From NCBI GenBank assembly GCA_027061995.1, contig JAMOUT010000007.1, forward strand, positions 1 through 63,174: a stretch of 63,174 bases of DNA, read 5' to 3'. Shown here piece after piece: positions 1 to 63,174 of this stretch. The number at the start of each line of letters is the position of its first letter. Position 1 is the stretch's first letter. The position numbers were made by a program, and so were the translations under genes. The stretch is from Candidatus Aminicenantota bacterium (GTDB taxonomy: Bacteria > Acidobacteriota > Aminicenantia > JAMOAD01). The notes under the pieces are model-generated. The model saw nothing but the letters and a program-made list of their open reading frames with translations, was not told the origin of the DNA and searched no databases.

Positions 1-55
1 CAATTATTAAACATAGTGATAATTTATTTATGAGAATTAAAATAAGGAGCTTTTA

Positions 56-1162
56 ATGAATAAAACAAAATTAAATAATGCGCACAAAAAGCTTAAAGGA
101 AGGATGATCGAATTTGCCGGTTTTGAAATGCCTATTTGGTATTCAAGCATGATAAAAGAGCATATGGCTGTTAGAACAGCGGCAGGGGTTTTTGATGTTT
201 CCCATATGGGAGAAATTTTTATCGAAGGACCTGAGGCTGAAAAGATGTTGAATTATCTTACGGCTAACAATGTATCAAAACTGAAAATCGGTAGGATCCA
301 TTATAATGCACTTCTAACTCCGAAAGGAACTTTTATTGATGACCTTCTTATTTATAAGCTTGATGATAATAAATTTCTTCTTGTTGTTAATGCTGCTAAT
401 ACTGATAAAGATTTTCAATGGATTCTTGATAAAGGGAAGAAATTTGATGCCAAAAAAACAAATCTGTCTGAACAATATTCTCAAATAGCTATTCAAGGAC
501 CTGAATCACAAGAGATCTTGCAAAAAATAGTTGATATTGATCTGTCTGAAATAAAATACTACAGATTTAAAAACGGTAAAGTTATGAATGTTGAGGCTAT
601 TATATCAAGAACAGGTTATACGGGAGAAGACGGGTTTGAACTTTATTTTAAAGGGAATGAGAATGAGGCGGAGGAAATATGGTTTAAACTTCTTGATATT
701 GGAAAAGATAAGGGGATATTACCATGCGGTCTTGCCTCGAGAGATAGTTTAAGATTGGAAGCGGGAATGCCTCTTTACGGGAATGATATAGGGGAAACCA
801 CGACAGTCCTGGAAGCAAAACTTGATTGGATTTTAAAGTTTGAAAAAGGAGATTTTATAGCACGCGAAGCTCTTGATCTTCAAAGAAAAAGAGGGGTGGA
901 TAAAATACTTGTCGGGTTTGAGATGGTGGAAGATGGTATCCCGAGACCTCATCTTGATGTTTTTAGAACCGCTGAAGATGAAGAACCTCTCTCTTTTGTT
1001 ACCAGCGGAGGATATATGCCTTTTATTAAAAAAAACATAGGGCTTGCTTATCTGCCTCCTAAGATTGATAAAATAGGTGAAGAGATCTATATTGGTATTC
1101 ACGGAGGGAAGAAAAAAGCTAAAGTTGTTCAAACACCATTTTATTCACGAAAGAAAAAATAA
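56..1162 (+). CDS. gcvT: Aminomethyltransferase, glycine cleavage system T protein
   Basis: This enzyme transfers the aminomethyl group's one-carbon unit from the lipoylated H protein to tetrahydrofolate and releases ammonia, in the cytoplasm. The 368-residue length is normal for the family. Visible family signatures are the N-terminal folate-binding segment around residues 24-52 (MPIWYSS, then GVFDVSHMGE), the IDDLL segment with Asp95/Asp96 where the family's catalytic aspartate lies, and RTGYTGEDGFE near residue 190. The start is fixed by AAGGAG at 44-49, six bases before the ATG. No other glycine cleavage gene is visible, so gcvH and gcvP must lie outside the window. It heads a same-strand run that continues into the pantothenate genes. 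Confidence 0.96.
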   Translation: MNKTKLNNAHKKLKGRMIEFAGFEMPIWYSSMIKEHMAVRTAAGVFDVSHMGEIFIEGPEAEKMLNYLTANNVSKLKIGRIHYNALLTPKGTFIDDLLIYKLDDNKFLLVVNAANTDKDFQWILDKGKKFDAKKTNLSEQYSQIAIQGPESQEILQKIVDIDLSEIKYYRFKNGKVMNVEAIISRTGYTGEDGFELYFKGNENEAEEIWFKLLDIGKDKGILPCGLASRDSLRLEAGMPLYGNDIGETTTVLEAKLDWILKFEKGDFIAREALDLQRKRGVDKILVGFEMVEDGIPRPHLDVFRTAEDEEPLSFVTSGGYMPFIKKNIGLAYLPPKIDKIGEEIYIGIHGGKKKAKVVQTPFYSRKKK

Positions 1163-1168
1163 AAAAAA

Positions 1169-1819
1169 ATGGGGACATTAAACTATGAGTATATAGCAAT
1201 AGAAGGTCCTCCGAAATCGGGTAAAAATGACCTTTCTTTTGCATTATCAACACAATCTTACGGTAGAATTTTGAAAGATGTTGAGGAAAATCCATTTCTT
1301 GATAAATTTTATTCAAATCCCGAAGATTTAAGAATCCCCCTTTTAACTCAATTGGTCTTTTTAATGGAAAGAGGTAGAACTCTAATATCTCTAAAGGAAA
1401 GAAAATTGTTCAAAGAGATTGTTTTTACCCCTTTTATATTACAAAAGGATAGAATTTATGCCAATCTTCTTTTAAAAGAGGATGAATTTATTATTTATAA
1501 TAAAATTTATGATCTTTTCAAAAAAAACATAAGGAAACCGGATTTTATAATCTTTTTGCAGTTAACCACTAATGAGTTGATAAATAGGATAAGAAAATAC
1601 GGGAGTGAAAAAGAAAAATCTGTAAAAACAGAGTATTGGAAAGAATTGAATGAGGCCTATAATCATTTTATATTTCATTATACGGAAGTCCCTTCGCTTG
1701 TTGTAAAAGCGGATAATCTTGATTTTCAAAGAAATGAAGATGCTGTTAAGGAGATTATTAATGAGGCAAATTCAACAAAAAACGAAAAAAAATTCTTTTT
1801 TATGGAGGAGGAAGAGTGA
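1169..1819 (+). CDS. Deoxynucleoside kinase family protein (dAK/dGK-like), atypical P-loop
   Basis: The 216-residue protein matches the bacterial deoxyadenosine/deoxyguanosine kinase family, which phosphorylates deoxynucleosides for salvage. Visible family blocks are the N-terminal P-loop, DVEENPFLDKFY (residues ~36-47), LTQLVFLMERGR (~58-69), a DRIYA block (~92-96) and a lid-like segment RIRKYGSEKEK. The P-loop reads GPPKSGKN at residues 13-20: the Ser/Thr that normally follows the lysine is Asn20, so ATP handling may be altered. No clear SD precedes the ATG, which lies six bases after the gcvT stop, suggesting translational coupling. Its stop overlaps the panB GTG start. Family assignment is firm; activity is uncertain. 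Confidence 0.82.
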   Translation: MGTLNYEYIAIEGPPKSGKNDLSFALSTQSYGRILKDVEENPFLDKFYSNPEDLRIPLLTQLVFLMERGRTLISLKERKLFKEIVFTPFILQKDRIYANLLLKEDEFIIYNKIYDLFKKNIRKPDFIIFLQLTTNELINRIRKYGSEKEKSVKTEYWKELNEAYNHFIFHYTEVPSLVVKADNLDFQRNEDAVKEIINEANSTKNEKKFFFMEEEE

Positions 1820-2628
1820 AATTTTCCGCCAATAAAATAAAGAATATGAAAGGTAAAGAAAAAATAACCGCAATAACAGCTTATGATTATCCTATGTCCC
1901 AAGCGGTTGATAGAGCGGGAGTTAATATTGTTCTGGTGGGAGATAGTCTCGGGATGGTGGTTCTCGGGGAAAAAACAACTCTTTCTTTGACAATGGAAAC
2001 TATGCTTTATCATCTTAAAGCGGTTCGCAGAGGAACCGAAAGAGCTCTTCTTGTGGTTGATATGCCCTATGGCTCTTACCATATAAGCGAACAGGAAGCG
2101 GTTAAAAATGCAATAACTTTTGTTAAAGAGGGGGGCGCTGAGTCAGTTAAGATAGAGGGTGTATGCGGAAAAGAAAAAGTTATTGAAAAAATAATTTTAA
2201 GTGATATCCCTGTTATGGGGCATATAGGATTAACCCCCCAATCAATTAACAGATTCGGTGGATTTAAAATTCAGGGAAAAACCGAGGAAAGTGGAAAGCA
2301 GCTTATTAAAGAGGCAAAAAAATTGGAAGAACTCGGAGTATATTCGATTGTTCTTGAGAGTATTCCCGAAGAACTTGCAAAGGAGATAACCGCAAGCATT
2401 AGTATTCCTACCATAGGAATAGGTGCCGGAAGGTTTTGCGATGGACAGATTTTGGTTCTTCATGATTTAATAGGATTGAATTATGGTTTAACCCCCTCTT
2501 TTGTAAGAGAATATGCTAATGTTAAGGGGATAATTGAGAAAGGGGTGAAAAATTATTTAAATGATGTTAAGACCGGAAAATTTCCTTCGGAAAAAGAGGT
2601 TTACAAGATAAAAAAAGGGGAAGAATGA
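1816..2628 (+). CDS. panB: 3-methyl-2-oxobutanoate hydroxymethyltransferase
   Basis: PanB makes ketopantoate from 2-oxoisovalerate and methylenetetrahydrofolate, the first committed step of pantothenate (CoA) synthesis. The 270-residue sequence carries the family blocks ITAYDYPMSQAVDRAG, VGDSLGMV, DMPYGSYH, VMGHIGLTPQS and a C-terminal GIGAG...CDGQILVLHDLIGL. The start is GTG at 1816, inside the stop of the preceding kinase gene (GTGA overlap), with a strong GGAGGAGGAAG SD just upstream. It is followed by panC in an ATGA overlap, so panB-panC-panD are translationally coupled. The neighbouring gcvT consumes and regenerates the same folate pool; that link is inference. Confidence 0.97.
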   Translation: MKFSANKIKNMKGKEKITAITAYDYPMSQAVDRAGVNIVLVGDSLGMVVLGEKTTLSLTMETMLYHLKAVRRGTERALLVVDMPYGSYHISEQEAVKNAITFVKEGGAESVKIEGVCGKEKVIEKIILSDIPVMGHIGLTPQSINRFGGFKIQGKTEESGKQLIKEAKKLEELGVYSIVLESIPEELAKEITASISIPTIGIGAGRFCDGQILVLHDLIGLNYGLTPSFVREYANVKGIIEKGVKNYLNDVKTGKFPSEKEVYKIKKGEE

Positions 2629-3491
2629 AAATAATAGATAATATTAAAACAATAAAAAAACAAATAAAGCGACTAAAAAAAGAGGGTAAAACAATAGGCT
2701 TTGTTCCTACCATGGGATATCTTCATGACGGGCATCTTTCTTTGATTAGGCAAAGTAAAAAGGAAACAGATATAACGGTTGTTTCCATCTTTGTAAATCC
2801 CGCACAATTTGCCCCGAGCGAAGATCTTGACAAATACCCGAGAGATTTAAAAAGAGATTGTTCTTTATTGGAACAGGAAGGAGTTGATATACTGTTTTTC
2901 CCTGATAGCAAAGAGATTTACCCCGAAGGGTATGATACATATGTTTTTGTTGAAAATTTAAGTAAACCTCTGTGCGGAAAGACAAGACCAACCCATTTCA
3001 GGGGAGTTACAACTATTGTTTTAAAATTGTTTAATATAGTTTCTCCCGATAGAGCATTTTTCGGGCAAAAAGATGCTCAGCAAGCGATAATAATAAAAAG
3101 GATGATTTTGGATTTGAATCTTGATCTGAATTTAAGGGTTTTACCTATTGTTCGGGAAAAAGATGGATTGGCAATGAGCTCAAGAAATAAATATTTAAAG
3201 GAAGAGGAAAGAAAACAGGCTGTAGGATTGTTTAAATCTTTAACTAAAGGAAAAGAGGTTTTTGACTCGGGGATAAAGGATGTAAAAACCATAAAAGAAG
3301 AAGTTCTTAAAGTTTTTAAAGAATTTCCATTATTAAAATTGGATTATCTTGAAGTAGTTGATATGAATTCTTTAAAAAAGATTGATAAAGTGGAAAAAAA
3401 AGCTTTAATGGCGATTGCGGCTTTTTTAGGAAAAACAAGATTGATAGATAATGTGATTCTCGGAGGAGACAATGAAGATATTTGTTCTTAA
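2625..3491 (+). CDS. panC: Pantoate--beta-alanine ligase (pantothenate synthetase)
   Basis: PanC condenses pantoate with beta-alanine through a pantoyl-adenylate, using ATP. The 288 residues include the nucleotidyltransferase signature [16 protein letters not shown] (HDGH is the HIGH-like motif, ~34-37), FVNPAQF, a KYPRDLKRD segment, FFGQKDAQQ and the KMSKS-like region MSSRNKYL. Length is normal. The ATG overlaps the panB TGA by four bases. Its 3' end overlaps panD by 20 bases. Substrate supply is coherent: PanB gives the ketopantoate precursor and PanD gives beta-alanine. A ketopantoate reductase (panE) or IlvC substitute is not in the window. Confidence 0.97.
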
Positions 3492-3819
3492 AAGCAAAAT
3501 ACATCAAGCAAGAGTAACATCAAAAAACATTAATTATACAGGTTCGATTACTATTGATAAGGAGTTGATGGAAAAAGCGAACCTTTTTCCTTATGAAAAA
3601 GTTGATATATATGATATTGATAACGGGGAAAGACTTACAACCTATGTCCTTGAAGGTAAGAAAGGAAGCGGAGATATAATCTTAAATGGTGCGGCTGCAA
3701 GAAAAGTGGAAATAGGTGATAGAATAATTATAGCTGCTTATACTATGATTGATACGAACGAGCAATTTTCTCCCGAGGTGATAATTCTTGATCAAAATAA
3801 TAATATAACAAGTGGATAG
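3472..3819 (+). CDS. panD: Aspartate 1-decarboxylase, self-cleaving pyruvoyl enzyme
   Basis: PanD decarboxylates aspartate to beta-alanine, the substrate of PanC. The 115-residue proenzyme has the processing site Gly24-Ser25 inside YTGSITID, where cleavage converts Ser25 into the pyruvoyl cofactor. The conserved LNGAAAR segment (~72-78) and the catalytic Tyr region [12 protein letters not shown] are also present. GGAGGAG at 3462-3468 sets the ATG at 3472, so the gene begins inside the last codons of panC in another frame. Its own end overlaps the next gene's GTG start by eight bases. Confidence 0.97.
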
Positions 3820-5098
3820 AAAACTTCTCTTTTTCCTTATATTTTTTCTTCTTTATCCTTTTATTTCTTTTTCACAAAACAGAGCCTTCTTTTATGATAT
3901 TAAAACAAACGGAATCAAGATAAATCTTATAGAAGATTATAGAACACTTGTATCAGGATTCTCTCTCTATTATGATGGGGGAGCTTCAATGGAACCCGGC
4001 GGTAAAAAAGGGATATCCAATATAATTAAATATTTGATGTTCTCACGAACTAAAAATCTTTCAACGGATGAGTTTATGTTTTTCTTTTTTAATATAGGCG
4101 GTATAACCGATTCAGTTTTAACAAAGGATTATCTTCTTTTTTATGATGTTTTCCCCTCTTTTTATCTTGATTCTATTTTATGGCTCGAGCTTGAAAGGAT
4201 AAATGGTCTTAATTTTAAAATAGAGGATTTTATAAGAGCTAAAAATCTTGCACTGAAAGAGTATGAAACCGTAAGTTCCAAACCTCTGTTTAATATCGAC
4301 AATAAAATATCACAGTTAATTTATGGTGAAACTTCCCGATATAGTTTCCCATGTATCGGAAATAAGAGGGATCTCATAAATATTACATTTCAAGATGTCC
4401 AACAGTATTATCATAAAATAATGACTCCCAATAGATTATCCGTGTTTTTAACCGGTGCTTACAGTATTAATGAGGGGTTTTATAAAACAAGAATATTTTT
4501 GGATAAAGTAAAACAGAAAAAATATTTTATGGGCGGAATTCCTAAAAAAAAATTTAAAGAGGGAAAATATCTGATTCCTTTTAATGGCGATAAGTATTAT
4601 TATATTAATGTCTTTAATATGGGAAAACCCTCTACAATAAAAGAATATATGCTTTTTAAAATATTTTCCGAAATATTTAAATTATCTTTAAAAGGATATA
4701 TTATGGAGAATTTACCGTCTTTTTCCGATTTCTCATCCGAAACAATTATTAATAAGAACGGTGCTTATTTAAAACTTGTCCTTTACAGTAATCATAAAAT
4801 CAAACTTATAAAATCAATATTTTTATTAAATAAGATTATAGAAAAACTGAAGAAAAAGGCGATGAATAATGAGGAGTATAAAATAGTTTTATATTCTTTT
4901 AAATCAAAGATTCTTGATGCTTTTCAATATAAGGGAAGAAAGATGAAAATATTTGCGGATATCTATAATATTTTCGGTAAGATTTATTTGGAGAAAGCCT
5001 TATTATCCATGATTGATAGAATCAGTAAATATGAGATTTACAGATATTCTCAGAAAATTTTTATTCCGAGAGGGAGAATTGAAATTAAAACAAAATAG
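3812..5098 (+). CDS. Secreted M16-peptidase-like protein lacking zinc ligands
   Basis: The 428-residue product starts with a signal peptide (hydrophobic stretch ~5-20, likely cut after FS-Q at ~21-22), so it should act outside the cytoplasm. The rest resembles one chain of M16B (pitrilysin-type) peptidases: an N-terminal beta-strand leader, then [14 protein letters not shown] at ~67-80. That position is HxxEH in active enzymes; here the three zinc residues are Asn70, Lys73 and Tyr74. A segment like [18 protein letters not shown] follows where the third ligand helix usually sits. The start is GTG at 3812, overlapping panD. It is paired with the next gene, as M16B subunits usually are. It is probably non-catalytic; function unknown. 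Confidence 0.72.
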
Positions 5099-6419
5099 AA
5101 GTTACCTTTTCTTATTGTTGTCATTAATGATTATCTTGAATATATCTCTTTATCCGTCCTCGGTGAAGCCTGTCAAACTAATTTATTCGAACGGTTTAAC
5201 CGTTATGTATTATAAGATTAAGAATCTTTCATATTCAAAAATAATAGTCAAAATTAATTCGGGAGATAGTAATTATAAGAATATTTACGGAGGAATTACC
5301 AAATTATCAATAACTTCAATGTTTAAAGGGTGTAAAGGCTATTCCGAGGAAGCGGTAAAAAAAAGGATTCTATCGTCAGGGGTATTAATAGATATGAACG
5401 AATGTCCTGAGGGGGTGATTATCCGGTTTTCACTTCCTACTGAGAATATCCCCTATTTCTTAAAAACACTAACTTCATGTCTATCTAATGCTAATATGTA
5501 TTTAAGATCAATAGATGAAGAAAAAAAAGGGTTGCTGAAAAAATTGAAAATAGATAAGGAAAAAATTATCCCTCTTCTTGAAGAGAATCTCGGATTTTTC
5601 CTCTTCGGGAAAAAACATCCCTATGGAAAAATGATTAGTTTTTATGGTATATCAAGTATCTCTGCAAAAAAAGTAAAGGAATTCTATAAAACATATATAG
5701 TCCCGTCAAATGTGGAACTCATTATTTTAAGCTCTCTGTCGAAAGAGAAGATTAAGAGTGGAATAACATTATCGGGATGGAAAAAAAAACCTGTTTTCAG
5801 GAGAGCTATTCCGAGTGAGATTAAGAAACCGGATAATGTTTTTATAAAAACAAGAGATCAACAAAAGTCGTATATCATACTATCGGGTATTTTACCCGGA
5901 TACTTTAAAACCGACAGATATAAATTGGATTTTTTTATCCATTTGTTAGGTGGATATTTTGGTTCGAGAGCAAGTATATTTTTTTCCGAAAGGGGGATAA
6001 AATCTCCTGCTGTTTATCTACAGCCTTTAAGTGAGTTTTCAATGTTTTCTTTGATTTTTGATGTCCATAAAAGTGAAATAGCTCGAACGATTGATTTTAT
6101 TAATAAATTTATAATTAAAACAGGGAGGGATTTTCCGACGGGGGTTGAAATGAGAGATGGTATCACAAGTTTTATAGGGAAAAAATTTCTGCAGTGGCAA
6201 AAACTTGATAAATATTATCTTGATTATCTTTATTATTATAAAACCGAAACTTTGAGAACTTTTAATCTTAAAAGTATTTTATTAAAGATAAAAAAGAAAG
6301 AGATTAATGGTTTGTATAAAACATTTAAAAATAATTCGATTATTATTGTTGCGGGGGATCATTCGGTTCAAAAACAGTTAAAAGGGTTTTACAGGGTTTA
6401 TTCAATAGATGATTTCTAA
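5079..6419 (+). CDS. Second secreted M16-peptidase-like protein, also lacking the HxxEH motif
   Basis: This is the partner of the preceding gene and overlaps it by 20 bases if TTG 5079 is the start. That start is preceded by purine-rich GAGAGGGAG and puts a signal peptide (LFLLLSLMIILNISLYPSS) close to the N terminus. An upstream ATG at 5013 would force an 86-base overlap. The M16 fold is suggested by NGLTVMYYK, GGITKLSITSMFKG and FLFGKKHPYGK, and by an overall two-lobe length near 450 residues. The HxxEH position holds Lys, Ile and Thr in place of the three zinc residues (within GGITKLSITSMF). Both partners are thus degenerate, unlike the usual active/inactive pair. Confidence 0.68.
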   Translation: MKLKQNRSYLFLLLSLMIILNISLYPSSVKPVKLIYSNGLTVMYYKIKNLSYSKIIVKINSGDSNYKNIYGGITKLSITSMFKGCKGYSEEAVKKRILSSGVLIDMNECPEGVIIRFSLPTENIPYFLKTLTSCLSNANMYLRSIDEEKKGLLKKLKIDKEKIIPLLEENLGFFLFGKKHPYGKMISFYGISSISAKKVKEFYKTYIVPSNVELIILSSLSKEKIKSGITLSGWKKKPVFRRAIPSEIKKPDNVFIKTRDQQKSYIILSGILPGYFKTDRYKLDFFIHLLGGYFGSRASIFFSERGIKSPAVYLQPLSEFSMFSLIFDVHKSEIARTIDFINKFIIKTGRDFPTGVEMRDGITSFIGKKFLQWQKLDKYYLDYLYYYKTETLRTFNLKSILLKIKKKEINGLYKTFKNNSIIIVAGDHSVQKQLKGFYRVYSIDDF

Positions 6420-6424
6420 GAGAT

Positions 6425-7297
6425 TTATAAAAACTTCATATTATCAAACTTAAAACTGATTACATATTCAAGAGATTTATCTTGGTAATTATTATTTTCA
6501 GTAATGAAAGAACCTTTAATACCTCTTTCTTTCAGACTGTAGATAAAATGGAATAGCCCTATTCCCATATCAATTCTTTGAAGATCGACCGAATCAATTA
6601 GTTTACTGTATAATCTGTCTCTCTTTATAAAAAATAATATGCGATTTTCCTTAAATAATAGTCGCCACGGTTGCTTATTTGAGGCTGAAGGAGATAGTCT
6701 TATATTCTCAAGCGTATCATTAATCTTATTTGAAATATGCGACGGGAAAGGGGTGGAAAAATTATTTAAAAAAAACAGTTCTTCCGTTTTTTTTCTTTTA
6801 TCGCCCTTTGCCGACCATCTGACAATTTTATCCTGAATACTTCTCTTTTTTGCCGCATATCCTATTGGAACTATTGCGGGAATAATCTCATCTTCGGTAA
6901 TATTTAACTCGGAACCAAACCCCTTTCTGTCAAAAACACCCCCTATCCAACAGGTGTTAAGCCCTATCTCTTCCGCTAACATAATTAGGTTTTCCATATA
7001 AAAACCGAATCTCTCCCATCCGAAAGGAATACCCTTTTTTATTATCCCCACAATATAATAGATATCCCCTCTAAACATTCCGTATGTTCCTTTGGAGAAA
7101 ATAAATTTGGATTTTAGTTTTTCTTTATCTACTATTCCGAATCTTATATCCTTTAAATTTTCATTCATTATATCTATTTTATCAGTCAGTATCTGCAACT
7201 TTTGTGCTTCCACCCCTTTCCCGTTAAAAGTTCTGCAAGAATATCTTTTTCTGACGAGAAAATTAAAGTCGGTTTCCAATTCAAAAGGTTTAAACAT
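6425..7297 (-). CDS. Nitroreductase-family protein (TM1586-like double-domain type)
   Basis: The 290-residue protein resembles the putative TM nitroreductase group, in which both halves of the FMN fold are carried on one chain. Visible blocks are the N-terminal RKRYSCRTFNGKGV, GFYMENLIMLAEEIGLNTCWIGG in the middle, PAIVPIGYAA, and a second-half RLSPSASNKQPWRLLF typical of FMN-phosphate binding. Flavin-dependent reduction is the family expectation; no substrate can be read. It is the last gene of a minus-strand run and overlaps the preceding glycosyltransferase by eight bases. Its 3' end meets the convergent M16 gene after five bases. Confidence 0.8.
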   Translation of the reverse strand: MFKPFELETDFNFLVRKRYSCRTFNGKGVEAQKLQILTDKIDIMNENLKDIRFGIVDKEKLKSKFIFSKGTYGMFRGDIYYIVGIIKKGIPFGWERFGFYMENLIMLAEEIGLNTCWIGGVFDRKGFGSELNITEDEIIPAIVPIGYAAKKRSIQDKIVRWSAKGDKRKKTEELFFLNNFSTPFPSHISNKINDTLENIRLSPSASNKQPWRLLFKENRILFFIKRDRLYSKLIDSVDLQRIDMGIGLFHFIYSLKERGIKGSFITENNNYQDKSLEYVISFKFDNMKFL

Positions 7298-8444
7298 TTT
7301 CTAACTCCTTTACAAGTGTTTTATATAAATCTTCCTGTTTTTTAACCATAATCATGGGGTTAAACTCATTTAAAAAGAAATCTGATATCCTATCCAATAC
7401 ATTATCCGAAACTTTGTTTTCTACGGCTAATAACAGTTTTTCTACGGCTTTATCATAATCTCTGGGGGGAAAGGTAAAACCATTTTCCCCGTCTTTAATA
7501 ATATCCTTTACCCCGTTAACAGCCGAGACTACAACTTTAACTTTGCTGACAAGAGCTTGCACAACAACTTGAGGTAAACCCTCCCATAATGAGGTGAGAA
7601 GCAATATATCAAAGGCCGGTAATAGGTTTGCGGTATTATCAACCCAACCGAGCAGTTTTATCTTATCTTCGAGTTTATTCTCATGGATAAAATCTTCCAT
7701 GGGTTTTCTGACTTCTCCGTCGCCTGCGATAAAAAAAACAAGATTTTTATTTTTTTCAATAGCTTTTTTTGCGACTTTTAAAAAACCTATAGGATCTTTT
7801 TGCGGCTTAAAACAGAAAATACCTCCGATAATGGTTTTATCCTTTGGGAACCCCCATATTTTTTTTAGCTCTTCTTTTTTTAGAGCGTTTTTTCTAAAAT
7901 CTGTCAAGCCGACTATACTCCTGATAACGGAAGATTTCCCTTTGGAACTTATCTTTAATTTCTCCCCCTGCTTTAAATTATCTTCCGAGACAAAAATAAA
8001 ATGATCCGTTATTTTTGCCGTTATTTTTTCAAGAAATATATATAGATATTTCCTGAAATTCGAGTGGAAAGGGCTAAATCCGAATCCGTGAACAGTGTGA
8101 ATTATTATAGGCACCCTTGCAAAAAAACCCGCCCATCTTCCCAAAATTCCCGCTTTTGAACTGTGTGTATGGATAATATTCGGTTTAATTGTCTTTATCG
8201 TTTTATAGAGTTTAATTAATGATAAAAAATCTTTTACGGGATTTATTTCTCTTATTAAGGTATTTATAAAAAAATAGTTATTTTTGTCCTTATACCTTTT
8301 GTTAAGTGTCCCCTTTTTATTAGTGATTAAAAAAGGGGAAAAAATATTTTTATCAAGATTTTCCATTGTCCATAGGGTAAACAGTTGCGCACCACCCAAT
8401 TCAAGTTCAGTTATTATATGTAGGACCTTTATTTTTTGATTCAT
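7290..8444 (-). CDS. GT4-family glycosyltransferase (GT-B fold)
   Basis: The 384-residue protein has the two Rossmann lobes of a retaining GT-B glycosyltransferase: VLHIITELELGGAQ at the N terminus, IHTHSSKAGILGRWAG and HTVHGFGFSPFH in lobe one, then IGGIFCFKPQKDP, FFIAGDGEVR, KIKLLGWVDN and LLLTSLWEGLPQVVVQA in lobe two. It would move a sugar from a nucleotide donor to an envelope or capsule acceptor in the cytoplasm. The EX7E signature ends in Gln instead of the second Glu (EGLPQVVVQ). It starts six bases after der with no clear SD, so coupling is likely. Confidence 0.88.
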   Translation of the reverse strand: MNQKIKVLHIITELELGGAQLFTLWTMENLDKNIFSPFLITNKKGTLNKRYKDKNNYFFINTLIREINPVKDFLSLIKLYKTIKTIKPNIIHTHSSKAGILGRWAGFFARVPIIIHTVHGFGFSPFHSNFRKYLYIFLEKITAKITDHFIFVSEDNLKQGEKLKISSKGKSSVIRSIVGLTDFRKNALKKEELKKIWGFPKDKTIIGGIFCFKPQKDPIGFLKVAKKAIEKNKNLVFFIAGDGEVRKPMEDFIHENKLEDKIKLLGWVDNTANLLPAFDILLLTSLWEGLPQVVVQALVSKVKVVVSAVNGVKDIIKDGENGFTFPPRDYDKAVEKLLLAVENKVSDNVLDRISDFFLNEFNPMIMVKKQEDLYKTLVKELENV

Positions 8445-8450
8445 AAATTT

Positions 8451-9758
8451 CTATTTTTTCCTTACAACAAATTTAATGGGGGTTCCCGTAAAATCATATG
8501 CTTCTCTGAATTTTCTTTCCAAAAATCTTTCGGCGGAAGGTTTTAATTTTTCTTTCCTGCCGGAAAACAGAGCAAACACGGGGGGAGCGATTTTTATTTG
8601 AGTTATATACTTAATCTTCACGGGATTCGAGTTTTCGGTTAGTATGGGTGTTCTATTATGAATCGTAGCAAATAATTTGTTTACCTCAGCGGTTTGTATC
8701 CTTTTCGTATAATTTTCATATACAAAATTTGCCATCTCAAGTATTCTGTTTATATTTTTCCCTGTTTTCGCTGAAACAAATAGTTTCGGGGCAAAATTCA
8801 TAAAATGAAAGGTTTTGTTTATCTCTTTTATAATGTTATTGGGAATCTCTTGCCCTTGAAATATATCCCATTTATTTAGCACCATTACAACAGGTTTCAT
8901 ATTCTCTTTTATCATTCCGGCTATTTGCATATCTTGTCTTGTCCAAGGGGAAGATATATCAAGAACAAAAACAACAACATCTGAGTCCGGGATGGTTTTT
9001 TGAGCTTTAATAATAGCCGCTTTTTCTTTTGAACTTTTTAATTTTGTCAATTTTCTGATTCCGGCGGTATCCATAATAATAATCTGCTTTTTATTGTATG
9101 AAATCTCCTCATCAAGTATATCTCTTGTAGTGTGAGGCTGTGAGCTGACTATAGCCCTTTCTCTGTTTATAATCTTATTCAAAATAGAGGATTTTCCCAC
9201 ATTCGTTTTCCCGACTATAGCTATTTTTAATATTTTGTTCTTAACCTGAGAAGCTTTTTTGTGAGGTATTCTTTTCATTATCTCATCGAAAAGTTCATAT
9301 ATTCTCAAATTATGCTCTGCGGAAATAGGGATTGTTTTTTCCGAAAAGTGAAAATCATTTACTATCTCTTCTATTTTTTCTTCGTTTTCAGTGTCAACTT
9401 TATTTAAAACAATCAATATCTCCACTCCGATTCTCTTTAATATTCTGTATAACTCTTTTTCTATCGGAAGAAGTTCTCTTCTCGAATCAATCAAAAAAAG
9501 GATTAAATCACTATCTTTAACAGACTCTATTACCCTCTCTTTTACTATATTATAAATCTCATTGTTTTCTTCAAAAAAACCACCAGTATCAATCAATTCA
9601 AAAATATTATCCTCGTAAATCACTTTTTCCTTTACCGAATCTCTTGTCATTCCGGCTTGATTATGGACTATTGATTTCTTTTTCCCGCATAATTTATTAA
9701 ACAAGGTTGATTTCCCGACATTGGGAATCCCTACTATAGAAACTTTCGGTATTTTCAT
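8451..9758 (-). CDS. der: Ribosome biogenesis GTPase Der (EngA)
   Basis: Der is the double-GTPase needed for 50S subunit maturation. Both G domains are complete: GIPNVGKSTLFN and DTGG with LNKVD in the first; GKTNVGKSSILN, DTAGI and LNKWD in the second. A C-terminal KH-like domain (from about residue 350) ends with the usual basic tail (FVVRKK). The 435 residues match the normal size. It overlaps the upstream membrane-protein gene by four bases and lies in an operon with regulatory genes and a glycosyltransferase, a housekeeping gene in unusual company. Confidence 0.97.
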   Translation of the reverse strand: MKIPKVSIVGIPNVGKSTLFNKLCGKKKSIVHNQAGMTRDSVKEKVIYEDNIFELIDTGGFFEENNEIYNIVKERVIESVKDSDLILFLIDSRRELLPIEKELYRILKRIGVEILIVLNKVDTENEEKIEEIVNDFHFSEKTIPISAEHNLRIYELFDEIMKRIPHKKASQVKNKILKIAIVGKTNVGKSSILNKIINRERAIVSSQPHTTRDILDEEISYNKKQIIIMDTAGIRKLTKLKSSKEKAAIIKAQKTIPDSDVVVFVLDISSPWTRQDMQIAGMIKENMKPVVMVLNKWDIFQGQEIPNNIIKEINKTFHFMNFAPKLFVSAKTGKNINRILEMANFVYENYTKRIQTAEVNKLFATIHNRTPILTENSNPVKIKYITQIKIAPPVFALFSGRKEKLKPSAERFLERKFREAYDFTGTPIKFVVRKK

Positions 9759-10267
9759 GTTCCTTCCATATTTTTATATTCATTAATTAAGATAAGAGGG
9801 GATATTATATTAGAGACGAAGAATATTGTAAATACAAGGGCAAAAGTCATTATAATCATTATATAGTAGGTGTCTTTCACCATAATAGCGAGGGGGATTG
9901 AAGCAAGAAGTAAAATAAAAAAAGATATTAATCCTAACAGGAGAAGGATTAAATTATTTTTATAATACTCTTTTACATTAAACTTTTCTGAGAAAACCGA
10001 TATTAGTATCTTTTTCCTGTATAAAAAAGATTCGCTCTTTTTTATGTTTAATGAGTCTGATAAAATTTTTTTATTAAAAATTCTATTGATTATGAACCAA
10101 AGCATGAGATAAACAAAAACACCGGTTATTATTAAAAATATGTTTTTCTTTATTTTTATAATAGCAAGTGAAAATAAGGAAAACAATATTATATTAATAG
10201 TAAACTTTATAAAAAGATATTTTACTATCTTTAAGTATATATTAAATGTATCTTTATGAAATTTCAC
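9755..10267 (-). CDS. Small integral membrane protein of unknown function
   Basis: The 170-residue protein is not recognised. It has four strongly hydrophobic stretches (about 20-42, 45-62, 104-126 and 132-160), separated by a lysine-rich loop (~63-103), so it is probably a four-helix inner-membrane protein. It starts inside the last 14 bases of the NtrX-like gene and ends over the der start, making it a coupled member of the operon. A role linked to the NtrY/NtrX pair is possible by position only. Confidence 0.6.
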   Translation of the reverse strand: MKFHKDTFNIYLKIVKYLFIKFTINIILFSLFSLAIIKIKKNIFLIITGVFVYLMLWFIINRIFNKKILSDSLNIKKSESFLYRKKILISVFSEKFNVKEYYKNNLILLLLGLISFFILLLASIPLAIMVKDTYYIMIIMTFALVFTIFFVSNIISPLILINEYKNMEGT

Positions 10268-11627
10268 TTTTAATATCTATCTGGAGCTCTTTTAATTTAT
10301 CTGATAAAAAATCTTTTTCAACTTTAAGCTCTTTTGCTGTTTTTTCAATATTGCATCCATTCTTTTTTAGTCTGTATCTGAAAAACTCTTTTTCAAAATT
10401 ATTTATAGCTTCTTTATAACTATTATAATTATATGTAACTATCTCTTCTTTATTAATCTCCCCCTGAAGTAAAAATTGTTTTATGTCCCTCTCGCAAATC
10501 TCCTCTTTTTGCACCAATATCATCAATCTTTCTATGATATTTTTTAATTCGGTTACATTCCCATACCAATGATAATCCACTAATAGTCTCATGGCATTAT
10601 CATTAATATATTTTCTCTCGATTCCGTATTCATCCGAAAAATAATCAATAAAAAATTCCGAAAGAAGGGGGATGTCCTCTTTTCTGCTTCTTAAAGGTGG
10701 AACTTCGATGGGGATAACTCCGAGAATATCGAACAGATCCCTTCTGAATTTATTATTTAAAACCAGTTTCTGTAAATCCTGAGTAGTGGAGGTGATGATT
10801 CTTATATCAATTTCCATGGGATTTATTCCCCCTATGGGTGTTATTTTTTTTTCGTCAAGAGCCATGAAAAGATTAGCCTGTCCCTTTAGGTTCAAAGATT
10901 CTATCTTCTCAAAAAATACAGTTCCATTATCGGCAAGCCCGAGTTTGCCTATCTTATCATTGATTGCATAAGGGAAAACCCCTTTAACATAACCGAATAA
11001 CTCTTCGTCGGTTAGTTCTTCGGGAATAGCGGCAAAATTGATTTTCACAAATTTTTCATCTCTTCGATTTGAATTTTCATGCAAAAGTTTTGCGATTAAC
11101 TCTTTTCCGGTTCCCTTTTCTCCGAAAATCAGAACATTGCTGTTTGTTTTTGCCACTATTTCAATAGTTTCCTTAAGCTTTCTTATCACATGACTTTCAC
11201 CTATAAACGGGAGCTTGGTTTTGGCATTTTGTTTTAAAAGCAGATTTTCTTTTATCAGCTTTCCTCTTTCAAGACCGTTTTTTATTGATAGTAGTGTTTT
11301 TTCTATGGATAAAGGTTTTTCAAGAAAATCAAAAGCTCCGGCTTTGGTTGCTTCAACAGCCATTTCAATGTTGGAATGACCTGAAATCATTATAACTATA
11401 AGTTCTTTGTATTTTGATTTAATCTCTCTTAAAACTTCGATTCCATCTTTTCCGGGTAAAAGAACATCAAGAATGACTATTGAATACTTTTCGTTTTCTA
11501 TTTTTTTTAATGCTTCTTCACCGTCTATGGCAGTGTCTGCTATCCATCCCTCATCTTCAATCACTTGAGATAGTGTTCTTCTGATTCCGGGTTCATCATC
11601 CACGATTAATATCTTGTTTATACTCAT
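10254..11627 (-). CDS. NtrX-like response regulator (receiver-AAA+-Fis HTH) with degenerate sigma-54 contact loop
   Basis: The 457-residue protein has a receiver domain (phosphoacceptor Asp54, conserved Lys104), an NtrC-type AAA+ domain and a C-terminal Fis-type HTH (NGCNIEKTAKELKVEKDFLSDKLKEL). Walker A is intact (GEKGTGKE, 169-176), as are the arginine-rich FRRDL and PPLRSRKEDIP segments. Two key elements are altered. The GAFTGA loop that touches sigma-54 is GVFPYA (216-221). Walker B ends in Glu240-Lys241 instead of Asp-Glu. It may therefore bind DNA and respond to phosphorylation without activating sigma-54 polymerase. It overlaps the kinase gene by four bases, so the two are a cognate pair. 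Confidence 0.9.
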   Translation of the reverse strand: MSINKILIVDDEPGIRRTLSQVIEDEGWIADTAIDGEEALKKIENEKYSIVILDVLLPGKDGIEVLREIKSKYKELIVIMISGHSNIEMAVEATKAGAFDFLEKPLSIEKTLLSIKNGLERGKLIKENLLLKQNAKTKLPFIGESHVIRKLKETIEIVAKTNSNVLIFGEKGTGKELIAKLLHENSNRRDEKFVKINFAAIPEELTDEELFGYVKGVFPYAINDKIGKLGLADNGTVFFEKIESLNLKGQANLFMALDEKKITPIGGINPMEIDIRIITSTTQDLQKLVLNNKFRRDLFDILGVIPIEVPPLRSRKEDIPLLSEFFIDYFSDEYGIERKYINDNAMRLLVDYHWYGNVTELKNIIERLMILVQKEEICERDIKQFLLQGEINKEEIVTYNYNSYKEAINNFEKEFFRYRLKKNGCNIEKTAKELKVEKDFLSDKLKELQIDIKSEIS

Positions 11628-13771
11628 TTTTTAAACTCCATAATAAATTTTGCACCTTTTTTATATGTTTTGTCAAGATAGATAATTCCTCTATGTTCTT
11701 GAATAATTTGATATATTATGGAAAGTCCCAACCCTGAACCTTTCTCTTTTGTTGAAAAATATGGATTAAATATCTTTTGCTGGAGATCCTCGTTAATTCC
11801 CGGTCCTGTATCAGTGACCTCCGCATAAATTTTATCATTTGCTGTATAGGTTTTTATAAATATTTGTCCTTTATCTTCCATTGCTTCGGCTGCATTATTT
11901 AATAAGTTGATAATAACTCTTTTTATTTGCTGTTGATCAAGTAGTATTTCAGGGACGATAGGGTCCAATTCCATTTCAATATCAATATTTTTATGGATTT
12001 CTCTGAAAATATGGACAGTTTCTTCTATAATATAATTTATATTTCCCTCTTTAAATTTCGGGGAAGGTAATCTTGCAAAAGATAAGAAATTTTCAAGTAG
12101 ATTTTTTAAGCCGGAAATCTCGGAAAGTATTGATATGGAAGATTCCTTCGCAATCTGTTTGAATTTTTCATCATCTTTTTCAATGTTTTTTATTATCCTT
12201 TGAGCTGATAGTTTTATCGGGGTTAATGGATTTTTAATTTCATGTGCAACTTTCTCAGCTATCATTTTCCAATCCGATAGTCTTTTTACCCTTATCAATT
12301 CGGTAAGATCATCTATAACAATAATAAGTTCTCCGCTTCCTTCCGAGCCTTTCCTTAAATGGGTTATTTTAAGAGCAATCTCCCTTTTCTCCCCTTCTAT
12401 TTCTATTTGAAGTTGAGTCTCATTGGTTTTAAGTCCCATCTTTTTTATATTAATAATTGTTTCATATATGTTTTCCAAAGAGTGTTCTTTTAAAAGAGAG
12501 CTTAGAGGTTTTCCCATAATATTGTTTTTAGAATCCATTCTTAAAAAATCCGCTGCGGTGGAATTTATCTCAAGAATATCATTTTTTTCGTCTATAACAA
12601 TAATTCCCGCTCTTATATTTTGCAGGATACTTTCCTGAAATTCCTTACCTTTTTGTAATTCTATTCTTTGGTTCTCCTCCTTTTTCCTCATTTTTCCGAT
12701 ATCTTCCACCATTTTATTAAAGGATGTTATAAGTGAATAGAATTCATCGTCAGCCATATATTCTATTCTTGTATCAAAAATACCGGCTGAAATTTTGTTT
12801 GTTGCATTTGTAAGTTTTTCTATAGGAATGGTTATGTCTTTTGCGAGGTGTATCCCGAGCCATGAAGCTGAGAAAATTATAAGAAGTGTAACGAACAAAA
12901 AGATTAATATATAGGTTGTTTTGATAGGGTCTTTTAATTTTTTTAGTTGATTATATTTTCTAAGACTGAAAACCATTTTTCTTAGAGGGGAAAATTGCTC
13001 TTCATTTAAAAATTTACCTGTAATTATAAGGATGTTTATCCCTTTGACATTCTTTGATTTCCCCCCTCTTAAAATCTCTCCGGAACCAAGTTTATCGGTT
13101 CTGAATATCTCTCCGTTTATCACCCCCTTAAGAACAAGTTCATCGGGAATATTTCTATATTCATAAAGCGGGAGTCCGGGGTTTAGTATTGTAACAATCT
13201 CCCGATTATTTTCATAACAACTTACAAGATCAAGATTATACTCTTTTAATTTTTTAATCAAAAAATTACTGAGTATTTGTCTGTCTGTTTCCATATATAT
13301 ATTCTTTTTCACTATATCATTTAGCAATCTATCTGAAAAATGAAGGGTTGATTTTTTGTATTCAAGGAAAATGGAAGTTTTTAATTTCTCCGCATTATTC
13401 ATCATGGATTCTATAGGTCCCTTATACCACTGCTCTATGTTTTTTGAGATTATCCCCGATGCGAAAAAAAATAATAATATTGCGGGAACAATAGAGAATC
13501 CGACAAAAAAAAGGACTAACTTTATCTTGAATTGAGAACCTATGATATTTTGTTTTTTCTCCAATATTAATTTGGCTATATTTCTTGCCAGAACAAAAAA
13601 TGTTATTAAAAATAGTAAAAGCACCACAATTATAAGCGAGAATAGTATAATGGTATCGCCGAAAATCACCGGAGAAATATTTATTGTTTCACTTACCGCA
13701 ATCCAAATTATTAAGATTACAAAAAAAAGTAATAATAAAAAAAGTGATAATATCTTTTTTTTTCTATCCAT
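11624..13771 (-). CDS. NtrY-like membrane sensor histidine kinase
   Basis: From ATG 13771 the product is 715 residues. It has two N-terminal membrane helices, a third near residue 80, and a fourth near 290 that bounds an extracytoplasmic sensor region. HAMP, PAS, HisKA (VAHEIKNPLTPIKLSAQRI) and HATPase domains follow, with N box NLLNNAAEAME, DTGPGI and GSGLGLSI. This is the NtrY architecture, and it sits directly before an NtrX-like regulator. The ATG at 13771 follows a GAGG eight bases upstream; a TTG nine codons earlier (13798) is possible. Its promoter interleaves with that of the divergent chemosensory operon. Confidence 0.92.
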   Translation of the reverse strand: MDRKKKILSLFLLLLFFVILIIWIAVSETINISPVIFGDTIILFSLIIVVLLLFLITFFVLARNIAKLILEKKQNIIGSQFKIKLVLFFVGFSIVPAILLFFFASGIISKNIEQWYKGPIESMMNNAEKLKTSIFLEYKKSTLHFSDRLLNDIVKKNIYMETDRQILSNFLIKKLKEYNLDLVSCYENNREIVTILNPGLPLYEYRNIPDELVLKGVINGEIFRTDKLGSGEILRGGKSKNVKGINILIITGKFLNEEQFSPLRKMVFSLRKYNQLKKLKDPIKTTYILIFLFVTLLIIFSASWLGIHLAKDITIPIEKLTNATNKISAGIFDTRIEYMADDEFYSLITSFNKMVEDIGKMRKKEENQRIELQKGKEFQESILQNIRAGIIVIDEKNDILEINSTAADFLRMDSKNNIMGKPLSSLLKEHSLENIYETIINIKKMGLKTNETQLQIEIEGEKREIALKITHLRKGSEGSGELIIVIDDLTELIRVKRLSDWKMIAEKVAHEIKNPLTPIKLSAQRIIKNIEKDDEKFKQIAKESSISILSEISGLKNLLENFLSFARLPSPKFKEGNINYIIEETVHIFREIHKNIDIEMELDPIVPEILLDQQQIKRVIINLLNNAAEAMEDKGQIFIKTYTANDKIYAEVTDTGPGINEDLQQKIFNPYFSTKEKGSGLGLSIIYQIIQEHRGIIYLDKTYKKGAKFIMEFKK

Positions 13772-13802
13772 TCTATTATCCTCAATTCCCTCGAACAAGA
13801 AA

Positions 13803-13831
13803 ATATTAACATAAACACTTGATTAATGCAA
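13803..13831 (-). promoter_or_regulatory. Predicted sigma-70 promoter of the ntrY-ntrX-der operon
   Basis: On the minus strand, TTGCAT (13831-13826) and TAATAT (13808-13803) are 17 bases apart. The expected transcription start near 13796 lies about 25 bases before the ATG at 13771. The element overlaps the opposing cheW promoter. Confidence 0.5.
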
Positions 13832-13847
13832 TTATTACGGATATAAT
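13819..13847 (+). promoter_or_regulatory. Predicted sigma-70 promoter of the chemosensory operon, leaderless type
   Basis: TTGATT (13819-13824), a 17-base spacer and a perfect TATAAT (13842-13847) lie six bases before the cheW ATG at 13854. The expected start of transcription therefore falls on or next to the start codon, and no SD is present. Confidence 0.7.
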
Positions 13848-13853
13848 TATTTT

Positions 13854-14321
13854 ATGAGCAATGTTATTGAAATACTTCTTGTTCAACTAAATAATAAGAT
13901 AATAGGGATAAATTTGAAAGAAATCAGGGAAGTTATCCCTTATGTTAAGCATTTTCGTATTCCTAAGATTCCACAGCTTTATCTTGGCTTAATTAATGTT
14001 CGTGGTGAGATTTGGATTCTTGTGGATTTTGAGAAACTGCTCTTTAAAAGAGGTGCGAAAATTGATGTAAAGAAAAATAAAATTTTGATAACAAAACATT
14101 ATGACAGACAAATCTCTTTTCTTGTTGATAATGTGGAAGATATATTAGAGCTTACTGTCGGGGAAATTCATAAAATCAAAAAAGAGGGGAAAGGAAAAGA
14201 ATGTTTCATAGGTGAGATCTATTATAAAAAAAAGATTATTCCTATTATAAATTTAAAAGGATTGATTCTAAAGGAGATTAAAGAGCTTGAGGAGATTGAT
14301 TTTAATTATTTTATTGAGTGA
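13854..14321 (+). CDS. cheW: CheW-like chemosensory coupling protein
   Basis: A 155-residue single CheW domain: LLVQLNNKIIGINLKEIREVIPY, a LYLGLINVRGEIWILVD core block and SFLVDNVEDILEL. CheW proteins bridge receptors to the CheA kinase at receptor arrays. The gene opens the operon cheW-MCP-MCP-cheA-cheB-(REC-GGDEF). There is no SD before the ATG, but a consensus -10 lies six bases upstream, so translation is probably from a leaderless mRNA. The distance to the next gene is nine bases, with GGGAGCA as its SD. Confidence 0.9.
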   Translation: MSNVIEILLVQLNNKIIGINLKEIREVIPYVKHFRIPKIPQLYLGLINVRGEIWILVDFEKLLFKRGAKIDVKKNKILITKHYDRQISFLVDNVEDILELTVGEIHKIKKEGKGKECFIGEIYYKKKIIPIINLKGLILKEIKELEEIDFNYFIE

Positions 14322-14330
14322 GGGAGCAAG

Positions 14331-15851
14331 ATGGTAGAATTTACCGAAAAATTGATAAAAAAGATGGTTTTAATGACCATGGTAGTCTTTTTCATATTAT
14401 CTTTTGTTTTTTTTAACTTGTATCTGCGAAATCAACAAGAGAGAAAAAACATAAAAATGGTTCAATATTCAATTGATACAATATCCTATATGTTTTCTCA
14501 AGATGAGATAGATCAATTGATAAGGGGAGATTATGATTTTAAGAAAAAATTCTTTTTGGAAAAGATAAATTTGATACTAAAAAGAATCTCCCATGAATTA
14601 CATTTGCATGAAAAAGATATCTTTATTGTCAGAAAGGACAAAAAACAGTATCTTAAAGTGTTTGTGATTGATAGAGCTCCTAATTTAAAAGGGATGGAAA
14701 AAGTTAGGGAAGTCAATAAATATTTATTTAAGAAGTTTAAGAACGCGGATAATAAAGATACGGAGTATTATATTTTTATAAGGAAAATAGGAAAACGGGA
14801 AAAAATTTTGTTTTCCTCCCTGTTTTTTTCAATCATAATAGTGTTAATTTTTCTATTAAGCTTTCTTATTATTAAAAAAATGTTTGATAAGGATATTGCT
14901 TTTTATAATAAAATTGAAGAAATAATAGATAAAAGAGATGATGAAAATATGATATTGGTTAAAGAGGATGATCTTAAATTTATTGTAAAAATTAAGGAAA
15001 TTATTGCCGGCTTATACTTGATAAAAAAGAGGATTTATAAAAGTGTTTATTCTTTGAAAGAGATTGATAAAGAACAGGTTGTTATTATGTTAAATAGCTT
15101 GAAGAAAGAGATATTAGAGAAAAAAAATCGAGAGGAAGAGATTGATTTTTATCTGAAAAAGATAGGAAGTATTGAAAAAGAAAACAAGGAACTGATTAAA
15201 GCTATGGAGATAAATAATAGTCGGGAAAAAGTTGAAGAATTTCTAACAGGGATTAAGACTGTTAATGATTTTATTCAAAAAATAGAGTCTGATTTATCTT
15301 TAATAAATAGTAACTTTTTAAAAACCATGGAATTAATGGTTTCCATAGAAGAACTTGCGGAGAGGAGTCATCTTTTATCCATAAATGCTACAATTGAAGC
15401 TAGCTCTGAAAATGAGAACAAAAGATTCTCCATCGTTGCATCGGAGATCAGAAAGCTATCTAAGGAATCAAAAGAGATTACCAATAAAATAAAAGCGGAT
15501 TTTTCTTATTTAAAAGAATTAATAGGAGAAAAAGCTATTGAAGATATAAAAAATACAAAAAAGATAATGGATGAACTAATTGTTTTTGAAGAGTTTTTTA
15601 ATGGATATTTTGATAAGCAGATAAATATAACCGATAATATTAAGGCTAATGCGAATGATAGCGGATTAATATCAAAAAAAGTTCTAACCTCTCTGAATTT
15701 GATATTAGAAAACATCCCCAGACAAGAGAAAACCATGAATGAGATTTATTCGGTTATAAATTTGTATATAAAATATTATGAGATTATTAAATCGGATCTT
15801 GAGCAAACAAAAAAAATGATTGATGGGGTATTAAAAAATGAAAAAATATGA
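14331..15851 (+). CDS. Methyl-accepting chemotaxis-type receptor with divergent signalling tip
   Basis: The 506-residue protein has one membrane helix at ~13-32, an extracytoplasmic sensor of about 125 residues and a second helix at ~159-180. A charged coiled-coil linker follows, then a C-terminal MCP signalling domain from ~300. The hairpin-tip block reads LLSINATIEASSENENKRFSIVASEIRKLS, recognisably MCP but less canonical than its neighbour. The extracellular part is unrecognised. It is shorter in the adaptation region than typical receptors, which fits the absence of a cheR gene here. Its end overlaps the next receptor gene by 14 bases. Confidence 0.82.
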   Translation: MVEFTEKLIKKMVLMTMVVFFILSFVFFNLYLRNQQERKNIKMVQYSIDTISYMFSQDEIDQLIRGDYDFKKKFFLEKINLILKRISHELHLHEKDIFIVRKDKKQYLKVFVIDRAPNLKGMEKVREVNKYLFKKFKNADNKDTEYYIFIRKIGKREKILFSSLFFSIIIVLIFLLSFLIIKKMFDKDIAFYNKIEEIIDKRDDENMILVKEDDLKFIVKIKEIIAGLYLIKKRIYKSVYSLKEIDKEQVVIMLNSLKKEILEKKNREEEIDFYLKKIGSIEKENKELIKAMEINNSREKVEEFLTGIKTVNDFIQKIESDLSLINSNFLKTMELMVSIEELAERSHLLSINATIEASSENENKRFSIVASEIRKLSKESKEITNKIKADFSYLKELIGEKAIEDIKNTKKIMDELIVFEEFFNGYFDKQINITDNIKANANDSGLISKKVLTSLNLILENIPRQEKTMNEIYSVINLYIKYYEIIKSDLEQTKKMIDGVLKNEKI

Positions 15852-17739
15852 TTTATATATTATCTCTTTTTTTGTGATTTTATTAGTTCTCTGGATAATA
15901 ATGGCTAATGTTTCCAGTCTTAATTATAGCAAAGAGAGTTCTGTTTTGTTTAATAAATACAATGAGTTGGAAAAAGCATATATGGGAAAAATCATGTTTT
16001 TAAACTTAAAGAACAGTATCGATAATAAAGAGGGGGCAAGTAGTTATAATAGGTTATTTATGCAATTTGAAAAAAGCAAACTGCCGGATGTGGTATTATA
16101 TGAAGAGATAAAAGACAAGGTGAAAAAAGGGGAGGATGCAACAAAAGAGTTTAATAAAATATTAAACATATACGGTGAAAGAATAAGAAAAATAAAAAAA
16201 GAGATTCTCCTATTAGAGAAAAAACAGAATACATATAAATATACTTATAATTTTCTTAAGAGATTATTTATATTTTTTCTGGTGGTATTTTTTCTTTATA
16301 TCTTCTATTTTATCAAATTTAAACTTTTAAAAGATATTAGCAATGTAAATAGGATAATTTCAAAATTGGCTAATAGAGAGCTTGATATAGATAATGAGTA
16401 TTTTCATTCCAAAGATAGTTCTCACTACATTCTCGGGAAACTCTTCAGTAAATTAAAGGCTATTATAAATTCTTTTCAAAACTTCATCACCCCGTTAACA
16501 ATAGCGGGAGCAAATTTATCAAACATCTTTATAAACATTCAGGAGTCCACAAAATATCAATCTTCAATAATTAACGAGGAAGCCGCATCTTTGAATCAAG
16601 TAGCATCATCAACAGAGGAGCTTAGTATAACGGCAAAAGAGATTGCCGATATAGCAAAAGACATAGAAAAGAACTCTTCCGATGGGAAAGAGATGGCTCA
16701 ACAAGGGGAAAAAATTATATCGGAAGTTGTTAAATCAGTGTCGAGTGTTAAGGAGGAGATATTAAAAACAGCAAAACAAAATATTGAGATAGTGGAAAAA
16801 TCAAAAAACATTGACAAAATTCTTGAAGTGATGGAGGATATAACAAGTGAAATTCATCTTCTTGCCTTGAATGCTTCAATAGAATCCGCGGGTGCGGGAG
16901 AATACGGAGAAAGGTTTGCTGTTATTGCTCAAGAAATAAGGGAGCTTGCCGACAATTCCAAGGATGTCATAGAAAAGGTTAAGGAAAATATAGAATCTTT
17001 TCACGACTCATTGAATAGTGCTGTTCTATCAATAGATTATAATGCTAAACAGGTTGAAAAGACAACTGATATTGTAAAGGAGTCGGGGAAATATTTTAAG
17101 AAACTTTTCAAATTGATAGATGCGTCCGTTAATTATTCAAAACATATTGCCAATGCTACAATGCAGCAAAAGATATCTTCCGAACAGATAGTGGAGGTTA
17201 TGCGAGAGATAACAGATGTGATAAATTCCTCAGCCAATGAAATTACAAAAATTAATAATAATATGGATAAAATTATGGAAGTTGCCCTATCAATCAATTC
17301 TCTTATTCAAACTTTTAAAACGGATAAAAAAGATAATTTCAGAAATATTATTGAAAATATAGTGAATAACCACTTTATTAAAAATATGGATATGGAAAAA
17401 ATGGAACAGATATTCAGAGAAACATATGAAAAAAACTCATTCTTTGAAGCAATATATTTTGCTGATAGGGAGGGGGTGTTTAGAGTGTTTGTCTGTGATG
17501 AACAATACAAAGAGAAAAGGGAAAAAGTTATGAAAGTTAGTATGTTTGACAGAGAATGGTTTAAAAAAGCTTATGAAGGAAATAAATTTGTCTTTACAAA
17601 GCCATATATATCTTTGTTTTCAGGCAAATTACATTTTACTTTTTCAGCGCCTGTGATTAATAATGGTGAGTTTGTTGGTGCCGTAGGAATAGATGTTAAT
17701 TATAAGAAATGGATAGAATCTAACCCAAATGAATTTTAA
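15838..17739 (+). CDS. Methyl-accepting chemotaxis-type receptor with C-terminal Cache-like sensor
   Basis: The 633-residue receptor has two membrane helices (~5-22 and ~140-160) around a small extracytoplasmic part. A standard MCP signalling domain follows, with tip block LLALNASIESAGAGEYGERFAVIAQEIRELA at ~340-370. After the coiled coil comes an extra domain from ~500 to the end that looks like a single PDC/Cache unit (EAIYFADREGVFRVFV, SMFDREWFKKAYEG, HFTFSAPVINNGEFVGAVGIDV). Cache units normally sit outside the cell at the N terminus; here one would be cytoplasmic. It overlaps cheA by 11 bases. Confidence 0.85.
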   Translation: MKKYDLYIISFFVILLVLWIIMANVSSLNYSKESSVLFNKYNELEKAYMGKIMFLNLKNSIDNKEGASSYNRLFMQFEKSKLPDVVLYEEIKDKVKKGEDATKEFNKILNIYGERIRKIKKEILLLEKKQNTYKYTYNFLKRLFIFFLVVFFLYIFYFIKFKLLKDISNVNRIISKLANRELDIDNEYFHSKDSSHYILGKLFSKLKAIINSFQNFITPLTIAGANLSNIFINIQESTKYQSSIINEEAASLNQVASSTEELSITAKEIADIAKDIEKNSSDGKEMAQQGEKIISEVVKSVSSVKEEILKTAKQNIEIVEKSKNIDKILEVMEDITSEIHLLALNASIESAGAGEYGERFAVIAQEIRELADNSKDVIEKVKENIESFHDSLNSAVLSIDYNAKQVEKTTDIVKESGKYFKKLFKLIDASVNYSKHIANATMQQKISSEQIVEVMREITDVINSSANEITKINNNMDKIMEVALSINSLIQTFKTDKKDNFRNIIENIVNNHFIKNMDMEKMEQIFRETYEKNSFFEAIYFADREGVFRVFVCDEQYKEKREKVMKVSMFDREWFKKAYEGNKFVFTKPYISLFSGKLHFTFSAPVINNGEFVGAVGIDVNYKKWIESNPNEF

Positions 17740-19714
17740 TTTAAAACAGTTTAAAAAGAAGTTTCTTCAGGAAGCGAAAGAGAAAATAGAAATTTTAACA
17801 GAAGGATTGCTTATTGTGGAAACACAGCCTGAGAATATAGATAAATTAAAAGAACTCATGAGAGCCGCGCACACTTTAAAAGGCTCTTCAAAAATGATGG
17901 GAATTAATGATGTTGCTGAAATAGCGCACTCCATAGAAGATAGGCTTTTAGATTTAATTGATGGAAGGGTGAAATTAAAAAAAGATATAATAACAGAACT
18001 CTTGAAAGATATAGATAAAGTGTCTTCTCTTTTATTTAAAGAAGATAATGGTGATATGGATAAAAAAAAGGATAAAAGAAGCGATGTTCCGTTAGAAAAA
18101 TATACAAAAGAACAAAAAAAAGTTGAGCGAGCACCGAAGGCGAAGGTAACATCCGTTCCTTTGGTAAATTATTTAAAAATAGATATAAAAAGGATAGAGG
18201 GAATAGTAACAAATTTGGAATCCATATTTTTTGATTTATCATCGCTCTCTTCCATTTATGAATCTTTAGAAAGTGAATTTAAGGAAAAAATGGAAAAAAT
18301 TAAAGAAAATGTTAATTTGTTATTAAATGACCTCAATAATATAAGACTTCTTCCTCTTTCTTTGATTTTTGAACCGCAGGTAAGAAACATTAGAGATCTC
18401 TCGATTGAGTTAAAAAAGGACATTCGCTTAAAAATAGAGGGAGGGGAACTTTTAGTCGAAAAAAGGATAATAGACTCATTCTCGGAACCACTGCTTCATT
18501 TAATAAGAAATGCGATAGATCATGGTATTGAATCTCCCGAGGAAAGGATAAAAAAGGGAAAAGATCCTAAAGGGATGATTATTCTCAGAGGATACCAGAA
18601 AAAAGATAGGGTCTTTATAGAGATAGAGGATGACGGAAGAGGTATCGCTTGGGACAAAATTAAAAAGAAAGCGATTGAAAAAGGGCTAATTTCCTTAAAG
18701 CAAAAAGTTAAAAGTAAAGATCTTTTTAAAATTATAACTTCTTCGGGTTTTTCAACCAAAGATAAAGTTACGAATGTTTCGGGGCGAGGAATAGGAATGG
18801 ATATAGTTTTTGATATTGTTCAAAAACTTAACGGGAAATTGTTTGTTGAATCGAAAAAAGACAAAGGGACAAAATTTATTATAACTCTTCCTAAGAATTT
18901 AAGCTTAATAAAATCCTTAATAGTCAGAATAGGAGAATATAAATTTGCAATACCGCTTTCAAGTGTGGAAAAAATTATTAAAAAAGAGAAAGCCGAATTT
19001 ATGGATAAAAATGATAAAGCTTATCTTTATTATTTCGGAGATTCTCTACCTGTTATTGATACAACTGTTCATTTTGGAAAAACAAGTAATAATCCTTCGC
19101 TTTTTATAATAATACGAGATGAATATAATAAAGCCGCTTTACTTGTTGATGAGATTATATCTTATAATGATCTTATAATTAAAGATTCTGGTATTTCTCT
19201 CAAGAAATATGAACATATCCTCGGGAATTCCATTATAGGAAGCGGAGAGATAATAACGGTTTTTGATCCCGAATCTTTAATAGAATTAACGGAAGACAGA
19301 TTATCCATTAATTCATTATTATCAAAAAATCAAACCGAAAATAAAACAAAACTATTAATTCTTGAAGATTCGGAATTAACAAGGGAGATTATTGTTAATA
19401 GCTTAATGGCAAAGGGATTTATTGTTTATGGGGCGGAAAATGGAATAAAAGGGCTGGAAAAGATAAAAACTTTTTCTCCGGATTTTATTATAACTGATAT
19501 TGATATGCCCGAGATGGATGGATTAGACTTTTTCAAAACAATAAGGACAATGGGATATAAAACCCCTGTCCTCTTTCTATCTACGAGAGAGGAGGATGAA
19601 GAGATAAAAGAGGTATTAAAACTCGGAGCAATAGGATTTATTAAAAAGAGTGAATATACTCCCGAAAAAATAAAAAGATTAATAAATAAAGGATTAACCA
19701 ATGAAAAAGATTAA
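17729..19714 (+). CDS. cheA: CheA-type histidine kinase with C-terminal receiver domain
   Basis: The 661-residue hybrid kinase has an HPt domain with phosphorylatable His48 in AAHTLKGSSKMMG. A short charged linker without an evident CheY-binding P2 domain follows. Then come the dimerisation helices, an HATPase domain (LLHLIRNAIDHGIE, DDGRGI, SGRGIGMDIV), a CheW-like domain (~390-525) and a receiver from ~540 with Asp590 in TDIDMPEMDG. CheA fused to a receiver is typical of WspE-like alternative chemosensory kinases. Phosphoryl flow to CheB and to the receiver-GGDEF protein encoded next is the expected output. Confidence 0.93.
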   Translation: MNFNLKQFKKKFLQEAKEKIEILTEGLLIVETQPENIDKLKELMRAAHTLKGSSKMMGINDVAEIAHSIEDRLLDLIDGRVKLKKDIITELLKDIDKVSSLLFKEDNGDMDKKKDKRSDVPLEKYTKEQKKVERAPKAKVTSVPLVNYLKIDIKRIEGIVTNLESIFFDLSSLSSIYESLESEFKEKMEKIKENVNLLLNDLNNIRLLPLSLIFEPQVRNIRDLSIELKKDIRLKIEGGELLVEKRIIDSFSEPLLHLIRNAIDHGIESPEERIKKGKDPKGMIILRGYQKKDRVFIEIEDDGRGIAWDKIKKKAIEKGLISLKQKVKSKDLFKIITSSGFSTKDKVTNVSGRGIGMDIVFDIVQKLNGKLFVESKKDKGTKFIITLPKNLSLIKSLIVRIGEYKFAIPLSSVEKIIKKEKAEFMDKNDKAYLYYFGDSLPVIDTTVHFGKTSNNPSLFIIIRDEYNKAALLVDEIISYNDLIIKDSGISLKKYEHILGNSIIGSGEIITVFDPESLIELTEDRLSINSLLSKNQTENKTKLLILEDSELTREIIVNSLMAKGFIVYGAENGIKGLEKIKTFSPDFIITDIDMPEMDGLDFFKTIRTMGYKTPVLFLSTREEDEEIKEVLKLGAIGFIKKSEYTPEKIKRLINKGLTNEKD

Positions 19715-20726
19715 AGTATTAATTGTAGATGATTCCCCTTTTACGATTGATTATCTTAACAAAATTCTTGGAGAGGACCCCGAGATAGAAGTGATAGATT
19801 TTGCAAATAATGGAAAAGAGGGGTTGGAGAAAACAAAAAAACTTTCTCCCGATATTGTTGTAATGGACATTGAGATGCCTATAATGTCAGGAATTGAAGC
19901 AACCGAAAAAATAATGAAAGAAAAACCCACTCCGATTATTATTTTAACTTCCTCTTTAAACACACGAAATCTTTATAAATCTTTTGATGCGATTAAAAAC
20001 GGGGCACTTGAAATCCTTAATAAACCTACTTCAAGACCTACGGATGAGTGGGATGAAACAATAAAGGAATTATTAGGCACAATAAAAAGAGCTTCTAAAA
20101 TCAATGTTTTTGAAAAAAAGTGGACACGGGAAAGCAAGCTAAATCAAGCTAACTTAAATAGTAGGTATTCTGTAATAGCCATAAATTCTTCAACTGGCGG
20201 CCCCAGAATACTAAATGATATCTTTTCAAATTTAAGAGAGGATTTTAGTATTCCAGTTATTGTTGCTCAACATATTTCCTTTGGATTTACTCAGGGGTTG
20301 GTGGATTGGTTAAATATTTATTCCCCTTTAAATATTAAGATAGCTGAAGATGATGAAATCCTAAAGGGGGGGGATATCTATTTTCCTCCCGACGGAGCAC
20401 ATGTAACCGTTAAAAATGATAGAATAAAGCTATTATATGCAGAGCCTGTGAGGGGAATCAGACCTTCGGGGAATGTTCTTTTTGAGAGTATGGCAAATAA
20501 TTACGGGAAAGAATCGATTGGTATTATTCTTACGGGGATGGGAAAAGACGGATTAAACGGTGCAAAAAAAATAAAAGAGTTGGGAGGGTTGATTATAGCC
20601 CAAGAACCGGATAGCACAATAGTGGCAAGTATGCCCGAGGCGGTAATCAATAATAACCTCGCTGATCTGATTTTAACTCCAAATGATATTATTAATACAA
20701 TATTGGAGATAGAGGAGAGAAAATGA
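19701..20726 (+). CDS. cheB: CheB: receiver-methylesterase
   Basis: The 341-residue protein carries a receiver (Asp56 in VVMDIEMPIMSG) and a CheB catalytic domain. Its triad is visible as Ser164 in NSSTGGP, His191 in VAQHISFG and Asp283 in TGMGKDG. It should remove methyl groups from (or deamidate) the receptors once phosphorylated by CheA. No CheR methyltransferase is in the window, so either one is elsewhere or CheB acts only as a deamidase or signalling branch. Start and stop overlap both neighbours (cheA by 14 bases, the GGDEF gene by four). Confidence 0.95.
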   Translation: MKKIKVLIVDDSPFTIDYLNKILGEDPEIEVIDFANNGKEGLEKTKKLSPDIVVMDIEMPIMSGIEATEKIMKEKPTPIIILTSSLNTRNLYKSFDAIKNGALEILNKPTSRPTDEWDETIKELLGTIKRASKINVFEKKWTRESKLNQANLNSRYSVIAINSSTGGPRILNDIFSNLREDFSIPVIVAQHISFGFTQGLVDWLNIYSPLNIKIAEDDEILKGGDIYFPPDGAHVTVKNDRIKLLYAEPVRGIRPSGNVLFESMANNYGKESIGIILTGMGKDGLNGAKKIKELGGLIIAQEPDSTIVASMPEAVINNNLADLILTPNDIINTILEIEERK

Positions 20727-22153
20727 AAATATTAGTAGCTGATGATTCCCCTTTTATTCTTTCCATTATTTCCGAAATTCTGGAAAATATGGGACATAAA
20801 GTAATTCAAGCTGAAGACGGGATAAAAGCTCTTGAGGAGATTTTTAAGGATCCCCCCGACATTATTATATTGGATGTTATTATGCCGTATATGACGGGAT
20901 ATCAAGTTTCAAGAGTTGTTAAATCCGACAATATAATCAAAGATATTCCTATAATAATATTAACATCAAAAAGTGATGCTGCTGATAGGTTTTGGGGTTA
21001 CACGGTGGGAGCTGATTATTATATTGTTAAAGATGAAAATTTGGAAGTTATAGGTGAAAAACTTAAAGAGATAATCCCTAAATTAAACCCTCCGAAAAAC
21101 AAAAAAATATTAAAAAGAAATTATTCTCCCCTTAATATTCTTTCTAAGGTTAATGAACTTTTGGATAAAAAATTGTATGAATTAACCATTTTAAATAAGA
21201 TAGGGGAGCTTGTAGCGGAGATAACCGATTATCAAAAAATTATGGAGAATTTGGGAGATCTCCTGTCCAATTTATTGGACTATTCATTTTTTTCTATTAT
21301 TACTTTTGAAGAGGCAAAAGTTGATGTTAATACGATTGTTAAAGAAACAATTTCTTCCACTTATTATGAACGGATTAGAAATGATATTATACAAAAGATA
21401 TCAAAAACAGAAAAATCGGACATAAGAGAATACATAATAGGGGATAATTATTTTATTGATTCTAACTCGGATGATAATTTTCCGAAAGATCATATCCATA
21501 TCAAAATAATCGGTAAAAACAAAGAGGTTAGCGGAATAATATTATTAGGTTCGACGAAGCAAAAGAAATTTTCAACGGAAGAAAAAAATATGTTGCAAAC
21601 CATATCAAACTATAGTTTTTTGGTTGTCCAAAGTGCAAAATTATATGCAACAGTTCAAAAATTATCAATAATTGATCCTTTGACACAACTTTATAACCAC
21701 GGATTCATTATCAAAAGGTTGGAAGAAGAATTTAAGCAAGCTGAAAGATATGGTAGAGAACTTTCGATAATTATGGCTGATATTGATTTTTTTAAAAAAG
21801 TCAATGATACATACGGACATCAAACTGGAGATTATGTCTTGAAAATAGTCGCACGAATAATGCAGGAATCTGTTAGGGAAATAGATATTGTAGGAAGGTA
21901 TGGCGGGGAAGAATTCCTTCTTATTTTGCCTGAAACAGGAAAGAAAAACACAAGGATAATAGCAGAAAGAATTCGACAAAGGATAGAGAACCAAAAATTT
22001 TCCCAATTTTTATCCGCTTTTTCCATTACTATAAGTTTGGGAGTGGCTGAATATGAAAAAAAGCTTAAATTACCTTCCGAGTTAATAAAAAAAGCTGATA
22101 CAGCTCTTTATAAAGCAAAAGAAGAGGGGAGAAACAGGGTTATAGTCCTTTGA
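20723..22153 (+). CDS. Response regulator with GGDEF diguanylate cyclase output
   Basis: The 476-residue protein has a receiver (Asp51 in IILDVIMPYMTG), a middle region of about 170 residues resembling a GAF-type sensor and a GGDEF domain from ~320. The active-site loop is intact (GGEEF, 394-398). An inhibitory I-site RxxD (Arg385-Asp388) precedes it by exactly five residues, so it should make cyclic di-GMP and be product-inhibited. As the last gene of a chemosensory operon with CheA-REC and CheB it takes the place of WspR. A WspR-like output is inference from the order and domains. Confidence 0.9.
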   Translation: MKILVADDSPFILSIISEILENMGHKVIQAEDGIKALEEIFKDPPDIIILDVIMPYMTGYQVSRVVKSDNIIKDIPIIILTSKSDAADRFWGYTVGADYYIVKDENLEVIGEKLKEIIPKLNPPKNKKILKRNYSPLNILSKVNELLDKKLYELTILNKIGELVAEITDYQKIMENLGDLLSNLLDYSFFSIITFEEAKVDVNTIVKETISSTYYERIRNDIIQKISKTEKSDIREYIIGDNYFIDSNSDDNFPKDHIHIKIIGKNKEVSGIILLGSTKQKKFSTEEKNMLQTISNYSFLVVQSAKLYATVQKLSIIDPLTQLYNHGFIIKRLEEEFKQAERYGRELSIIMADIDFFKKVNDTYGHQTGDYVLKIVARIMQESVREIDIVGRYGGEEFLLILPETGKKNTRIIAERIRQRIENQKFSQFLSAFSITISLGVAEYEKKLKLPSELIKKADTALYKAKEEGRNRVIVL

Positions 22154-22224
22154 GAAAAACAAAGAGTTTGACTCTATCCGAATGATGTGATAATAATATT
22201 TTTCATGATAATAATTGGTGTTAA

Positions 22225-22389
22225 TCCGGATGGAAAGAGAAAGATATCAAGTTCAAATTAGTATTCATTTTTGTTATTTCAACGGGGACAATAGTCGGCT
22301 TTTTAATAATAAAACTTTTGTCCTTAATTATCCTTGCACAAGTAACTAACGCTGTTTTGCTTCCTGTTCTCACATTATTTATTTTGTAA
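22225..22389 (+). pseudogene. Remnant of the C-terminal end of an Nramp-type metal transporter
   Basis: Between the GGDEF gene and the convergent repeat-domain gene there is a 54-codon open stretch without a start. It begins SGWKEKDIK and ends in hydrophobic segments, LLSLIILAQVTNAVLLP and LTLFIL, before a TAA. The AQVTNAVLLP block matches the last-but-one helix of Nramp divalent-metal transporters. A stop precedes the stretch, and no other part of the gene is visible, so this is a relic. The call rests on one block and is moderate. Confidence 0.45.
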
Positions 22390-22432
22390 TTTTCTTATTA
22401 TACTTTTTGTAAATCTGAAAAAATTCTGTAAA

Positions 22433-23119
22433 TTAGTGAGTATAAAGAATCACATTTCTAAGGCGAAAGGAGGAAATTATTCTTCCACACATAACTCCTT
22501 TTTTCACAAATAGGATTTTATTCTTTCTGAAATCTATTCTTAAAAACTGATTTGTCGCCCAAGAAATATTTTGTATGTCAACAATAGTTTTACCAACACA
22601 GACTTTCCACTCCTCCGGAGTAGTTAAATTAGTATCATATAAAATTGTTTTGGTTACTTTTCGTGCTCTTGTGTCTATTTTGAGGATAGCTTTTTTAAAT
22701 ACCAATTTGAATCTGGCGGGGGATAAAGGATTTCCCGCTACTATCACTTTGACATCATCTGCAGGAGGGGTATAAGGAGCTCCTCCGGCAATCCTGTAAT
22801 TACCGTCGGCAGTAAAAAATATTTTTCTGCCGGTATTCACTTTCCAAAAGTGTCTTCCCATATAATCATGATGAATATGAAAAAGATACTTTTTGCACCT
22901 GAAAATTCCCCATTTTGCCGGTGTGGTTATACTCTTTCCAACGATTTCTTCATGAATTTTTCCGGTCCTTACATTATAGGAGAGAGAAGCATTTGGAAAA
23001 ACCAAGGTAACATTTGCGGGTATTATTGTTAGGGGAATGGATGATGACGGGTGCTTTTGAGCTATTCCCAATGAAAGTAAAAATAGAGTTGCAAGCGAAA
23101 GAATAGTGATTTTTTTCAT
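22433..23119 (-). CDS. Secreted protein with two divergent copies of an unrecognised repeat domain
   Basis: The start is ATG 23119, set by AGGAGG six bases upstream. The product is 228 residues with a signal peptide (MKKITILSLATLFLLSLGIA). The mature part consists of two related units. The first runs from VTLVFPNASLSYN through a Trp/Tyr-rich centre to HFWKVNTGRKIFF and IAGG. The second begins after AGNPLSPARFKLVF and is more degenerate. The same unit occurs twice at the C terminus of the neighbouring gene (shared blocks FW-x-VNT-x-R, GN-x-x-SP-x-RF). I do not recognise the domain. A sigma-54-type promoter and palindromic upstream sites precede the gene. Extracytoplasmic function, unknown. Confidence 0.75.
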   Translation of the reverse strand: MKKITILSLATLFLLSLGIAQKHPSSSIPLTIIPANVTLVFPNASLSYNVRTGKIHEEIVGKSITTPAKWGIFRCKKYLFHIHHDYMGRHFWKVNTGRKIFFTADGNYRIAGGAPYTPPADDVKVIVAGNPLSPARFKLVFKKAILKIDTRARKVTKTILYDTNLTTPEEWKVCVGKTIVDIQNISWATNQFLRIDFRKNKILFVKKGVMCGRIISSFRLRNVILYTH

Positions 23120-23156
23120 TTTAAACCTCCTTATTTTGTTTATTATAGAAAATAAA

Positions 23157-23172
23157 AGCAAAAATTGTGCCA
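23157..23172 (-). promoter_or_regulatory. Predicted sigma-54 promoter of the 228-residue repeat-domain gene
   Basis: On the minus strand the sequence reads TGGCAC-AATTT-TTGCT, with exactly ten bases between the GG and GC doublets, as sigma-54 RNA polymerase requires. Transcription would start near 23146, 27 bases before the ATG, leaving room for the AGGAGG. A TATAAT also occurs nearby (minus strand, about 23144) but lacks a good -35. Confidence 0.65.
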
Positions 23173-23194
23173 CATGGAAATCAATAAAAACGCA

Positions 23195-23249
23195 CCGTTT
23201 TTTAAAACGGAAGTTACAATTTTGTCGAAGTATCGACAAAACTACACTT
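23195..23249 (-). promoter_or_regulatory. Two palindromes, candidate enhancer sites for a sigma-54 activator
   Basis: CCGTTTTTTAAAACGG (23195-23210) is followed by TTTGTCGA-AGTA-TCGACAAA (23221-23240), whose flanks also pair (AAGT at 23211 with ACTT ending at 23249). They lie about 50-100 bases upstream of the predicted sigma-54 start, the usual place for an upstream activator sequence. A similar TTTGTC...TATCGACA site precedes the neighbouring gene. The activator is not identified. Confidence 0.5.
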
Positions 23250-23369
23250 CCTTTATTATCAATTTTAAAATAGAAAATGAGAACATTGTAAAAAAATAAC
23301 TAATATGGGATATTCTTTATAACAAACTTTTGATTATCTTTGTTGATATGATTATAAATTATTTAATTT

Positions 23370-23403
23370 AAAAAGGGAATCTCCTCTTAAAGAAGAGATT
23401 CCC
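23370..23403 (-). terminator. Intrinsic terminator after the CARDB/repeat-domain gene
   Basis: A GC-containing hairpin (GGGAATCTC arm at 23375 pairing with GAGATTCCC ending at 23403, one bulge, AAAG loop region) is followed on the minus strand by TTTTT. It lies 31 bases after the stop codon of the gene at 23434 and separates it from the next sigma-54 promoter. Confidence 0.75.
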
Positions 23404-23433
23404 TCATAATTTTTGCTTCCCTGTTTTTATACT

Positions 23434-25302
23434 TTATTTTGATATTCTGACTCCGATGTTCAAAGTTGTATAATTACCCCCTATTTCACATAAGGAACCA
23501 TTTTTAACTCTATAAACTTTTCCCCGGCTGGTATTAATTCTCCAGAAGAATCCTTTCCAAAATTTTTGTTTTAAATCGAAAAGATAAGATTTTAACTTAC
23601 ATTTTTGCCAATCGGTTCCGTAAGAGAGAATTTTGTCCCCTTCAATAATTTGCAGTGTTTTACTTGAAGTTATGTAAACAAGGTGAGTATCATGAAATCT
23701 CAGAAAAAATCTTGTAGGGGAAATTGAATTTCCTGTTACATCCACACCTATATTAAGTTTTGTTTCTTTTCCTCCGAAATGTCCGAAGGAACCACCTTTT
23801 ATCAGATATACCTCTTTTCTGCTGGTATTTACTTTCCAGTAAAATCCTTTCCAAAATTTTTCCCTGAGATGATATAAATATGATTTTAATTTTACAACTT
23901 GCCAATCTGAACCATACGACAAAACATTTCTCTGTGCTGCTATTTGCAGTGTTTTACTTGAAGGTTCGTAAACAAGGTATGCGTCTTTGAAGTGTAATAT
24001 AAAACTCTTAGGGGTGGAAGAGGTGGAACTATTTGGATTATTGCTACTACAATATACTTTTTTTGTCAGGGTATTATTGGACTCTTTTACTTCGGTCAGA
24101 TTTTTATTATTATCCGCAATTACTTTTATTGTATGGGTTCCAGCTGTTAAATTTAGATTTGCAGCGTGGGGAAACCAAATATAAGTTGCTTGACTATAAG
24201 GTTTTTTTAAGTAACCATTCGGATCAAACCCTTTTAATATCAGGCCGCCCCATGGTTTGCCATCTACATACATCTGAATCCCTACCGCTTTGGGAAGATT
24301 GTAGTGGTAGGAAGGCACTCCGGTTTTACCTATGTTGGCAACAGTTACCGCAATTTTGCAATTATTTGTAAGCTTAATGTTTTTTACAATCAGATCGGGC
24401 AGATTCCTATCAGTTTCCTTTTCAGGAAAATCCTTGAAAATGATATTAACAGAAAAGTGGAAATTATTATCTTCTCTTGATTCCGCAACATCATCATCCG
24501 CATCAATATGAATCTCCAATTTCCCGTTTTTAGGTTCAAGATACGCTTGAGTATGAACATCCTTTATTTGAAAAGCGTTTAATCTTAAATGGGTCTGCTG
24601 ACTTACCAATTTACCATTGAAAAATATCTTATTTTTAAATGTCCCCGAACTAACATTATTGTATTCCCTGTAGGAATAATAGATTTCAAAAACCGGATAA
24701 CCGCGTGAAAAACGGGTTGCATCAGCCGGAGTCAGGACGATTGTTTTGCCCCATTTGACCATCCTTTTTCTCTTTCCTATTTTCAGAAAACCATACATAC
24801 CAAGATCAGGTAATTTACTTGCGGAAGAATGAGAGTTTCCGATTTTAATTCTTCTAACAGCTACATTATTTGATTCACTGGTTTCCGATACTTTGTTGCC
24901 GGGGTCAACCACTGCTCCGATAAAGTAGTATCCGGACGGAGTATCCGCAGGAATAGTGTTTGTGCCATTTAAAACAACATTTATACTTTTACCGGGGGCT
25001 AAATATCTAATAAATTCTCTCCCCCCTCTTAGAAGAACATCATCGGAATAATGAGAAGAATATTTAGCAAATTTGATAGGAATACTACTGTCTTTTGATA
25101 AAACAAGATCAAGTGAGAAATTCCTTGCAGCTGATTTTCCATAATTCATAATGGTTACTTTTACGGATTTTTCTAATTGCTGCCCTGCATAAGCGGAAGC
25201 AGGTGCGTAAATACTAACTCGTAGGTCTGCTTTTTGAGCAAATACACTTACACTAAAAAACAAAACTATGATTAAAATAGTTAAAAATTTTGTTCTTTTC
25301 AT
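23434..25302 (-). CDS. Secreted CARDB-domain protein with two C-terminal copies of an unrecognised repeat
   Basis: ATG 25302 follows AAGGAGGG. The 622-residue product has a signal peptide (LTILIIVLFFSVSVFAQ). Three CARDB-like adhesion/Ig-type domains follow: ~24-150 ending ETSESNNVAVRRI, ~160-300 ending AESREDNNFHF and ~310-425 ending EVKESNNTLTKKV. A Ser/Asn/Thr-rich linker leads to two tandem ~98-residue units (about 434-532 and 533-622). The units share SSKTLQI, LSYG-x-DW, KLKSYL, KFWKGF-x-W-x-NTSR and IGV. They are alike at DNA level too (period 294 bases), so the duplication is recent. It is probably a surface or extracellular structural protein. Function unknown. Confidence 0.8.
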   Translation of the reverse strand: MKRTKFLTILIIVLFFSVSVFAQKADLRVSIYAPASAYAGQQLEKSVKVTIMNYGKSAARNFSLDLVLSKDSSIPIKFAKYSSHYSDDVLLRGGREFIRYLAPGKSINVVLNGTNTIPADTPSGYYFIGAVVDPGNKVSETSESNNVAVRRIKIGNSHSSASKLPDLGMYGFLKIGKRKRMVKWGKTIVLTPADATRFSRGYPVFEIYYSYREYNNVSSGTFKNKIFFNGKLVSQQTHLRLNAFQIKDVHTQAYLEPKNGKLEIHIDADDDVAESREDNNFHFSVNIIFKDFPEKETDRNLPDLIVKNIKLTNNCKIAVTVANIGKTGVPSYHYNLPKAVGIQMYVDGKPWGGLILKGFDPNGYLKKPYSQATYIWFPHAANLNLTAGTHTIKVIADNNKNLTEVKESNNTLTKKVYCSSNNPNSSTSSTPKSFILHFKDAYLVYEPSSKTLQIAAQRNVLSYGSDWQVVKLKSYLYHLREKFWKGFYWKVNTSRKEVYLIKGGSFGHFGGKETKLNIGVDVTGNSISPTRFFLRFHDTHLVYITSSKTLQIIEGDKILSYGTDWQKCKLKSYLFDLKQKFWKGFFWRINTSRGKVYRVKNGSLCEIGGNYTTLNIGVRISK

Positions 25303-25335
25303 CTTTCCCTCCTTAAAAATATGATAAGATAAACT

Positions 25336-25351
25336 ATCAAAAATCATGCCA
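25336..25351 (-). promoter_or_regulatory. Near-consensus sigma-54 promoter of the CARDB/repeat-domain gene
   Basis: The minus strand reads TGGCAT-GATTT-TTGAT, with the same ten-base doublet spacing as the neighbouring promoter but GA instead of GC at -12. The expected start is near 25325, about 23 bases before the ATG. One critical base deviates, so the site is weaker evidence than its neighbour. Confidence 0.45.
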
Positions 25352-25424
25352 TAACTTCCCACCCCGCGGTTTTATTGCAAACATTAATAATGCAATCATG
25401 ATTATATGTTAAGATTTCAACAAA

Positions 25425-25443
25425 TTTGTCCCGTTTATCGACA
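25425..25443 (-). promoter_or_regulatory. Candidate activator site shared with the neighbouring gene
   Basis: TTTGTC (25425-25430) and TATCGACA (25436-25443) are separated by five bases. They match the TTTGTC-N4-TATCGACA site at 23221-23238 and lie roughly 110 bases upstream of the predicted start. The repeated co-occurrence with a sigma-54-like promoter supports a regulatory role. Confidence 0.45.
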
Positions 25444-25468
25444 TTTATGTAGTAATATTTTTCTAATA

Positions 25469-26110
25469 TTAAAAATTTTCTATTTCAAATGAAAAATTTA
25501 TATTCTTGAGTCTGAGTGTTTTTATTGTTTTATCTATATTTCCGTATATATAATTATAAGAAAAGCTTCCGGTTATGGGATCAACCGAATACCATCCGTA
25601 TTCAGGGAAAAAAATTTCCAACCATCTGTGTTTTTGTAAAATGTTCCTATCTTTATTAAAGTATAATCCTGAAACTTCTCTGTTTTTAACCCCCCATCTT
25701 TTCAATAACATTGATGCCAAGTGGGAAAAACCCGTGCAATAACCTCTCTTTGTATAAGAAACGGTTAGAGCATCCTGAGGGATTTCTTCTTCCGAGTATT
25801 TTACCTCCTCTTTTAAATATAATAAAACATTTTTAACAAATTCAGTATAAGAATTGGAATAATAATATATATTATCCGATATGGAGGCAACTCTTTTATA
25901 TTTTACTCCGTTGATTTTTAAAAAAGCTTTTGATACTCTCGGAAAGACTTTTTTTTCAAATCGAATATTAACTTTAAAGCCACCCTCTTTTTTTATTATT
26001 ATCTGTTTATAATTCTCGCTATCATGATTTATAAGGTAAATCCCCTTTGTATAAGGGATAAAAAATGCAATTTGTTTGAACGCGAGAAAAAAAATAAATA
26101 AAGTTTTCAT
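25469..26110 (-). CDS. Transglutaminase-like cysteine protease-fold protein, probably exported
   Basis: The 213-residue product begins with a hydrophobic signal-like stretch (TLFIFFLAFKQIAFFI). It has the transglutaminase-core triad: Cys in KRGYCTGFSHLASMLL, His in LQKHRWLEIFF and Asp in WYSVDPITG. Bacterial members are mostly uncharacterised; some act as peptidases or amide-bond enzymes at the envelope. The ATG overlaps the nusB stop (ATGA), so it is a coupled last gene of the rocD-ribH-nusB run. Confidence 0.82.
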   Translation of the reverse strand: MKTLFIFFLAFKQIAFFIPYTKGIYLINHDSENYKQIIIKKEGGFKVNIRFEKKVFPRVSKAFLKINGVKYKRVASISDNIYYYSNSYTEFVKNVLLYLKEEVKYSEEEIPQDALTVSYTKRGYCTGFSHLASMLLKRWGVKNREVSGLYFNKDRNILQKHRWLEIFFPEYGWYSVDPITGSFSYNYIYGNIDKTIKTLRLKNINFSFEIENF

Positions 26111-26520
26111 TTATTAAGTTTCTTACTTACCGCATCAATTATTCCGTTTATAAATTTGGGAGAAGAGTCGGTGCCATAAATTTTGGAAATCTCTATAGCT
26201 TCATCGATAATAACAGGTTTCGGAATCTCTTTTTTAAAAAAGAGTTCGAATATAGCGATTCGTAAGATATTTTTATCTATTAAAAACATTCTCTGAAGAT
26301 TCCAATTCTTTGAAACCTCCTTTATCTTTTCATCAATAAATTTTTGATTATCAACAACTCCTTGAACCAACTCTCTGGTGTATTCCTTTACTTTACGGTC
26401 TTTGGAGGAGGCAAAATTATCCCAGAAATAATTGAGTATGTCATCAATATCATCTTTTGTGGCATCATATTCAAAGAGGATTTTAAGAGCCTCCTCCCGT
26501 GCTTTTCTTCGTCTTCCCAT
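26107..26520 (-). CDS. nusB: Transcription antitermination factor NusB
   Basis: The 137-residue all-helical protein starts RRRKAREEALKILFEYD, the arginine-rich boxA-binding helix of NusB. It ends with IDEAIEISKIYGTDSSPKFINGIIDAVSKKL, the family's C-terminal signature. It works with NusE in antitermination complexes on rRNA operons. Adjacency to ribH is common in bacteria. No good SD precedes the ATG. A 16-base palindrome lies in the short gap to ribH. Confidence 0.96.
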   Translation of the reverse strand: MGRRRKAREEALKILFEYDATKDDIDDILNYFWDNFASSKDRKVKEYTRELVQGVVDNQKFIDEKIKEVSKNWNLQRMFLIDKNILRIAIFELFFKKEIPKPVIIDEAIEISKIYGTDSSPKFINGIIDAVSKKLNK

Positions 26521-26533
26521 ATTTATCTAATTG

Positions 26534-26559
26534 ATAGTATTTATACTATTTTATACTAT
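26534..26559. promoter_or_regulatory. AT-rich palindrome with extra half-site before nusB
   Basis: ATAGTAT-TT-ATACTAT (26534-26549) is a perfect inverted repeat. The half-site ATACTAT recurs at 26553-26559. It fills the ribH-nusB gap and could be an operator or an mRNA hairpin; nothing else identifies it. Confidence 0.3.
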
Positions 26560-26565
26560 TATTTT

Positions 26566-27033
26566 TCAGAACTCTTTCTGATAGAGATTGATCATCTCTA
26601 CTAAAGAGATTGCAGCATCAAAACCTTTATTTCCCATTTTTGTGCCGGCTCTGTCCGTTGCTTGATCCAAAGTATCGGCCGTTATGATACCGTAAGCTAT
26701 TGGGATCTCGGATTGTAAAGCAACTTGAGCTATCCCTTTGGTTGTTTCCGCTGCAATATAATCAAAGTGAGGAGTTTCCCCTCTTATGATTACACCGAGA
26801 GTTAATATGCCATCATATTTTTTTTGAGAAACCATTTTTTTCAATGTCATGGGAATCTCAAAAGAGCCGGGAACTTTGTAAACATCAATATTGGATTCAT
26901 CTCCACCTGTTCGTTTAATGGCATCAATGGCACCTTCAAGGAGCCTTTCCGAATAAAAATTGTTAAATCTTGATAAAACAATCCCTATCTTTGTTTTTTT
27001 TGATAATAATAGTTTACCCTCTTTCGCTTGCAT
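26566..27033 (-). CDS. ribH: 6,7-dimethyl-8-ribityllumazine synthase
   Basis: RibH condenses the ribityl-aminopyrimidine with dihydroxybutanone phosphate to give lumazine, the riboflavin precursor. The 155-residue sequence has the family blocks SRFNNFYSERLLEGA, VPGSFEIPMTLKKM, GVIIRGETPHFDYI (catalytic His within PHFDY), AYGIITADTLDQATDRAG and NKGFDAA. It starts on the stop of rocD (one-base overlap). The other riboflavin genes are not here and no FMN riboswitch is visible upstream. Confidence 0.97.
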   Translation of the reverse strand: MQAKEGKLLLSKKTKIGIVLSRFNNFYSERLLEGAIDAIKRTGGDESNIDVYKVPGSFEIPMTLKKMVSQKKYDGILTLGVIIRGETPHFDYIAAETTKGIAQVALQSEIPIAYGIITADTLDQATDRAGTKMGNKGFDAAISLVEMINLYQKEF

Positions 27034-28223
27034 TATCCCTCCAAAATTTTCTTTATTCTGTCAAGAGCCCAATCTATTTCCTCTTTTGTTATCACAAGAG
27101 GGGGGGCAAATCTTATAACCTTTTCATGAGTCTCTTTACACAGCAGCCCCTCTTCCATCAGTTTTTCCGCGTATTCTCTCGCGGGAACATCAAGCTCCAG
27201 ACCGATTAAAAGCCCTCTTCCTCTGACTTCGGTTATATGAGGGTTGTCTATTTTTCTTAATTGATCCATAAAATAATTTCCAAGTTCATTTGCTCTCTCG
27301 GCAAGCTTTTCATTTTCTATAACTTCAAGGGCGGCAATTGCTACCGCGGCACCGAGGGGATTACCTCCGAAAGTTGACCCATGATCACCGGGATTAAAAA
27401 CACCGAGAACCTCCTTTGAAGATAGAACAGCTGAAACAGGCATTATGCCTCCACCGAGTGCTTTTCCGAGGATAACCATATCTGGTTTGATTTCTTCCCA
27501 TTCAAAAGCAAAGTTTTTACCTGTTCTTGCAAGTCCTGTTTGAATTTCGTCAAGCACAAGAAGAACTCTGTTTTTATCTGCAAGTTCTCTCAATTTTTTC
27601 AAATATCCCTCTTCGGGAATGATAATGCCACCCTCTCCCTGTATAGGTTCCACCATAATCGCAACAGTATTTTTGGTTATGGCTTTTTCTATCTCCTCGG
27701 CATCTCCGTATTTTACGATTTTAAAACCCGGGGTGAAAGGGCCAAAACCATCTTTGTATTGTTCTTCGGTTGTAAAACTGATAATTGTTATTGTTCTTCC
27801 GTGAAAATTATTGGCAGCCACTATAATCTCAGCTTTGTCATTTTCAACCCCTTTTACTTTGTATCCCCATTTTCTGACAGCTTTTAACGCTGTTTCAACT
27901 GCTTCTGCTCCCGTATTCATGGGAAGAGCCATATCAAAACCTGAAAACTCACAAACTTTCTTTAAAAACAGAGGTAATTGATCATTATGAAAAGCTCTTG
28001 AGGTTAGTGTTACTTTATCAAGTTGTTTTTTCGCAATATCAACTATATAGGGGTGTCTATGTCCCTGATTTAATGCCGAGTAAGAAGAAAGCATATCCAT
28101 ATATTTTTTACCCTCAACATCCCACACCCATACTCTTTCCGCCTTTGCAATAACTATCGGAAGCGGGTGATAATTATGTGCTCCGTATTCATCATTAATC
28201 CTTATTAATTCTTTTGAATTCAT
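27033..28223 (-). CDS. rocD: Ornithine aminotransferase (class III PLP aminotransferase)
   Basis: The 396-residue protein matches bacterial ornithine--oxo-acid transaminases, which give glutamate semialdehyde from ornithine. Visible signatures are the start [72 protein letters not shown] and the PLP lysine in [17 protein letters not shown]. The same organism has a polyamine operon at 60.5-62.7 kb, so ornithine/arginine metabolism may be linked; that is inference. AGGAGG lies seven bases before the ATG, and a promoter is predicted at 28257-28285. Confidence 0.93.
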
Positions 28224-28256
28224 TTTCGTATCCTCCTGAGGTTAATTATAAGATAG

Positions 28257-28285
28257 ATTGTAAAATTTTAAATGATTTTTGTCAA
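28257..28285 (-). promoter_or_regulatory. Predicted sigma-70 promoter of the rocD-ribH-nusB operon
   Basis: The minus strand has TTGACA (28285-28280), a 17-base spacer and TACAAT (28262-28257). The expected start near 28250 gives a ~27-base leader containing the AGGAGG of rocD. Confidence 0.65.
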
Positions 28286-28469
28286 CTCTTAACTATACCA
28301 TGAAATTACAAAATAATTTATCCTTTTTATAATAATTATAATGTCAATATGATTTCTCCCTTTTTTATGCACGCATCTCTTCTTTATTATTAGTTTTAAT
28401 TTTCTTTTTGGTTTCTCTCTGTTTATGGTTTTTCTATTTGAGATTTTTAGGGGGACTGATTCGGTCCGA

Positions 28470-28498
28470 TTGATTTTTACATATTATTGATATAGAAT
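28470..28498 (+). promoter_or_regulatory. Predicted promoter of the NUDIX gene, leaderless type
   Basis: TTGATT (28470-28475), 17 bases and TAGAAT (28493-28498) end five bases before the ATG at 28504. No SD is present. An imperfect hairpin-like repeat (GGACTGA...TCGGTCC, about 28453-28467) lies just upstream of the -35 and could be an operator. Confidence 0.6.
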
Positions 28499-28503
28499 AA
28501 TTA

Positions 28504-29019
28504 ATGGTTTCAATTGAGAGAGATGCTAAATTTTGTCCTTACTGCGGCCATTCGCTGGGAAGTGTTGTTGTAGAGGGAAAACAGAGAAGTTATTGCGAGA
28601 GTTGTAAAAGGGTGATTTATGATAATCCGGTGCCGGTTGTTGCCGGAGTTATTATTAAGGATAATGGTGTTCTTCTTGTTAAAAGAGGGATAGAGCCGCG
28701 TAAAGATTATTGGTCTCTTCCTTCGGGTTTTATTGATACTATGGAAGATGCCGAGACTGCCATGATCAGGGAGATGAAAGAGGAAACCAATCTTGATATT
28801 AAAAAAGCCCGATATATTACGAGTATAGCTCAAAGAGGGATGAGATATAACTCTGTTCTGATAATCGGTTTTCATATTACAGAGTATAAAGGGGAATTGG
28901 AACCCGGGGATGATGCTGTGGAAGCAAAATTTTTTAAAATGGATAATTTACCTGAGTTTGCTTTTTCAAAACATTATGAACTTGTTAAAATTGTTTTAAA
29001 AAAGGAAAAACTTTTATAA
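28504..29019 (+). CDS. NUDIX hydrolase with N-terminal zinc ribbon (NudC-like)
   Basis: The 171-residue protein opens with a zinc ribbon (FCPYCGHS ... YCESCKR), followed by a NUDIX fold. The box reads G-x5-E-x7-REMKEET: GFIDTMEDAETAMIREMKEET. Such proteins hydrolyse nucleoside diphosphates linked to another moiety; zinc-ribbon members include NADH pyrophosphatases, but the substrate cannot be read. The usual NudC downstream motif SQPWPFPxS is not seen, so it is probably a different subgroup. The ATG lacks an SD and lies five bases after a -10, suggesting leaderless expression. rsmI follows after four bases. Confidence 0.9.
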   Translation: MVSIERDAKFCPYCGHSLGSVVVEGKQRSYCESCKRVIYDNPVPVVAGVIIKDNGVLLVKRGIEPRKDYWSLPSGFIDTMEDAETAMIREMKEETNLDIKKARYITSIAQRGMRYNSVLIIGFHITEYKGELEPGDDAVEAKFFKMDNLPEFAFSKHYELVKIVLKKEKLL

Positions 29020-29023
29020 TAAG

Positions 29024-29818
29024 ATGGAAGAACTTTACATTATTTCAACACCCATAGGAAATATGGAAGATATAACCTTAAGGGCTGTCAGAATATTAAA
29101 GGAGTTAAAGCTTCTTATTGTCGAGGATACGAGAACAGCAAGAAAACTATTGTCTCTTCTTGAAATACCTTTGAAGGATAAAGTATTTGTCAGTTATTAT
29201 AAAGGGCAAGAGGGGTATAAGATAGAAAATTTACTAAATAAGATTAAAGAATTCGGGAAAGCGGGGATAATATCCGAAGCGGGAACACCGCTTATATCTG
29301 ATCCCGGGTTTTTACTTATTAAGAAGGCTAAAGAGGCTGGAGTGAAAATAACCGCTGTTCCCGGTCCGACAGCTTTAATAGCCTCCCTTACAATAGGGGG
29401 GATAAATACCGATAATTTTTTGTTTCTCGGATTTCCTCCGAGAGCAGAGGGGAAATTTTTAAGATTGATGAGACAGATAATCCCTCACCCTTGGACCATT
29501 GTTTTTTATGAATCACCGAACAGAGTAAATAAAACACTTGAACTTTTATCAAAGATTATTCCCGAAAGAAGAATCGCCATTGTTCGGGAGATTACTAAAA
29601 AATTCGAGGAAACAATTGAAGGAAAAGTTAAGGAAGTGGCTGAAAAAATATCAAATAAAAAGATAAAAGGGGAGATTACTATTATTATTGAGGGAAACCG
29701 TGAGAAAATAACAAATCCGAAAAACAAAGAGGAACTTTTAAAGTTAATATCCTCAATAACTACACTTTCCGATAAAAAGATTGAAAAACTGCTTTCCGAT
29801 AAATACGGAAAAAATTAA
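29024..29818 (+). CDS. rsmI: 16S rRNA (cytidine1402-2'-O)-methyltransferase
   Basis: The 264-residue protein is a tetrapyrrole-methylase-fold enzyme of the RsmI family, which 2'-O-methylates C1402 in the ribosomal decoding centre. Family blocks are STPIGNMEDITLRAVRILKE, VEDTRTARKLL, ISEAGTPLISDPGFLL, AVPGPTALIASL, FLGFPPR and FYESPNRV. It follows the NUDIX gene closely and likely shares its promoter. Its stop lies at the edge of a decayed gene on the other strand. Confidence 0.96.
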   Translation: MEELYIISTPIGNMEDITLRAVRILKELKLLIVEDTRTARKLLSLLEIPLKDKVFVSYYKGQEGYKIENLLNKIKEFGKAGIISEAGTPLISDPGFLLIKKAKEAGVKITAVPGPTALIASLTIGGINTDNFLFLGFPPRAEGKFLRLMRQIIPHPWTIVFYESPNRVNKTLELLSKIIPERRIAIVREITKKFEETIEGKVKEVAEKISNKKIKGEITIIIEGNREKITNPKNKEELLKLISSITTLSDKKIEKLLSDKYGKN

Positions 29819-30253
29819 TTATTTAAAAATTCAAGGGAACATCCTATATAAAGAGTTGTGGTGATTAAAAGGCAGTCCTCATCTATGTTAAATCTCGGAT
29901 GCTGGCGATGAAAATCCGTTTTTCTCGCTATTTTCCAAACCAACAAAAACTCCCGAAAATTTTTGAAGATAGTATGCAAAATCTTAGGTAGCTGTTATTT
30001 TTCGGAAATCAAGTAAAACTTTGTCTCCTAATAGTTTTTTTACGGATTGTTTTGCAAGATTAACAGAATCTTTTTTATTGTTCAATGACGGAGGTCTGAA
30101 ATCATATTCCAAGCTTACCTCAGTGCTGTATCCTTTTGCCGTGTTTTCCGTAATTTGTTTAATTTTTTTCAATAATTTTTCTTATTTCATTTCAAGATAT
30201 CTGGCTGTTCCTTCAAGCAATCCTTCGGGAGCTATAATATTATCTATTATTCT
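29815..30253 (-). pseudogene. Decayed M20D amidohydrolase (C-terminal part)
   Basis: Read on the minus strand from about 30253, the sequence gives NIIAPEGLLEGTARYLEMK, an in-frame TAA, then a stretch with ITENTAKGYSTEVSLEY and PPSLNNK. A second TAA follows, then DFAYYLQKFSGVFVGLEN. After a frameshift comes QHPRFNIDEDCLL and LEFLNN, ending at 29815. These pieces are, in order, the dimerisation-lid end, the EDFAY metal-site region and the HPRFxIDE signature of M20D (hippurate/IAA-amino-acid hydrolase type) peptidases. Two stops, one frameshift and no 5' half show it is dead. A 62-codon open stretch at 29984-30172 is only part of this relic. Confidence 0.85.
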
Positions 30254-30279
30254 TTATTATATATTATTTTATGTATTTT

Positions 30280-31032
30280 TTAGTCATTAGAGCCTGAAAT
30301 AATATCAAAAACAGCTCCGAGACCTGTCGATTTTCCCCCTCCTGTTCTCGAAGCATAAAGACCGAGTTCTCTTCTTAATTTTGAAAGAGTCATTGATTGA
30401 AGAATAACTTTACCGGGGCCTTTAACTGTTGTTAAAAATAAACCTTCACCACCGAATATAGCGGTTTTTATCCCGCCTACGAATTCGATATTATAATCCA
30501 CGGTATCTTCAAAACCCACGACAGAACCGGTGTCTATCTGTAATGTTTCTCCCGCTTGAAGATTAAACTCTATAAAATCTCCCCCTGCGTGGATAAAAAC
30601 AATACCTGAGCCCGAAAATTTTTCAAGAATAAAACCCTCTCCTCCGAAAAGTCCGGCTCCAATCTTTTTTTGAAAAGCTATATTGAATTCAACTCCCATC
30701 TCTGCCGCAAGAAAAGCATCCTTTTGGGCAAGAAAAGGTTTTCCCGTAACATCAATAGGTTGGATTCTTCCGGGGAAATCACCGGCAAACCCCACCTCTC
30801 CCGAATTATTGTCTTTAATTGTAAAATGGGTTGTAAAAAGAGATTCTCCGGCTATTTTCCTTTTTACCGCTCCCCAAAGCTTGTCTCCGAGAGAATTACC
30901 TTTCATCTGGGTATCCATGTTTACATTATTTGTTTTATAAACCATTTTCCCTGCTTCAGCATAAATCTCCTCTCCGGGTTTTAATGTAACTCTCACAATT
31001 TGAAGATTGTCTCCTTCGATTTTATAATCCAT
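30280..31032 (-). CDS. AIM24/TIGR00266-family protein
   Basis: The 250-residue protein is a glycine-rich beta-structure of the AIM24-like (TIGR00266) family. Signatures include VTLKPGEEIYAEAGKMVYKTNNV, FAGDFPGRI, FLAAEMGVEFNIAFQKK, LFGGEGFILEKFSGSG and IFGGEGLFLTTVKGPGKV. Members are widespread but have no clear biochemical role; the trimeric fold is known from structures. It is the last gene of the mscS-DUF763 run and overlaps DUF763 by 11 bases. Confidence 0.88.
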   Translation of the reverse strand: MDYKIEGDNLQIVRVTLKPGEEIYAEAGKMVYKTNNVNMDTQMKGNSLGDKLWGAVKRKIAGESLFTTHFTIKDNNSGEVGFAGDFPGRIQPIDVTGKPFLAQKDAFLAAEMGVEFNIAFQKKIGAGLFGGEGFILEKFSGSGIVFIHAGGDFIEFNLQAGETLQIDTGSVVGFEDTVDYNIEFVGGIKTAIFGGEGLFLTTVKGPGKVILQSMTLSKLRRELGLYASRTGGGKSTGLGAVFDIISGSND

Positions 31033-32104
31033 CTTTTCCTCCTATAAATTTATTGCTTAATTTTCTTAATACCTCCATCTTTTCTCTGTTTCCGAGTTTT
31101 GATTTTTTTATCGCTTTTCCTATTATCTCTATTGTTTTATCGTATCCTGTCCTGTCAACAGGATAAGGGGTCCCGTCTTTACCTCCGTGAGCATAACTGA
31201 AGATAACGGGATCTTCAAAACTCGGTTTTGCTCCGTAAATTACGGCAGCTGTTAAAGATAATGCTCTTAAAGTTTTAGGACCTGTTCCTTTTATATTTAA
31301 AATATCCGTGAAATCATTTATCTCGGAAGAATATGCTTTTAAGGATATTTTTTTTAGATTTTTAAAAAGGATATCACTTATCTCTATAATATGGTGGGAA
31401 GGCATTGTAAGCTTTATAATCTCTTTTTCAAATTTTTCCGGTTTTTGTTTTAATATTTCCAATATTCCCGATTTATTTTTATTTGATTTTTTTGAAGTTA
31501 AATTTAACACTTTTTTCCCTTTTCCCCCTCCGTCAATTCCGGTATGAGGTTCTTCCGCAAAATCAACAACTTTTTCACTTAGCCAATGATATCTTCTCGC
31601 CCTTTTATTTATGGATTTTAATCCTTGTTGCACCACACTCCATTTACCGCTGTCAGTAAAAAAAATCGTATGATGGTATATTGAAAAACCATCCTGAATA
31701 CAGGAATTATCAACCTTTGCCGATAATTTGCTTGCTTTGATAAGGGGGAGAGGATTAAAAGAATATTTTTCCGCATAATTAATAATAGTATCAGGTGTTT
31801 TTAATGCATATTTTCCCTTTCCTCCGGCTGCAAAAAGACCTGTTGTTTTTGAGATTTTTCTGACAGCTTCTTTAATAGCTCCCGCCGTAACCGTTGAAAG
31901 TCCCGAAGAATGCCAATCAAAACCGAGAACATTTCCCAGTGATTGAAACCAAACGGGATCCGACATCCTCTTTAAAAATTCTTCCTTTGAATATTCGGTT
32001 AATAATGCTTCCACAATAACCGTTGAAAGTTTGACCATTCTATCGAATAACCATCGCGGAGCTTTTCCTCCGTGCAAGGGTAGATCAGCGTATCCTGTTC
32101 TCAT
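31022..32104 (-). CDS. DUF763-family protein
   Basis: The 360-residue protein begins MRTGYADLPLHGGKAPRWL and contains GLFAAGGKGKYALKTP, TGIDGGGKG, MPSHHI, a helix-hairpin-helix-like IKGTGPKTLRALSL and FSYAHGGKDGTPYPVDR. These are the hallmarks of DUF763, a family of unknown function found in archaea, thermophiles and scattered bacteria. The HhH-like segment suggests nucleic-acid binding; that is inference. Overlaps of four bases with mscS and 11 with the AIM24 gene make it a coupled middle gene. Confidence 0.85.
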   Translation of the reverse strand: MRTGYADLPLHGGKAPRWLFDRMVKLSTVIVEALLTEYSKEEFLKRMSDPVWFQSLGNVLGFDWHSSGLSTVTAGAIKEAVRKISKTTGLFAAGGKGKYALKTPDTIINYAEKYSFNPLPLIKASKLSAKVDNSCIQDGFSIYHHTIFFTDSGKWSVVQQGLKSINKRARRYHWLSEKVVDFAEEPHTGIDGGGKGKKVLNLTSKKSNKNKSGILEILKQKPEKFEKEIIKLTMPSHHIIEISDILFKNLKKISLKAYSSEINDFTDILNIKGTGPKTLRALSLTAAVIYGAKPSFEDPVIFSYAHGGKDGTPYPVDRTGYDKTIEIIGKAIKKSKLGNREKMEVLRKLSNKFIGGKDGL

Positions 32105-33795
32105 TTACTTTTGCTTTGGGTTTTATCAATTATATTAATATAATTATAAGGGATATCAATCCCCTCTTTATCAAATCTCTTTTTAATCCTTTTTCTGAAT
32201 TCTCTTCCTACAGCCCATTGGTTTCCCGGTTTTGTTTTCGCTATAACAGTATAAACAATCGCAGAATCACCTAAAGAATCAACTCCGAGACATGAAGGCT
32301 CCTCTTTCAAGACTTTTTTCCAATCCTCATCTTTATAAAAATCTTTTCCTATGGCATTTAAAGTTTTAATAACTTTATCGGGATCATCATCATAGGAGGC
32401 TCCTATCTTTAAAACCGTTCTTGCCCATTTATATGTAAGATTCGTAACACTTGAGATACTGCCGTTAGGAATAATATGGACACTTCCGTCAAAAGAACGA
32501 ACCGTAATTGTTCTAAGGGATATTCTCTCAACTGTTCCCGTTTTCCCGTTAATCTCAACAACATCACCGATTGCAAGTTGCTCTTCCATAAGTATGAAAA
32601 AACCGGAAACAATATCTTTGACGAGTGATTGGGCACCAAAACCGACCGCAAGAGAAATACCACCCGCTGCAACAAGAAAAGGGGCATAATCTATATTGAG
32701 TTCACCGAGAACCCATAGAACCGCAAGGGTCCATAAAGTTATTCTTATTAATGTCATGGATATATTAAACAAGGTGTAATATCTTTTCTTTCTCTCCTCT
32801 TTCAGTCTTTTGTTTTTTTCAACATGTTTTATAAATTTTGAACCTAATTGCTTTATCAGTTTCGTAATAAGTATAACGGCGATTATAGCTATAATGATAA
32901 CAAAAACACCTTTTAATATCATCTTTTTTATCTGCTTGATACTTTGTTTTTTTAAAAGAGTTATCTGTTTTTGTATCTCTGATACTTGAGCATTCAAACT
33001 ATTTAATTTACTTTGTGAAAGATATATCGAGGCTCTTATCGTATTTAATTTGGGAATCTCGAACCCCTCTATTCTTATGCTTCTAACTCTGGCAAGAATT
33101 CTATAAACCAATGCTTCGATTGAATTATTTGATTTTCTCGCTTTTTCTTTTAATTGTAAAATCTCTTTTCTTTTTTCCTCTATTTTCGACTCTTTTTGCT
33201 TAGCTTTTTCTTCAAGAGTTTTCAGTTTATCTTTTTCTAAATTAATATTATTAATATCCTCTTTTAATAAACTTTTTAAATATTCTATCTTTGCTGATAT
33301 TGAACCGTTTACTTTCCGTTTGTCTTTAACCGATGAATTCCCTTTTTTTATCTGTTGAAATCTTTCTATCTCCCTTTCGATTCTATCTATATAAAGACCT
33401 ACATTATTAATCTCTTTTTGAAGAGAATATATGCTTTTCGGAGATTTTCCTTTGAACTCAACAAGTTTTTTAAAAATAGCCGAAGATAACTCCGGTTTTT
33501 GTTTGGAAAGAGTTATAAAAGCGGGAAATAATTTATCTTCCAAAATATTATATTCTTTTATTAGAAGCTCGAATTTCCTTTTGTTAAAATTAAGTTTTTC
33601 CACAAGTTTGTTTATTTTCGGAAGCTCGTCAAAACCGGGTATCCTATCAGGGGAAAAATCATTTAAAGCTTTGTATTGCTCCATCAGATTAGTAAATTGG
33701 GTATCAAGAGATTTGATATTTTCAGGCATCCATTCCTGAGCATATACAGGGATAATAAATATCAATAATAATAAAGCAATTATAACTTTTTTCAT
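32101..33795 (-). CDS. MscS-family mechanosensitive channel with long periplasmic coiled coil
   Basis: The 564-residue protein has a signal peptide (MKKVIIALLLLIFIIPVYA) and about 250 residues of charged helical coiled coil. A membrane helix near 295-315 and others at ~345-395 precede the MscS pore helix and beta domain (AAGGISLAVGFGAQSLVKDIVSGFFILMEEQLAIGDVVEI, TVERISLRTITVRSFDGSVHIIPNG). E. coli MscS is about half this size; the extra N-terminal region resembles larger MscK-type members. It should gate on membrane tension. A divergent sulfatase-like gene shares the upstream gap. Confidence 0.9.
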   Translation of the reverse strand: MKKVIIALLLLIFIIPVYAQEWMPENIKSLDTQFTNLMEQYKALNDFSPDRIPGFDELPKINKLVEKLNFNKRKFELLIKEYNILEDKLFPAFITLSKQKPELSSAIFKKLVEFKGKSPKSIYSLQKEINNVGLYIDRIEREIERFQQIKKGNSSVKDKRKVNGSISAKIEYLKSLLKEDINNINLEKDKLKTLEEKAKQKESKIEEKRKEILQLKEKARKSNNSIEALVYRILARVRSIRIEGFEIPKLNTIRASIYLSQSKLNSLNAQVSEIQKQITLLKKQSIKQIKKMILKGVFVIIIAIIAVILITKLIKQLGSKFIKHVEKNKRLKEERKKRYYTLFNISMTLIRITLWTLAVLWVLGELNIDYAPFLVAAGGISLAVGFGAQSLVKDIVSGFFILMEEQLAIGDVVEINGKTGTVERISLRTITVRSFDGSVHIIPNGSISSVTNLTYKWARTVLKIGASYDDDPDKVIKTLNAIGKDFYKDEDWKKVLKEEPSCLGVDSLGDSAIVYTVIAKTKPGNQWAVGREFRKRIKKRFDKEGIDIPYNYINIIDKTQSKSK

Positions 33796-33812
33796 CTTCT
33801 ACCTCCTTATAA

Positions 33813-33841
33813 ATTATATCCGAAAACAGGATAAAAGTAAA
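33813..33841 (-). promoter_or_regulatory. Predicted promoter of the mscS operon
   Basis: The minus strand has TTTACT (33841-33836), a 17-base spacer and a perfect TATAAT (33818-33813). A short leader with AAGGAGG follows before the ATG at 33795. Confidence 0.5.
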
Positions 33842-33849
33842 AAGGGCGG

Positions 33850-33878
33850 TTGACTAAAAATGAAATTTGTCTTATAAT
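33850..33878 (+). promoter_or_regulatory. Predicted promoter of the sulfatase-like gene
   Basis: TTGACT (33850-33855), 17 bases and TATAAT (33873-33878) precede an AAGGAG-containing leader and the ATG at 33901. It diverges from the mscS promoter with only eight bases between the two -35 elements. Confidence 0.7.
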
Positions 33879-33900
33879 TTCTCTTTTTTAAAGGAGTATT

Positions 33901-35211
33901 ATGAAGAAAAATATCCTTTTAATTCTCTTTATTTTATTAATTTTCACTTTCTTTACCAATAGTTGTAATCTTAGAAAAAGGAAGAACTATAATGTTGTTC
34001 TTATCGTGATTGATACGCTGAGGGCGGATCATCTCCCGTTTTACGGATATAAGGGGGGATATGAAAAAAATACAGCCCCTTTTTTAAATAATTTAAGTAA
34101 GAAATCCGTAATTTTTAAACATGCTTTTGCCGCTTCATCATGGACAGCTCCAGCAACAGCCTCAATTTTCACCTCTTTATATCCTTTTCAGCATGGTGTT
34201 CAAATGGGACTTTTGGCAATAAAATTCGCTCAAAGAGTTGACCCTAATATTACCATTAATAAAATACCGGAGAAGATAAAAACCATAACAGAAGTATTAA
34301 AGCAAAACGGGTATAAAACTTTTGGCATTTCAGACAATTTGAATATAGGAGAACTTGAGGGATTTACTCAAGGTTTCGATAAATTTGAAACTTACGGATA
34401 TAATCAAGCTTCGTTTATTACGAAACGATTAATGGAATGGAAGAGAGAGATAAAAAAGAATGGTAAGTATTTTCTGTTCATACAATTTATGGATCCGCAT
34501 GCTCCGTATTATGGTAAAAAACCTTGGTATAAACATAGTGAAGTTTTTAAAGAGGATATTATTTCCAGATATGATAGTGAAATCAGATTTGTTGATTCAT
34601 ATATAAAAAAACTCTATAAAGAATTCGGATGGGGTGAAAATACTCTGTTGATTATTACGGCTGATCATGGAGAGGGACTATGGGATCACGGTCATATGGA
34701 TCACGGGAAATCTCTTTATATGGAAGAGATTCATGTCCCTTTGGTATTCCATTATCCTGAAATAAAGAAAAAGAAAATCATATATCCCGTCGTTAGCACT
34801 ATAGATATCCTTCCAACTGTCAGAGAAATACTCGGGATAGGTGAATCAAAAGAAGAGATGGGGAAAAGCTTGCTTCCTTTAATAGAAAACAGGAAAAACA
34901 GATTAAATGAAAGATATTTATATTCTCATCTTTGGAAAAATATTAGGACGGTTGTTGAATTCAGAGCGACTATTCATAAAAAATGGCATTTTATTATGGA
35001 TTCTCGGAAAAACAGATTTTTATATGATATGTCTAATGATAAAAAAGAAAAATATAATATTTATGGAGCGCATAGCAAATTAGCGGAAAAATTAAATAAA
35101 AAATTTACGGAATTTTATATTAATAGTAAAAAATATACAAAGCAAAAGGTGCATATAAAACTTACAAAAGAAAAACTTAAAAAATTAAAAAGTCTTGGGT
35201 ATGTTCAATAA
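33901..35211 (+). CDS. Sulfatase-fold lipoprotein with Thr at the nucleophile position
   Basis: The 436-residue product has a hydrophobic N terminus ending TNSC at Cys22, a plausible lipobox. The alkaline-phosphatase/sulfatase fold then begins at VIDTLRADHLPFYGY. The active-site block is SSWTAPATASIFTSLYP. Arylsulfatases have Cys or Ser in a C/S-x-P-x-R motif for formylglycine; here the nucleophile position is Thr82 and the Arg is missing. A phosphotransferase or phosphodiesterase activity is therefore as likely as sulfate hydrolysis. Metal-site blocks MDPHAPY and TADHGEGLWDHGHMDHG are intact. The tail LKSLGYV is common in such proteins. Confidence 0.85.
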   Translation: MKKNILLILFILLIFTFFTNSCNLRKRKNYNVVLIVIDTLRADHLPFYGYKGGYEKNTAPFLNNLSKKSVIFKHAFAASSWTAPATASIFTSLYPFQHGVQMGLLAIKFAQRVDPNITINKIPEKIKTITEVLKQNGYKTFGISDNLNIGELEGFTQGFDKFETYGYNQASFITKRLMEWKREIKKNGKYFLFIQFMDPHAPYYGKKPWYKHSEVFKEDIISRYDSEIRFVDSYIKKLYKEFGWGENTLLIITADHGEGLWDHGHMDHGKSLYMEEIHVPLVFHYPEIKKKKIIYPVVSTIDILPTVREILGIGESKEEMGKSLLPLIENRKNRLNERYLYSHLWKNIRTVVEFRATIHKKWHFIMDSRKNRFLYDMSNDKKEKYNIYGAHSKLAEKLNKKFTEFYINSKKYTKQKVHIKLTKEKLKKLKSLGYVQ

Positions 35212-35269
35212 TTATTCAATTACTCTCTAATTCACGAGATTGATTATCCTATATAAGAAAAGAGAATAA

Positions 35270-36988
35270 TCAATTACCCTTCTTAAATAATCCATATACT
35301 GAATCCGGTGTTATCGGACTCTCTCTCCCCTGTGAATCTACAGCTGTTATTCTGTATTCATATTCTGTTTTAACTGAACCAAGGCTTCTATCAATATATT
35401 TAAATTGGTCTGCGGATAATCTAATTAAAAATTTATAATTTGCCGAATATCCTTTCTTTCTTTTATAAATTTTATAATTTGTGATAACCGCTCCTATCTC
35501 CGTGTTTCTCGGATTTCTTTCCCATGTTATTTTATATAAATATTCTCTTGTAAAAAGAGTTCTGTTTTCTTTTAACTCATAATGTTGATTTAAGGGGGAA
35601 AATATACCTAAGACTTCTATTGTTCCGAAAGCATCATCGGTAGCTCCATCATTGTCAGTAACAACCAATCTTATATTAAAAATCCCTTTTCGGGTAAAAG
35701 TATGCTCAGTGGTTCTCCCTCTTGCTTTTGACCCATCGGTAAAAATCCAATTATACTTTACTATTTCCCCGTCAGGGTCATAGGAATTAGAAGCATCAAA
35801 TTTGACTTTTAAGGGGTATAAACCTGATTTCGGAGAAAATTTAAATTTTGCAACAGGAGGTTTATTAGGTTCAGGTTGAGGTTCTCCTCCGTTTATATCG
35901 AACTGAACAAAAACAACATCGTTTTGGTCTCTGTCTGTCCATGCTACAACCGCGCCTGTTCCTTTTGAATAATCAACTGTGGGGTGATATGTATTATAAT
36001 CTGAAATAGAATACGGGGCTGACCAATTTTCTCCGTTCCAAACGGAATATTGAATCTGGTAGCTTAAATTCCTCCAAACGAATATATGGCCATTGCCAAT
36101 AGATGCTGAATCCGAATAATACAGTTCATGCTCATGTCCTCCGCTGCCTATTATCATATGTTCCGACCAACGACCGTTAGTTTTTATTCTACATCTATAA
36201 GCTCTTGATTTAAAATATGTAACTAACACATTATTATTATCATCTACAGATACAGTTGGTCTGAAGCATGTTTCTCTGAAATTTGTAAGGTCTGTCGGAG
36301 TAGCCCATCTGTTATGTCCGTTATCATGAGTGTAAACAATTTCCAACATATCTTCCGTTGAAGATTTATCTCTGACTTCTTCCCATGTGGCATGGAATCT
36401 TCCGGATTTATCCGAATAAACATCCGCCACTTTGGCGGCATGATGATACCCTGTTATTGATATTTGTTTAACTCCACTCCATTTACCGGCCCATATGTTA
36501 ACAAAAGCATCTGAAAATAATGGATTACCAACATCCCATATGACACATATTCTATTATTTGTTGTTGCAATTCTCGGTTTTCCCATCTCATATCCGCCTC
36601 GTTGCGAGACTATAATAGGAGTTGTCCATGTGGAACCATCATAGGAAGTGAATTTTACACAATTACATCCTCCTTCATCATGCCATACGACAGAGAATCC
36701 GCCGGTTCTTCCTCTCGCAATATCGGGTAGTATATTATCCGCTGAGGATTGTCCGGGGATTTTGGCGGGCTTACTCCAAATGTCTCCTTTTCTTACCGCG
36801 TAATAGATGTATTTATGTTTGCCGACAACTTCTGTCCAAACAATCATTATCCAATTATTTTGATTTACGGCTATCCTTGCATCAATGGATTGATTTGATG
36901 ATTTTGAAATATTTACAATCCCGTTTTGTGAAAATGATAATCCGACTAAAGAAAAAACAATTAAAATAAAAAAATATATTTTCCTCAT
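35270..36988 (-). CDS. Secreted beta-propeller protein with PKD and FN3-like domains
   Basis: The 572-residue product has a signal peptide (FFILIVFSLVGLSFSQ). About 350 residues of repeated blades follow, built on alternating patterns such as ARIAVNQNNWIMIVWTE, PDIARGRTGGFSVVWHDE and PTVSVDDNNNVLVTYFK, resembling sialidase/BNR-type propellers. A PKD domain (~380-465, FDASNSYDPDGEIVKYNW, VTDNDGATDD) and an FN3-like domain complete it. No catalytic residues are evident, so binding is more likely than hydrolysis. The gene has no SD; a strong promoter lies six bases upstream of the ATG. It is a paralogue of the gene at 37060. Confidence 0.83.
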   Translation of the reverse strand: MRKIYFFILIVFSLVGLSFSQNGIVNISKSSNQSIDARIAVNQNNWIMIVWTEVVGKHKYIYYAVRKGDIWSKPAKIPGQSSADNILPDIARGRTGGFSVVWHDEGGCNCVKFTSYDGSTWTTPIIVSQRGGYEMGKPRIATTNNRICVIWDVGNPLFSDAFVNIWAGKWSGVKQISITGYHHAAKVADVYSDKSGRFHATWEEVRDKSSTEDMLEIVYTHDNGHNRWATPTDLTNFRETCFRPTVSVDDNNNVLVTYFKSRAYRCRIKTNGRWSEHMIIGSGGHEHELYYSDSASIGNGHIFVWRNLSYQIQYSVWNGENWSAPYSISDYNTYHPTVDYSKGTGAVVAWTDRDQNDVVFVQFDINGGEPQPEPNKPPVAKFKFSPKSGLYPLKVKFDASNSYDPDGEIVKYNWIFTDGSKARGRTTEHTFTRKGIFNIRLVVTDNDGATDDAFGTIEVLGIFSPLNQHYELKENRTLFTREYLYKITWERNPRNTEIGAVITNYKIYKRKKGYSANYKFLIRLSADQFKYIDRSLGSVKTEYEYRITAVDSQGRESPITPDSVYGLFKKGN

Positions 36989-36994
36989 AATAAT

Positions 36995-37023
36995 ATATTA
37001 ATATTCTAATTCTTTAATGTCAA
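36995..37023 (-). promoter_or_regulatory. Strong predicted promoter, leaderless type
   Basis: The minus strand has a perfect TTGACA (37023-37018), a 17-base spacer and TAATAT (37000-36995), then six bases before the ATG at 36988. Transcription should begin at or beside the start codon. Confidence 0.7.
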
Positions 37024-37059
37024 CCGATTAGTTGTTTTTTGACATTTTTTTGTTATTTA

Positions 37060-38556
37060 TTATTGTGCTCTTTTTATCATGCTTTCATTATTTTCATCAT
37101 CTACTGAACTAACGCCGTATATATATTCCTTATCTTTTTTAAAAGTTGAATCATAATATGAAAAGACCGTGGAATTAACCTCTCCTATCTTGACAAACTT
37201 ACTATCACTTTCTCCTTTACTCTTTCTGTATATTCTATATTTAACAACTTTAATATCATTTTTTGAATTTTCATCGTTTGCCACCCAAGAAACCAAATTA
37301 AAACTATTATTCCATGAGGGGTTGAGTTTAATGGTATTTATTGTGCTCACGGTAACGGACTTTGGAGGATATAACATTGCTGATACCTCAATAGGTTTTT
37401 TAGTTAATAAAAACACCTCTTTTTTATTGTCCGATTTTACTGATTCAGCGTAAATAAAGAAGACATTGTTATTGGGTCCTCCACTTGCAAACTCTGTAAA
37501 ATAAGCATTATTAATACCGGATTCCAAAAAACTCAAACTCTTATTCCAATTACCGTCTTTACCCTGAACACTGTAAAAAGCGTTTTTCAAATGTCCCCAT
37601 GCTCCTATGACCCATCCGACATAGATTTCTCCCGCAGCTGTTTTAGTAATAGTGGGGAGATTACTTAAATCTCCGTCATTTGAAATGATTAATGGCATAT
37701 CCCATTTTTTTCTCTGTGGATTCCATTTTTCATAAACTATATCAAATCTTGATCCTTCTTCATCCATCCAAACAACATGTATTGTCCCGTCTTCATCTAC
37801 AATTACTCGCGGATGTCCCTGTGCATCTCCCGTTGCATTTACTACATCGGGTGTAGTCCAATTCTTACCGGGTTCTCTTGAAGCTAAATAAACAGTCATT
37901 GCGTCATCTGTTGACGGATTATATTCCGGCCAAACCCCGTAAAATTTCCCGTTTTTACCCCAGACAACATAAGCCGATTCTCCTGCAAATCTTGCGGATG
38001 GTCTGTGTATTTTAACGGGAGAACTCCATTTGTCGTTTTCCCTGTGTGTTCCATATACTTTATAATTTTGAGTATAAGAGACAACTTGTAAATCACCGTT
38101 GGGTGTGGAAGCTATTGAAGGTAATCTGAAATTAGAACCAGGTTGCGGAAGTATCTTTTTTGTATCCTTCATTTTTCCATTAGCATCAATCTCTCTGAAA
38201 GCAACACTAAACTTAAAGCCTGAAGTATTAAAAGTATCAAGCCATACAATATAAGCGTTTCCCTTTTCATCAACGGCAATATCTGGCTCTCTTGACGGCC
38301 AACTATTGTTTGATATATTTATTTTTTCAGACCAGCCTTGAGCCGTATATTTTCTATACATAATATCATTATTTGATTCTGTTAAATATTCTTCCCATAC
38401 AACATGAATATTTCCCCATTTATCAACGGCTATTCTCGGAACAATACAATTATGATCTCCACCTTGAGAAACATTTATAGGGGTTTGGTTGAATAGCGCA
38501 AAAGAAAAGTTTGCTATTAGCAAAAAAGTAAAAATTAATATAATTATTTTTTTCAT
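37060..38556 (-). CDS. Secreted beta-propeller protein with FN3-like C terminus
   Basis: The 498-residue product has a signal peptide (IILIFTFLLIANFSFA). Blade repeats follow, such as PRIAVDKWGNIHVVWEEYL, PDIAVDEKGNAYIVWLD and PRVIVDEDGTIHVVWMDEE, each ~50 residues. An FN3-like domain occupies ~400-498. It is clearly related to the downstream neighbour at 35270 but lacks the PKD domain. GGAGGAAATTAAATG gives a normal SD. It starts 16 bases after the adaptor-barrel gene, so the two form one operon, probably making a cell-surface or outer-membrane assembly. Ligand unknown. Confidence 0.83.
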   Translation of the reverse strand: MKKIIILIFTFLLIANFSFALFNQTPINVSQGGDHNCIVPRIAVDKWGNIHVVWEEYLTESNNDIMYRKYTAQGWSEKINISNNSWPSREPDIAVDEKGNAYIVWLDTFNTSGFKFSVAFREIDANGKMKDTKKILPQPGSNFRLPSIASTPNGDLQVVSYTQNYKVYGTHRENDKWSSPVKIHRPSARFAGESAYVVWGKNGKFYGVWPEYNPSTDDAMTVYLASREPGKNWTTPDVVNATGDAQGHPRVIVDEDGTIHVVWMDEEGSRFDIVYEKWNPQRKKWDMPLIISNDGDLSNLPTITKTAAGEIYVGWVIGAWGHLKNAFYSVQGKDGNWNKSLSFLESGINNAYFTEFASGGPNNNVFFIYAESVKSDNKKEVFLLTKKPIEVSAMLYPPKSVTVSTINTIKLNPSWNNSFNLVSWVANDENSKNDIKVVKYRIYRKSKGESDSKFVKIGEVNSTVFSYYDSTFKKDKEYIYGVSSVDDENNESMIKRAQ

Positions 38557-38572
38557 TTAATTTCCTCCTTGG

Positions 38573-40936
38573 TTAGAATTTAAAAATTAATCCGAATGAA
38601 AATCTCGGATTAATTTTTCCTGTGGAAAAAACAGGTTTTGTTAATGTGTAATCCTTATTTTTATTCAAATCATTATATTTGTCTTCATTTAGTATCCATA
38701 AATATTTTTCCTTATTATATTCTACCAAATACAAATCACCGTCCACAGTTGAATCCTTAGGTAGATTGTAGGTGTATGTTCCCGACCAATTTGATTTCAA
38801 AAAATAATCAAAACCGATAGAGGCGGAAAAATCAATCTTTTCACTTAATCTGAAATTTAATTCTCCCCCTAAGAATCCTAAGAATCCGGTTGCTTTTGCA
38901 TTCAAATCTTCATTATAATTAAAAGAATATATATTTTGTGAATTTTGAGTTAACGAATAATTAAGTGTTTTAGTCTTTGTTATACTCCCGAAATATATCC
39001 CTATTCCACTATTTAATCTGAAGTTCATTTTTTCCCTGTTTTCCCAAACGAGAAAAGAAAATTTTCCTTTAATAACAAGATATTTTTCATTGAAATCATA
39101 AGGATTATAATCATAATTTGATTTTGAACCATTAGAGATGGAGTCCGAATATTTACCTGTTAAATCATGTTTTCTTAATAGATAGTCGAACTCTAAAATT
39201 AAAGCTTTTTTCCTGTCCAAATTATAGATAAATTCTATAGCCGGTTTTAATAAGAATATGTTTGATTTAATTGCAGGAGAAATGTTTTTTGTCGTTAAAA
39301 ATTGTGTTATTTCATCTATCTCTTTGGATTTTGTGAAATATGATCCGAAAGAAAGTCTTATTGCATAATCATATTTTGCTTTCTCCGTTCTCTTTTTCTC
39401 TTTTTTTATAAATTCGGGTTTTATTTTTTCTCCGAGTGGTTTTAGTTTATAAAAAACCGCAGAATAAATCATCTTATTTTTCTTTTTCTCCACCTGGAAA
39501 AAGCTATATTTATATTTAAGGGTTTCAGAAATCAAACTCATTATGTTTAGGTTTTCTCCTGCAAGACTGATTTTAAATTTATTGTAGGTAATATAGCCTG
39601 ACTTTAAAGTGCTATATCTTAACAATGTTTTATTTTTCTTAACAAAAGTCAAAAAACTAAACTCTTTTTTTATGATTTTTTTCTTTTCAACCTCTTTTTT
39701 AGCAACTTTATTCGGTTTATTGTTTTTCTCCTCTTTTGCTTCTATCTTTTTCCTGACCTCCGGTTTCTTGATTTTTATTAGTCTCTTAATCTTTTCGGGT
39801 TTCTTTGTTTCTCGTTTTTTATGTTTTTTCACTTTTTTTGTTGTTATTGTTTGGGATTTGACTTTGATATTTTTTTGTAATATTTTAACCACAATACCGT
39901 TTCTTACACACACAGATTTGTTAATCGGAATCTCTTTATGTTGTTTATTTATCTCCGCAACAATAAGATAATCATTTTCCTTGACATTTGAAGATTTATC
40001 TAATACATATTTATCATTATAGAAATCAATAACTTTTATATATGTTTTTTTTGCAATCATCTTTCTTACGATTCCGAGGAATCCTTTTTTCCCTTTTATA
40101 GTGAAAATATATTGACCTTTTAAATCTTCTTTAATATTATCTTTGGAAATAATAATATATCCTTTGTATTCTTTTTCAAGAATACTGAAACTGAATTTAA
40201 ACGGTTTATCAATTTGAAAGTCTTCATTATTCAAATACAAAATGACGGAATCATCGGATATTGATTTTATACTGACATCATAGGTATTGCCGGTATCAAT
40301 ATCTTTAATTTTAATGGTTTTTCTATCTTTAAAAAGTTTCCTTGACTGTTTATCAATATCGATTGTTGAGAACATGTTTTTCTTATTAATAATATCAGCC
40401 ACAATCATCCCCTCTTCAACCGGATCACCTATGTTCACTTTTAACGAAGAAATCTTTCCGTTAACGGTTGTTTTTATACTGTATTTTTTAGCTTCATTTT
40501 TAATCTTTTTTAATAAGGCGGTTTGTTCTTTAATTTTATTTTCAGCTTGCGTTTCAGCCCTCTCGCTCCTTTCTTTCCATGATTGCCTTTTCTTTAGAAT
40601 CTTTTTCCATTTATCAATTTCAGCTTGCACTTTTTTTATCTTATCTGACAAATTATCGTCTATGACAATAAGAATGGTCCCTTTTGAAACAATATCACCT
40701 TCGGAAATCTTAATGTCCGTTATAATACCTGAAACAGGTGATATGATATTTGCAGTTTCAAAAACAAAATCTCCTTGAAATTTTTTATATTTTTTCAAAT
40801 TTGATTTTGTGATTTTCTTAACTTTTACGATAGGCTTAGCACTGCAATGTTGAGTTTTTCCCTTTGCAAACGACACTAATGAAAGAAAAAATATAATTAT
40901 GATAGATAATACTATCCTCTTACTCTTTTTTCCCAT
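38573..40936 (-). CDS. Fusion of efflux-adaptor-like lipoyl domains to a C-terminal outer-membrane beta-barrel
   Basis: From ATG 40936 the product is 787 residues. Order: signal peptide (IVLSIIIIFFLSLVSFA); a lipoyl half-motif (ISPVSGIITDIKISEGDIVSKGTILIVID); a helical hairpin rich in Lys/Glu (~90-150); a second lipoyl half (TVNGKISSLKVNIGDPVEEGMIVADI); beta-rich stretches to ~365; a very basic Lys/Glu linker (~370-435); and then amphipathic strands rich in aromatic residues up to a terminal Phe (FSFGLIFKF), as in outer-membrane barrels. HlyD/MFP adaptors and barrels are normally separate proteins. A GTG at 40948 overlaps the SD and is unlikely to be the start. Confidence 0.75.
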   Translation of the reverse strand: MGKKSKRIVLSIIIIFFLSLVSFAKGKTQHCSAKPIVKVKKITKSNLKKYKKFQGDFVFETANIISPVSGIITDIKISEGDIVSKGTILIVIDDNLSDKIKKVQAEIDKWKKILKKRQSWKERSERAETQAENKIKEQTALLKKIKNEAKKYSIKTTVNGKISSLKVNIGDPVEEGMIVADIINKKNMFSTIDIDKQSRKLFKDRKTIKIKDIDTGNTYDVSIKSISDDSVILYLNNEDFQIDKPFKFSFSILEKEYKGYIIISKDNIKEDLKGQYIFTIKGKKGFLGIVRKMIAKKTYIKVIDFYNDKYVLDKSSNVKENDYLIVAEINKQHKEIPINKSVCVRNGIVVKILQKNIKVKSQTITTKKVKKHKKRETKKPEKIKRLIKIKKPEVRKKIEAKEEKNNKPNKVAKKEVEKKKIIKKEFSFLTFVKKNKTLLRYSTLKSGYITYNKFKISLAGENLNIMSLISETLKYKYSFFQVEKKKNKMIYSAVFYKLKPLGEKIKPEFIKKEKKRTEKAKYDYAIRLSFGSYFTKSKEIDEITQFLTTKNISPAIKSNIFLLKPAIEFIYNLDRKKALILEFDYLLRKHDLTGKYSDSISNGSKSNYDYNPYDFNEKYLVIKGKFSFLVWENREKMNFRLNSGIGIYFGSITKTKTLNYSLTQNSQNIYSFNYNEDLNAKATGFLGFLGGELNFRLSEKIDFSASIGFDYFLKSNWSGTYTYNLPKDSTVDGDLYLVEYNKEKYLWILNEDKYNDLNKNKDYTLTKPVFSTGKINPRFSFGLIFKF

Positions 40937-40968
40937 TTTACAAAACACCTCCTAATTTTTGGATAACT

Positions 40969-40997
40969 ATTTTAATAGAAAACCGAAATAAAGTCAA
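40969..40997 (-). promoter_or_regulatory. Predicted promoter of the adaptor-barrel/propeller operon
   Basis: The minus strand has TTGACT (40997-40992), 17 bases and TAAAAT (40974-40969). A leader of about 25 bases with AGGAGG leads to ATG 40936. Confidence 0.6.
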
Positions 40998-41160
40998 TTG
41001 ATACTTTCTGTTTTAGTGAACTTATCCGTTTATTATAATTTGTGTAAATAACAGAAATTTTTTTATGAAATATTCTAATTATTCATTGATTTTCTACAAA
41101 TATTTTTTTAAATAGAATGTTTTTTTAGTTCCGCTGTTATTATTTTTATAATTGTTCAAA

Positions 41161-41189
41161 TTGACTTGAAAACGCTTTTATATTATACT
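41161..41189 (+). promoter_or_regulatory. Predicted promoter, leaderless type
   Basis: TTGACT (41161-41166), 17 bases and TATACT (41184-41189) end six bases before ATG 41196. No SD is present. A TTG at 41166 would lie inside the -35 and cannot be the start if this promoter is used. Confidence 0.7.
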
Positions 41190-41195
41190 TTCACA

Positions 41196-42170
41196 ATGAA
41201 AAAAGAATATTTAGAATATGTTCGATGCCCTAAATGTAAACATAATTTGGTTTATCAAGACTCTCCGGAACAAAACGGGAAGAGATATCTTAAATGTAAT
41301 AATTGTTCTGCCGAGTATCCGATAAAACAAAATATCCCCGTATTCGAGGAATCCGAATTTGATAAAAAAACCGAGAGAAATTTCGGTTATTCATGGAATA
41401 TTTTTTCCGATATCTATAAAAAAGAAAAAACCGATTTTTTAAATTGGATTTATCCTGTTGATGAAAGTTTTTTTAAAGATAAAATAATACTTGATGCAGG
41501 TTGCGGAAACGGACTTCATGCTCGAATGGCTTCCGAGTTCGGCGCGAAAACAGTGTTCGGACTGGATTTGTCTTCCGCCGTATATTCCGCGTATCAAAAT
41601 ACAAAGGATATTGATAATGTTCAGATCATCAAAGGAAATCTTTACTCTCCCCCATTTGAAAATAATTTTTTTGATTATATCTATTCGATAGGAGTTCTTC
41701 AGCATCTTCCTCAAAAAGAAAAAGCGGTAAAAGTTATGTATGAGCTTTTAAAACCCGGGGGTTCTCTTTCTCTTTGGGTTTACGGCTATGAAGGAACTTT
41801 TTTTGTCAGAACATTTATTGAGCCTGTAAGAAAACTTCTCTCTTTCTTTCCCCCTTTTATTATCTTTATCATATCCGTAATACCCGCCCTTTTATTTTAT
41901 ATCACTGCGAAAATTTATAAATTTTTCTGTAAAATATCAAAAAAACTATGTAAAATTTTACCTCTCGGAGAGTATCTTTCTTATATGGCTGATTTCCCTT
42001 TTAAATATCAGTTTAATACTGTTTTTGATCAATTGGTAGCTCCCCGTTCCTATTTTTTTAAAAAGGAGGAATTGGAAGATATCTTTAACTCTTTTAAATT
42101 TAAAGAGGTGATAATTACTCCAAGAAATAATATGTCATGGAGAATTTTCGCAAAGGAAAAATTAACATGA
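41196..42170 (+). CDS. Class I SAM methyltransferase with N-terminal zinc ribbon
   Basis: From ATG 41196 the protein has 324 residues. A Trm112-like zinc ribbon (CPKCKHNL ... CNNCSAEYPI) precedes a Methyltransf_11-type domain (ILDAGCGNGLHARMA, FGLDLSS, FDYIYSIGVLQHLP, LLKPGGSLSLWVYG). A hydrophobic insertion (FFPPFIIFIISVIPALLFYI) may touch the membrane. Such proteins often act on lipid or glycan intermediates; the substrate here is unknown. It opens a four-gene run and its TGA overlaps the ATG of the next gene. Confidence 0.87.
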   Translation: MKKEYLEYVRCPKCKHNLVYQDSPEQNGKRYLKCNNCSAEYPIKQNIPVFEESEFDKKTERNFGYSWNIFSDIYKKEKTDFLNWIYPVDESFFKDKIILDAGCGNGLHARMASEFGAKTVFGLDLSSAVYSAYQNTKDIDNVQIIKGNLYSPPFENNFFDYIYSIGVLQHLPQKEKAVKVMYELLKPGGSLSLWVYGYEGTFFVRTFIEPVRKLLSFFPPFIIFIISVIPALLFYITAKIYKFFCKISKKLCKILPLGEYLSYMADFPFKYQFNTVFDQLVAPRSYFFKKEELEDIFNSFKFKEVIITPRNNMSWRIFAKEKLT

Positions 42171-44569
42171 GGAATAATAACAAAGTTCTATCTCTCGGTT
42201 TTATTGTGTTTTTTGTATCTTTTTCAGTGCTTTCTCTGGAAATTCTGTATTCCAAAATATTTGCGGTTATAACTTATTATCATTTTTCTTCAATGATTAT
42301 AAGTATCGCTTTATTAGGTTTTGGAGCGGCTGGAAGTTATTTGAGTATAAAATATTCAAATAGCATAAAAAAAGATTCATTTATCATTAAGAACCTGTTA
42401 TATCTTAATCTTGTTAATTTGGTATCCTTCTATTTAATTATAAAGATGAGGTTTTATCCCATATTGCTATCCGATGATTGGTTAAATCAATTATCATTAT
42501 TGTTTTTTTATATTATCTTGTCATTACCTTTCTTTTTCGGAGGAAAGATACTAAGTTATATTTTTACAAATTCTTCATCGGATATTAATAAACTTTATTT
42601 TTTTGATTTGATTGGCGGAGGGATAGGAAGTTTATCAATCTTTTTCCTTATTAATTCTTTTTCGGTTCCTATAATACTTCATTTGATTTCCATTCTTCTC
42701 TCTGTTGTCGCCATATTATATATTTTAATATCAAAAAAACTATATAAATATTTGATAATTAATTTTATCATTGTTATATTGGTTTTTTTTATTATTCGGG
42801 ATATCCATTCTCATAATAAGATATTGGTTTATCCTCCCCCTTCAAAAGAGGGATTCAAATGGGCTCCCCCGTGGTCACAGGGTAAAGAGATTGAATATAC
42901 AAAATGGAATATTATAGAAAGATTGGATATAACAAAATCATTTAAAAGGAAAACATGGGATTTCGGGGGAGATATATCAAAAAAATATTTTAATTCGGTA
43001 ATGGAATTAAGATATATGTTTAAAGATGGAATTGCTTCCACCGGAATTTTGAAGGTTGACAAACCTATCGAAAAATATGAGTTCCTGCAAGGTTATCTGC
43101 AAGCGGCTCCATATAAATTCAGAAGATATAAATCCGTTATATCAATTGGCTTCGGAGGTGGAATTGACCTGTGGATTGCTAATTATCATAAAATAAAAAA
43201 AATAATAGGTGTTGAGATTAATCCTTTAAAAGTAAAGGTTCTGAAAACAAAATATAAAGAGTATTCGGGAAATCTATCGGATAAAGCTTTCTTAGTCCCT
43301 GAAGAGGGAAGGCATTTTTTATCAAGAACAAGGATAAAAGCGGATGTAATTCAAATGAGCGGGCTTGATTCTTATCCAGCTTTATCCAGCGGTGCCTTTG
43401 CAATGTCGGAAAATTATGTTTTCACCAAAGAAGCTATTAAAAATATGATTAAACATCTTAATAAAAACGGGGTTATTTCCATAAACAGGATATTTTTTAT
43501 TCCCCCGAGAGAGACCCTTAGAATGGTTACTACTATGATAACGGCTCTTGAAGAGTTGAATATTAAGGATATTAAAGATAAATTTTTTATTATAAAAGGT
43601 TTCAGATGGGCGAATATTTTACTTAAACCGGACGGGTTTTCAAAAGAGGAGGTCGGTAAATTAAACAAATGGTTAGATGAGATGGATTTTCACACAGTAT
43701 ATAATCCTGAACTTAAAAAGCAGGATAACCTGTTTGCAAAAATAATTAATATGGATAAAAAAGAGAGAATCGGATTTTATAATAATTATGTATATAAGGT
43801 TGAACCTGCCACGGATAATTCTCCTTTCTTTTTTCAATATTATAAATGGACAAATCTTTTTTCGGAACATTCAAAATGGGCGTATGCGAAACTAATGCCT
43901 GTCGGACTAAAAATAATTATCTATAGTATAATTCAGATAACAATACTGGGATTAATATTTATTATTTTACCTCTTAAAAAGAAAAAAATGGATATACCGA
44001 AAAAAGTAGTGTTTGATACTATCTTTTATTTCTCCTCGATAGGATTGGGCTTTATACTTATTGAAGTTGTAATGATTCAAAAATTCATAATTTTCCTCGG
44101 AGGACCCATTTATTCCCTTTCCGTTATTTTATTTAGTATCCTCATATTCTCCGGATTGGGTAGCTATCTTTCAAAAAAAATATCATCTGATAAATTTAAT
44201 TACAAACACTCGTTTTTAATGATAATTTTCATAAGCATACTATATCTTTTATTTCTTAATCCGATATTCGGAGCCCTTTTGCATTTAAATGCGGTTAGCA
44301 GAATTATAATCTCTATCATTCTTTTATCCCCCCTTAGTTTTTTCATGGGTTTTCCGTTTCCTTCCGGAATAAAATTTATATCTGTAAAGCATAATGATAT
44401 TATTCCCTGGGCATGGGCGGTTAATTCCATTTTTACGGTTTTCGGCTCTGTTTTATGCTTGTTTTTAAGTATTACATTCGGATTTGTTCAAACATGGATT
44501 ATAGCATTATTATTTTATCTTGTCGGTTATTTTTTTATTAAACGATTGGAATTACTAAAAAATGAATAA
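42167..44569 (+). CDS. Multi-pass membrane protein with spermidine-synthase-like domain
   Basis: The start at ATG 42167 overlaps the previous TGA (ATGA) with AAAGGA upstream, giving 800 residues. About seven hydrophobic helices lead to a Rossmann domain resembling spermidine synthase (VISIGFGGGIDLWIANYHKIKKIIGVEINP, FLVPEEGRHFLSRTRIKADVIQMSG). Several more helices follow. Such membrane-embedded SpeE-like proteins are widespread and uncharacterised. The polyamine-site aspartates of true synthases are not evident (the block has QMSG, not DSSD), so aminopropyl transfer is doubtful. The soluble SpeE enzymes are encoded at 60.5-62.3 kb. Confidence 0.8.
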   Translation: MRNNNKVLSLGFIVFFVSFSVLSLEILYSKIFAVITYYHFSSMIISIALLGFGAAGSYLSIKYSNSIKKDSFIIKNLLYLNLVNLVSFYLIIKMRFYPILLSDDWLNQLSLLFFYIILSLPFFFGGKILSYIFTNSSSDINKLYFFDLIGGGIGSLSIFFLINSFSVPIILHLISILLSVVAILYILISKKLYKYLIINFIIVILVFFIIRDIHSHNKILVYPPPSKEGFKWAPPWSQGKEIEYTKWNIIERLDITKSFKRKTWDFGGDISKKYFNSVMELRYMFKDGIASTGILKVDKPIEKYEFLQGYLQAAPYKFRRYKSVISIGFGGGIDLWIANYHKIKKIIGVEINPLKVKVLKTKYKEYSGNLSDKAFLVPEEGRHFLSRTRIKADVIQMSGLDSYPALSSGAFAMSENYVFTKEAIKNMIKHLNKNGVISINRIFFIPPRETLRMVTTMITALEELNIKDIKDKFFIIKGFRWANILLKPDGFSKEEVGKLNKWLDEMDFHTVYNPELKKQDNLFAKIINMDKKERIGFYNNYVYKVEPATDNSPFFFQYYKWTNLFSEHSKWAYAKLMPVGLKIIIYSIIQITILGLIFIILPLKKKKMDIPKKVVFDTIFYFSSIGLGFILIEVVMIQKFIIFLGGPIYSLSVILFSILIFSGLGSYLSKKISSDKFNYKHSFLMIIFISILYLLFLNPIFGALLHLNAVSRIIISIILLSPLSFFMGFPFPSGIKFISVKHNDIIPWAWAVNSIFTVFGSVLCLFLSITFGFVQTWIIALLFYLVGYFFIKRLELLKNE

Positions 44570-45956
44570 AAAAATATTATTATTAAATCCTCCCGCACCC
44601 CATCTGTTCATAAGGGACTATTATTGCTCTTTTGAATCCAAGGCTGACTATTATTGGCCACCCCAAGATCTTTTGGTATTAAGCGGTTTGTTATCCGAAG
44701 ATTTTGATATTTATGTGATTGACGGAATTTTTGAGAAATATTCCCTTGAAAAAGTTGCGGAATTTGTAAAAGATAAAAAGATAGGGATTCTTATTTTTAC
44801 GACCGGAACAGCAACATTAAAATATGATAAGGAATTTATTGAGGGAATTAAAAAGAAAACCGGTGTTTATACGATTGCTACGGCAGGGATATTAAAATAT
44901 ACACCCGAACTTTTTTTTAAAAAGCTTGATTTCCTTGATGCGATTTTCACCGATTTCACCGAAAAGGAGATTATTGAATTTCTTAAAAACAACAACAAGG
45001 GAGAGAAAGAATGGAGGACAATCTATTATAAAAGAGATAATCAAATAATAGATCCAAGCAAAAAGTATGATAGGGTTTTCTCATATCCTCCCCCGTTATT
45101 AGAGTTATTTCCCTATAAGAAATATAAAATCCCTATTGCAAAAAAGCACCCTTTTGCCGTGGTAATCACAAGTTTGGGGTGCCCGTATAAGTGTAGGTTT
45201 TGCACTATAGCAAACTATGGAGTTAAATACAGAGAGATTGATAATGTTATTGAAGAATTTGAAAAACTAAAATCAATGAATATAAAAGAGATTCTTTTCC
45301 AGGATCCCACTTTTACCGTTAATTCCAAATATTTAACCTCTCTGCTGAATAAAATGATTGAAAAAAAATACGGTTTCTCCTTTTCTTGTAATTCCGATAT
45401 CAACTCAATGAATGAGGAAAAGATAAAATTATTAAAACAAGCGGGATGTCATACCGTAAACATAGGATTGGAAAGCGGAGACGATAATATTTTAAAATTA
45501 TACAACAAACAGTTAAATACAAAAAAGGCGATAGAGATAGTTAATCTTTTTAAAAAATATAAAATAAGAACCTTAGGTTATTTTATAATAGGACTCCCGG
45601 GAGAAAGCAGGGAAACAATAAATAAAACAATTGATTTTGCATTATCTCTTGATGTTGATTATGCTTCATTTGCAATAGCAACCCCTGATGTGGGAAGTGA
45701 TTTAAGAAAGGAAGCTGTTGAAAAAGGTTGGATTGAAGAGGATATTGATTTTTTTGACAGCACGGAAAACCCTGTTTTAAATATTCCGGATCTTCCGAAA
45801 GAGGATATTATAAACTTAAGAAATCTTGCCGAAAGAAAATTTTATTTCAGACCAAAATATATATTGAAAAAACTGAAAAATCCTTCGGAATTTTTAGAAA
45901 ATTTTAAAAATGGGATCGCTTTATTTAAAAGGATATTTTTTGATAAGAATGAATGA
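44562..45956 (+). CDS. B12-binding-type radical SAM protein
   Basis: The 464-residue protein has an N-terminal cobalamin-binding-like region (KILLLNPPAPHLF, LSEDFDIYVIDGIFEKY). A radical SAM domain follows with CPYKCRFC (the CxxxCxxC cluster ligands), the GLESGDDNILK block and YFIIGLPGES. The usual B12 signature DxHxxG is not clear, so cobalamin binding is uncertain. These enzymes perform methylation or rearrangement in lipid, cofactor or secondary metabolism. It overlaps the membrane protein gene by eight bases and the next methyltransferase by eight. Confidence 0.87.
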   Translation: MNKKILLLNPPAPHLFIRDYYCSFESKADYYWPPQDLLVLSGLLSEDFDIYVIDGIFEKYSLEKVAEFVKDKKIGILIFTTGTATLKYDKEFIEGIKKKTGVYTIATAGILKYTPELFFKKLDFLDAIFTDFTEKEIIEFLKNNNKGEKEWRTIYYKRDNQIIDPSKKYDRVFSYPPPLLELFPYKKYKIPIAKKHPFAVVITSLGCPYKCRFCTIANYGVKYREIDNVIEEFEKLKSMNIKEILFQDPTFTVNSKYLTSLLNKMIEKKYGFSFSCNSDINSMNEEKIKLLKQAGCHTVNIGLESGDDNILKLYNKQLNTKKAIEIVNLFKKYKIRTLGYFIIGLPGESRETINKTIDFALSLDVDYASFAIATPDVGSDLRKEAVEKGWIEEDIDFFDSTENPVLNIPDLPKEDIINLRNLAERKFYFRPKYILKKLKNPSEFLENFKNGIALFKRIFFDKNE

Positions 45957-46581
45957 TTTTGAGAAAATAATAGAGAATAATAAAGATTTTAAAAAATTTT
46001 ATAAAATAAAAAGGAAAATTTTCCCGATAGAAAAAGTGGTGGAACTTTTCCCTGAAAAAGGGGAATTGATAGACCTTGGTTGCGGAAACGGAATCTTTCC
46101 CGCCATACTCTCCTTAAAACATAAAGATTTAAATATCATAGGTGTGGATGATGATGAAAAAAAAATAGATTTGGCAAAAAAAACTTTCTCGGAACTGAAA
46201 AACCTGAGTTTTGTGAAAGAAAACATTTTTGATTTTAAATTAAAAGAGGCTGATATCTATTCTTTAATAGATGTTCTTTATCTGATCCCTTTTGAATTGC
46301 AGATAAAACTTATTGAAGGAATATATGGTAAACTGAAAACCAATGGTAAATTAATTATTAAAGAGATGGATACGACCCCTTTTTATAAATATCTGTTTAA
46401 TATTTTCCAAGAGAGTATATCGGTTAAAATAATCCATCGAACAATAGGTTCGAAATTTTATTTTACAAAATCTTCCGAATACATAAAATTATTTGAAAAG
46501 ATAGGTTTTAGTGTTCAATATTTAAGAGTTGATAAAGGATATTTGTATCCTCATGTGGTTTATATTCTTACAAAATCATAA
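45949..46581 (+). CDS. Class I SAM methyltransferase
   Basis: From ATG 45949 (overlapping the radical SAM stop by eight bases) the protein has 210 residues. SAM-binding motif I is LIDLGCGNGIFPAIL, followed by IIGVDDDEKKIDLA, ADIYSLIDVLYLIP and LKTNGKLIIKEMD. An ATG at 45910 is possible but adds only a short extension within the upstream gene. Substrate unknown; the operon suggests lipid-type tailoring. Its 3' end overlaps the convergent asnB by six bases. Confidence 0.84.
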   Translation: MNDFEKIIENNKDFKKFYKIKRKIFPIEKVVELFPEKGELIDLGCGNGIFPAILSLKHKDLNIIGVDDDEKKIDLAKKTFSELKNLSFVKENIFDFKLKEADIYSLIDVLYLIPFELQIKLIEGIYGKLKTNGKLIIKEMDTTPFYKYLFNIFQESISVKIIHRTIGSKFYFTKSSEYIKLFEKIGFSVQYLRVDKGYLYPHVVYILTKS

Positions 46582-48471
46582 TTGGGGTTTATATATGTTT
46601 TTCCAATTCTGAAAAATTATTAATGGCCAAAGAAGTTGCCTATTATTATTTTTCTTACTTAAATGATCTTTTATGATTTTATCGATAAATTCATAATTAA
46701 AAATTCCATCCTCTTCAATCTTCTTTTTGTCAAGTAATTCAAGCATATAATCCTTTAATTCATTTCTAAGCCATGGCCCCAAAGGGATATCAAAACCGAT
46801 TTTCGGTCTTTTTTTCAGTGGGGGAGGGATGAATTCATTCATTGCTCTTTTTAAGATATATTTTGTATTTAACCCTTTTAATCTCAGATTATTCTTTATT
46901 GAAAGGGCTAATTCAACAACTCTGTGATCAAGAAAAGGAACCCTGACTTCAAGAGAATTAGCCATACTCATTCTATCGACTTTGGGTAATAAATCATCTT
47001 GCAGATAAAGATGTAAATCAAGAAAATTAACTCTGTCAAGAGGATCCTTTAACATCTTTAAATAGGGCTCATAATAATCAATGGGTTCAAAGCTGTTTTT
47101 CATATTAATCTTATTTAAAACATCTTTATTAAAGAGTTTTTCTTTTAAATGGGGGGGATAAGCTCCCCACCACAGGTAATTTGATATTTCAGGTTTATAT
47201 TTTAAAGCGGAGAAAAACTTTTTTAATTTGAATTCCAAACTGATTCTTTTGGAGGAAGCGGGGATCAGTGACAAAGAGTTTATTATAAAACCATTTAAAA
47301 AATCGGGTATCCATCTGAATAATTTTGAAATTTTATAAGCTTTATAAGTATCATATCCCAAGAATAATTCATCGCCTCCGTCTCCCGATAAAGCGACCGT
47401 TATATGTTTTCTTGATAGCATTGAAACAAGATATGTGGGGATTACCGAAGCATCCGCCAATGGTTCATCCAGATATTCTATAATTTTTCGTAATAAATCA
47501 ATTGTTTCCCTATAGGAGAGAATCATCTCATTGTGTTTTGTTCCGAAATAATCACTCGCAATTTTCGCATATCCGAGCTCATTGAAAGTTTCCTCTTCAA
47601 AACCTATTGAAAAAGTGTTCACATCCCCTATGAGCTTTGACGCAACACCCGTAATAATAGTTGAATCAACCCCACCGCTTAAAAAAATGCCTATGGGAAC
47701 ATCCGATATTAATCTGTATTTTATTGAAGAGGTTATAAGTTCTTGAATATGTTGTTCAAGCTCCTTTATATCATGATTTTCCTTTTTTATTTTTGGATAC
47801 CAATACTTATTTTTCTTAATCCCCGATTGATTGATTATAAGCATCTCTCCCGGTAATAATTTATGGATATTTTCATATATGGTGTTTGGTGCCGAAACAT
47901 ATTCAAAAGTCAGATAATTGTAAAGAGATTTATAATTAAGTTTTTTTTCGATATTATCGAATTCAATTAATGCTTTTAATTCCGATGCAAAAATAAAAGT
48001 CCCGTTTTTGATAGTATAATGCAAAGGTTTTATTCCCATCCTGTCTCTGACAATTAAAACTTTTTTATCTCTCATATCATATAATGCAATAGCAAACATT
48101 CCGTTGAGAAAGTTGACAAAATTTTCTCCGTGTTCTTCATACAGATGGACGATTATTTCAGTATCGGAATTTGTATAAAATTTATGACCTTTTTTTATAA
48201 GTTCTTCCTTGAGTTCTTTGAAATTATAAATCTCTCCGTTAAATACAACCACAATATTTTTATTTTCATTATATATAGGCTGATCTCCAGTATTAAGATC
48301 TATTATTGCCAATCTTCTCATTGCCAGAGCAACATTATTGTCGATAAATACCCCCTCTCCGTCGGGTCCCCTGCTGAATATTCTACTGTTCATGCGATTG
48401 AGAGTTTCCCCTGCTTTATCTCTATGAGCTATCCCCTCTTTAAGATTTAAAAAACCGACGATTCCACACAT
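46576..48471 (-). CDS. asnB: Asparagine synthase (glutamine-hydrolysing)-type amidotransferase
   Basis: The 631-residue protein has an N-terminal Ntn glutaminase with nucleophile Cys2 (MCGIVGFLN), RGPDGEG, FNGEIYNF and NSDTEI. The ATP-pyrophosphatase domain carries SGGVDSTIITG and SGDGGDELFLGYD. Length and motifs are those of AsnB. In a glycan gene block it may either make asparagine or amidate a sugar or peptide acceptor, as some AsnB paralogues do; sequence alone does not decide. It is the last gene of a five-gene minus-strand run. Confidence 0.9.
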   Translation of the reverse strand: MCGIVGFLNLKEGIAHRDKAGETLNRMNSRIFSRGPDGEGVFIDNNVALAMRRLAIIDLNTGDQPIYNENKNIVVVFNGEIYNFKELKEELIKKGHKFYTNSDTEIIVHLYEEHGENFVNFLNGMFAIALYDMRDKKVLIVRDRMGIKPLHYTIKNGTFIFASELKALIEFDNIEKKLNYKSLYNYLTFEYVSAPNTIYENIHKLLPGEMLIINQSGIKKNKYWYPKIKKENHDIKELEQHIQELITSSIKYRLISDVPIGIFLSGGVDSTIITGVASKLIGDVNTFSIGFEEETFNELGYAKIASDYFGTKHNEMILSYRETIDLLRKIIEYLDEPLADASVIPTYLVSMLSRKHITVALSGDGGDELFLGYDTYKAYKISKLFRWIPDFLNGFIINSLSLIPASSKRISLEFKLKKFFSALKYKPEISNYLWWGAYPPHLKEKLFNKDVLNKINMKNSFEPIDYYEPYLKMLKDPLDRVNFLDLHLYLQDDLLPKVDRMSMANSLEVRVPFLDHRVVELALSIKNNLRLKGLNTKYILKRAMNEFIPPPLKKRPKIGFDIPLGPWLRNELKDYMLELLDKKKIEEDGIFNYEFIDKIIKDHLSKKNNNRQLLWPLIIFQNWKNIYKPQL

Positions 48472-48484
48472 AATCGTATCCCCC

Positions 48485-49441
48485 TTAGTGTTTTAATAGT
48501 TTTTTAACAGCATAAGGTTTCTTTTTGTGGACTCTATAATAGATTCTTGAATTAACTTCAGCGAGAAGTCCCATTATAATGAAATTTATACCTATTATGA
48601 TAAAAGTGATTCCGAGCAATAGATTTCCGAGGTGATCTCTTATTTGTATCTTATTCATAAAATAAAAAAGTGACAAACCTCCGTCTATCAATAAACCGAT
48701 GGATGAAAAAATCAGTCCGATTAATCCGAAAATTTGAAGAGGTCTGTCAAGAAAACTTATTAAAAATTTTACCGTCAGAAGATCAAAAAAAACTTTTTTA
48801 ACTCTTGATAATCCGTATTTTGATTCCCCTTTCGTTCTCAAGACATTTGTTATGGGTAATTCATAAATTTCAACTCCCAAGGAAGAGGCTAAAGCAGGAA
48901 TAAACCGATGAAGTTCTCCGTATAATTCCACATTTTTAATAATCTCTTTTCGATAAGCTTTAAAGGTTGTCCCGAAATCATGAAGTTTTACTCCGGATAA
49001 TTTAGCCATAAGCCAATTTGCAACTTTTGACGGGATTCTTCTGATAAAAAGATTATCAATCCTTTTTTTTCTCCACCCTGACACTATATCGTAGCCTTCC
49101 TCTATCTTATCTATAAACAATGGGATTTCTTCAGGTAGGTGTTGCAAATCACCGTCCATTGATATTATTATCTCACCTTCGGCTACATCAAATCCTGCAG
49201 CCAAAGCTGCGGTTTGTCCGAAATTTTTTCTCAGATGAACCACTTTCACCGAATGATCTTTCTCAAATATCTCATTTAATATCTCTTTTGTTTTATCTTT
49301 GGACCCATCATTAATAAAGATGATTTCATAACTTTTTCCTATTTTTTCCAAAACTGTTTTGAGTCTATTATACATCTCGGAAATATTATCTTCTTCATTA
49401 AAAAACGGAACTACAATGGATAAATAAAGCTCATCTGACAT
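48485..49441 (-). CDS. GT2 glycosyltransferase, ArnC/DPM1-like, with two C-terminal membrane helices
   Basis: The 318-residue protein has a GT-A domain (LSIVVPFFNEEDNISEMYNRL, FINDGSKDKT, HLRKNFGQTAALAAGFDVAEGE, MDGDLQHLPEEIP, FKAYRKEI). Two helices follow, at ~230-255 and ~268-295. This is the architecture of enzymes that load a sugar onto polyprenyl phosphate at the cytoplasmic membrane face. It overlaps the YdjC-like gene by 11 bases. The membrane transferase in the same operon could use its product. Confidence 0.9.
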   Translation of the reverse strand: MSDELYLSIVVPFFNEEDNISEMYNRLKTVLEKIGKSYEIIFINDGSKDKTKEILNEIFEKDHSVKVVHLRKNFGQTAALAAGFDVAEGEIIISMDGDLQHLPEEIPLFIDKIEEGYDIVSGWRKKRIDNLFIRRIPSKVANWLMAKLSGVKLHDFGTTFKAYRKEIIKNVELYGELHRFIPALASSLGVEIYELPITNVLRTKGESKYGLSRVKKVFFDLLTVKFLISFLDRPLQIFGLIGLIFSSIGLLIDGGLSLFYFMNKIQIRDHLGNLLLGITFIIIGINFIIMGLLAEVNSRIYYRVHKKKPYAVKKLLKH

Positions 49442-50243
49442 TTTTTCCTCCTAAATCTCTTAAACTAATATTTTTATCTTTAATTATGTTTTTTATATCT
49501 TTATCCATAATTATTTTTAATTCCCTTTCTCTGCTATTGTTTAAAAAATAATTGCCCATGCTTTTGTCAATACTGTCGGTAAAACCAAGATGAACCATTA
49601 ACTCGGTATGACCGGTGTTAAGGTTCTTTATCAATCTTTTCATACTATTTTTATCCATTTTACCTGTTATTAATATACCACGAAAAAAATCGGTTTTCAT
49701 GATTTTTCTGTTTTTTAAAATATTTTCATTTATTAAGGAAAAGCTTGATAAAAGATTTGCTTTTACTCCTTGAAGGGAGAAAACAATATTAAATTCTCTG
49801 ATAAACCTGATATATTTTATATTATATTCTTCCGCTATTTTTGACCATAAAGCAAAAAGCGGGGGAAAAAAATGGGTATGCTTTTCACTATTTATCTGAT
49901 TTATTTTCAGGCCTGTATTCAATATTTTATCAATCTGTGCCCTAATCTCTTTTTCAATCTTATTTTTTTCCCTTTTTATAACGGATTTTCTCCATAAATT
50001 GGAAACCGATTTATATGACTCGATTCCGGTTAACATTTCGCCTCTTATTAAATTTATATGTGCGGCTATGGATATATTATGTTTTTTTGCTATTTCAACA
50101 GCTTCTTCAAAAAAAGGGGCATTAGGCATTATTGAAGCATCAGTTAAAATCCCGTTTTTATAGGCTGTTTCAATCCCTTTGTTTATTCCGGCGCTTAAAC
50201 CGAAATCATCACAATTAACAGATAAAATCATTTGTTTATTCAT
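49431..50243 (-). CDS. YdjC/ChbG-like carbohydrate deacetylase
   Basis: The 270-residue protein begins LSVNCDDFGLSAGINKGIETAY, the metal-binding and catalytic DD motif of the YdjC/HpnK/ChbG family. It continues with ASIMPNAPFFEEA, AAHINLIRGEML and SEKHTHFFPP (metal His residues). Members deacetylate N-acetylated sugars, including chitooligosaccharides and lipid-linked sugars such as in hopanoid assembly. Co-operon genes favour a lipid-linked substrate; that is inference. It overlaps the upstream membrane protein gene by eight bases. Confidence 0.88.
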   Translation of the reverse strand: MNKQMILSVNCDDFGLSAGINKGIETAYKNGILTDASIMPNAPFFEEAVEIAKKHNISIAAHINLIRGEMLTGIESYKSVSNLWRKSVIKREKNKIEKEIRAQIDKILNTGLKINQINSEKHTHFFPPLFALWSKIAEEYNIKYIRFIREFNIVFSLQGVKANLLSSFSLINENILKNRKIMKTDFFRGILITGKMDKNSMKRLIKNLNTGHTELMVHLGFTDSIDKSMGNYFLNNSRERELKIIMDKDIKNIIKDKNISLRDLGGKNVR

Positions 50244-52182
50244 AATATATCTCGAACGATTTAAGGTAAAGATTTTTACCTCTTAGAATCTTCAATTTAA
50301 GATAATGCCTTATATGTTCTTTCGGATTAAAGTCAATCAGGGTTTCTCTTTTTTTAATCATAAAAGTTTTTATTATTTTTTCCTTTTTACCGATAAATGA
50401 TAATCTTACAAAAGTCCTTGCGTTTGTTTTGGTTTTTATCTTAATCTTTTTCGTATATGAATAAAGTATTCTCGATGTTTCATATTCTTGTTTTTGAGAG
50501 AGAAGGATGAAATTACCTTTATTTGATTTTATCAGATTTTTCTTATTATAAAATCCCCATTCAGCTTTGTATTCAACTGTATTTTTACTAAGCGAGGATT
50601 TATCAAAAAGATAGACTTTACTGACTCCGTCTTTTGAGATATATTTTATTCTTCCCCTGTTATTGAAAAGGAAATTTCTTATCTCATCATTAATATGGTC
50701 CCTTCTTTCTTCGGAGGGGGAGGTTATTATCCAGATATTTTTGCCTGTCATCAAGCCCTTTTTTATTGTATTTTTTAATTGTAAGAGATTGTTTATCCAT
50801 TTTACTCCCAAATAAACATCTCTGTATTCTCCGTTTATTTTCTCCCAACCATCCCAAGTTCCCGGTCCTCCGGTCCAAAGCCAATAATCGACTTTTCCCG
50901 CATATATATATTGGAATACCATGTGCATTGCTATTATAATATCATCTTTTTTTATCCTTCTTCTAACAAATTCCCCCGGATCTTTATGGTCAATTTGGAA
51001 ACTTCTTCCCGATGTTGTAATAATATTGTTTTCGATAATACTGTTATATCTCCTTTTTATTATATTGGCACTCTTTATCAGATCAATATGTTTAAAAGAA
51101 AAATATGATATTATGAAAACAAGAGGAATTATAATAATGTTTTTGTCTCTGCCTTTAAAATATTTGTTGATAAACATAATAAACTTATATATGAACCATA
51201 CGACAAGAAGTATGAAAATAAAATTAAATTGATACAAATATCTCGGCATAGGGTGAGTTTTCATAAAACCAAGACCGAAAAGAGAAAAGAGAATAGTCAG
51301 ATCAAGATATACGATTAATTGATTTTCAATATCAGTCTTGTGTTTTGAAAAATTCTTAAAATAAAAAAATATAACCGATAATGAACCTATCATAAAAATT
51401 AAAAAACCATAATTTGCGGAGATATACAGTAATTTAAAATAGATGAAAGTCAATTTGCTGAAAAAATAGGAGATAATATCGGTAATACTGCTTTCCTGAT
51501 TTGAATACACTTGTCCCACTTTCCAGAATAAAACCTCCTGAAACATTATTAGTCCGAAAAACAGCCCCCATATAAAAGTTATTATAATATTTTTCCTTTT
51601 GAAAAAATCTTTGGGCTTTAGAATAAGATATGAAAGAAAACTAAAAGATAAGGCTATTCCGAGTTGATGGGTAAGATTTGTCAATATATAAGGGATGGCA
51701 TAGTTTGTTCTCCCTTTTGTAAATTTACTTTTAAAAAAAAGTATTAAAGAGATTGTAAATAAAAATTGAAGAAGGGAAAAATATAAGAGTGTTCTTGAAA
51801 ATTCGGTTTCCCATATTGATAAATAATATAATAAAGCAACAATCAGTAAAATATGTTTATTAATATATTCTTTTAACAGTTGAAAACTAATGATGGGAAG
51901 TAAACAATGCAAAAGTAATGATACCGCCCTTAAAACATAGGTTGACCCTGATGACAACAGGTAAAAAACAGATAAGAAATAGGAGTGAAAAATCCCCTTG
52001 AACAAGATATGTCCGGACGGATATAACGGATATCCGTGTTTATTTATCTCTCTTGCGGCGAGATAATAGAATCCTTCATCCAACCACATGGAAAAAAGAT
52101 TAAGATTTATGGATTTTAAGAGAAAAACAATAAACCCGATTATTATTAAAAGGTAGAGTAAAGCATTGTCTTTCTTTTGCAT
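50236..52182 (-). CDS. GT39/GT83-like membrane glycosyltransferase
   Basis: The 648-residue protein has about ten membrane helices after a start with the catalytic-type acidic loop NLFSMWLDEGFYYLAAREI, as in PMT/ArnT-like enzymes. A soluble C-terminal domain of ~250 residues follows (from ~400). Such enzymes move a sugar from a polyprenyl-phosphate carrier to lipid A, protein or polysaccharide outside the membrane. It heads the operon with YdjC, GT2 and asnB. No SD is visible; TATAAT ends six bases before the ATG. Confidence 0.8.
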   Translation of the reverse strand: MQKKDNALLYLLIIIGFIVFLLKSINLNLFSMWLDEGFYYLAAREINKHGYPLYPSGHILFKGIFHSYFLSVFYLLSSGSTYVLRAVSLLLHCLLPIISFQLLKEYINKHILLIVALLYYLSIWETEFSRTLLYFSLLQFLFTISLILFFKSKFTKGRTNYAIPYILTNLTHQLGIALSFSFLSYLILKPKDFFKRKNIIITFIWGLFFGLIMFQEVLFWKVGQVYSNQESSITDIISYFFSKLTFIYFKLLYISANYGFLIFMIGSLSVIFFYFKNFSKHKTDIENQLIVYLDLTILFSLFGLGFMKTHPMPRYLYQFNFIFILLVVWFIYKFIMFINKYFKGRDKNIIIIPLVFIISYFSFKHIDLIKSANIIKRRYNSIIENNIITTSGRSFQIDHKDPGEFVRRRIKKDDIIIAMHMVFQYIYAGKVDYWLWTGGPGTWDGWEKINGEYRDVYLGVKWINNLLQLKNTIKKGLMTGKNIWIITSPSEERRDHINDEIRNFLFNNRGRIKYISKDGVSKVYLFDKSSLSKNTVEYKAEWGFYNKKNLIKSNKGNFILLSQKQEYETSRILYSYTKKIKIKTKTNARTFVRLSFIGKKEKIIKTFMIKKRETLIDFNPKEHIRHYLKLKILRGKNLYLKSFEIYYE

Positions 52183-52188
52183 TAGCTA

Positions 52189-52217
52189 ATTATACATTAA
52201 AATCCGATAATATTAAA
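52189..52217 (-). promoter_or_regulatory. Predicted promoter with strong -10, leaderless type
   Basis: The minus strand has a perfect TATAAT (52194-52189) six bases before ATG 52182. The -35 at 17-base spacing (TTTAAT, 52217-52212) is weak. No SD is present. Confidence 0.45.
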
Positions 52218-52333
52218 CAATGACAAATTATACAATGCTAATTCATGTCTTATTTTCATTAAAACCGAATTTTTAATATAAATATCTTCCTAAAATATTA
52301 TTATGAAAAGTATGTGATAACATCGGAAGCAAC

Positions 52334-52362
52334 TTGACTTTTAAAATGTTTTTTATTATTAT
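52334..52362 (+). promoter_or_regulatory. Predicted promoter, near-leaderless type
   Basis: TTGACT (52334-52339), 17 bases and TATTAT (52357-52362) end eight bases before ATG 52371. There is no SD, so the mRNA would have at most one or two leader bases. Confidence 0.65.
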
Positions 52363-52370
52363 CTCAAACT

Positions 52371-53378
52371 ATGAAAGATTTAGTGGTAGTTACCGGAGGA
52401 GCAGGTTTTATAGGAAGTAATTTAGTCCGAAAACTAAATTCCGAAGGTATTAATAATATTATTATTGTTGACAGTCTTAATAAAGAGGGTAAATGGAAAA
52501 ATATAGCAAATCTGAGATTTTTTGATTTTATAAATTATGAAATCGGAATAAAAACACTATCGGAAAAAATCGGCAATAGTTCGATTTCAAAAATATTTCA
52601 TATAGGGGCTAATTCAGATGTTCTTTATTCCGATGACAATAGGATGGTTCAGCTTAATTTTGAGCACTCTAAATTTTGGCTTTCAATTTCACTGAAAAAT
52701 AATATCCCCTTTGTTTTTGCATCCTCTTCGGCGATTTACGGAAATGAACTTGTGCAAAAAAAAGCTAATGCGGTTTCTATATATTCTCCTCATAATATAT
52801 ATGCTTTCTCAAAAAAAATTTTTGAAAATTATGTTTTTCGTATTTTAAAAGAGAAAACCGAATTGCCGAAAATAATAGGCCTGAGATTCTTTAATACCTA
52901 TGGCTTCGGGGAGTTTCATAAGGGTAAAAATGCTTCTTTGATTTATAGGTTTTTTCTGTTTTTAAAAAAAGAGGGTAAAATCAAATTATTTGAAAACGGG
53001 GATAAAATCAGAAGAAGTTATATAAGTGTAAATGATAATGTGAATATTATTAATGAGGCGATGAACCGAAAAATAAAAAGCGGGATTTATGACCTTGGTT
53101 CAGGCCAGCCTGTTTCCCATAAAGAGTTGGCTTTTACTATTATTGATGTTTTAAAAGAGGAAGGATTTCTCAATAAAGATAAACCTAATGAATCATTTAT
53201 TGAATATATACCCTTTCCTGATAATTTAAGAAACAGATTCCAATTTTTTACGAAAGCAAATATACCCGAATGGATAAAGGAAATCCCTATGGATGATTTT
53301 AAAACAGGGGTAAGAAAATATTTAAAAGTATTACTTCAAAAAGAGTTGGAAGAGAAAAAACAAAGCAGAGAACATTAA
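52371..53378 (+). CDS. NAD-dependent sugar epimerase, HldD-like (ADP-heptose 6-epimerase type)
   Basis: The 335-residue extended SDR has GGAGFIGSN at 9-17 and a Tyr144-x3-Lys148 catalytic pair (NIYAFSKK). HldD-like features include VDSLNKEGKWKNI (like the heptose enzyme's DNL...KF.NL block), IGANSDV, ASSSAIYGN and RFFNTYGFGEFHKGKNAS. HldD inverts C-6 of ADP-heptose for lipopolysaccharide core synthesis, consistent with a diderm. Other heptose genes are not in the window, so the exact nucleotide sugar is unproven. The C terminus is slightly longer than E. coli HldD. Confidence 0.82.
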   Translation: MKDLVVVTGGAGFIGSNLVRKLNSEGINNIIIVDSLNKEGKWKNIANLRFFDFINYEIGIKTLSEKIGNSSISKIFHIGANSDVLYSDDNRMVQLNFEHSKFWLSISLKNNIPFVFASSSAIYGNELVQKKANAVSIYSPHNIYAFSKKIFENYVFRILKEKTELPKIIGLRFFNTYGFGEFHKGKNASLIYRFFLFLKKEGKIKLFENGDKIRRSYISVNDNVNIINEAMNRKIKSGIYDLGSGQPVSHKELAFTIIDVLKEEGFLNKDKPNESFIEYIPFPDNLRNRFQFFTKANIPEWIKEIPMDDFKTGVRKYLKVLLQKELEEKKQSREH

Positions 53379-53385
53379 GTTAAAG

Positions 53386-54249
53386 ATGAAGAATGAAAGA
53401 GAACCCGTTAAATGCCCGTGGTGTAAAAATGGAGCAAAACTTAAATATGAAAATTTCCCGTTAAAAAAACATAATATATACAAATGTTTAAAATGCGGGA
53501 TAATGTTTCAATATCCTATTCCGGATATAAACACACTGTATTCAACCGAATATTTTGATGCTTGGGGTAATGAAGAACTCCTATCCATAACAAAAAAAGA
53601 AAATTTTAAAATACTTATTTCCCTTCTGAATAAATATAACCTCCTTAACATAAAAACACTGCTTGACATAGGCTCCGCTCAAGGATTTTTAATGGAGGTG
53701 GCGGAAGAGAACGGATGGCGGAGCACAGGGGTTGAATTAAGTGAAAATGTTCGAGTATTAAATAGAGATATACAAAAAAAAATTAAATATGGTAATTTTA
53801 TTGATATGGTGTTTGAAGAAAAGGGATTTTCCGCAATCACTTCGATTTCGGTTTTAGAACATATTCCAAATCCGATTGATTTTATTGAAAAAGTAAATAA
53901 TCTTCTGATGAAGAATGGTGTTTGGCTTGTTTTGGTTCCTGATATAAATAGTTTTAGTAGGAAAGTTCTCGGTAAAAGATGGCCTCATTTTAATTTACCG
54001 CATATTTTTTATTATAATTGTGATTTTTTTAAAAAGGAGATGTCTAAATATAATTTTACACCGATATATTGTAAAACTCATTATTCGATTTACTCAATTT
54101 TTTATATCTTAAACCAGATTAAAATTAATTCAAGAGGTCTTATTTCATTGCTTGCAAAAAAAAGTTTAAAAATATTACCCTCATTTGTCTTAAAGAAAAA
54201 AATCAAATTAAAAGGGGGAAATCTGCTTGTGATTTTCAGGAAGAGATAG
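53386..54249 (+). CDS. SAM methyltransferase with N-terminal zinc-binding motif (Methyltransf_23-like)
   Basis: The 287-residue protein has paired cysteines CPWC and CLKCGIMF at the N terminus. A SAM-binding domain follows (LLDIGSAQGFLMEVAEENGWRSTGVELS, SISVLEHIPNPIDFI, LLMKNGVWLVLVPD, WPHFNLPHIFYYN). This type occurs in polysaccharide and O-antigen clusters, sometimes modifying sugar termini. It follows the epimerase gene by seven bases in the same operon. Its end overlaps the convergent GT2 gene by 14 bases. Confidence 0.87.
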   Translation: MKNEREPVKCPWCKNGAKLKYENFPLKKHNIYKCLKCGIMFQYPIPDINTLYSTEYFDAWGNEELLSITKKENFKILISLLNKYNLLNIKTLLDIGSAQGFLMEVAEENGWRSTGVELSENVRVLNRDIQKKIKYGNFIDMVFEEKGFSAITSISVLEHIPNPIDFIEKVNNLLMKNGVWLVLVPDINSFSRKVLGKRWPHFNLPHIFYYNCDFFKKEMSKYNFTPIYCKTHYSIYSIFYILNQIKINSRGLISLLAKKSLKILPSFVLKKKIKLKGGNLLVIFRKR

Positions 54250-54952
54250 TTGTTTTTCTCCCCTTTATTCCTAATTTCAGGACTTTAAAAAGATAAGTAA
54301 AAAGGATTTTCCCGTTTAGTTTTGAAACTCCTTTGTTTCTATTATAAAAATATATGGGAACCTCCTTGATTGAAAAGCCGTATCTTTTTACCCAGTAAAG
54401 AGATTCGGCAACAATAAAAGGATCATCCGCGGTAAGACGGGGAAGAATTTTTTCTATAACTTGTTTTTTAAAAACTCTAAATCCTGAAGTGATATCTTTT
54501 ATTTTTAGTCCGAGAACCATGGATATGTAAATTCTTGCGAAAAAGCTGATAAATTCTCTTATGGTTCCCCGTTCTTTATCTTTCCCCCCTTTTATAAAAC
54601 GGGACCCTATGACAAGGTCAGTGTTTTCGGATTCTTTTAAAAGCAGAGGGATAAATTCGGGTGAATGGGACAGATCCCCGTCCATCTCAACAAGTCTGTC
54701 AAAATCGTATTTAAGAGATTCCTTAAAACCTCTTATTCCGGCAAAGCCTCTTCCTTTTTTCCCTTTTCGAACTATTACTTCAACTTTTTCCTCGGGGTAT
54801 CTCTCTTGAATTAAATTGGCGGTTCCATCTGGAGAATCATCATCAATTATTAATATCTTGAAATTTTCATTAATCTTAAATATTTTTTCGAGAAGAATCA
54901 GAATATTATCAGCTTCATTGTATGTTGGTATGAAAATTAATGTTTTTATCAT
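54236..54952 (-). CDS. GT2 polyprenol-phosphate mannosyltransferase (DPM1-like)
   Basis: The 238-residue protein is a soluble GT2 enzyme with IFIPTYNEADNI, IIDDDSPDGT, RKGKKGRGFAGIRGF, EMDGDLSHSPEFIPLLL, GSRFIKGG and DITSGFRVFKK. These are DPM1 signatures. It would charge a polyprenyl phosphate with a sugar, usually mannose. Its start overlaps the stop of the upstream ArnT/PMT-like gene by four bases. Such a donor-maker/donor-user pair strongly suggests a lipid-linked sugar route, probably for surface glycosylation. Confidence 0.92.
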   Translation of the reverse strand: MIKTLIFIPTYNEADNILILLEKIFKINENFKILIIDDDSPDGTANLIQERYPEEKVEVIVRKGKKGRGFAGIRGFKESLKYDFDRLVEMDGDLSHSPEFIPLLLKESENTDLVIGSRFIKGGKDKERGTIREFISFFARIYISMVLGLKIKDITSGFRVFKKQVIEKILPRLTADDPFIVAESLYWVKRYGFSIKEVPIYFYNRNKGVSKLNGKILFTYLFKVLKLGIKGRKTTISS

Positions 54953-56868
54953 TTATCACCTTTTCCATCAATATATAATATCTTGGGATTATTGAAGTAA
55001 ACAAAACCTTTGTTTTGATTAGTGTAATCAATAGTATCTTTTTTTATTTTTATAGAAAGATCAAACTGCAGATATCTTTTGATTTTGGTTCTTTTATGAT
55101 TGTGCATAATAGGAGCGAAAATAAATATACTTCTCCCGATATCAAAATTAACTTTATATTTTTTGTTTAAATATATTGATGTTTTCGGATAAACTATATA
55201 TATGGTTTTATTCCCGCTCATAATCCAAAAATAATGTTTTGTTCTGTTTTTTATTCTTCCTTTAATTGTCAGTGTGGCATCGTCCGGAGCATAGATATTA
55301 ACAAATTTTCTATAATCGATTTCAGGGTTAAGAAAATCAACAGGATGTTTCCTTATTTTTTTTATTATTACGGAATGTTTAAGCACCCATTGATAATTAT
55401 TATATAGAACGGATAATTTGTCTTTTGCCTCGGGGTAATGAAAAAGCATATTAAAAATATTAGGATTTTGAATTACAAAGGTTATTCTTGAATTTTGATA
55501 AAACTTCGGAAATTTTCTTCCGAGATAAATTACCCCTACATTATTTTCCATGGAAATAGTTCCCGTAATCATTTCAAAAGCATAAATCGTCTTCTTAGGA
55601 ATTTGTGTGATATATCTATAATTGGCTTCTTGAGTTGTTTCAGATACAAAAGCCGCGGCGGTCATTGTTCCTCTATATACGGGTAATATTAAAATCAATA
55701 TCCAAATAATTGTTTTAATAATTCTCTTTTTTATCTTTTTTAATAATATATAAACGGTAAAAACAATTAAGATAAAAGCTTCGGGAAGAGCCGGCAAATA
55801 ATATCTTGCATCAAAAAAGTTTTTTGCTAATCCGATTAAAACATATAAGGTGAAGAAGAGGTAAATAACATTAAAATTCATATCCCTTTGTTTATATACT
55901 AAAATTAATCCTATAATGAAAGAGATGGTTAAAAGTATAAGTTCGGGGGTTGTAAAAATATTCCTTGATATATCAAAGAATCTGTGTAATCTCTCCAAAT
56001 ATAGGTAGCCATAATGTTTTGTTTTTGGAAGATTCTCATAAAATTTGAAAACGCTCTTTGCTTTTGGAAATTCCAAAACGATAAAGGGTGTGGAAATTAT
56101 AAAGGTAATGACCCAAAGAAAAAAAGCCTGAATTGATTTTTTAAAAAATTCTCCGATATTTTTTTTCTTTGTTTTTTCAACAAAAAGAATATATATGGGT
56201 ATTAATACGGAAACCCCTCCCAGAATTTTTGTTCCAGCCGCAAGAGCGGAGCTTATGATAGCCAGATAAAAATATTTATATTTTTTTTCTCTATGAAAAA
56301 CCAAAGAGAAGTAAAGCGTTAATTGTGTTAATAAAGAGTGAAGAATGTCGGGTTTTCCCAGATGAGAATTTATTACAAACTGAATATTAAACCCGATAAG
56401 CAATAATACCAAATAGGAAAGATATTTTTCTTTGAAAATAAATTCAGATATTTTAAATACAATAAAGGTTAAAATAGTTCCTAAAATAGCATTTAAAGAG
56501 CGAATAAATATTTTTATAATATAAAAAAGATTAGCTGAAATTATTGATTTGATATGAGGATTAAATTTTAGAATGATAAAGATTAGTTTCATTAAAAATG
56601 AAAAAATATAGAATAAAATTAGGTTAAAATAGAAAAAAAACGAGGGATACCAATAAAAATTAAGATTAAGGCTATTATTATAAAAAGCATTGTATATAAC
56701 TTTTGTGTAATATGTTTCATCAGGAACAGCGCTGAATATCTTAATATTAAAAGCTATTCCGGAAATCCTTAAAAGGAATATGATTAAAAAAAGTGAAATT
56801 ATTAATACTTTTTCATTAATTACACTCTTCAAGGAAATAAAATCAATATTATCCGTAAATTTTTTCAT
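54949..56868 (-). CDS. GT39/PMT-like membrane glycosyltransferase
   Basis: The 639-residue protein has about eleven membrane helices. Its first loop holds the acidic motif FSAVPDETYYTKVIYNAFY, as in PMT_2/ArnT proteins, and HLGKPDILHSLLTQLTLYF lies in a later loop. The C-terminal ~230 residues are soluble and beta-rich. It should use the polyprenyl-linked sugar made by the downstream GT2. A consensus promoter lies at 56912-56940; no SD is seen before the ATG. Confidence 0.82.
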   Translation of the reverse strand: MKKFTDNIDFISLKSVINEKVLIISLFLIIFLLRISGIAFNIKIFSAVPDETYYTKVIYNAFYNNSLNLNFYWYPSFFFYFNLILFYIFSFLMKLIFIILKFNPHIKSIISANLFYIIKIFIRSLNAILGTILTFIVFKISEFIFKEKYLSYLVLLLIGFNIQFVINSHLGKPDILHSLLTQLTLYFSLVFHREKKYKYFYLAIISSALAAGTKILGGVSVLIPIYILFVEKTKKKNIGEFFKKSIQAFFLWVITFIISTPFIVLEFPKAKSVFKFYENLPKTKHYGYLYLERLHRFFDISRNIFTTPELILLTISFIIGLILVYKQRDMNFNVIYLFFTLYVLIGLAKNFFDARYYLPALPEAFILIVFTVYILLKKIKKRIIKTIIWILILILPVYRGTMTAAAFVSETTQEANYRYITQIPKKTIYAFEMITGTISMENNVGVIYLGRKFPKFYQNSRITFVIQNPNIFNMLFHYPEAKDKLSVLYNNYQWVLKHSVIIKKIRKHPVDFLNPEIDYRKFVNIYAPDDATLTIKGRIKNRTKHYFWIMSGNKTIYIVYPKTSIYLNKKYKVNFDIGRSIFIFAPIMHNHKRTKIKRYLQFDLSIKIKKDTIDYTNQNKGFVYFNNPKILYIDGKGDK

Positions 56869-56911
56869 AACTTTTTACAAAAAATAATCCGTCAATTAAT
56901 ATTAAAAGACG

Positions 56912-56940
56912 ATTATAAAGAAAATACTATTATTCGTCAA
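56912..56940 (-). promoter_or_regulatory. Predicted promoter of the PMT-like/DPM1-like pair
   Basis: The minus strand has TTGACG (56940-56935), 17 bases and TATAAT (56917-56912). The leader would be about 37 bases. Confidence 0.65.
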
Positions 56941-57056
56941 GACAATAATTAAAAACCTTGGAGTTGTTTTTGTATAAAGATGATAAATCATTTGCATCCC
57001 TCTATTAAACGGGTCGGCAAATTATACTAATGGTTTTATTTAACCCTTACATCTAT

Positions 57057-57085
57057 TTGAAAATAAAGTTTCTATCTGTTATAAT
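57057..57085 (+). promoter_or_regulatory. Predicted promoter of the SPFH gene
   Basis: TTGAAA (57057-57062), 17 bases and TATAAT (57080-57085) lie six bases before an ATG at 57092. They lie about 50 bases before the SD-led ATG at 57137 in the same frame. Confidence 0.65.
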
Positions 57086-57136
57086 TTTTTTATGAAAAAA
57101 ATAATAGATTTAAACCAAATTGGAGGTAAGTATCAA

Positions 57137-57979
57137 ATGAAAAAGCAAGGAGGAGTTGTTTTTACCATAATTCTGATAATATTTGCTCTTATAGTGATAT
57201 TAAATTCAAACATAGTTCTCTCCCCCGGAGAAGCTGCGGTAATTTTTAATAAATTTACGGGTAATATGAGACTAGCTCAAACACCCGGTTTCTATATCCT
57301 TATCCCTTTTGTTGAAACCGCTTATGAATATGATATCAAAGTTCAAACTTATACTATGAGTTCAACTCAATGGGAGGGAGAGATAAAAGGGGATGATAGC
57401 CTTAAAGCCTTAACTTCGGACGGACAAATTGTTTATCTTGATTTAACCGTCAGATATCACCCTAATGTGAAAAAGTTGATTAATCTTCATAAAGAGATCG
57501 GGATAGGGTATGCTTTAAAGGTTGTCAGGCCTCAAATAAGAAGTTTTTCAAGATTGACAATATCCAAATATCCTGTAACGGATGTTTATTCTTCCAAGAG
57601 AGAACTTATACAAGATGAGATCTATAAAAAAATAAAAAAATCATTTGAAGAAAATTATATAGTTCTTGATGAGATTCTTTTAAGGGATATCAGATTCAGT
57701 CCCGATTTTCAAAAAGCGATTGAGAGAAAACAGATAGCACAGCAGGAAGTAAAAAGGATGGGTTATCTGAAACAAGTTGCCTCAATAGAAGCCGAGAAAA
57801 AAGTTATTGAGGCTGAAGGTGAAGCAAAAGCATTAAGAGTTAAAGGTTCCGCTCTTGCAAGTAATCCTGCGCTTATTCAATTTGAGTATGTGCAAAAATT
57901 AGCGCCCACCGTGCAAACGATTATAACGGATGGTAAGACAATAATATCGCTCGGGGATATACTGAAATATAAAAAATAA
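57137..57979 (+). CDS. SPFH/prohibitin-family membrane-anchored protein
   Basis: From ATG 57137, which follows GGAGG by ten bases, the protein has 280 residues. An N-terminal membrane anchor (VVFTIILIIFALIVILNS) is followed by the SPFH domain (SPGEAAVIFNKFTGN, AQTPGFYILIPFVETAYEYD, LTSDGQIVYLDLTVRYHP). A coiled coil follows (QQEVKRMGYLKQVASIEAEKKVIEAEGEAKALR). Prohibitin-like proteins form large rings at membranes and modulate proteases or lipid domains. An in-frame ATG at 57092, on the predicted transcription start, would add 15 residues. It appears monocistronic. Confidence 0.9.
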   Translation: MKKQGGVVFTIILIIFALIVILNSNIVLSPGEAAVIFNKFTGNMRLAQTPGFYILIPFVETAYEYDIKVQTYTMSSTQWEGEIKGDDSLKALTSDGQIVYLDLTVRYHPNVKKLINLHKEIGIGYALKVVRPQIRSFSRLTISKYPVTDVYSSKRELIQDEIYKKIKKSFEENYIVLDEILLRDIRFSPDFQKAIERKQIAQQEVKRMGYLKQVASIEAEKKVIEAEGEAKALRVKGSALASNPALIQFEYVQKLAPTVQTIITDGKTIISLGDILKYKK

Positions 57980-58010
57980 ATATCCGATTATTTGCTTTTT
58001 TGTATCTCTC

Positions 58011-58039
58011 TTGCAAATTCCGTAAAAAATTTATATTAT
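58011..58039 (+). promoter_or_regulatory. Predicted promoter of the HDOD gene
   Basis: TTGCAA (58011-58016), 17 bases and TATTAT (58034-58039) precede a ~20-base leader with GAGGGAGAGCGAG and ATG 58066. Confidence 0.55.
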
Positions 58040-58065
58040 TAAATATATAAAAGAGGGAGAGCGAG

Positions 58066-58950
58066 ATGGAAAAAGGGAAAGAAAGAGAGGAAATTTTCAG
58101 AAGGAAAATTTATTCCAAAATCGAAGAACTACCGACCATTCCTGTAATTGTTACAAAATTAATCAATGTTATAGAGGATGAAAATTCGAGTATTTCCGAT
58201 GTTGTTGACTTAATCTCAAAAGATATGGCGCTTACAACAAAACTTTTAAAAGTGGCGAACTCCGCATATTACGGATTTTCTCAGAATATATCCTCTTTGA
58301 ATCAGGCGGTAGCTCTTCTCGGATTTAATATTGTTCGTTCACTATTAGTATCCATTGAAGTTATGAAAAGATTTAAGGACGGGGGAAAGTCGGATTATTT
58401 TTCTCATGAAGGATTATGGCTTCATAGTCTTGCTGTTGCGACTGTTATGGAAAATTATAAGAAAAAATACGGAAAAAATAAAAACAGTTCATCGATTTTT
58501 ATCATAGGACTTTTACATGACCTCGGAAAAATAATTTTGGATCAATTTTTTCATGATACATTTGAATCCGTTTTAAAAATTGCAAACGGTGAACAACAGA
58601 GAAGCCTTCATACCGTGGAAAAAGAGGTGATAGGATTAGATCATAATGAGGTGGGTGCAATGCTTTTAAAAAGATGGAAGTTCCCTTCTGAGATTATTAA
58701 TCCTATCGAATATATGCATAATAAAAACAGACCTGATGATGTGAATTCGTATGATATAGCTCTTTTAAGAATAACGAACTCGATCGTGCGCCAAATTGAA
58801 TTCGGCAAGGATGGAAATTCAAAACCCAATGATATTGATAAAACCGATTTGGATATATTATCCATAGGCGATGCCGAAATTAGGGAATTAAAAAATTTTC
58901 TTGAAGAAAAAGGAGACAGTATAAAGGATTTTTTTACCGCATTAAAATAA
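58066..58950 (+). CDS. HDOD-domain signalling protein
   Basis: The 294-residue protein is a stand-alone HDOD domain: ELPTIPVIVTKLINVIED, DMALTTKLLKVANSAYYGF, SLNQAVALLGFNIVRSLLVS, LLHDLGKIILDQFF and EKEVIGLDHNEVGAMLLKRWKFP. HDOD proteins are HD-fold regulators linked to chemotaxis, motility and cyclic-di-GMP signalling, usually without confirmed phosphohydrolase activity. Some HD-like residues remain (LHDLGK). Its stop directly abuts the convergent radical SAM gene. Confidence 0.92.
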   Translation: MEKGKEREEIFRRKIYSKIEELPTIPVIVTKLINVIEDENSSISDVVDLISKDMALTTKLLKVANSAYYGFSQNISSLNQAVALLGFNIVRSLLVSIEVMKRFKDGGKSDYFSHEGLWLHSLAVATVMENYKKKYGKNKNSSSIFIIGLLHDLGKIILDQFFHDTFESVLKIANGEQQRSLHTVEKEVIGLDHNEVGAMLLKRWKFPSEIINPIEYMHNKNRPDDVNSYDIALLRITNSIVRQIEFGKDGNSKPNDIDKTDLDILSIGDAEIRELKNFLEEKGDSIKDFFTALK

Positions 58951-59883
58951 TTATCTTAATCCTCTTATAAATATTTTACCCGAATGCTCTATCAACTCTA
59001 TTTTTTTCTGTGCTTCAAGAGATTCGACCGATTTATCAATCGATTTTTCATCCGTAATAACCGATTTTTTCAGAAGTTCCATGCTTATCGGGTGTCTTCT
59101 TGAAATGGAAACAATAAGATCTTCAAGTGAATCATAAGCGGAAGGATCTATCTTTCCCGATTCCGAAAAATTGATAAATTCCGCCGAAGGGATATATTTT
59201 TCTATAAGATGAAAAGATTCTATGGAGGGTGGCTCGACCCATTTTTCAGCCGGGGGTCGGACAGATACATTTATAAATATTCTATCCGGTTTTAATTCAT
59301 TAAAATAATCGGAAAGCCCTTTTATCTCTTTCTCACTGTCATTGATCCCTTTAACCATCATAACTTCCACCCAAAATTTCCCCTTATAATCCTTTCTTGT
59401 ATCTATTAAACCTTGTAGAATATTATTAAGATTAACTCCTTTATGAGGTCTGTTTATTTTAATAAAGGAGTCGGGGAAAACAGTGTCAACAGTGGGAAGT
59501 AAAACATCGGTGTTCATTATCTCTTCTCTGACCTCTTTAAGATAGAGTAACGAGCCGTTTGTTATAAATGCCAAAGGGGGAGAAAAATTATCTTTAATAT
59601 AATTATTAAGTTCTCCTGTTTTCGAGTAGAGCAGAGGTTCTCCTTCTCCGACTATGGTTATATAATCCGGTGGATTTCCCGTAAATTGAAAATAATAATC
59701 AAGCTCATTTTTTATCTCATCCAAAGGGATATATTCTTTTCTTTCGTTTTTTAAAAAAACGGTTCTTCCCAATTGGCAATAAACGCATGAATAATTGCAT
59801 GTTTTAAGAGGAATAGGATTTATACCGAGAGAATTGCCGAGTCTTCTCGAAGGAACGGGTCCGAAAACATATTTCATCTCCAT
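58951..59883 (-). CDS. Radical SAM protein, COG0731-like
   Basis: The 310-residue protein starts YVFGPVPSRRLGNSLGINPIPLKTCNYSCVYCQLGRT. This gives the CxxxCxxC cluster site and the PVPSRRLG block typical of the COG0731 radical SAM group. It continues VGEGEPLLYS, FITNGSLL, VLLPTVDTVF and VEVMMVKGINDS. A C-terminal winged-helix-like part (~235-310) follows. The archaeal relative Taw1 works in wyosine tRNA modification, but bacterial members are unassigned. It lies nine bases after the SDR gene. Confidence 0.88.
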   Translation of the reverse strand: MEMKYVFGPVPSRRLGNSLGINPIPLKTCNYSCVYCQLGRTVFLKNERKEYIPLDEIKNELDYYFQFTGNPPDYITIVGEGEPLLYSKTGELNNYIKDNFSPPLAFITNGSLLYLKEVREEIMNTDVLLPTVDTVFPDSFIKINRPHKGVNLNNILQGLIDTRKDYKGKFWVEVMMVKGINDSEKEIKGLSDYFNELKPDRIFINVSVRPPAEKWVEPPSIESFHLIEKYIPSAEFINFSESGKIDPSAYDSLEDLIVSISRRHPISMELLKKSVITDEKSIDKSVESLEAQKKIELIEHSGKIFIRGLR

Positions 59884-59892
59884 AATAATCTC

Positions 59893-60549
59893 CTATATAA
59901 AAAAATTTTCTCCGTTCGGAGAATTATCTCCCGTAATTATATCAAGAATCTCAAATAATCTTTTTTTTGAAAAACCATTATCTGAATTTTTCGGTTTTAA
60001 CGGGGAACCCTCTATATATTCGGGAGAAATCATGTTAATCGTAATATCTCTTTTTAACTCCTTTTTTAAAGTATCATTTATGATTTTTATTCCGAATTTA
60101 GATATTGCATAGGGGAGAACATTGGGAAAATAAAGCTCTTTCTTTTTCAGATTGTGAAAACCTATGTTTACTATCCTTCCGTATCCGTTTTTTTTCATTA
60201 TATCAACTGCTTTTTGTGTGGAAAAAAAAGGTAAAATAATATTATAATATAAGACCTCTTCCCACTCTTCGGGAGTTTGTGTTTCCCAATTTTTATAAAT
60301 AATAGGTCCGAAATTATTTACAAGAATATCAGGTTCAATATATTCAATCTCTTTAAGCCAATCATCCATATTATCCCTTTTAAACTCAAAAGCGAATCCT
60401 TCGCCTCTGTATTTCATTAACACATCATCTACCGTATGGTGATGTTTCCCTCTGTATTGCAGAAAAAGAAAATCCCCTTTTTCACCGAAATATTCAACAA
60501 AAAATTTCCCGAGAGGGGAACTCGGAGCTGTAATTAGAATTTTTTTCAT
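59893..60549 (-). CDS. Short-chain dehydrogenase/reductase
   Basis: The ATG at 60549 overlaps the speE1 TGA (ATGA), giving 218 residues. The Rossmann start is ITAPSSPLGKFFVEYFGE, with an altered glycine motif. The family NNxG element is LVNNFGPI, the catalytic pair is in YAISKFGIK, and MISPEYIEGSPL corresponds to the SDR PG region. The substrate is unknown. Position after the spermidine synthase genes suggests co-transcription with polyamine synthesis, not necessarily a shared pathway. Confidence 0.82.
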   Translation of the reverse strand: MKKILITAPSSPLGKFFVEYFGEKGDFLFLQYRGKHHHTVDDVLMKYRGEGFAFEFKRDNMDDWLKEIEYIEPDILVNNFGPIIYKNWETQTPEEWEEVLYYNIILPFFSTQKAVDIMKKNGYGRIVNIGFHNLKKKELYFPNVLPYAISKFGIKIINDTLKKELKRDITINMISPEYIEGSPLKPKNSDNGFSKKRLFEILDIITGDNSPNGENFFI

Positions 60550-61346
60550 CTTAATATTGAGCCTCTGAATCTCCATTCATTCATATATCTGTATGAAATT
60601 TCCGAATTATCGTATTTTTCTTTAAGAATATCAATGGATTTTGAAAATATTCCGTATGTCCACACACCTCCCGGATATGTAGGGGTAGAGCCTGTGTAAA
60701 GAGCCGAGTATTTGAAGTTATCCCGAACTTTATTAAAAAAATCCCGAACAAATTTTTCATGAAAAAGAAAACTTCCGATTTGTGAAACAATTATCCCGTT
60801 TTCTTTGATTTTAGATGACATAAGCTTGTAAAATTTATCTTCAAACAAAACTTGTGAAGGGCCTATCGGTTCCGATGAATCTATTATTATAAGATCAGCT
60901 TTCCCGTCATATTGTTCAATAAACTCAACTCCGTCTTCAAACAGGATTACGGCTCTTTCATCATTAAAAGAATTTGCGGTCGAGGGAAAATGTTTTTTAC
61001 TGATATTAACAACATCTTTATCTATCTCAATAAGATAAACTTTTTCAACATCATGTTTTAGAACTTCTCTTAAAGTTCCGCCGTCTCCCCCCCCTATAAT
61101 TATCACATCTCTTATATCTTTATTTAGAAAAAAAGGGGGATGAGCGATTGATTCATGATAGAAAAACTCATCTTTTTCCGTTATCATGATTAATCCGTCT
61201 ATTGCAAGAACATTTCCCCAAAAATCATTATGAAAAACCTCTATCTTTTGATACCTGCTCTCAATTATTTCCATTGGTTTTTCTTTTTCAAAGGAGATAT
61301 AAAAACTTTTATCGTGAAATTCTTTAAACCAAGGATGTTTTTTCAT
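60546..61346 (-). CDS. speE: Spermidine synthase-type aminopropyltransferase
   Basis: From ATG 61346 the protein has 266 residues. It shows the classic soluble SpeE blocks: HNDFWGNVLAIDGLIMITEKDEFFYHESIAHPP, IIGGGDGGTLREVLKH, LIEIDKDVV, DGVEFIEQYDGKADLIIIDSSEPIGPSQVLFEDKFYKLM and PTYPGGVWTYG. It transfers aminopropyl from decarboxylated SAM to putrescine (or a related diamine). The start lies one base after the speE2 stop; a TTG at 61364 is less likely. Together with SpeD upstream, the operon supplies its own decarboxylated SAM. Confidence 0.94.
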   Translation of the reverse strand: MKKHPWFKEFHDKSFYISFEKEKPMEIIESRYQKIEVFHNDFWGNVLAIDGLIMITEKDEFFYHESIAHPPFFLNKDIRDVIIIGGGDGGTLREVLKHDVEKVYLIEIDKDVVNISKKHFPSTANSFNDERAVILFEDGVEFIEQYDGKADLIIIDSSEPIGPSQVLFEDKFYKLMSSKIKENGIIVSQIGSFLFHEKFVRDFFNKVRDNFKYSALYTGSTPTYPGGVWTYGIFSKSIDILKEKYDNSEISYRYMNEWRFRGSILR

Positions 61347-61347
61347 T

Positions 61348-62268
61348 TTAAAAATCCCAAACAAACGGATTCTTATCCGTTGATATTTTCCCCTTATTTA
61401 ATTCCTTTAAAATTGCTTTCGGAAGAAGCATCATCCCCTTTATATAATCCGATGAAAGGAACTCCAATTCAATATCTCTTTCTTTTATTCTTTCACCGAT
61501 TTTCAAGCTTTCCTCTTTATGGGACAAACCCTTAAAACCGAGATTAAATCCCCACATCATGGAAAAAGAGAGAACGAAGGATTGATAAGGGATAACCTCG
61601 TCAAACACCTGTTTTAGTGTTTGATTAACCGAACCCATAAATCCGAGTAATCCCGTAAAAGCGGGACCTGATTGTAAAACAATCACACCTTCAGGTTTTA
61701 ATAAATCATAAAGTTTTTGATAATATTCAACCGTAAAAAGATATTTTGAAGGTCCGTCGTCAAGAGGCTCTGTTAAGTCTGATATTATTATATCAAATCT
61801 TTTATCGCTGTTTTCTATGAATTTTTTCGCATCATCAATTATTAGTTCAGTCCTTTTATCTTCAAATGCTCCCGATGACCATTCGGGCATATATCTTTTA
61901 CACATATCCACGAGTTCTCCGTCAATGTCAACCATTGTTGCGGATTTAACCTGTTTATATTTTAAAACTTCCCTCAAAGTCGCACCTTCTCCCCCTCCGA
62001 TTATCAATACATTTTCGGGATTAGGATGAAGAAGCAAAGATGGATGCACCAAAGATTCGTGATACACTCTTTCATCTATTTGAGAAGATTGTATTTTAGA
62101 GTCGAGATATAGAGTTTTCCCCCAATTTTTTAATTTGACAATATCAATTTTTTGAAATTTCGAGTGTCCGGTAAAATAGACTTTTTCCATCTTATTTTCA
62201 AAAATTATATAATCGGAAAAACTCTCTCTAAACCAAATACCGTCGTCTTCTTCGGGCATGATTATCAA
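61348..62268 (-). CDS. Aminopropyltransferase of the ACL5 (thermospermine synthase)-like branch
   Basis: The 306-residue protein (TTG at 62268 overlapping the speD stop; ATG 62259 is the alternative) belongs to the SpeE superfamily but a different branch from its neighbour. Blocks are YHESLVHPSLLLHPNPENVLIIGGGEGATLREVLKY, VDIDGELVDMCKRYMPEWSSGAF, DDAKKFIE and SDLTEPLDDGPSKYLFTVEYYQKL, then QSGPA. These match plant ACL5 and archaeal/thermophile aminopropyltransferases. It could form thermospermine, a longer polyamine or aminopropylagmatine. The presence of two distinct enzymes suggests sequential additions. Confidence 0.85.
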   Translation of the reverse strand: MIIMPEEDDGIWFRESFSDYIIFENKMEKVYFTGHSKFQKIDIVKLKNWGKTLYLDSKIQSSQIDERVYHESLVHPSLLLHPNPENVLIIGGGEGATLREVLKYKQVKSATMVDIDGELVDMCKRYMPEWSSGAFEDKRTELIIDDAKKFIENSDKRFDIIISDLTEPLDDGPSKYLFTVEYYQKLYDLLKPEGVIVLQSGPAFTGLLGFMGSVNQTLKQVFDEVIPYQSFVLSFSMMWGFNLGFKGLSHKEESLKIGERIKERDIELEFLSSDYIKGMMLLPKAILKELNKGKISTDKNPFVWDF

Positions 62269-62672
62269 GCAGTCTCTTTTTCAACAAATTGTTCCTTGTT
62301 TTCGACCGTATCAGCGTATGAAACAAAGGTTCCCCTTTTAAGTTCCATAGTGGAAAAATTCTTTGATTTAAGGGCATCTTTAATGACTTTAATAGCTTTA
62401 TCACCGTCAACCGAAGGATCACAATAAAAAAGATCAACCGCAGCATAATTATGCTCGGGCCAAGTATGAATTGTGAAATGGGATTCTTCGATAACAACTA
62501 CTCCCGATACCCCGTAAGGTTGAAATTGATGAAAATTTGATGTAACCACCTTTGCTCCTGCTTCATCGGCGGCTTTCAGAAAAGTTTTTTCAATATTATT
62601 GACTGATTTTAATGTTTCAGGATCACACTCATAAAATTCTATGAGAATGTGGATCCCCAATGCTTCCCGCAT
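62265..62672 (-). CDS. speD: S-adenosylmethionine decarboxylase proenzyme (prokaryotic class 1B)
   Basis: SpeD provides the aminopropyl donor for both synthases. The 135-residue proenzyme has the self-processing site Glu63-Ser64 in VVIEESHFTIHTWPEHNYAAVD; Ser64 becomes the pyruvoyl group. AFCDP-type elements appear as DLFYCDPSVDG. GGCACACCTCCT upstream (minus strand AGGAGG, six bases before the ATG) fixes the start. A promoter ~90 bases upstream and a small SD-led leader ORF lie in the 5' region. Confidence 0.96.
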   Translation of the reverse strand: MREALGIHILIEFYECDPETLKSVNNIEKTFLKAADEAGAKVVTSNFHQFQPYGVSGVVVIEESHFTIHTWPEHNYAAVDLFYCDPSVDGDKAIKVIKDALKSKNFSTMELKRGTFVSYADTVENKEQFVEKETA

Positions 62673-62696
62673 GGCACACCTCCTAATATAATTATT

Positions 62697-62744
62697 TTAT
62701 AAATCATCAATAAAAAACAAACCGTTTTTACTACATTTACTCAC
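62697..62744 (-). CDS. Putative 15-codon leader ORF of the speD operon
   Basis: In the predicted speD mRNA leader, AGGAGG is followed five bases later by GTG and an ORF encoding MSKCSKNGLFFIDDL, ending TAA. It stops 12 bases before the speD SD. The perfect SD and placement between promoter and speD make translation plausible. Its role (for example polyamine-dependent control) is inference, and coding could be accidental in so short an ORF. Confidence 0.4.
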   Translation of the reverse strand: MSKCSKNGLFFIDDL

Positions 62745-62767
62745 AATTTCCTCCTGAGAGAACTTAT

Positions 62768-62795
62768 ATTATATATTATTAGGTAAAAAAGTCAA
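62768..62795 (-). promoter_or_regulatory. Predicted promoter of the speD-speE2-speE1-SDR operon
   Basis: The minus strand has TTGACT (62795-62790), a 16-base spacer and TATAAT (62773-62768). The transcript would start near 62761, giving a ~90-base leader. Confidence 0.6.
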
Positions 62796-62896
62796 TAATT
62801 CTATATTCGTCAAAAATAAACTTACCGAAAAGGAGTAGTTTAATCGAAAAAGAAATAACCAAAAAAAAGGATAAAAAGGAGGAAAAGGAGGAAAAG

Positions 62897-63004
62897 ATGA
62901 AAGGATTTGAAAAGTATTTAAAAAAGGGTTATCACCAAATATCAGAAGAAAAAGGAGGTGATAACCCATGGTTGAACAAATCGTATTTGAGGTACTTAAT
63001 ATGA
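62897..63004 (+). CDS. Putative leader ORF overlapping the transposase start
   Basis: GGAGGAAAAG precedes an ATG at 62897. The 35-codon ORF runs through both arms of the hairpin at 62926-62967 and past the transposase ATG in another frame, stopping at TGA 63002-63004. That stop overlaps an in-frame transposase Met codon at 63001 (ATGA). A ribosome on it would open the hairpin. Translation is not proven. Confidence 0.4.
   Translation: MKGFEKYLKKGYHQISEEKGGDNPWLNKSYLRYLI
62926..62967 (+). promoter_or_regulatory. Hairpin sequestering the transposase Shine-Dalgarno
   Basis: GGGTTATCACC (62926-62936) and GGTGATAACCC (62957-62967) are perfect 11-base inverted arms around a 20-base loop. The SD AAAGGAGGTGAT (62951-62962), complementary over 12 bases to the usual 16S rRNA 3' end, lies partly in the stem, and the ATG follows directly. 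This arrangement should limit translation from incoming transcripts. Confidence 0.7.
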
Positions 63005-63174
63005 AACAAAAAAGAGAAATTGTCAAGAGGAGTTTAAAAATGTATCATAAGAGCTCAAAGAGAGAAAAAGGGAAAATACTAACGAAGCTTTCTCAACTAA
63101 CAGGCTACAATCGTAAGTATTTAACCTATCTTTTAAATGTTGCAAAAAAGAGGATAAAGACAAAGCAAGGTAAT
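62968..63174 (+). mobile_element. Transposase (integrase-type), N-terminal part, cut by the window edge
   Basis: From ATG 62968 the frame is open for 69 codons to the end of the window. The sequence is basic and carries an HTH-like LTKLSQLTGYNRKYLTYLLN segment. That segment matches the N-terminal region of integrase-core (DDE) transposases that begin with an LTGYxRKY block. The catalytic domain lies outside the window, so family and intactness cannot be judged. The left end of the element is probably between 62.77 and 62.9 kb, but no terminal repeat can be defined without the right end. Confidence 0.65.

Follow-up and report, generated by a model that had tools for sequence, protein, structure and literature searches.

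In the window, by which we mean the whole stretch of 63,174 nucleotides that was analysed, two neighbouring genes on the minus strand specify proteins (P0001 and P0002) that each carry a pair of units of about 98 residues. The features are as follows.

25469 to 26110, minus strand: transglutaminase-like protein (PF01841), the upstream neighbour of P0001 and on the same strand
23434 to 25302, minus strand: P0001, predicted exported protein of 622 aa with a signal peptide, three CARDB domains and a C-terminal unit pair (open reading frame and PF07705)
23719 to 24012, minus strand: unit A1 of P0001, 98 aa, lacking the cysteine pair (profile match 1e-42, and alignment)
23437 to 23718, minus strand: unit A2 of P0001, 94 aa, in which both co-occurring cysteines are present (profile match 2e-37)
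23373 to 23405, minus strand: terminator-like hairpin between P0001 and P0002, 15 pairs and then TTTAAATTAA
22433 to 23119, minus strand: P0002, predicted exported protein of 228 aa, a signal peptide and a diverged unit pair and nothing more (open reading frame)
22721 to 23020, minus strand: unit B1 of P0002, 100 aa (match 6e-11, from a profile built without the B units)
22436 to 22720, minus strand: unit B2 of P0002, 95 aa, the most diverged unit, cysteine pair kept (match 2e-5, from the profile without the B units)

P0001 is taken to start at the ATG at 25302, the translation used for P0001 having one more Lys in front. Read directly, each protein begins with a Sec-type signal peptide (SVSVFA and LSLGIA, each followed by QK), and neither N-terminus has a lipobox. 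The preliminary description had seen in the two proteins a surface or matrix system; the signal peptides uphold the predicted export, whereas a placement at the surface or in a matrix does not follow from them. Three stretches of P0001 match CARDB (PF07705; 9e-27, 93.7 bits against a gathering cut-off of 22.7), and so the N-terminal part of P0001 belongs to that family. CARDB is an exported Ig-like module, which P0001 has in several copies and many relatives have too, and the layout of CARDB followed by the pair recurs in homologues; it forms a stalk beside the pair, which does not itself match CARDB. The small transglutaminase-core protein overlaps the preceding nusB-like open reading frame (26107-26520) by a few bases. 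Convergent with both genes, at 15838-22153 on the plus strand, lies what by eye is a chemosensory cluster, made up of a methyl-accepting receptor, a kinase of CheA type to which a receiver is fused, a methylesterase resembling CheB and a receiver-GGDEF protein.

Four units and one family

The proposal that the four segments are copies of the same module holds up, since all of them align and B1 and B2 are found by a profile built without them. This profile was made from sequences of other organisms together with A1 and A2, both B units being excluded against circularity, and it recovers all four units with the E values listed above, those of A1 and A2 being values for training sequences. B2 scores 20 bits, as against 6 bits for the best of 200 shuffled versions of it. 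Among the six pairwise comparisons of units, A1-A2, A1-B1, A2-B1, A2-B2 and B1-B2 each score above all 2,000 shuffles, and A1-B2 is the sole exception. A1 and A2 share 57-58% of their residues (52 of 90), and the DNA identity at 294-base spacing reported before is there, as a 22-base stretch identical at 23648 and 23942 (with 73% identity over 73 nt). Their differences fall on codon positions 1, 2 and 3 at 0.38, 0.20 and 0.51, with a similar pattern against relatives, and this excess at the third position indicates that the protein sequence is under selection, as expected. It is almost certain that one unnamed domain family covers the four segments.

The motif string given in the preliminary description serves as a consensus of three of the units and fails for B2, which has lost most of it, reading K-T-I-V-D-I in place of K-x-Y-L and F-L-R-I-D-F in place of FWKVNT. 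Its statement that the P0002 units are diverged is correct, B2 being the most diverged of the four. The tail V-x-V-x-GN-x-x-SP-x-RF does link unit 1 to unit 2, and is a linker nowhere else. A sub-repeat within the unit, considered because the hairpins Y-L-V-Y-x-P-S-S-K and Y-W-K-V-N-T-S-R-K look alike, found no profile support and was rejected.

The absence of a named family for the pattern, stated in the preliminary description, is borne out within the libraries searched, where the window units have no relative in Pfam, in NCBIfam or among PDB sequences. With 24 members of the pair as queries the best Pfam-A match has an E value of 0.0011 (DUF6686), and all the scored matches listed lie below the gathering cut-off; P0001 and P0002 match nothing in NCBIfam up to an E value of 10, and sequence searches of PDB chains return no relative of the pair. 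The result is a domain family missing from curated libraries, for which there is an alignment ready for use and a structure predicted with confidence that matches no known fold. Domain families are often newly defined, but less often with a confident model that lacks a fold match. The pair is a good target for structure determination.

The pair as module and its predicted fold

The natural and evolutionary module is the pair of about 190 residues and not the single unit. Almost all relatives carry two adjoining units. The exceptions seen are L043, where a stop follows a single unit, and the fragments G056 and G050, which are cut by a contig end or an internal stop. In the tree the unit-1 and unit-2 sequences group by their position in the main Aminicenantes clades, and so the duplication is older than each of these clades. 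The pair occurs with a signal peptide alone in the stand-alone proteins L037-L041, and elsewhere it is placed after CARDB or Ig-like segments. Proteins of about 1,340 aa from Nitrospirota and the Zymogenus phylum have it at their head, their TPR-like matches being weak and below the cut-off, and in the G946 protein it is N-terminal and followed by a C-terminal segment outside known families. The large proteins G1394 and G1287, whose overlapping matches had made them candidates for long arrays of units, have one pair each and were rejected as arrays.

Two cysteine sites are occupied together or not at all. One lies three residues beyond the central Trp, and the other directly follows the conserved Phe in the G-x-F motif. 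In the alignment both cysteines are present in 28 of 48 units, neither in 20 and one only in 0, these units being related by descent and hence not 48 independent events. Within the window A2 and B2 have the cysteine pair (in A2 at residues 138 and 175 of the pair) and A1 and B1 do not. So perfect an association points to an optional disulfide in each unit, which would form outside the cytoplasm, and it also supports the alignment.

AlphaFold2, run on the 24-sequence alignment, gives a pLDDT of 96.4 and a pTM of 0.88 for the P0001 pair, and 89.0 and 0.80 for that of P0002. In the P0001 model DSSP assigns twenty segments to strands and none of at least 4 residues to a helix, and so the pair is confidently predicted to be all-beta. 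Foldseek against 350,542 PDB chains returns no match at E ≤ 1e-3, the best values for the two pairs being 0.029 and 0.0076, with TM scores of up to about 0.22 in the Foldseek alignments. Against the viral models of BFVD the P0001 pair likewise has no significant match. No confident match of the window pairs to a known domain came from Pfam, NCBIfam, PDB sequences or Foldseek, and a new fold is possible though not proven. As a tentative reading, the pair may be a new all-beta fold with pseudo-two-fold symmetry and an optional disulfide per unit, each unit of about 98 residues being made of about ten short strand segments, which in Aminicenantes would serve as an extracellular head for recognition and in Nitrospirota as that of large TPR-like proteins.

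Somewhat doubtful is the competing idea that a known beta architecture, be it a small beta-propeller or some other, escaped the fold search. The top Foldseek matches are indeed mostly propellers, galectins and LolA/ependymin-like proteins. However, none reaches E ≤ 1e-3 or a TM score beyond about 0.22 in spite of the confident model, and so the TM of about 0.5 or more that would mark a beta-propeller is not attained in the Foldseek alignments; moreover five four-stranded blades would amount to 2.5 per unit and would break the repeat.

Gene context and occurrence in genomes

That P0001 and P0002, being adjacent, form one system is not sustained: a hairpin lies between them, their adjacency is not conserved, they have no common neighbours among relatives and their pairs belong to separate lineages. 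The strong terminator-like hairpin at 23405-23373 implies, as read from the DNA, that the genes are probably separate transcription units. The P0002 orthologue L017, from another genus of the same family, is 51-52% identical to it, and in G003 the P0002 orthologue sits amid different genes and has no CARDB partner. No neighbours are conserved among relatives beyond close kin and there is no conserved operon; a link of P0001 to the transglutaminase-like protein is likewise unsupported by conserved context. In the tree the P0002 pair joins only its orthologue, and that of P0001 groups with proteins of CARDB type from a different family. The two pairs thus stand in separate, anciently diverged lineages, and so their adjacency is not a recent tandem duplication; it has the look of local coincidence or of old paralogy.

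The search for relatives, made with the 24-sequence alignment, finds exactly two copies in the 2.36 Mb genome of the window, those of P0001 and P0002. Across the class Aminicenantes the pair is in 30 of 142 genomes, mostly as one copy each; 26 of these belong to one family, two to the window's own and one each to two others. A draw across the phylum gave one further genome among 396. Elsewhere, under phylum labels that are the database records' own titles (all the titled records being MAGs), it is rare and occurs in 1 of 294 genomes of the Planctomycetota draw, 2 of 103 in Thermotogota, 3 of 345 in the Zymogenus phylum, 3 of 246 in Nitrospirota and 2 of 9 from the phylum to which the 'Aquificota' genome belongs. 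L044 is labelled 'Chrysiogenales', but it lies on a contig that agrees in length and place with G044, and G044 belongs to the class of the window. This scattered presence outside the class suggests transfer or repeated loss, and contamination of single MAGs is possible. Virus and plasmid searches found no relatives, and the literature searched yielded nothing on this domain or on Aminicenantes with CARDB. That literature has little on the surface biology of the Aminicenantes, an uncultured group, and the pair offers a first handle on their exported proteins.

Possible role outside the cytoplasm

Our preferred reading, to which we give a probability of roughly 0.45, is that the locus holds two copies of a duplicated extracytoplasmic domain of about 190 residues, most likely acting as a binding head, this role being what keeps the figure down. 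The domain arose by internal duplication of a unit of about 98 residues that is predicted to be all-beta; P0001 and P0002 would be exported by the Sec route, as their signal peptides suggest, and after export the two units would pack into a single compact beta module, braced in many copies by a disulfide in each unit. The module stands in P0001 at the C-terminal end of a stalk of three Ig-like CARDB domains, and in P0002 it is free. It would recognise a ligand outside the cytoplasm, be it a polysaccharide, an envelope component or a protein, and the CARDB, Ig-like or TPR-like partners would be spacer or scaffold. A beta module that is exported and compact, keeps its aromatic residues conserved and occurs with varied partners or none (CARDB in Aminicenantes, TPR-like proteins from Nitrospirota and the Zymogenus phylum, none in the stand-alone proteins) is best read as such a head. 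The earlier suggestion that the functional part is the module agrees with the proteins made of a signal peptide and a pair. The working analogy is with carbohydrate-binding and other extracellular adhesive beta modules, which are likewise exported, compact, all-beta, Trp/Tyr-rich and portable; the pair matches no such family in sequence or fold, and binding is putative. The conserved Trp and Tyr may belong to the core rather than to a binding surface, and the neighbourhoods of the relatives compared hold no conserved genes that indicate a substrate.

A purely structural or assembly role would give the same appearance as a binding role. Here the pair would be a structural or oligomerising beta domain with no small ligand, concerned with matrix or envelope assembly, and the two-fold repetition within the pair and Ig-like stalks would serve polymer building. 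The tandem CARDB stalks, the fusions to TPR-like scaffolds and the conservation of hydrophobic and aromatic residues all suit this, but stand-alone single-copy proteins in genomes with one such gene, and the lack of long unit arrays in the large proteins, make it rather improbable. Very unlikely is a C-terminal signal that sorts or anchors proteins to the cell surface, in the manner of the type IX C-terminal domain. Aminicenantes proteins do end with the pair after diverse N-terminal parts, but one or two copies per genome contrast with the many cargos of sorting domains, some proteins consist of the pair alone, and P0001 and P0002 match no sorting domain of NCBIfam; its copy number and its N-terminal position in the TPR-like proteins and the G946 protein largely refute that reading.

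Narrow NCBIfam models of subclass B1 metallo-beta-lactamases (WUS/MUS/TUS) match up to 8 of the 24 members, at best L035 (500-1081; E 8.7e-11, 41.5 bits where the cut-off is 540, in stretches of about 53 residues), both units of which match at about positions 45-97 with other lactamase features absent; among some relatives the resemblance covers about positions 42-98. Kinship with these enzymes is nonetheless scarcely credible, and we treat the match as an unexplained local resemblance, because the scores fall far under curated cut-offs of 400-550 bits, only about positions 38-111 of 246 of the model are covered, the window proteins are unmatched, no metallo-beta-lactamase appears in the PDB sequence searches or among the fold matches listed, the prediction is all-beta and not alpha/beta, and the zinc ligands H-x-H-x-D are not conserved, being found in one of the 24 pairs, that of P0002, whose orthologue L017 has H-V-H-H-E.

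Some relatives of the binding-head candidate have further conserved segments beside the pair. In the main Aminicenantes family L044, L047, L050, L051 and their relatives have a conserved exported N-terminal segment of about 130 aa before CARDB, with FGSIRKGKCKWxHK in L044; Pfam gives no match to it in either L044 or L050. The exported family of about 1,340 residues from Nitrospirota and the Zymogenus phylum (L114:7101-11108, L115:330-4541, L116:4704-8696 and L052:1057-4919) runs from the N-terminal pair through a conserved segment, VLVVPFQVxGYAxDRxxRSLMT, to TPR-like repeats, with no Pfam match above the cut-off. By eye the segment fused to the pair there is TolB/CsgG-like, and with the TPR-like repeats it resembles periplasmic proteins of TolB/CsgG-like plus TPR type; at the thresholds applied no Pfam family matches the segment, and the TPR matches are weak and below cut-off. 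In the G946 protein (L117:7842-9038) the C-terminal half, for which Pfam and NCBIfam give no match at E ≤ 0.05, carries after the pair two copies of the repeat D-C-I/V-x-F-D-P ... F-V-G-R-P-(D/N)-A-S.
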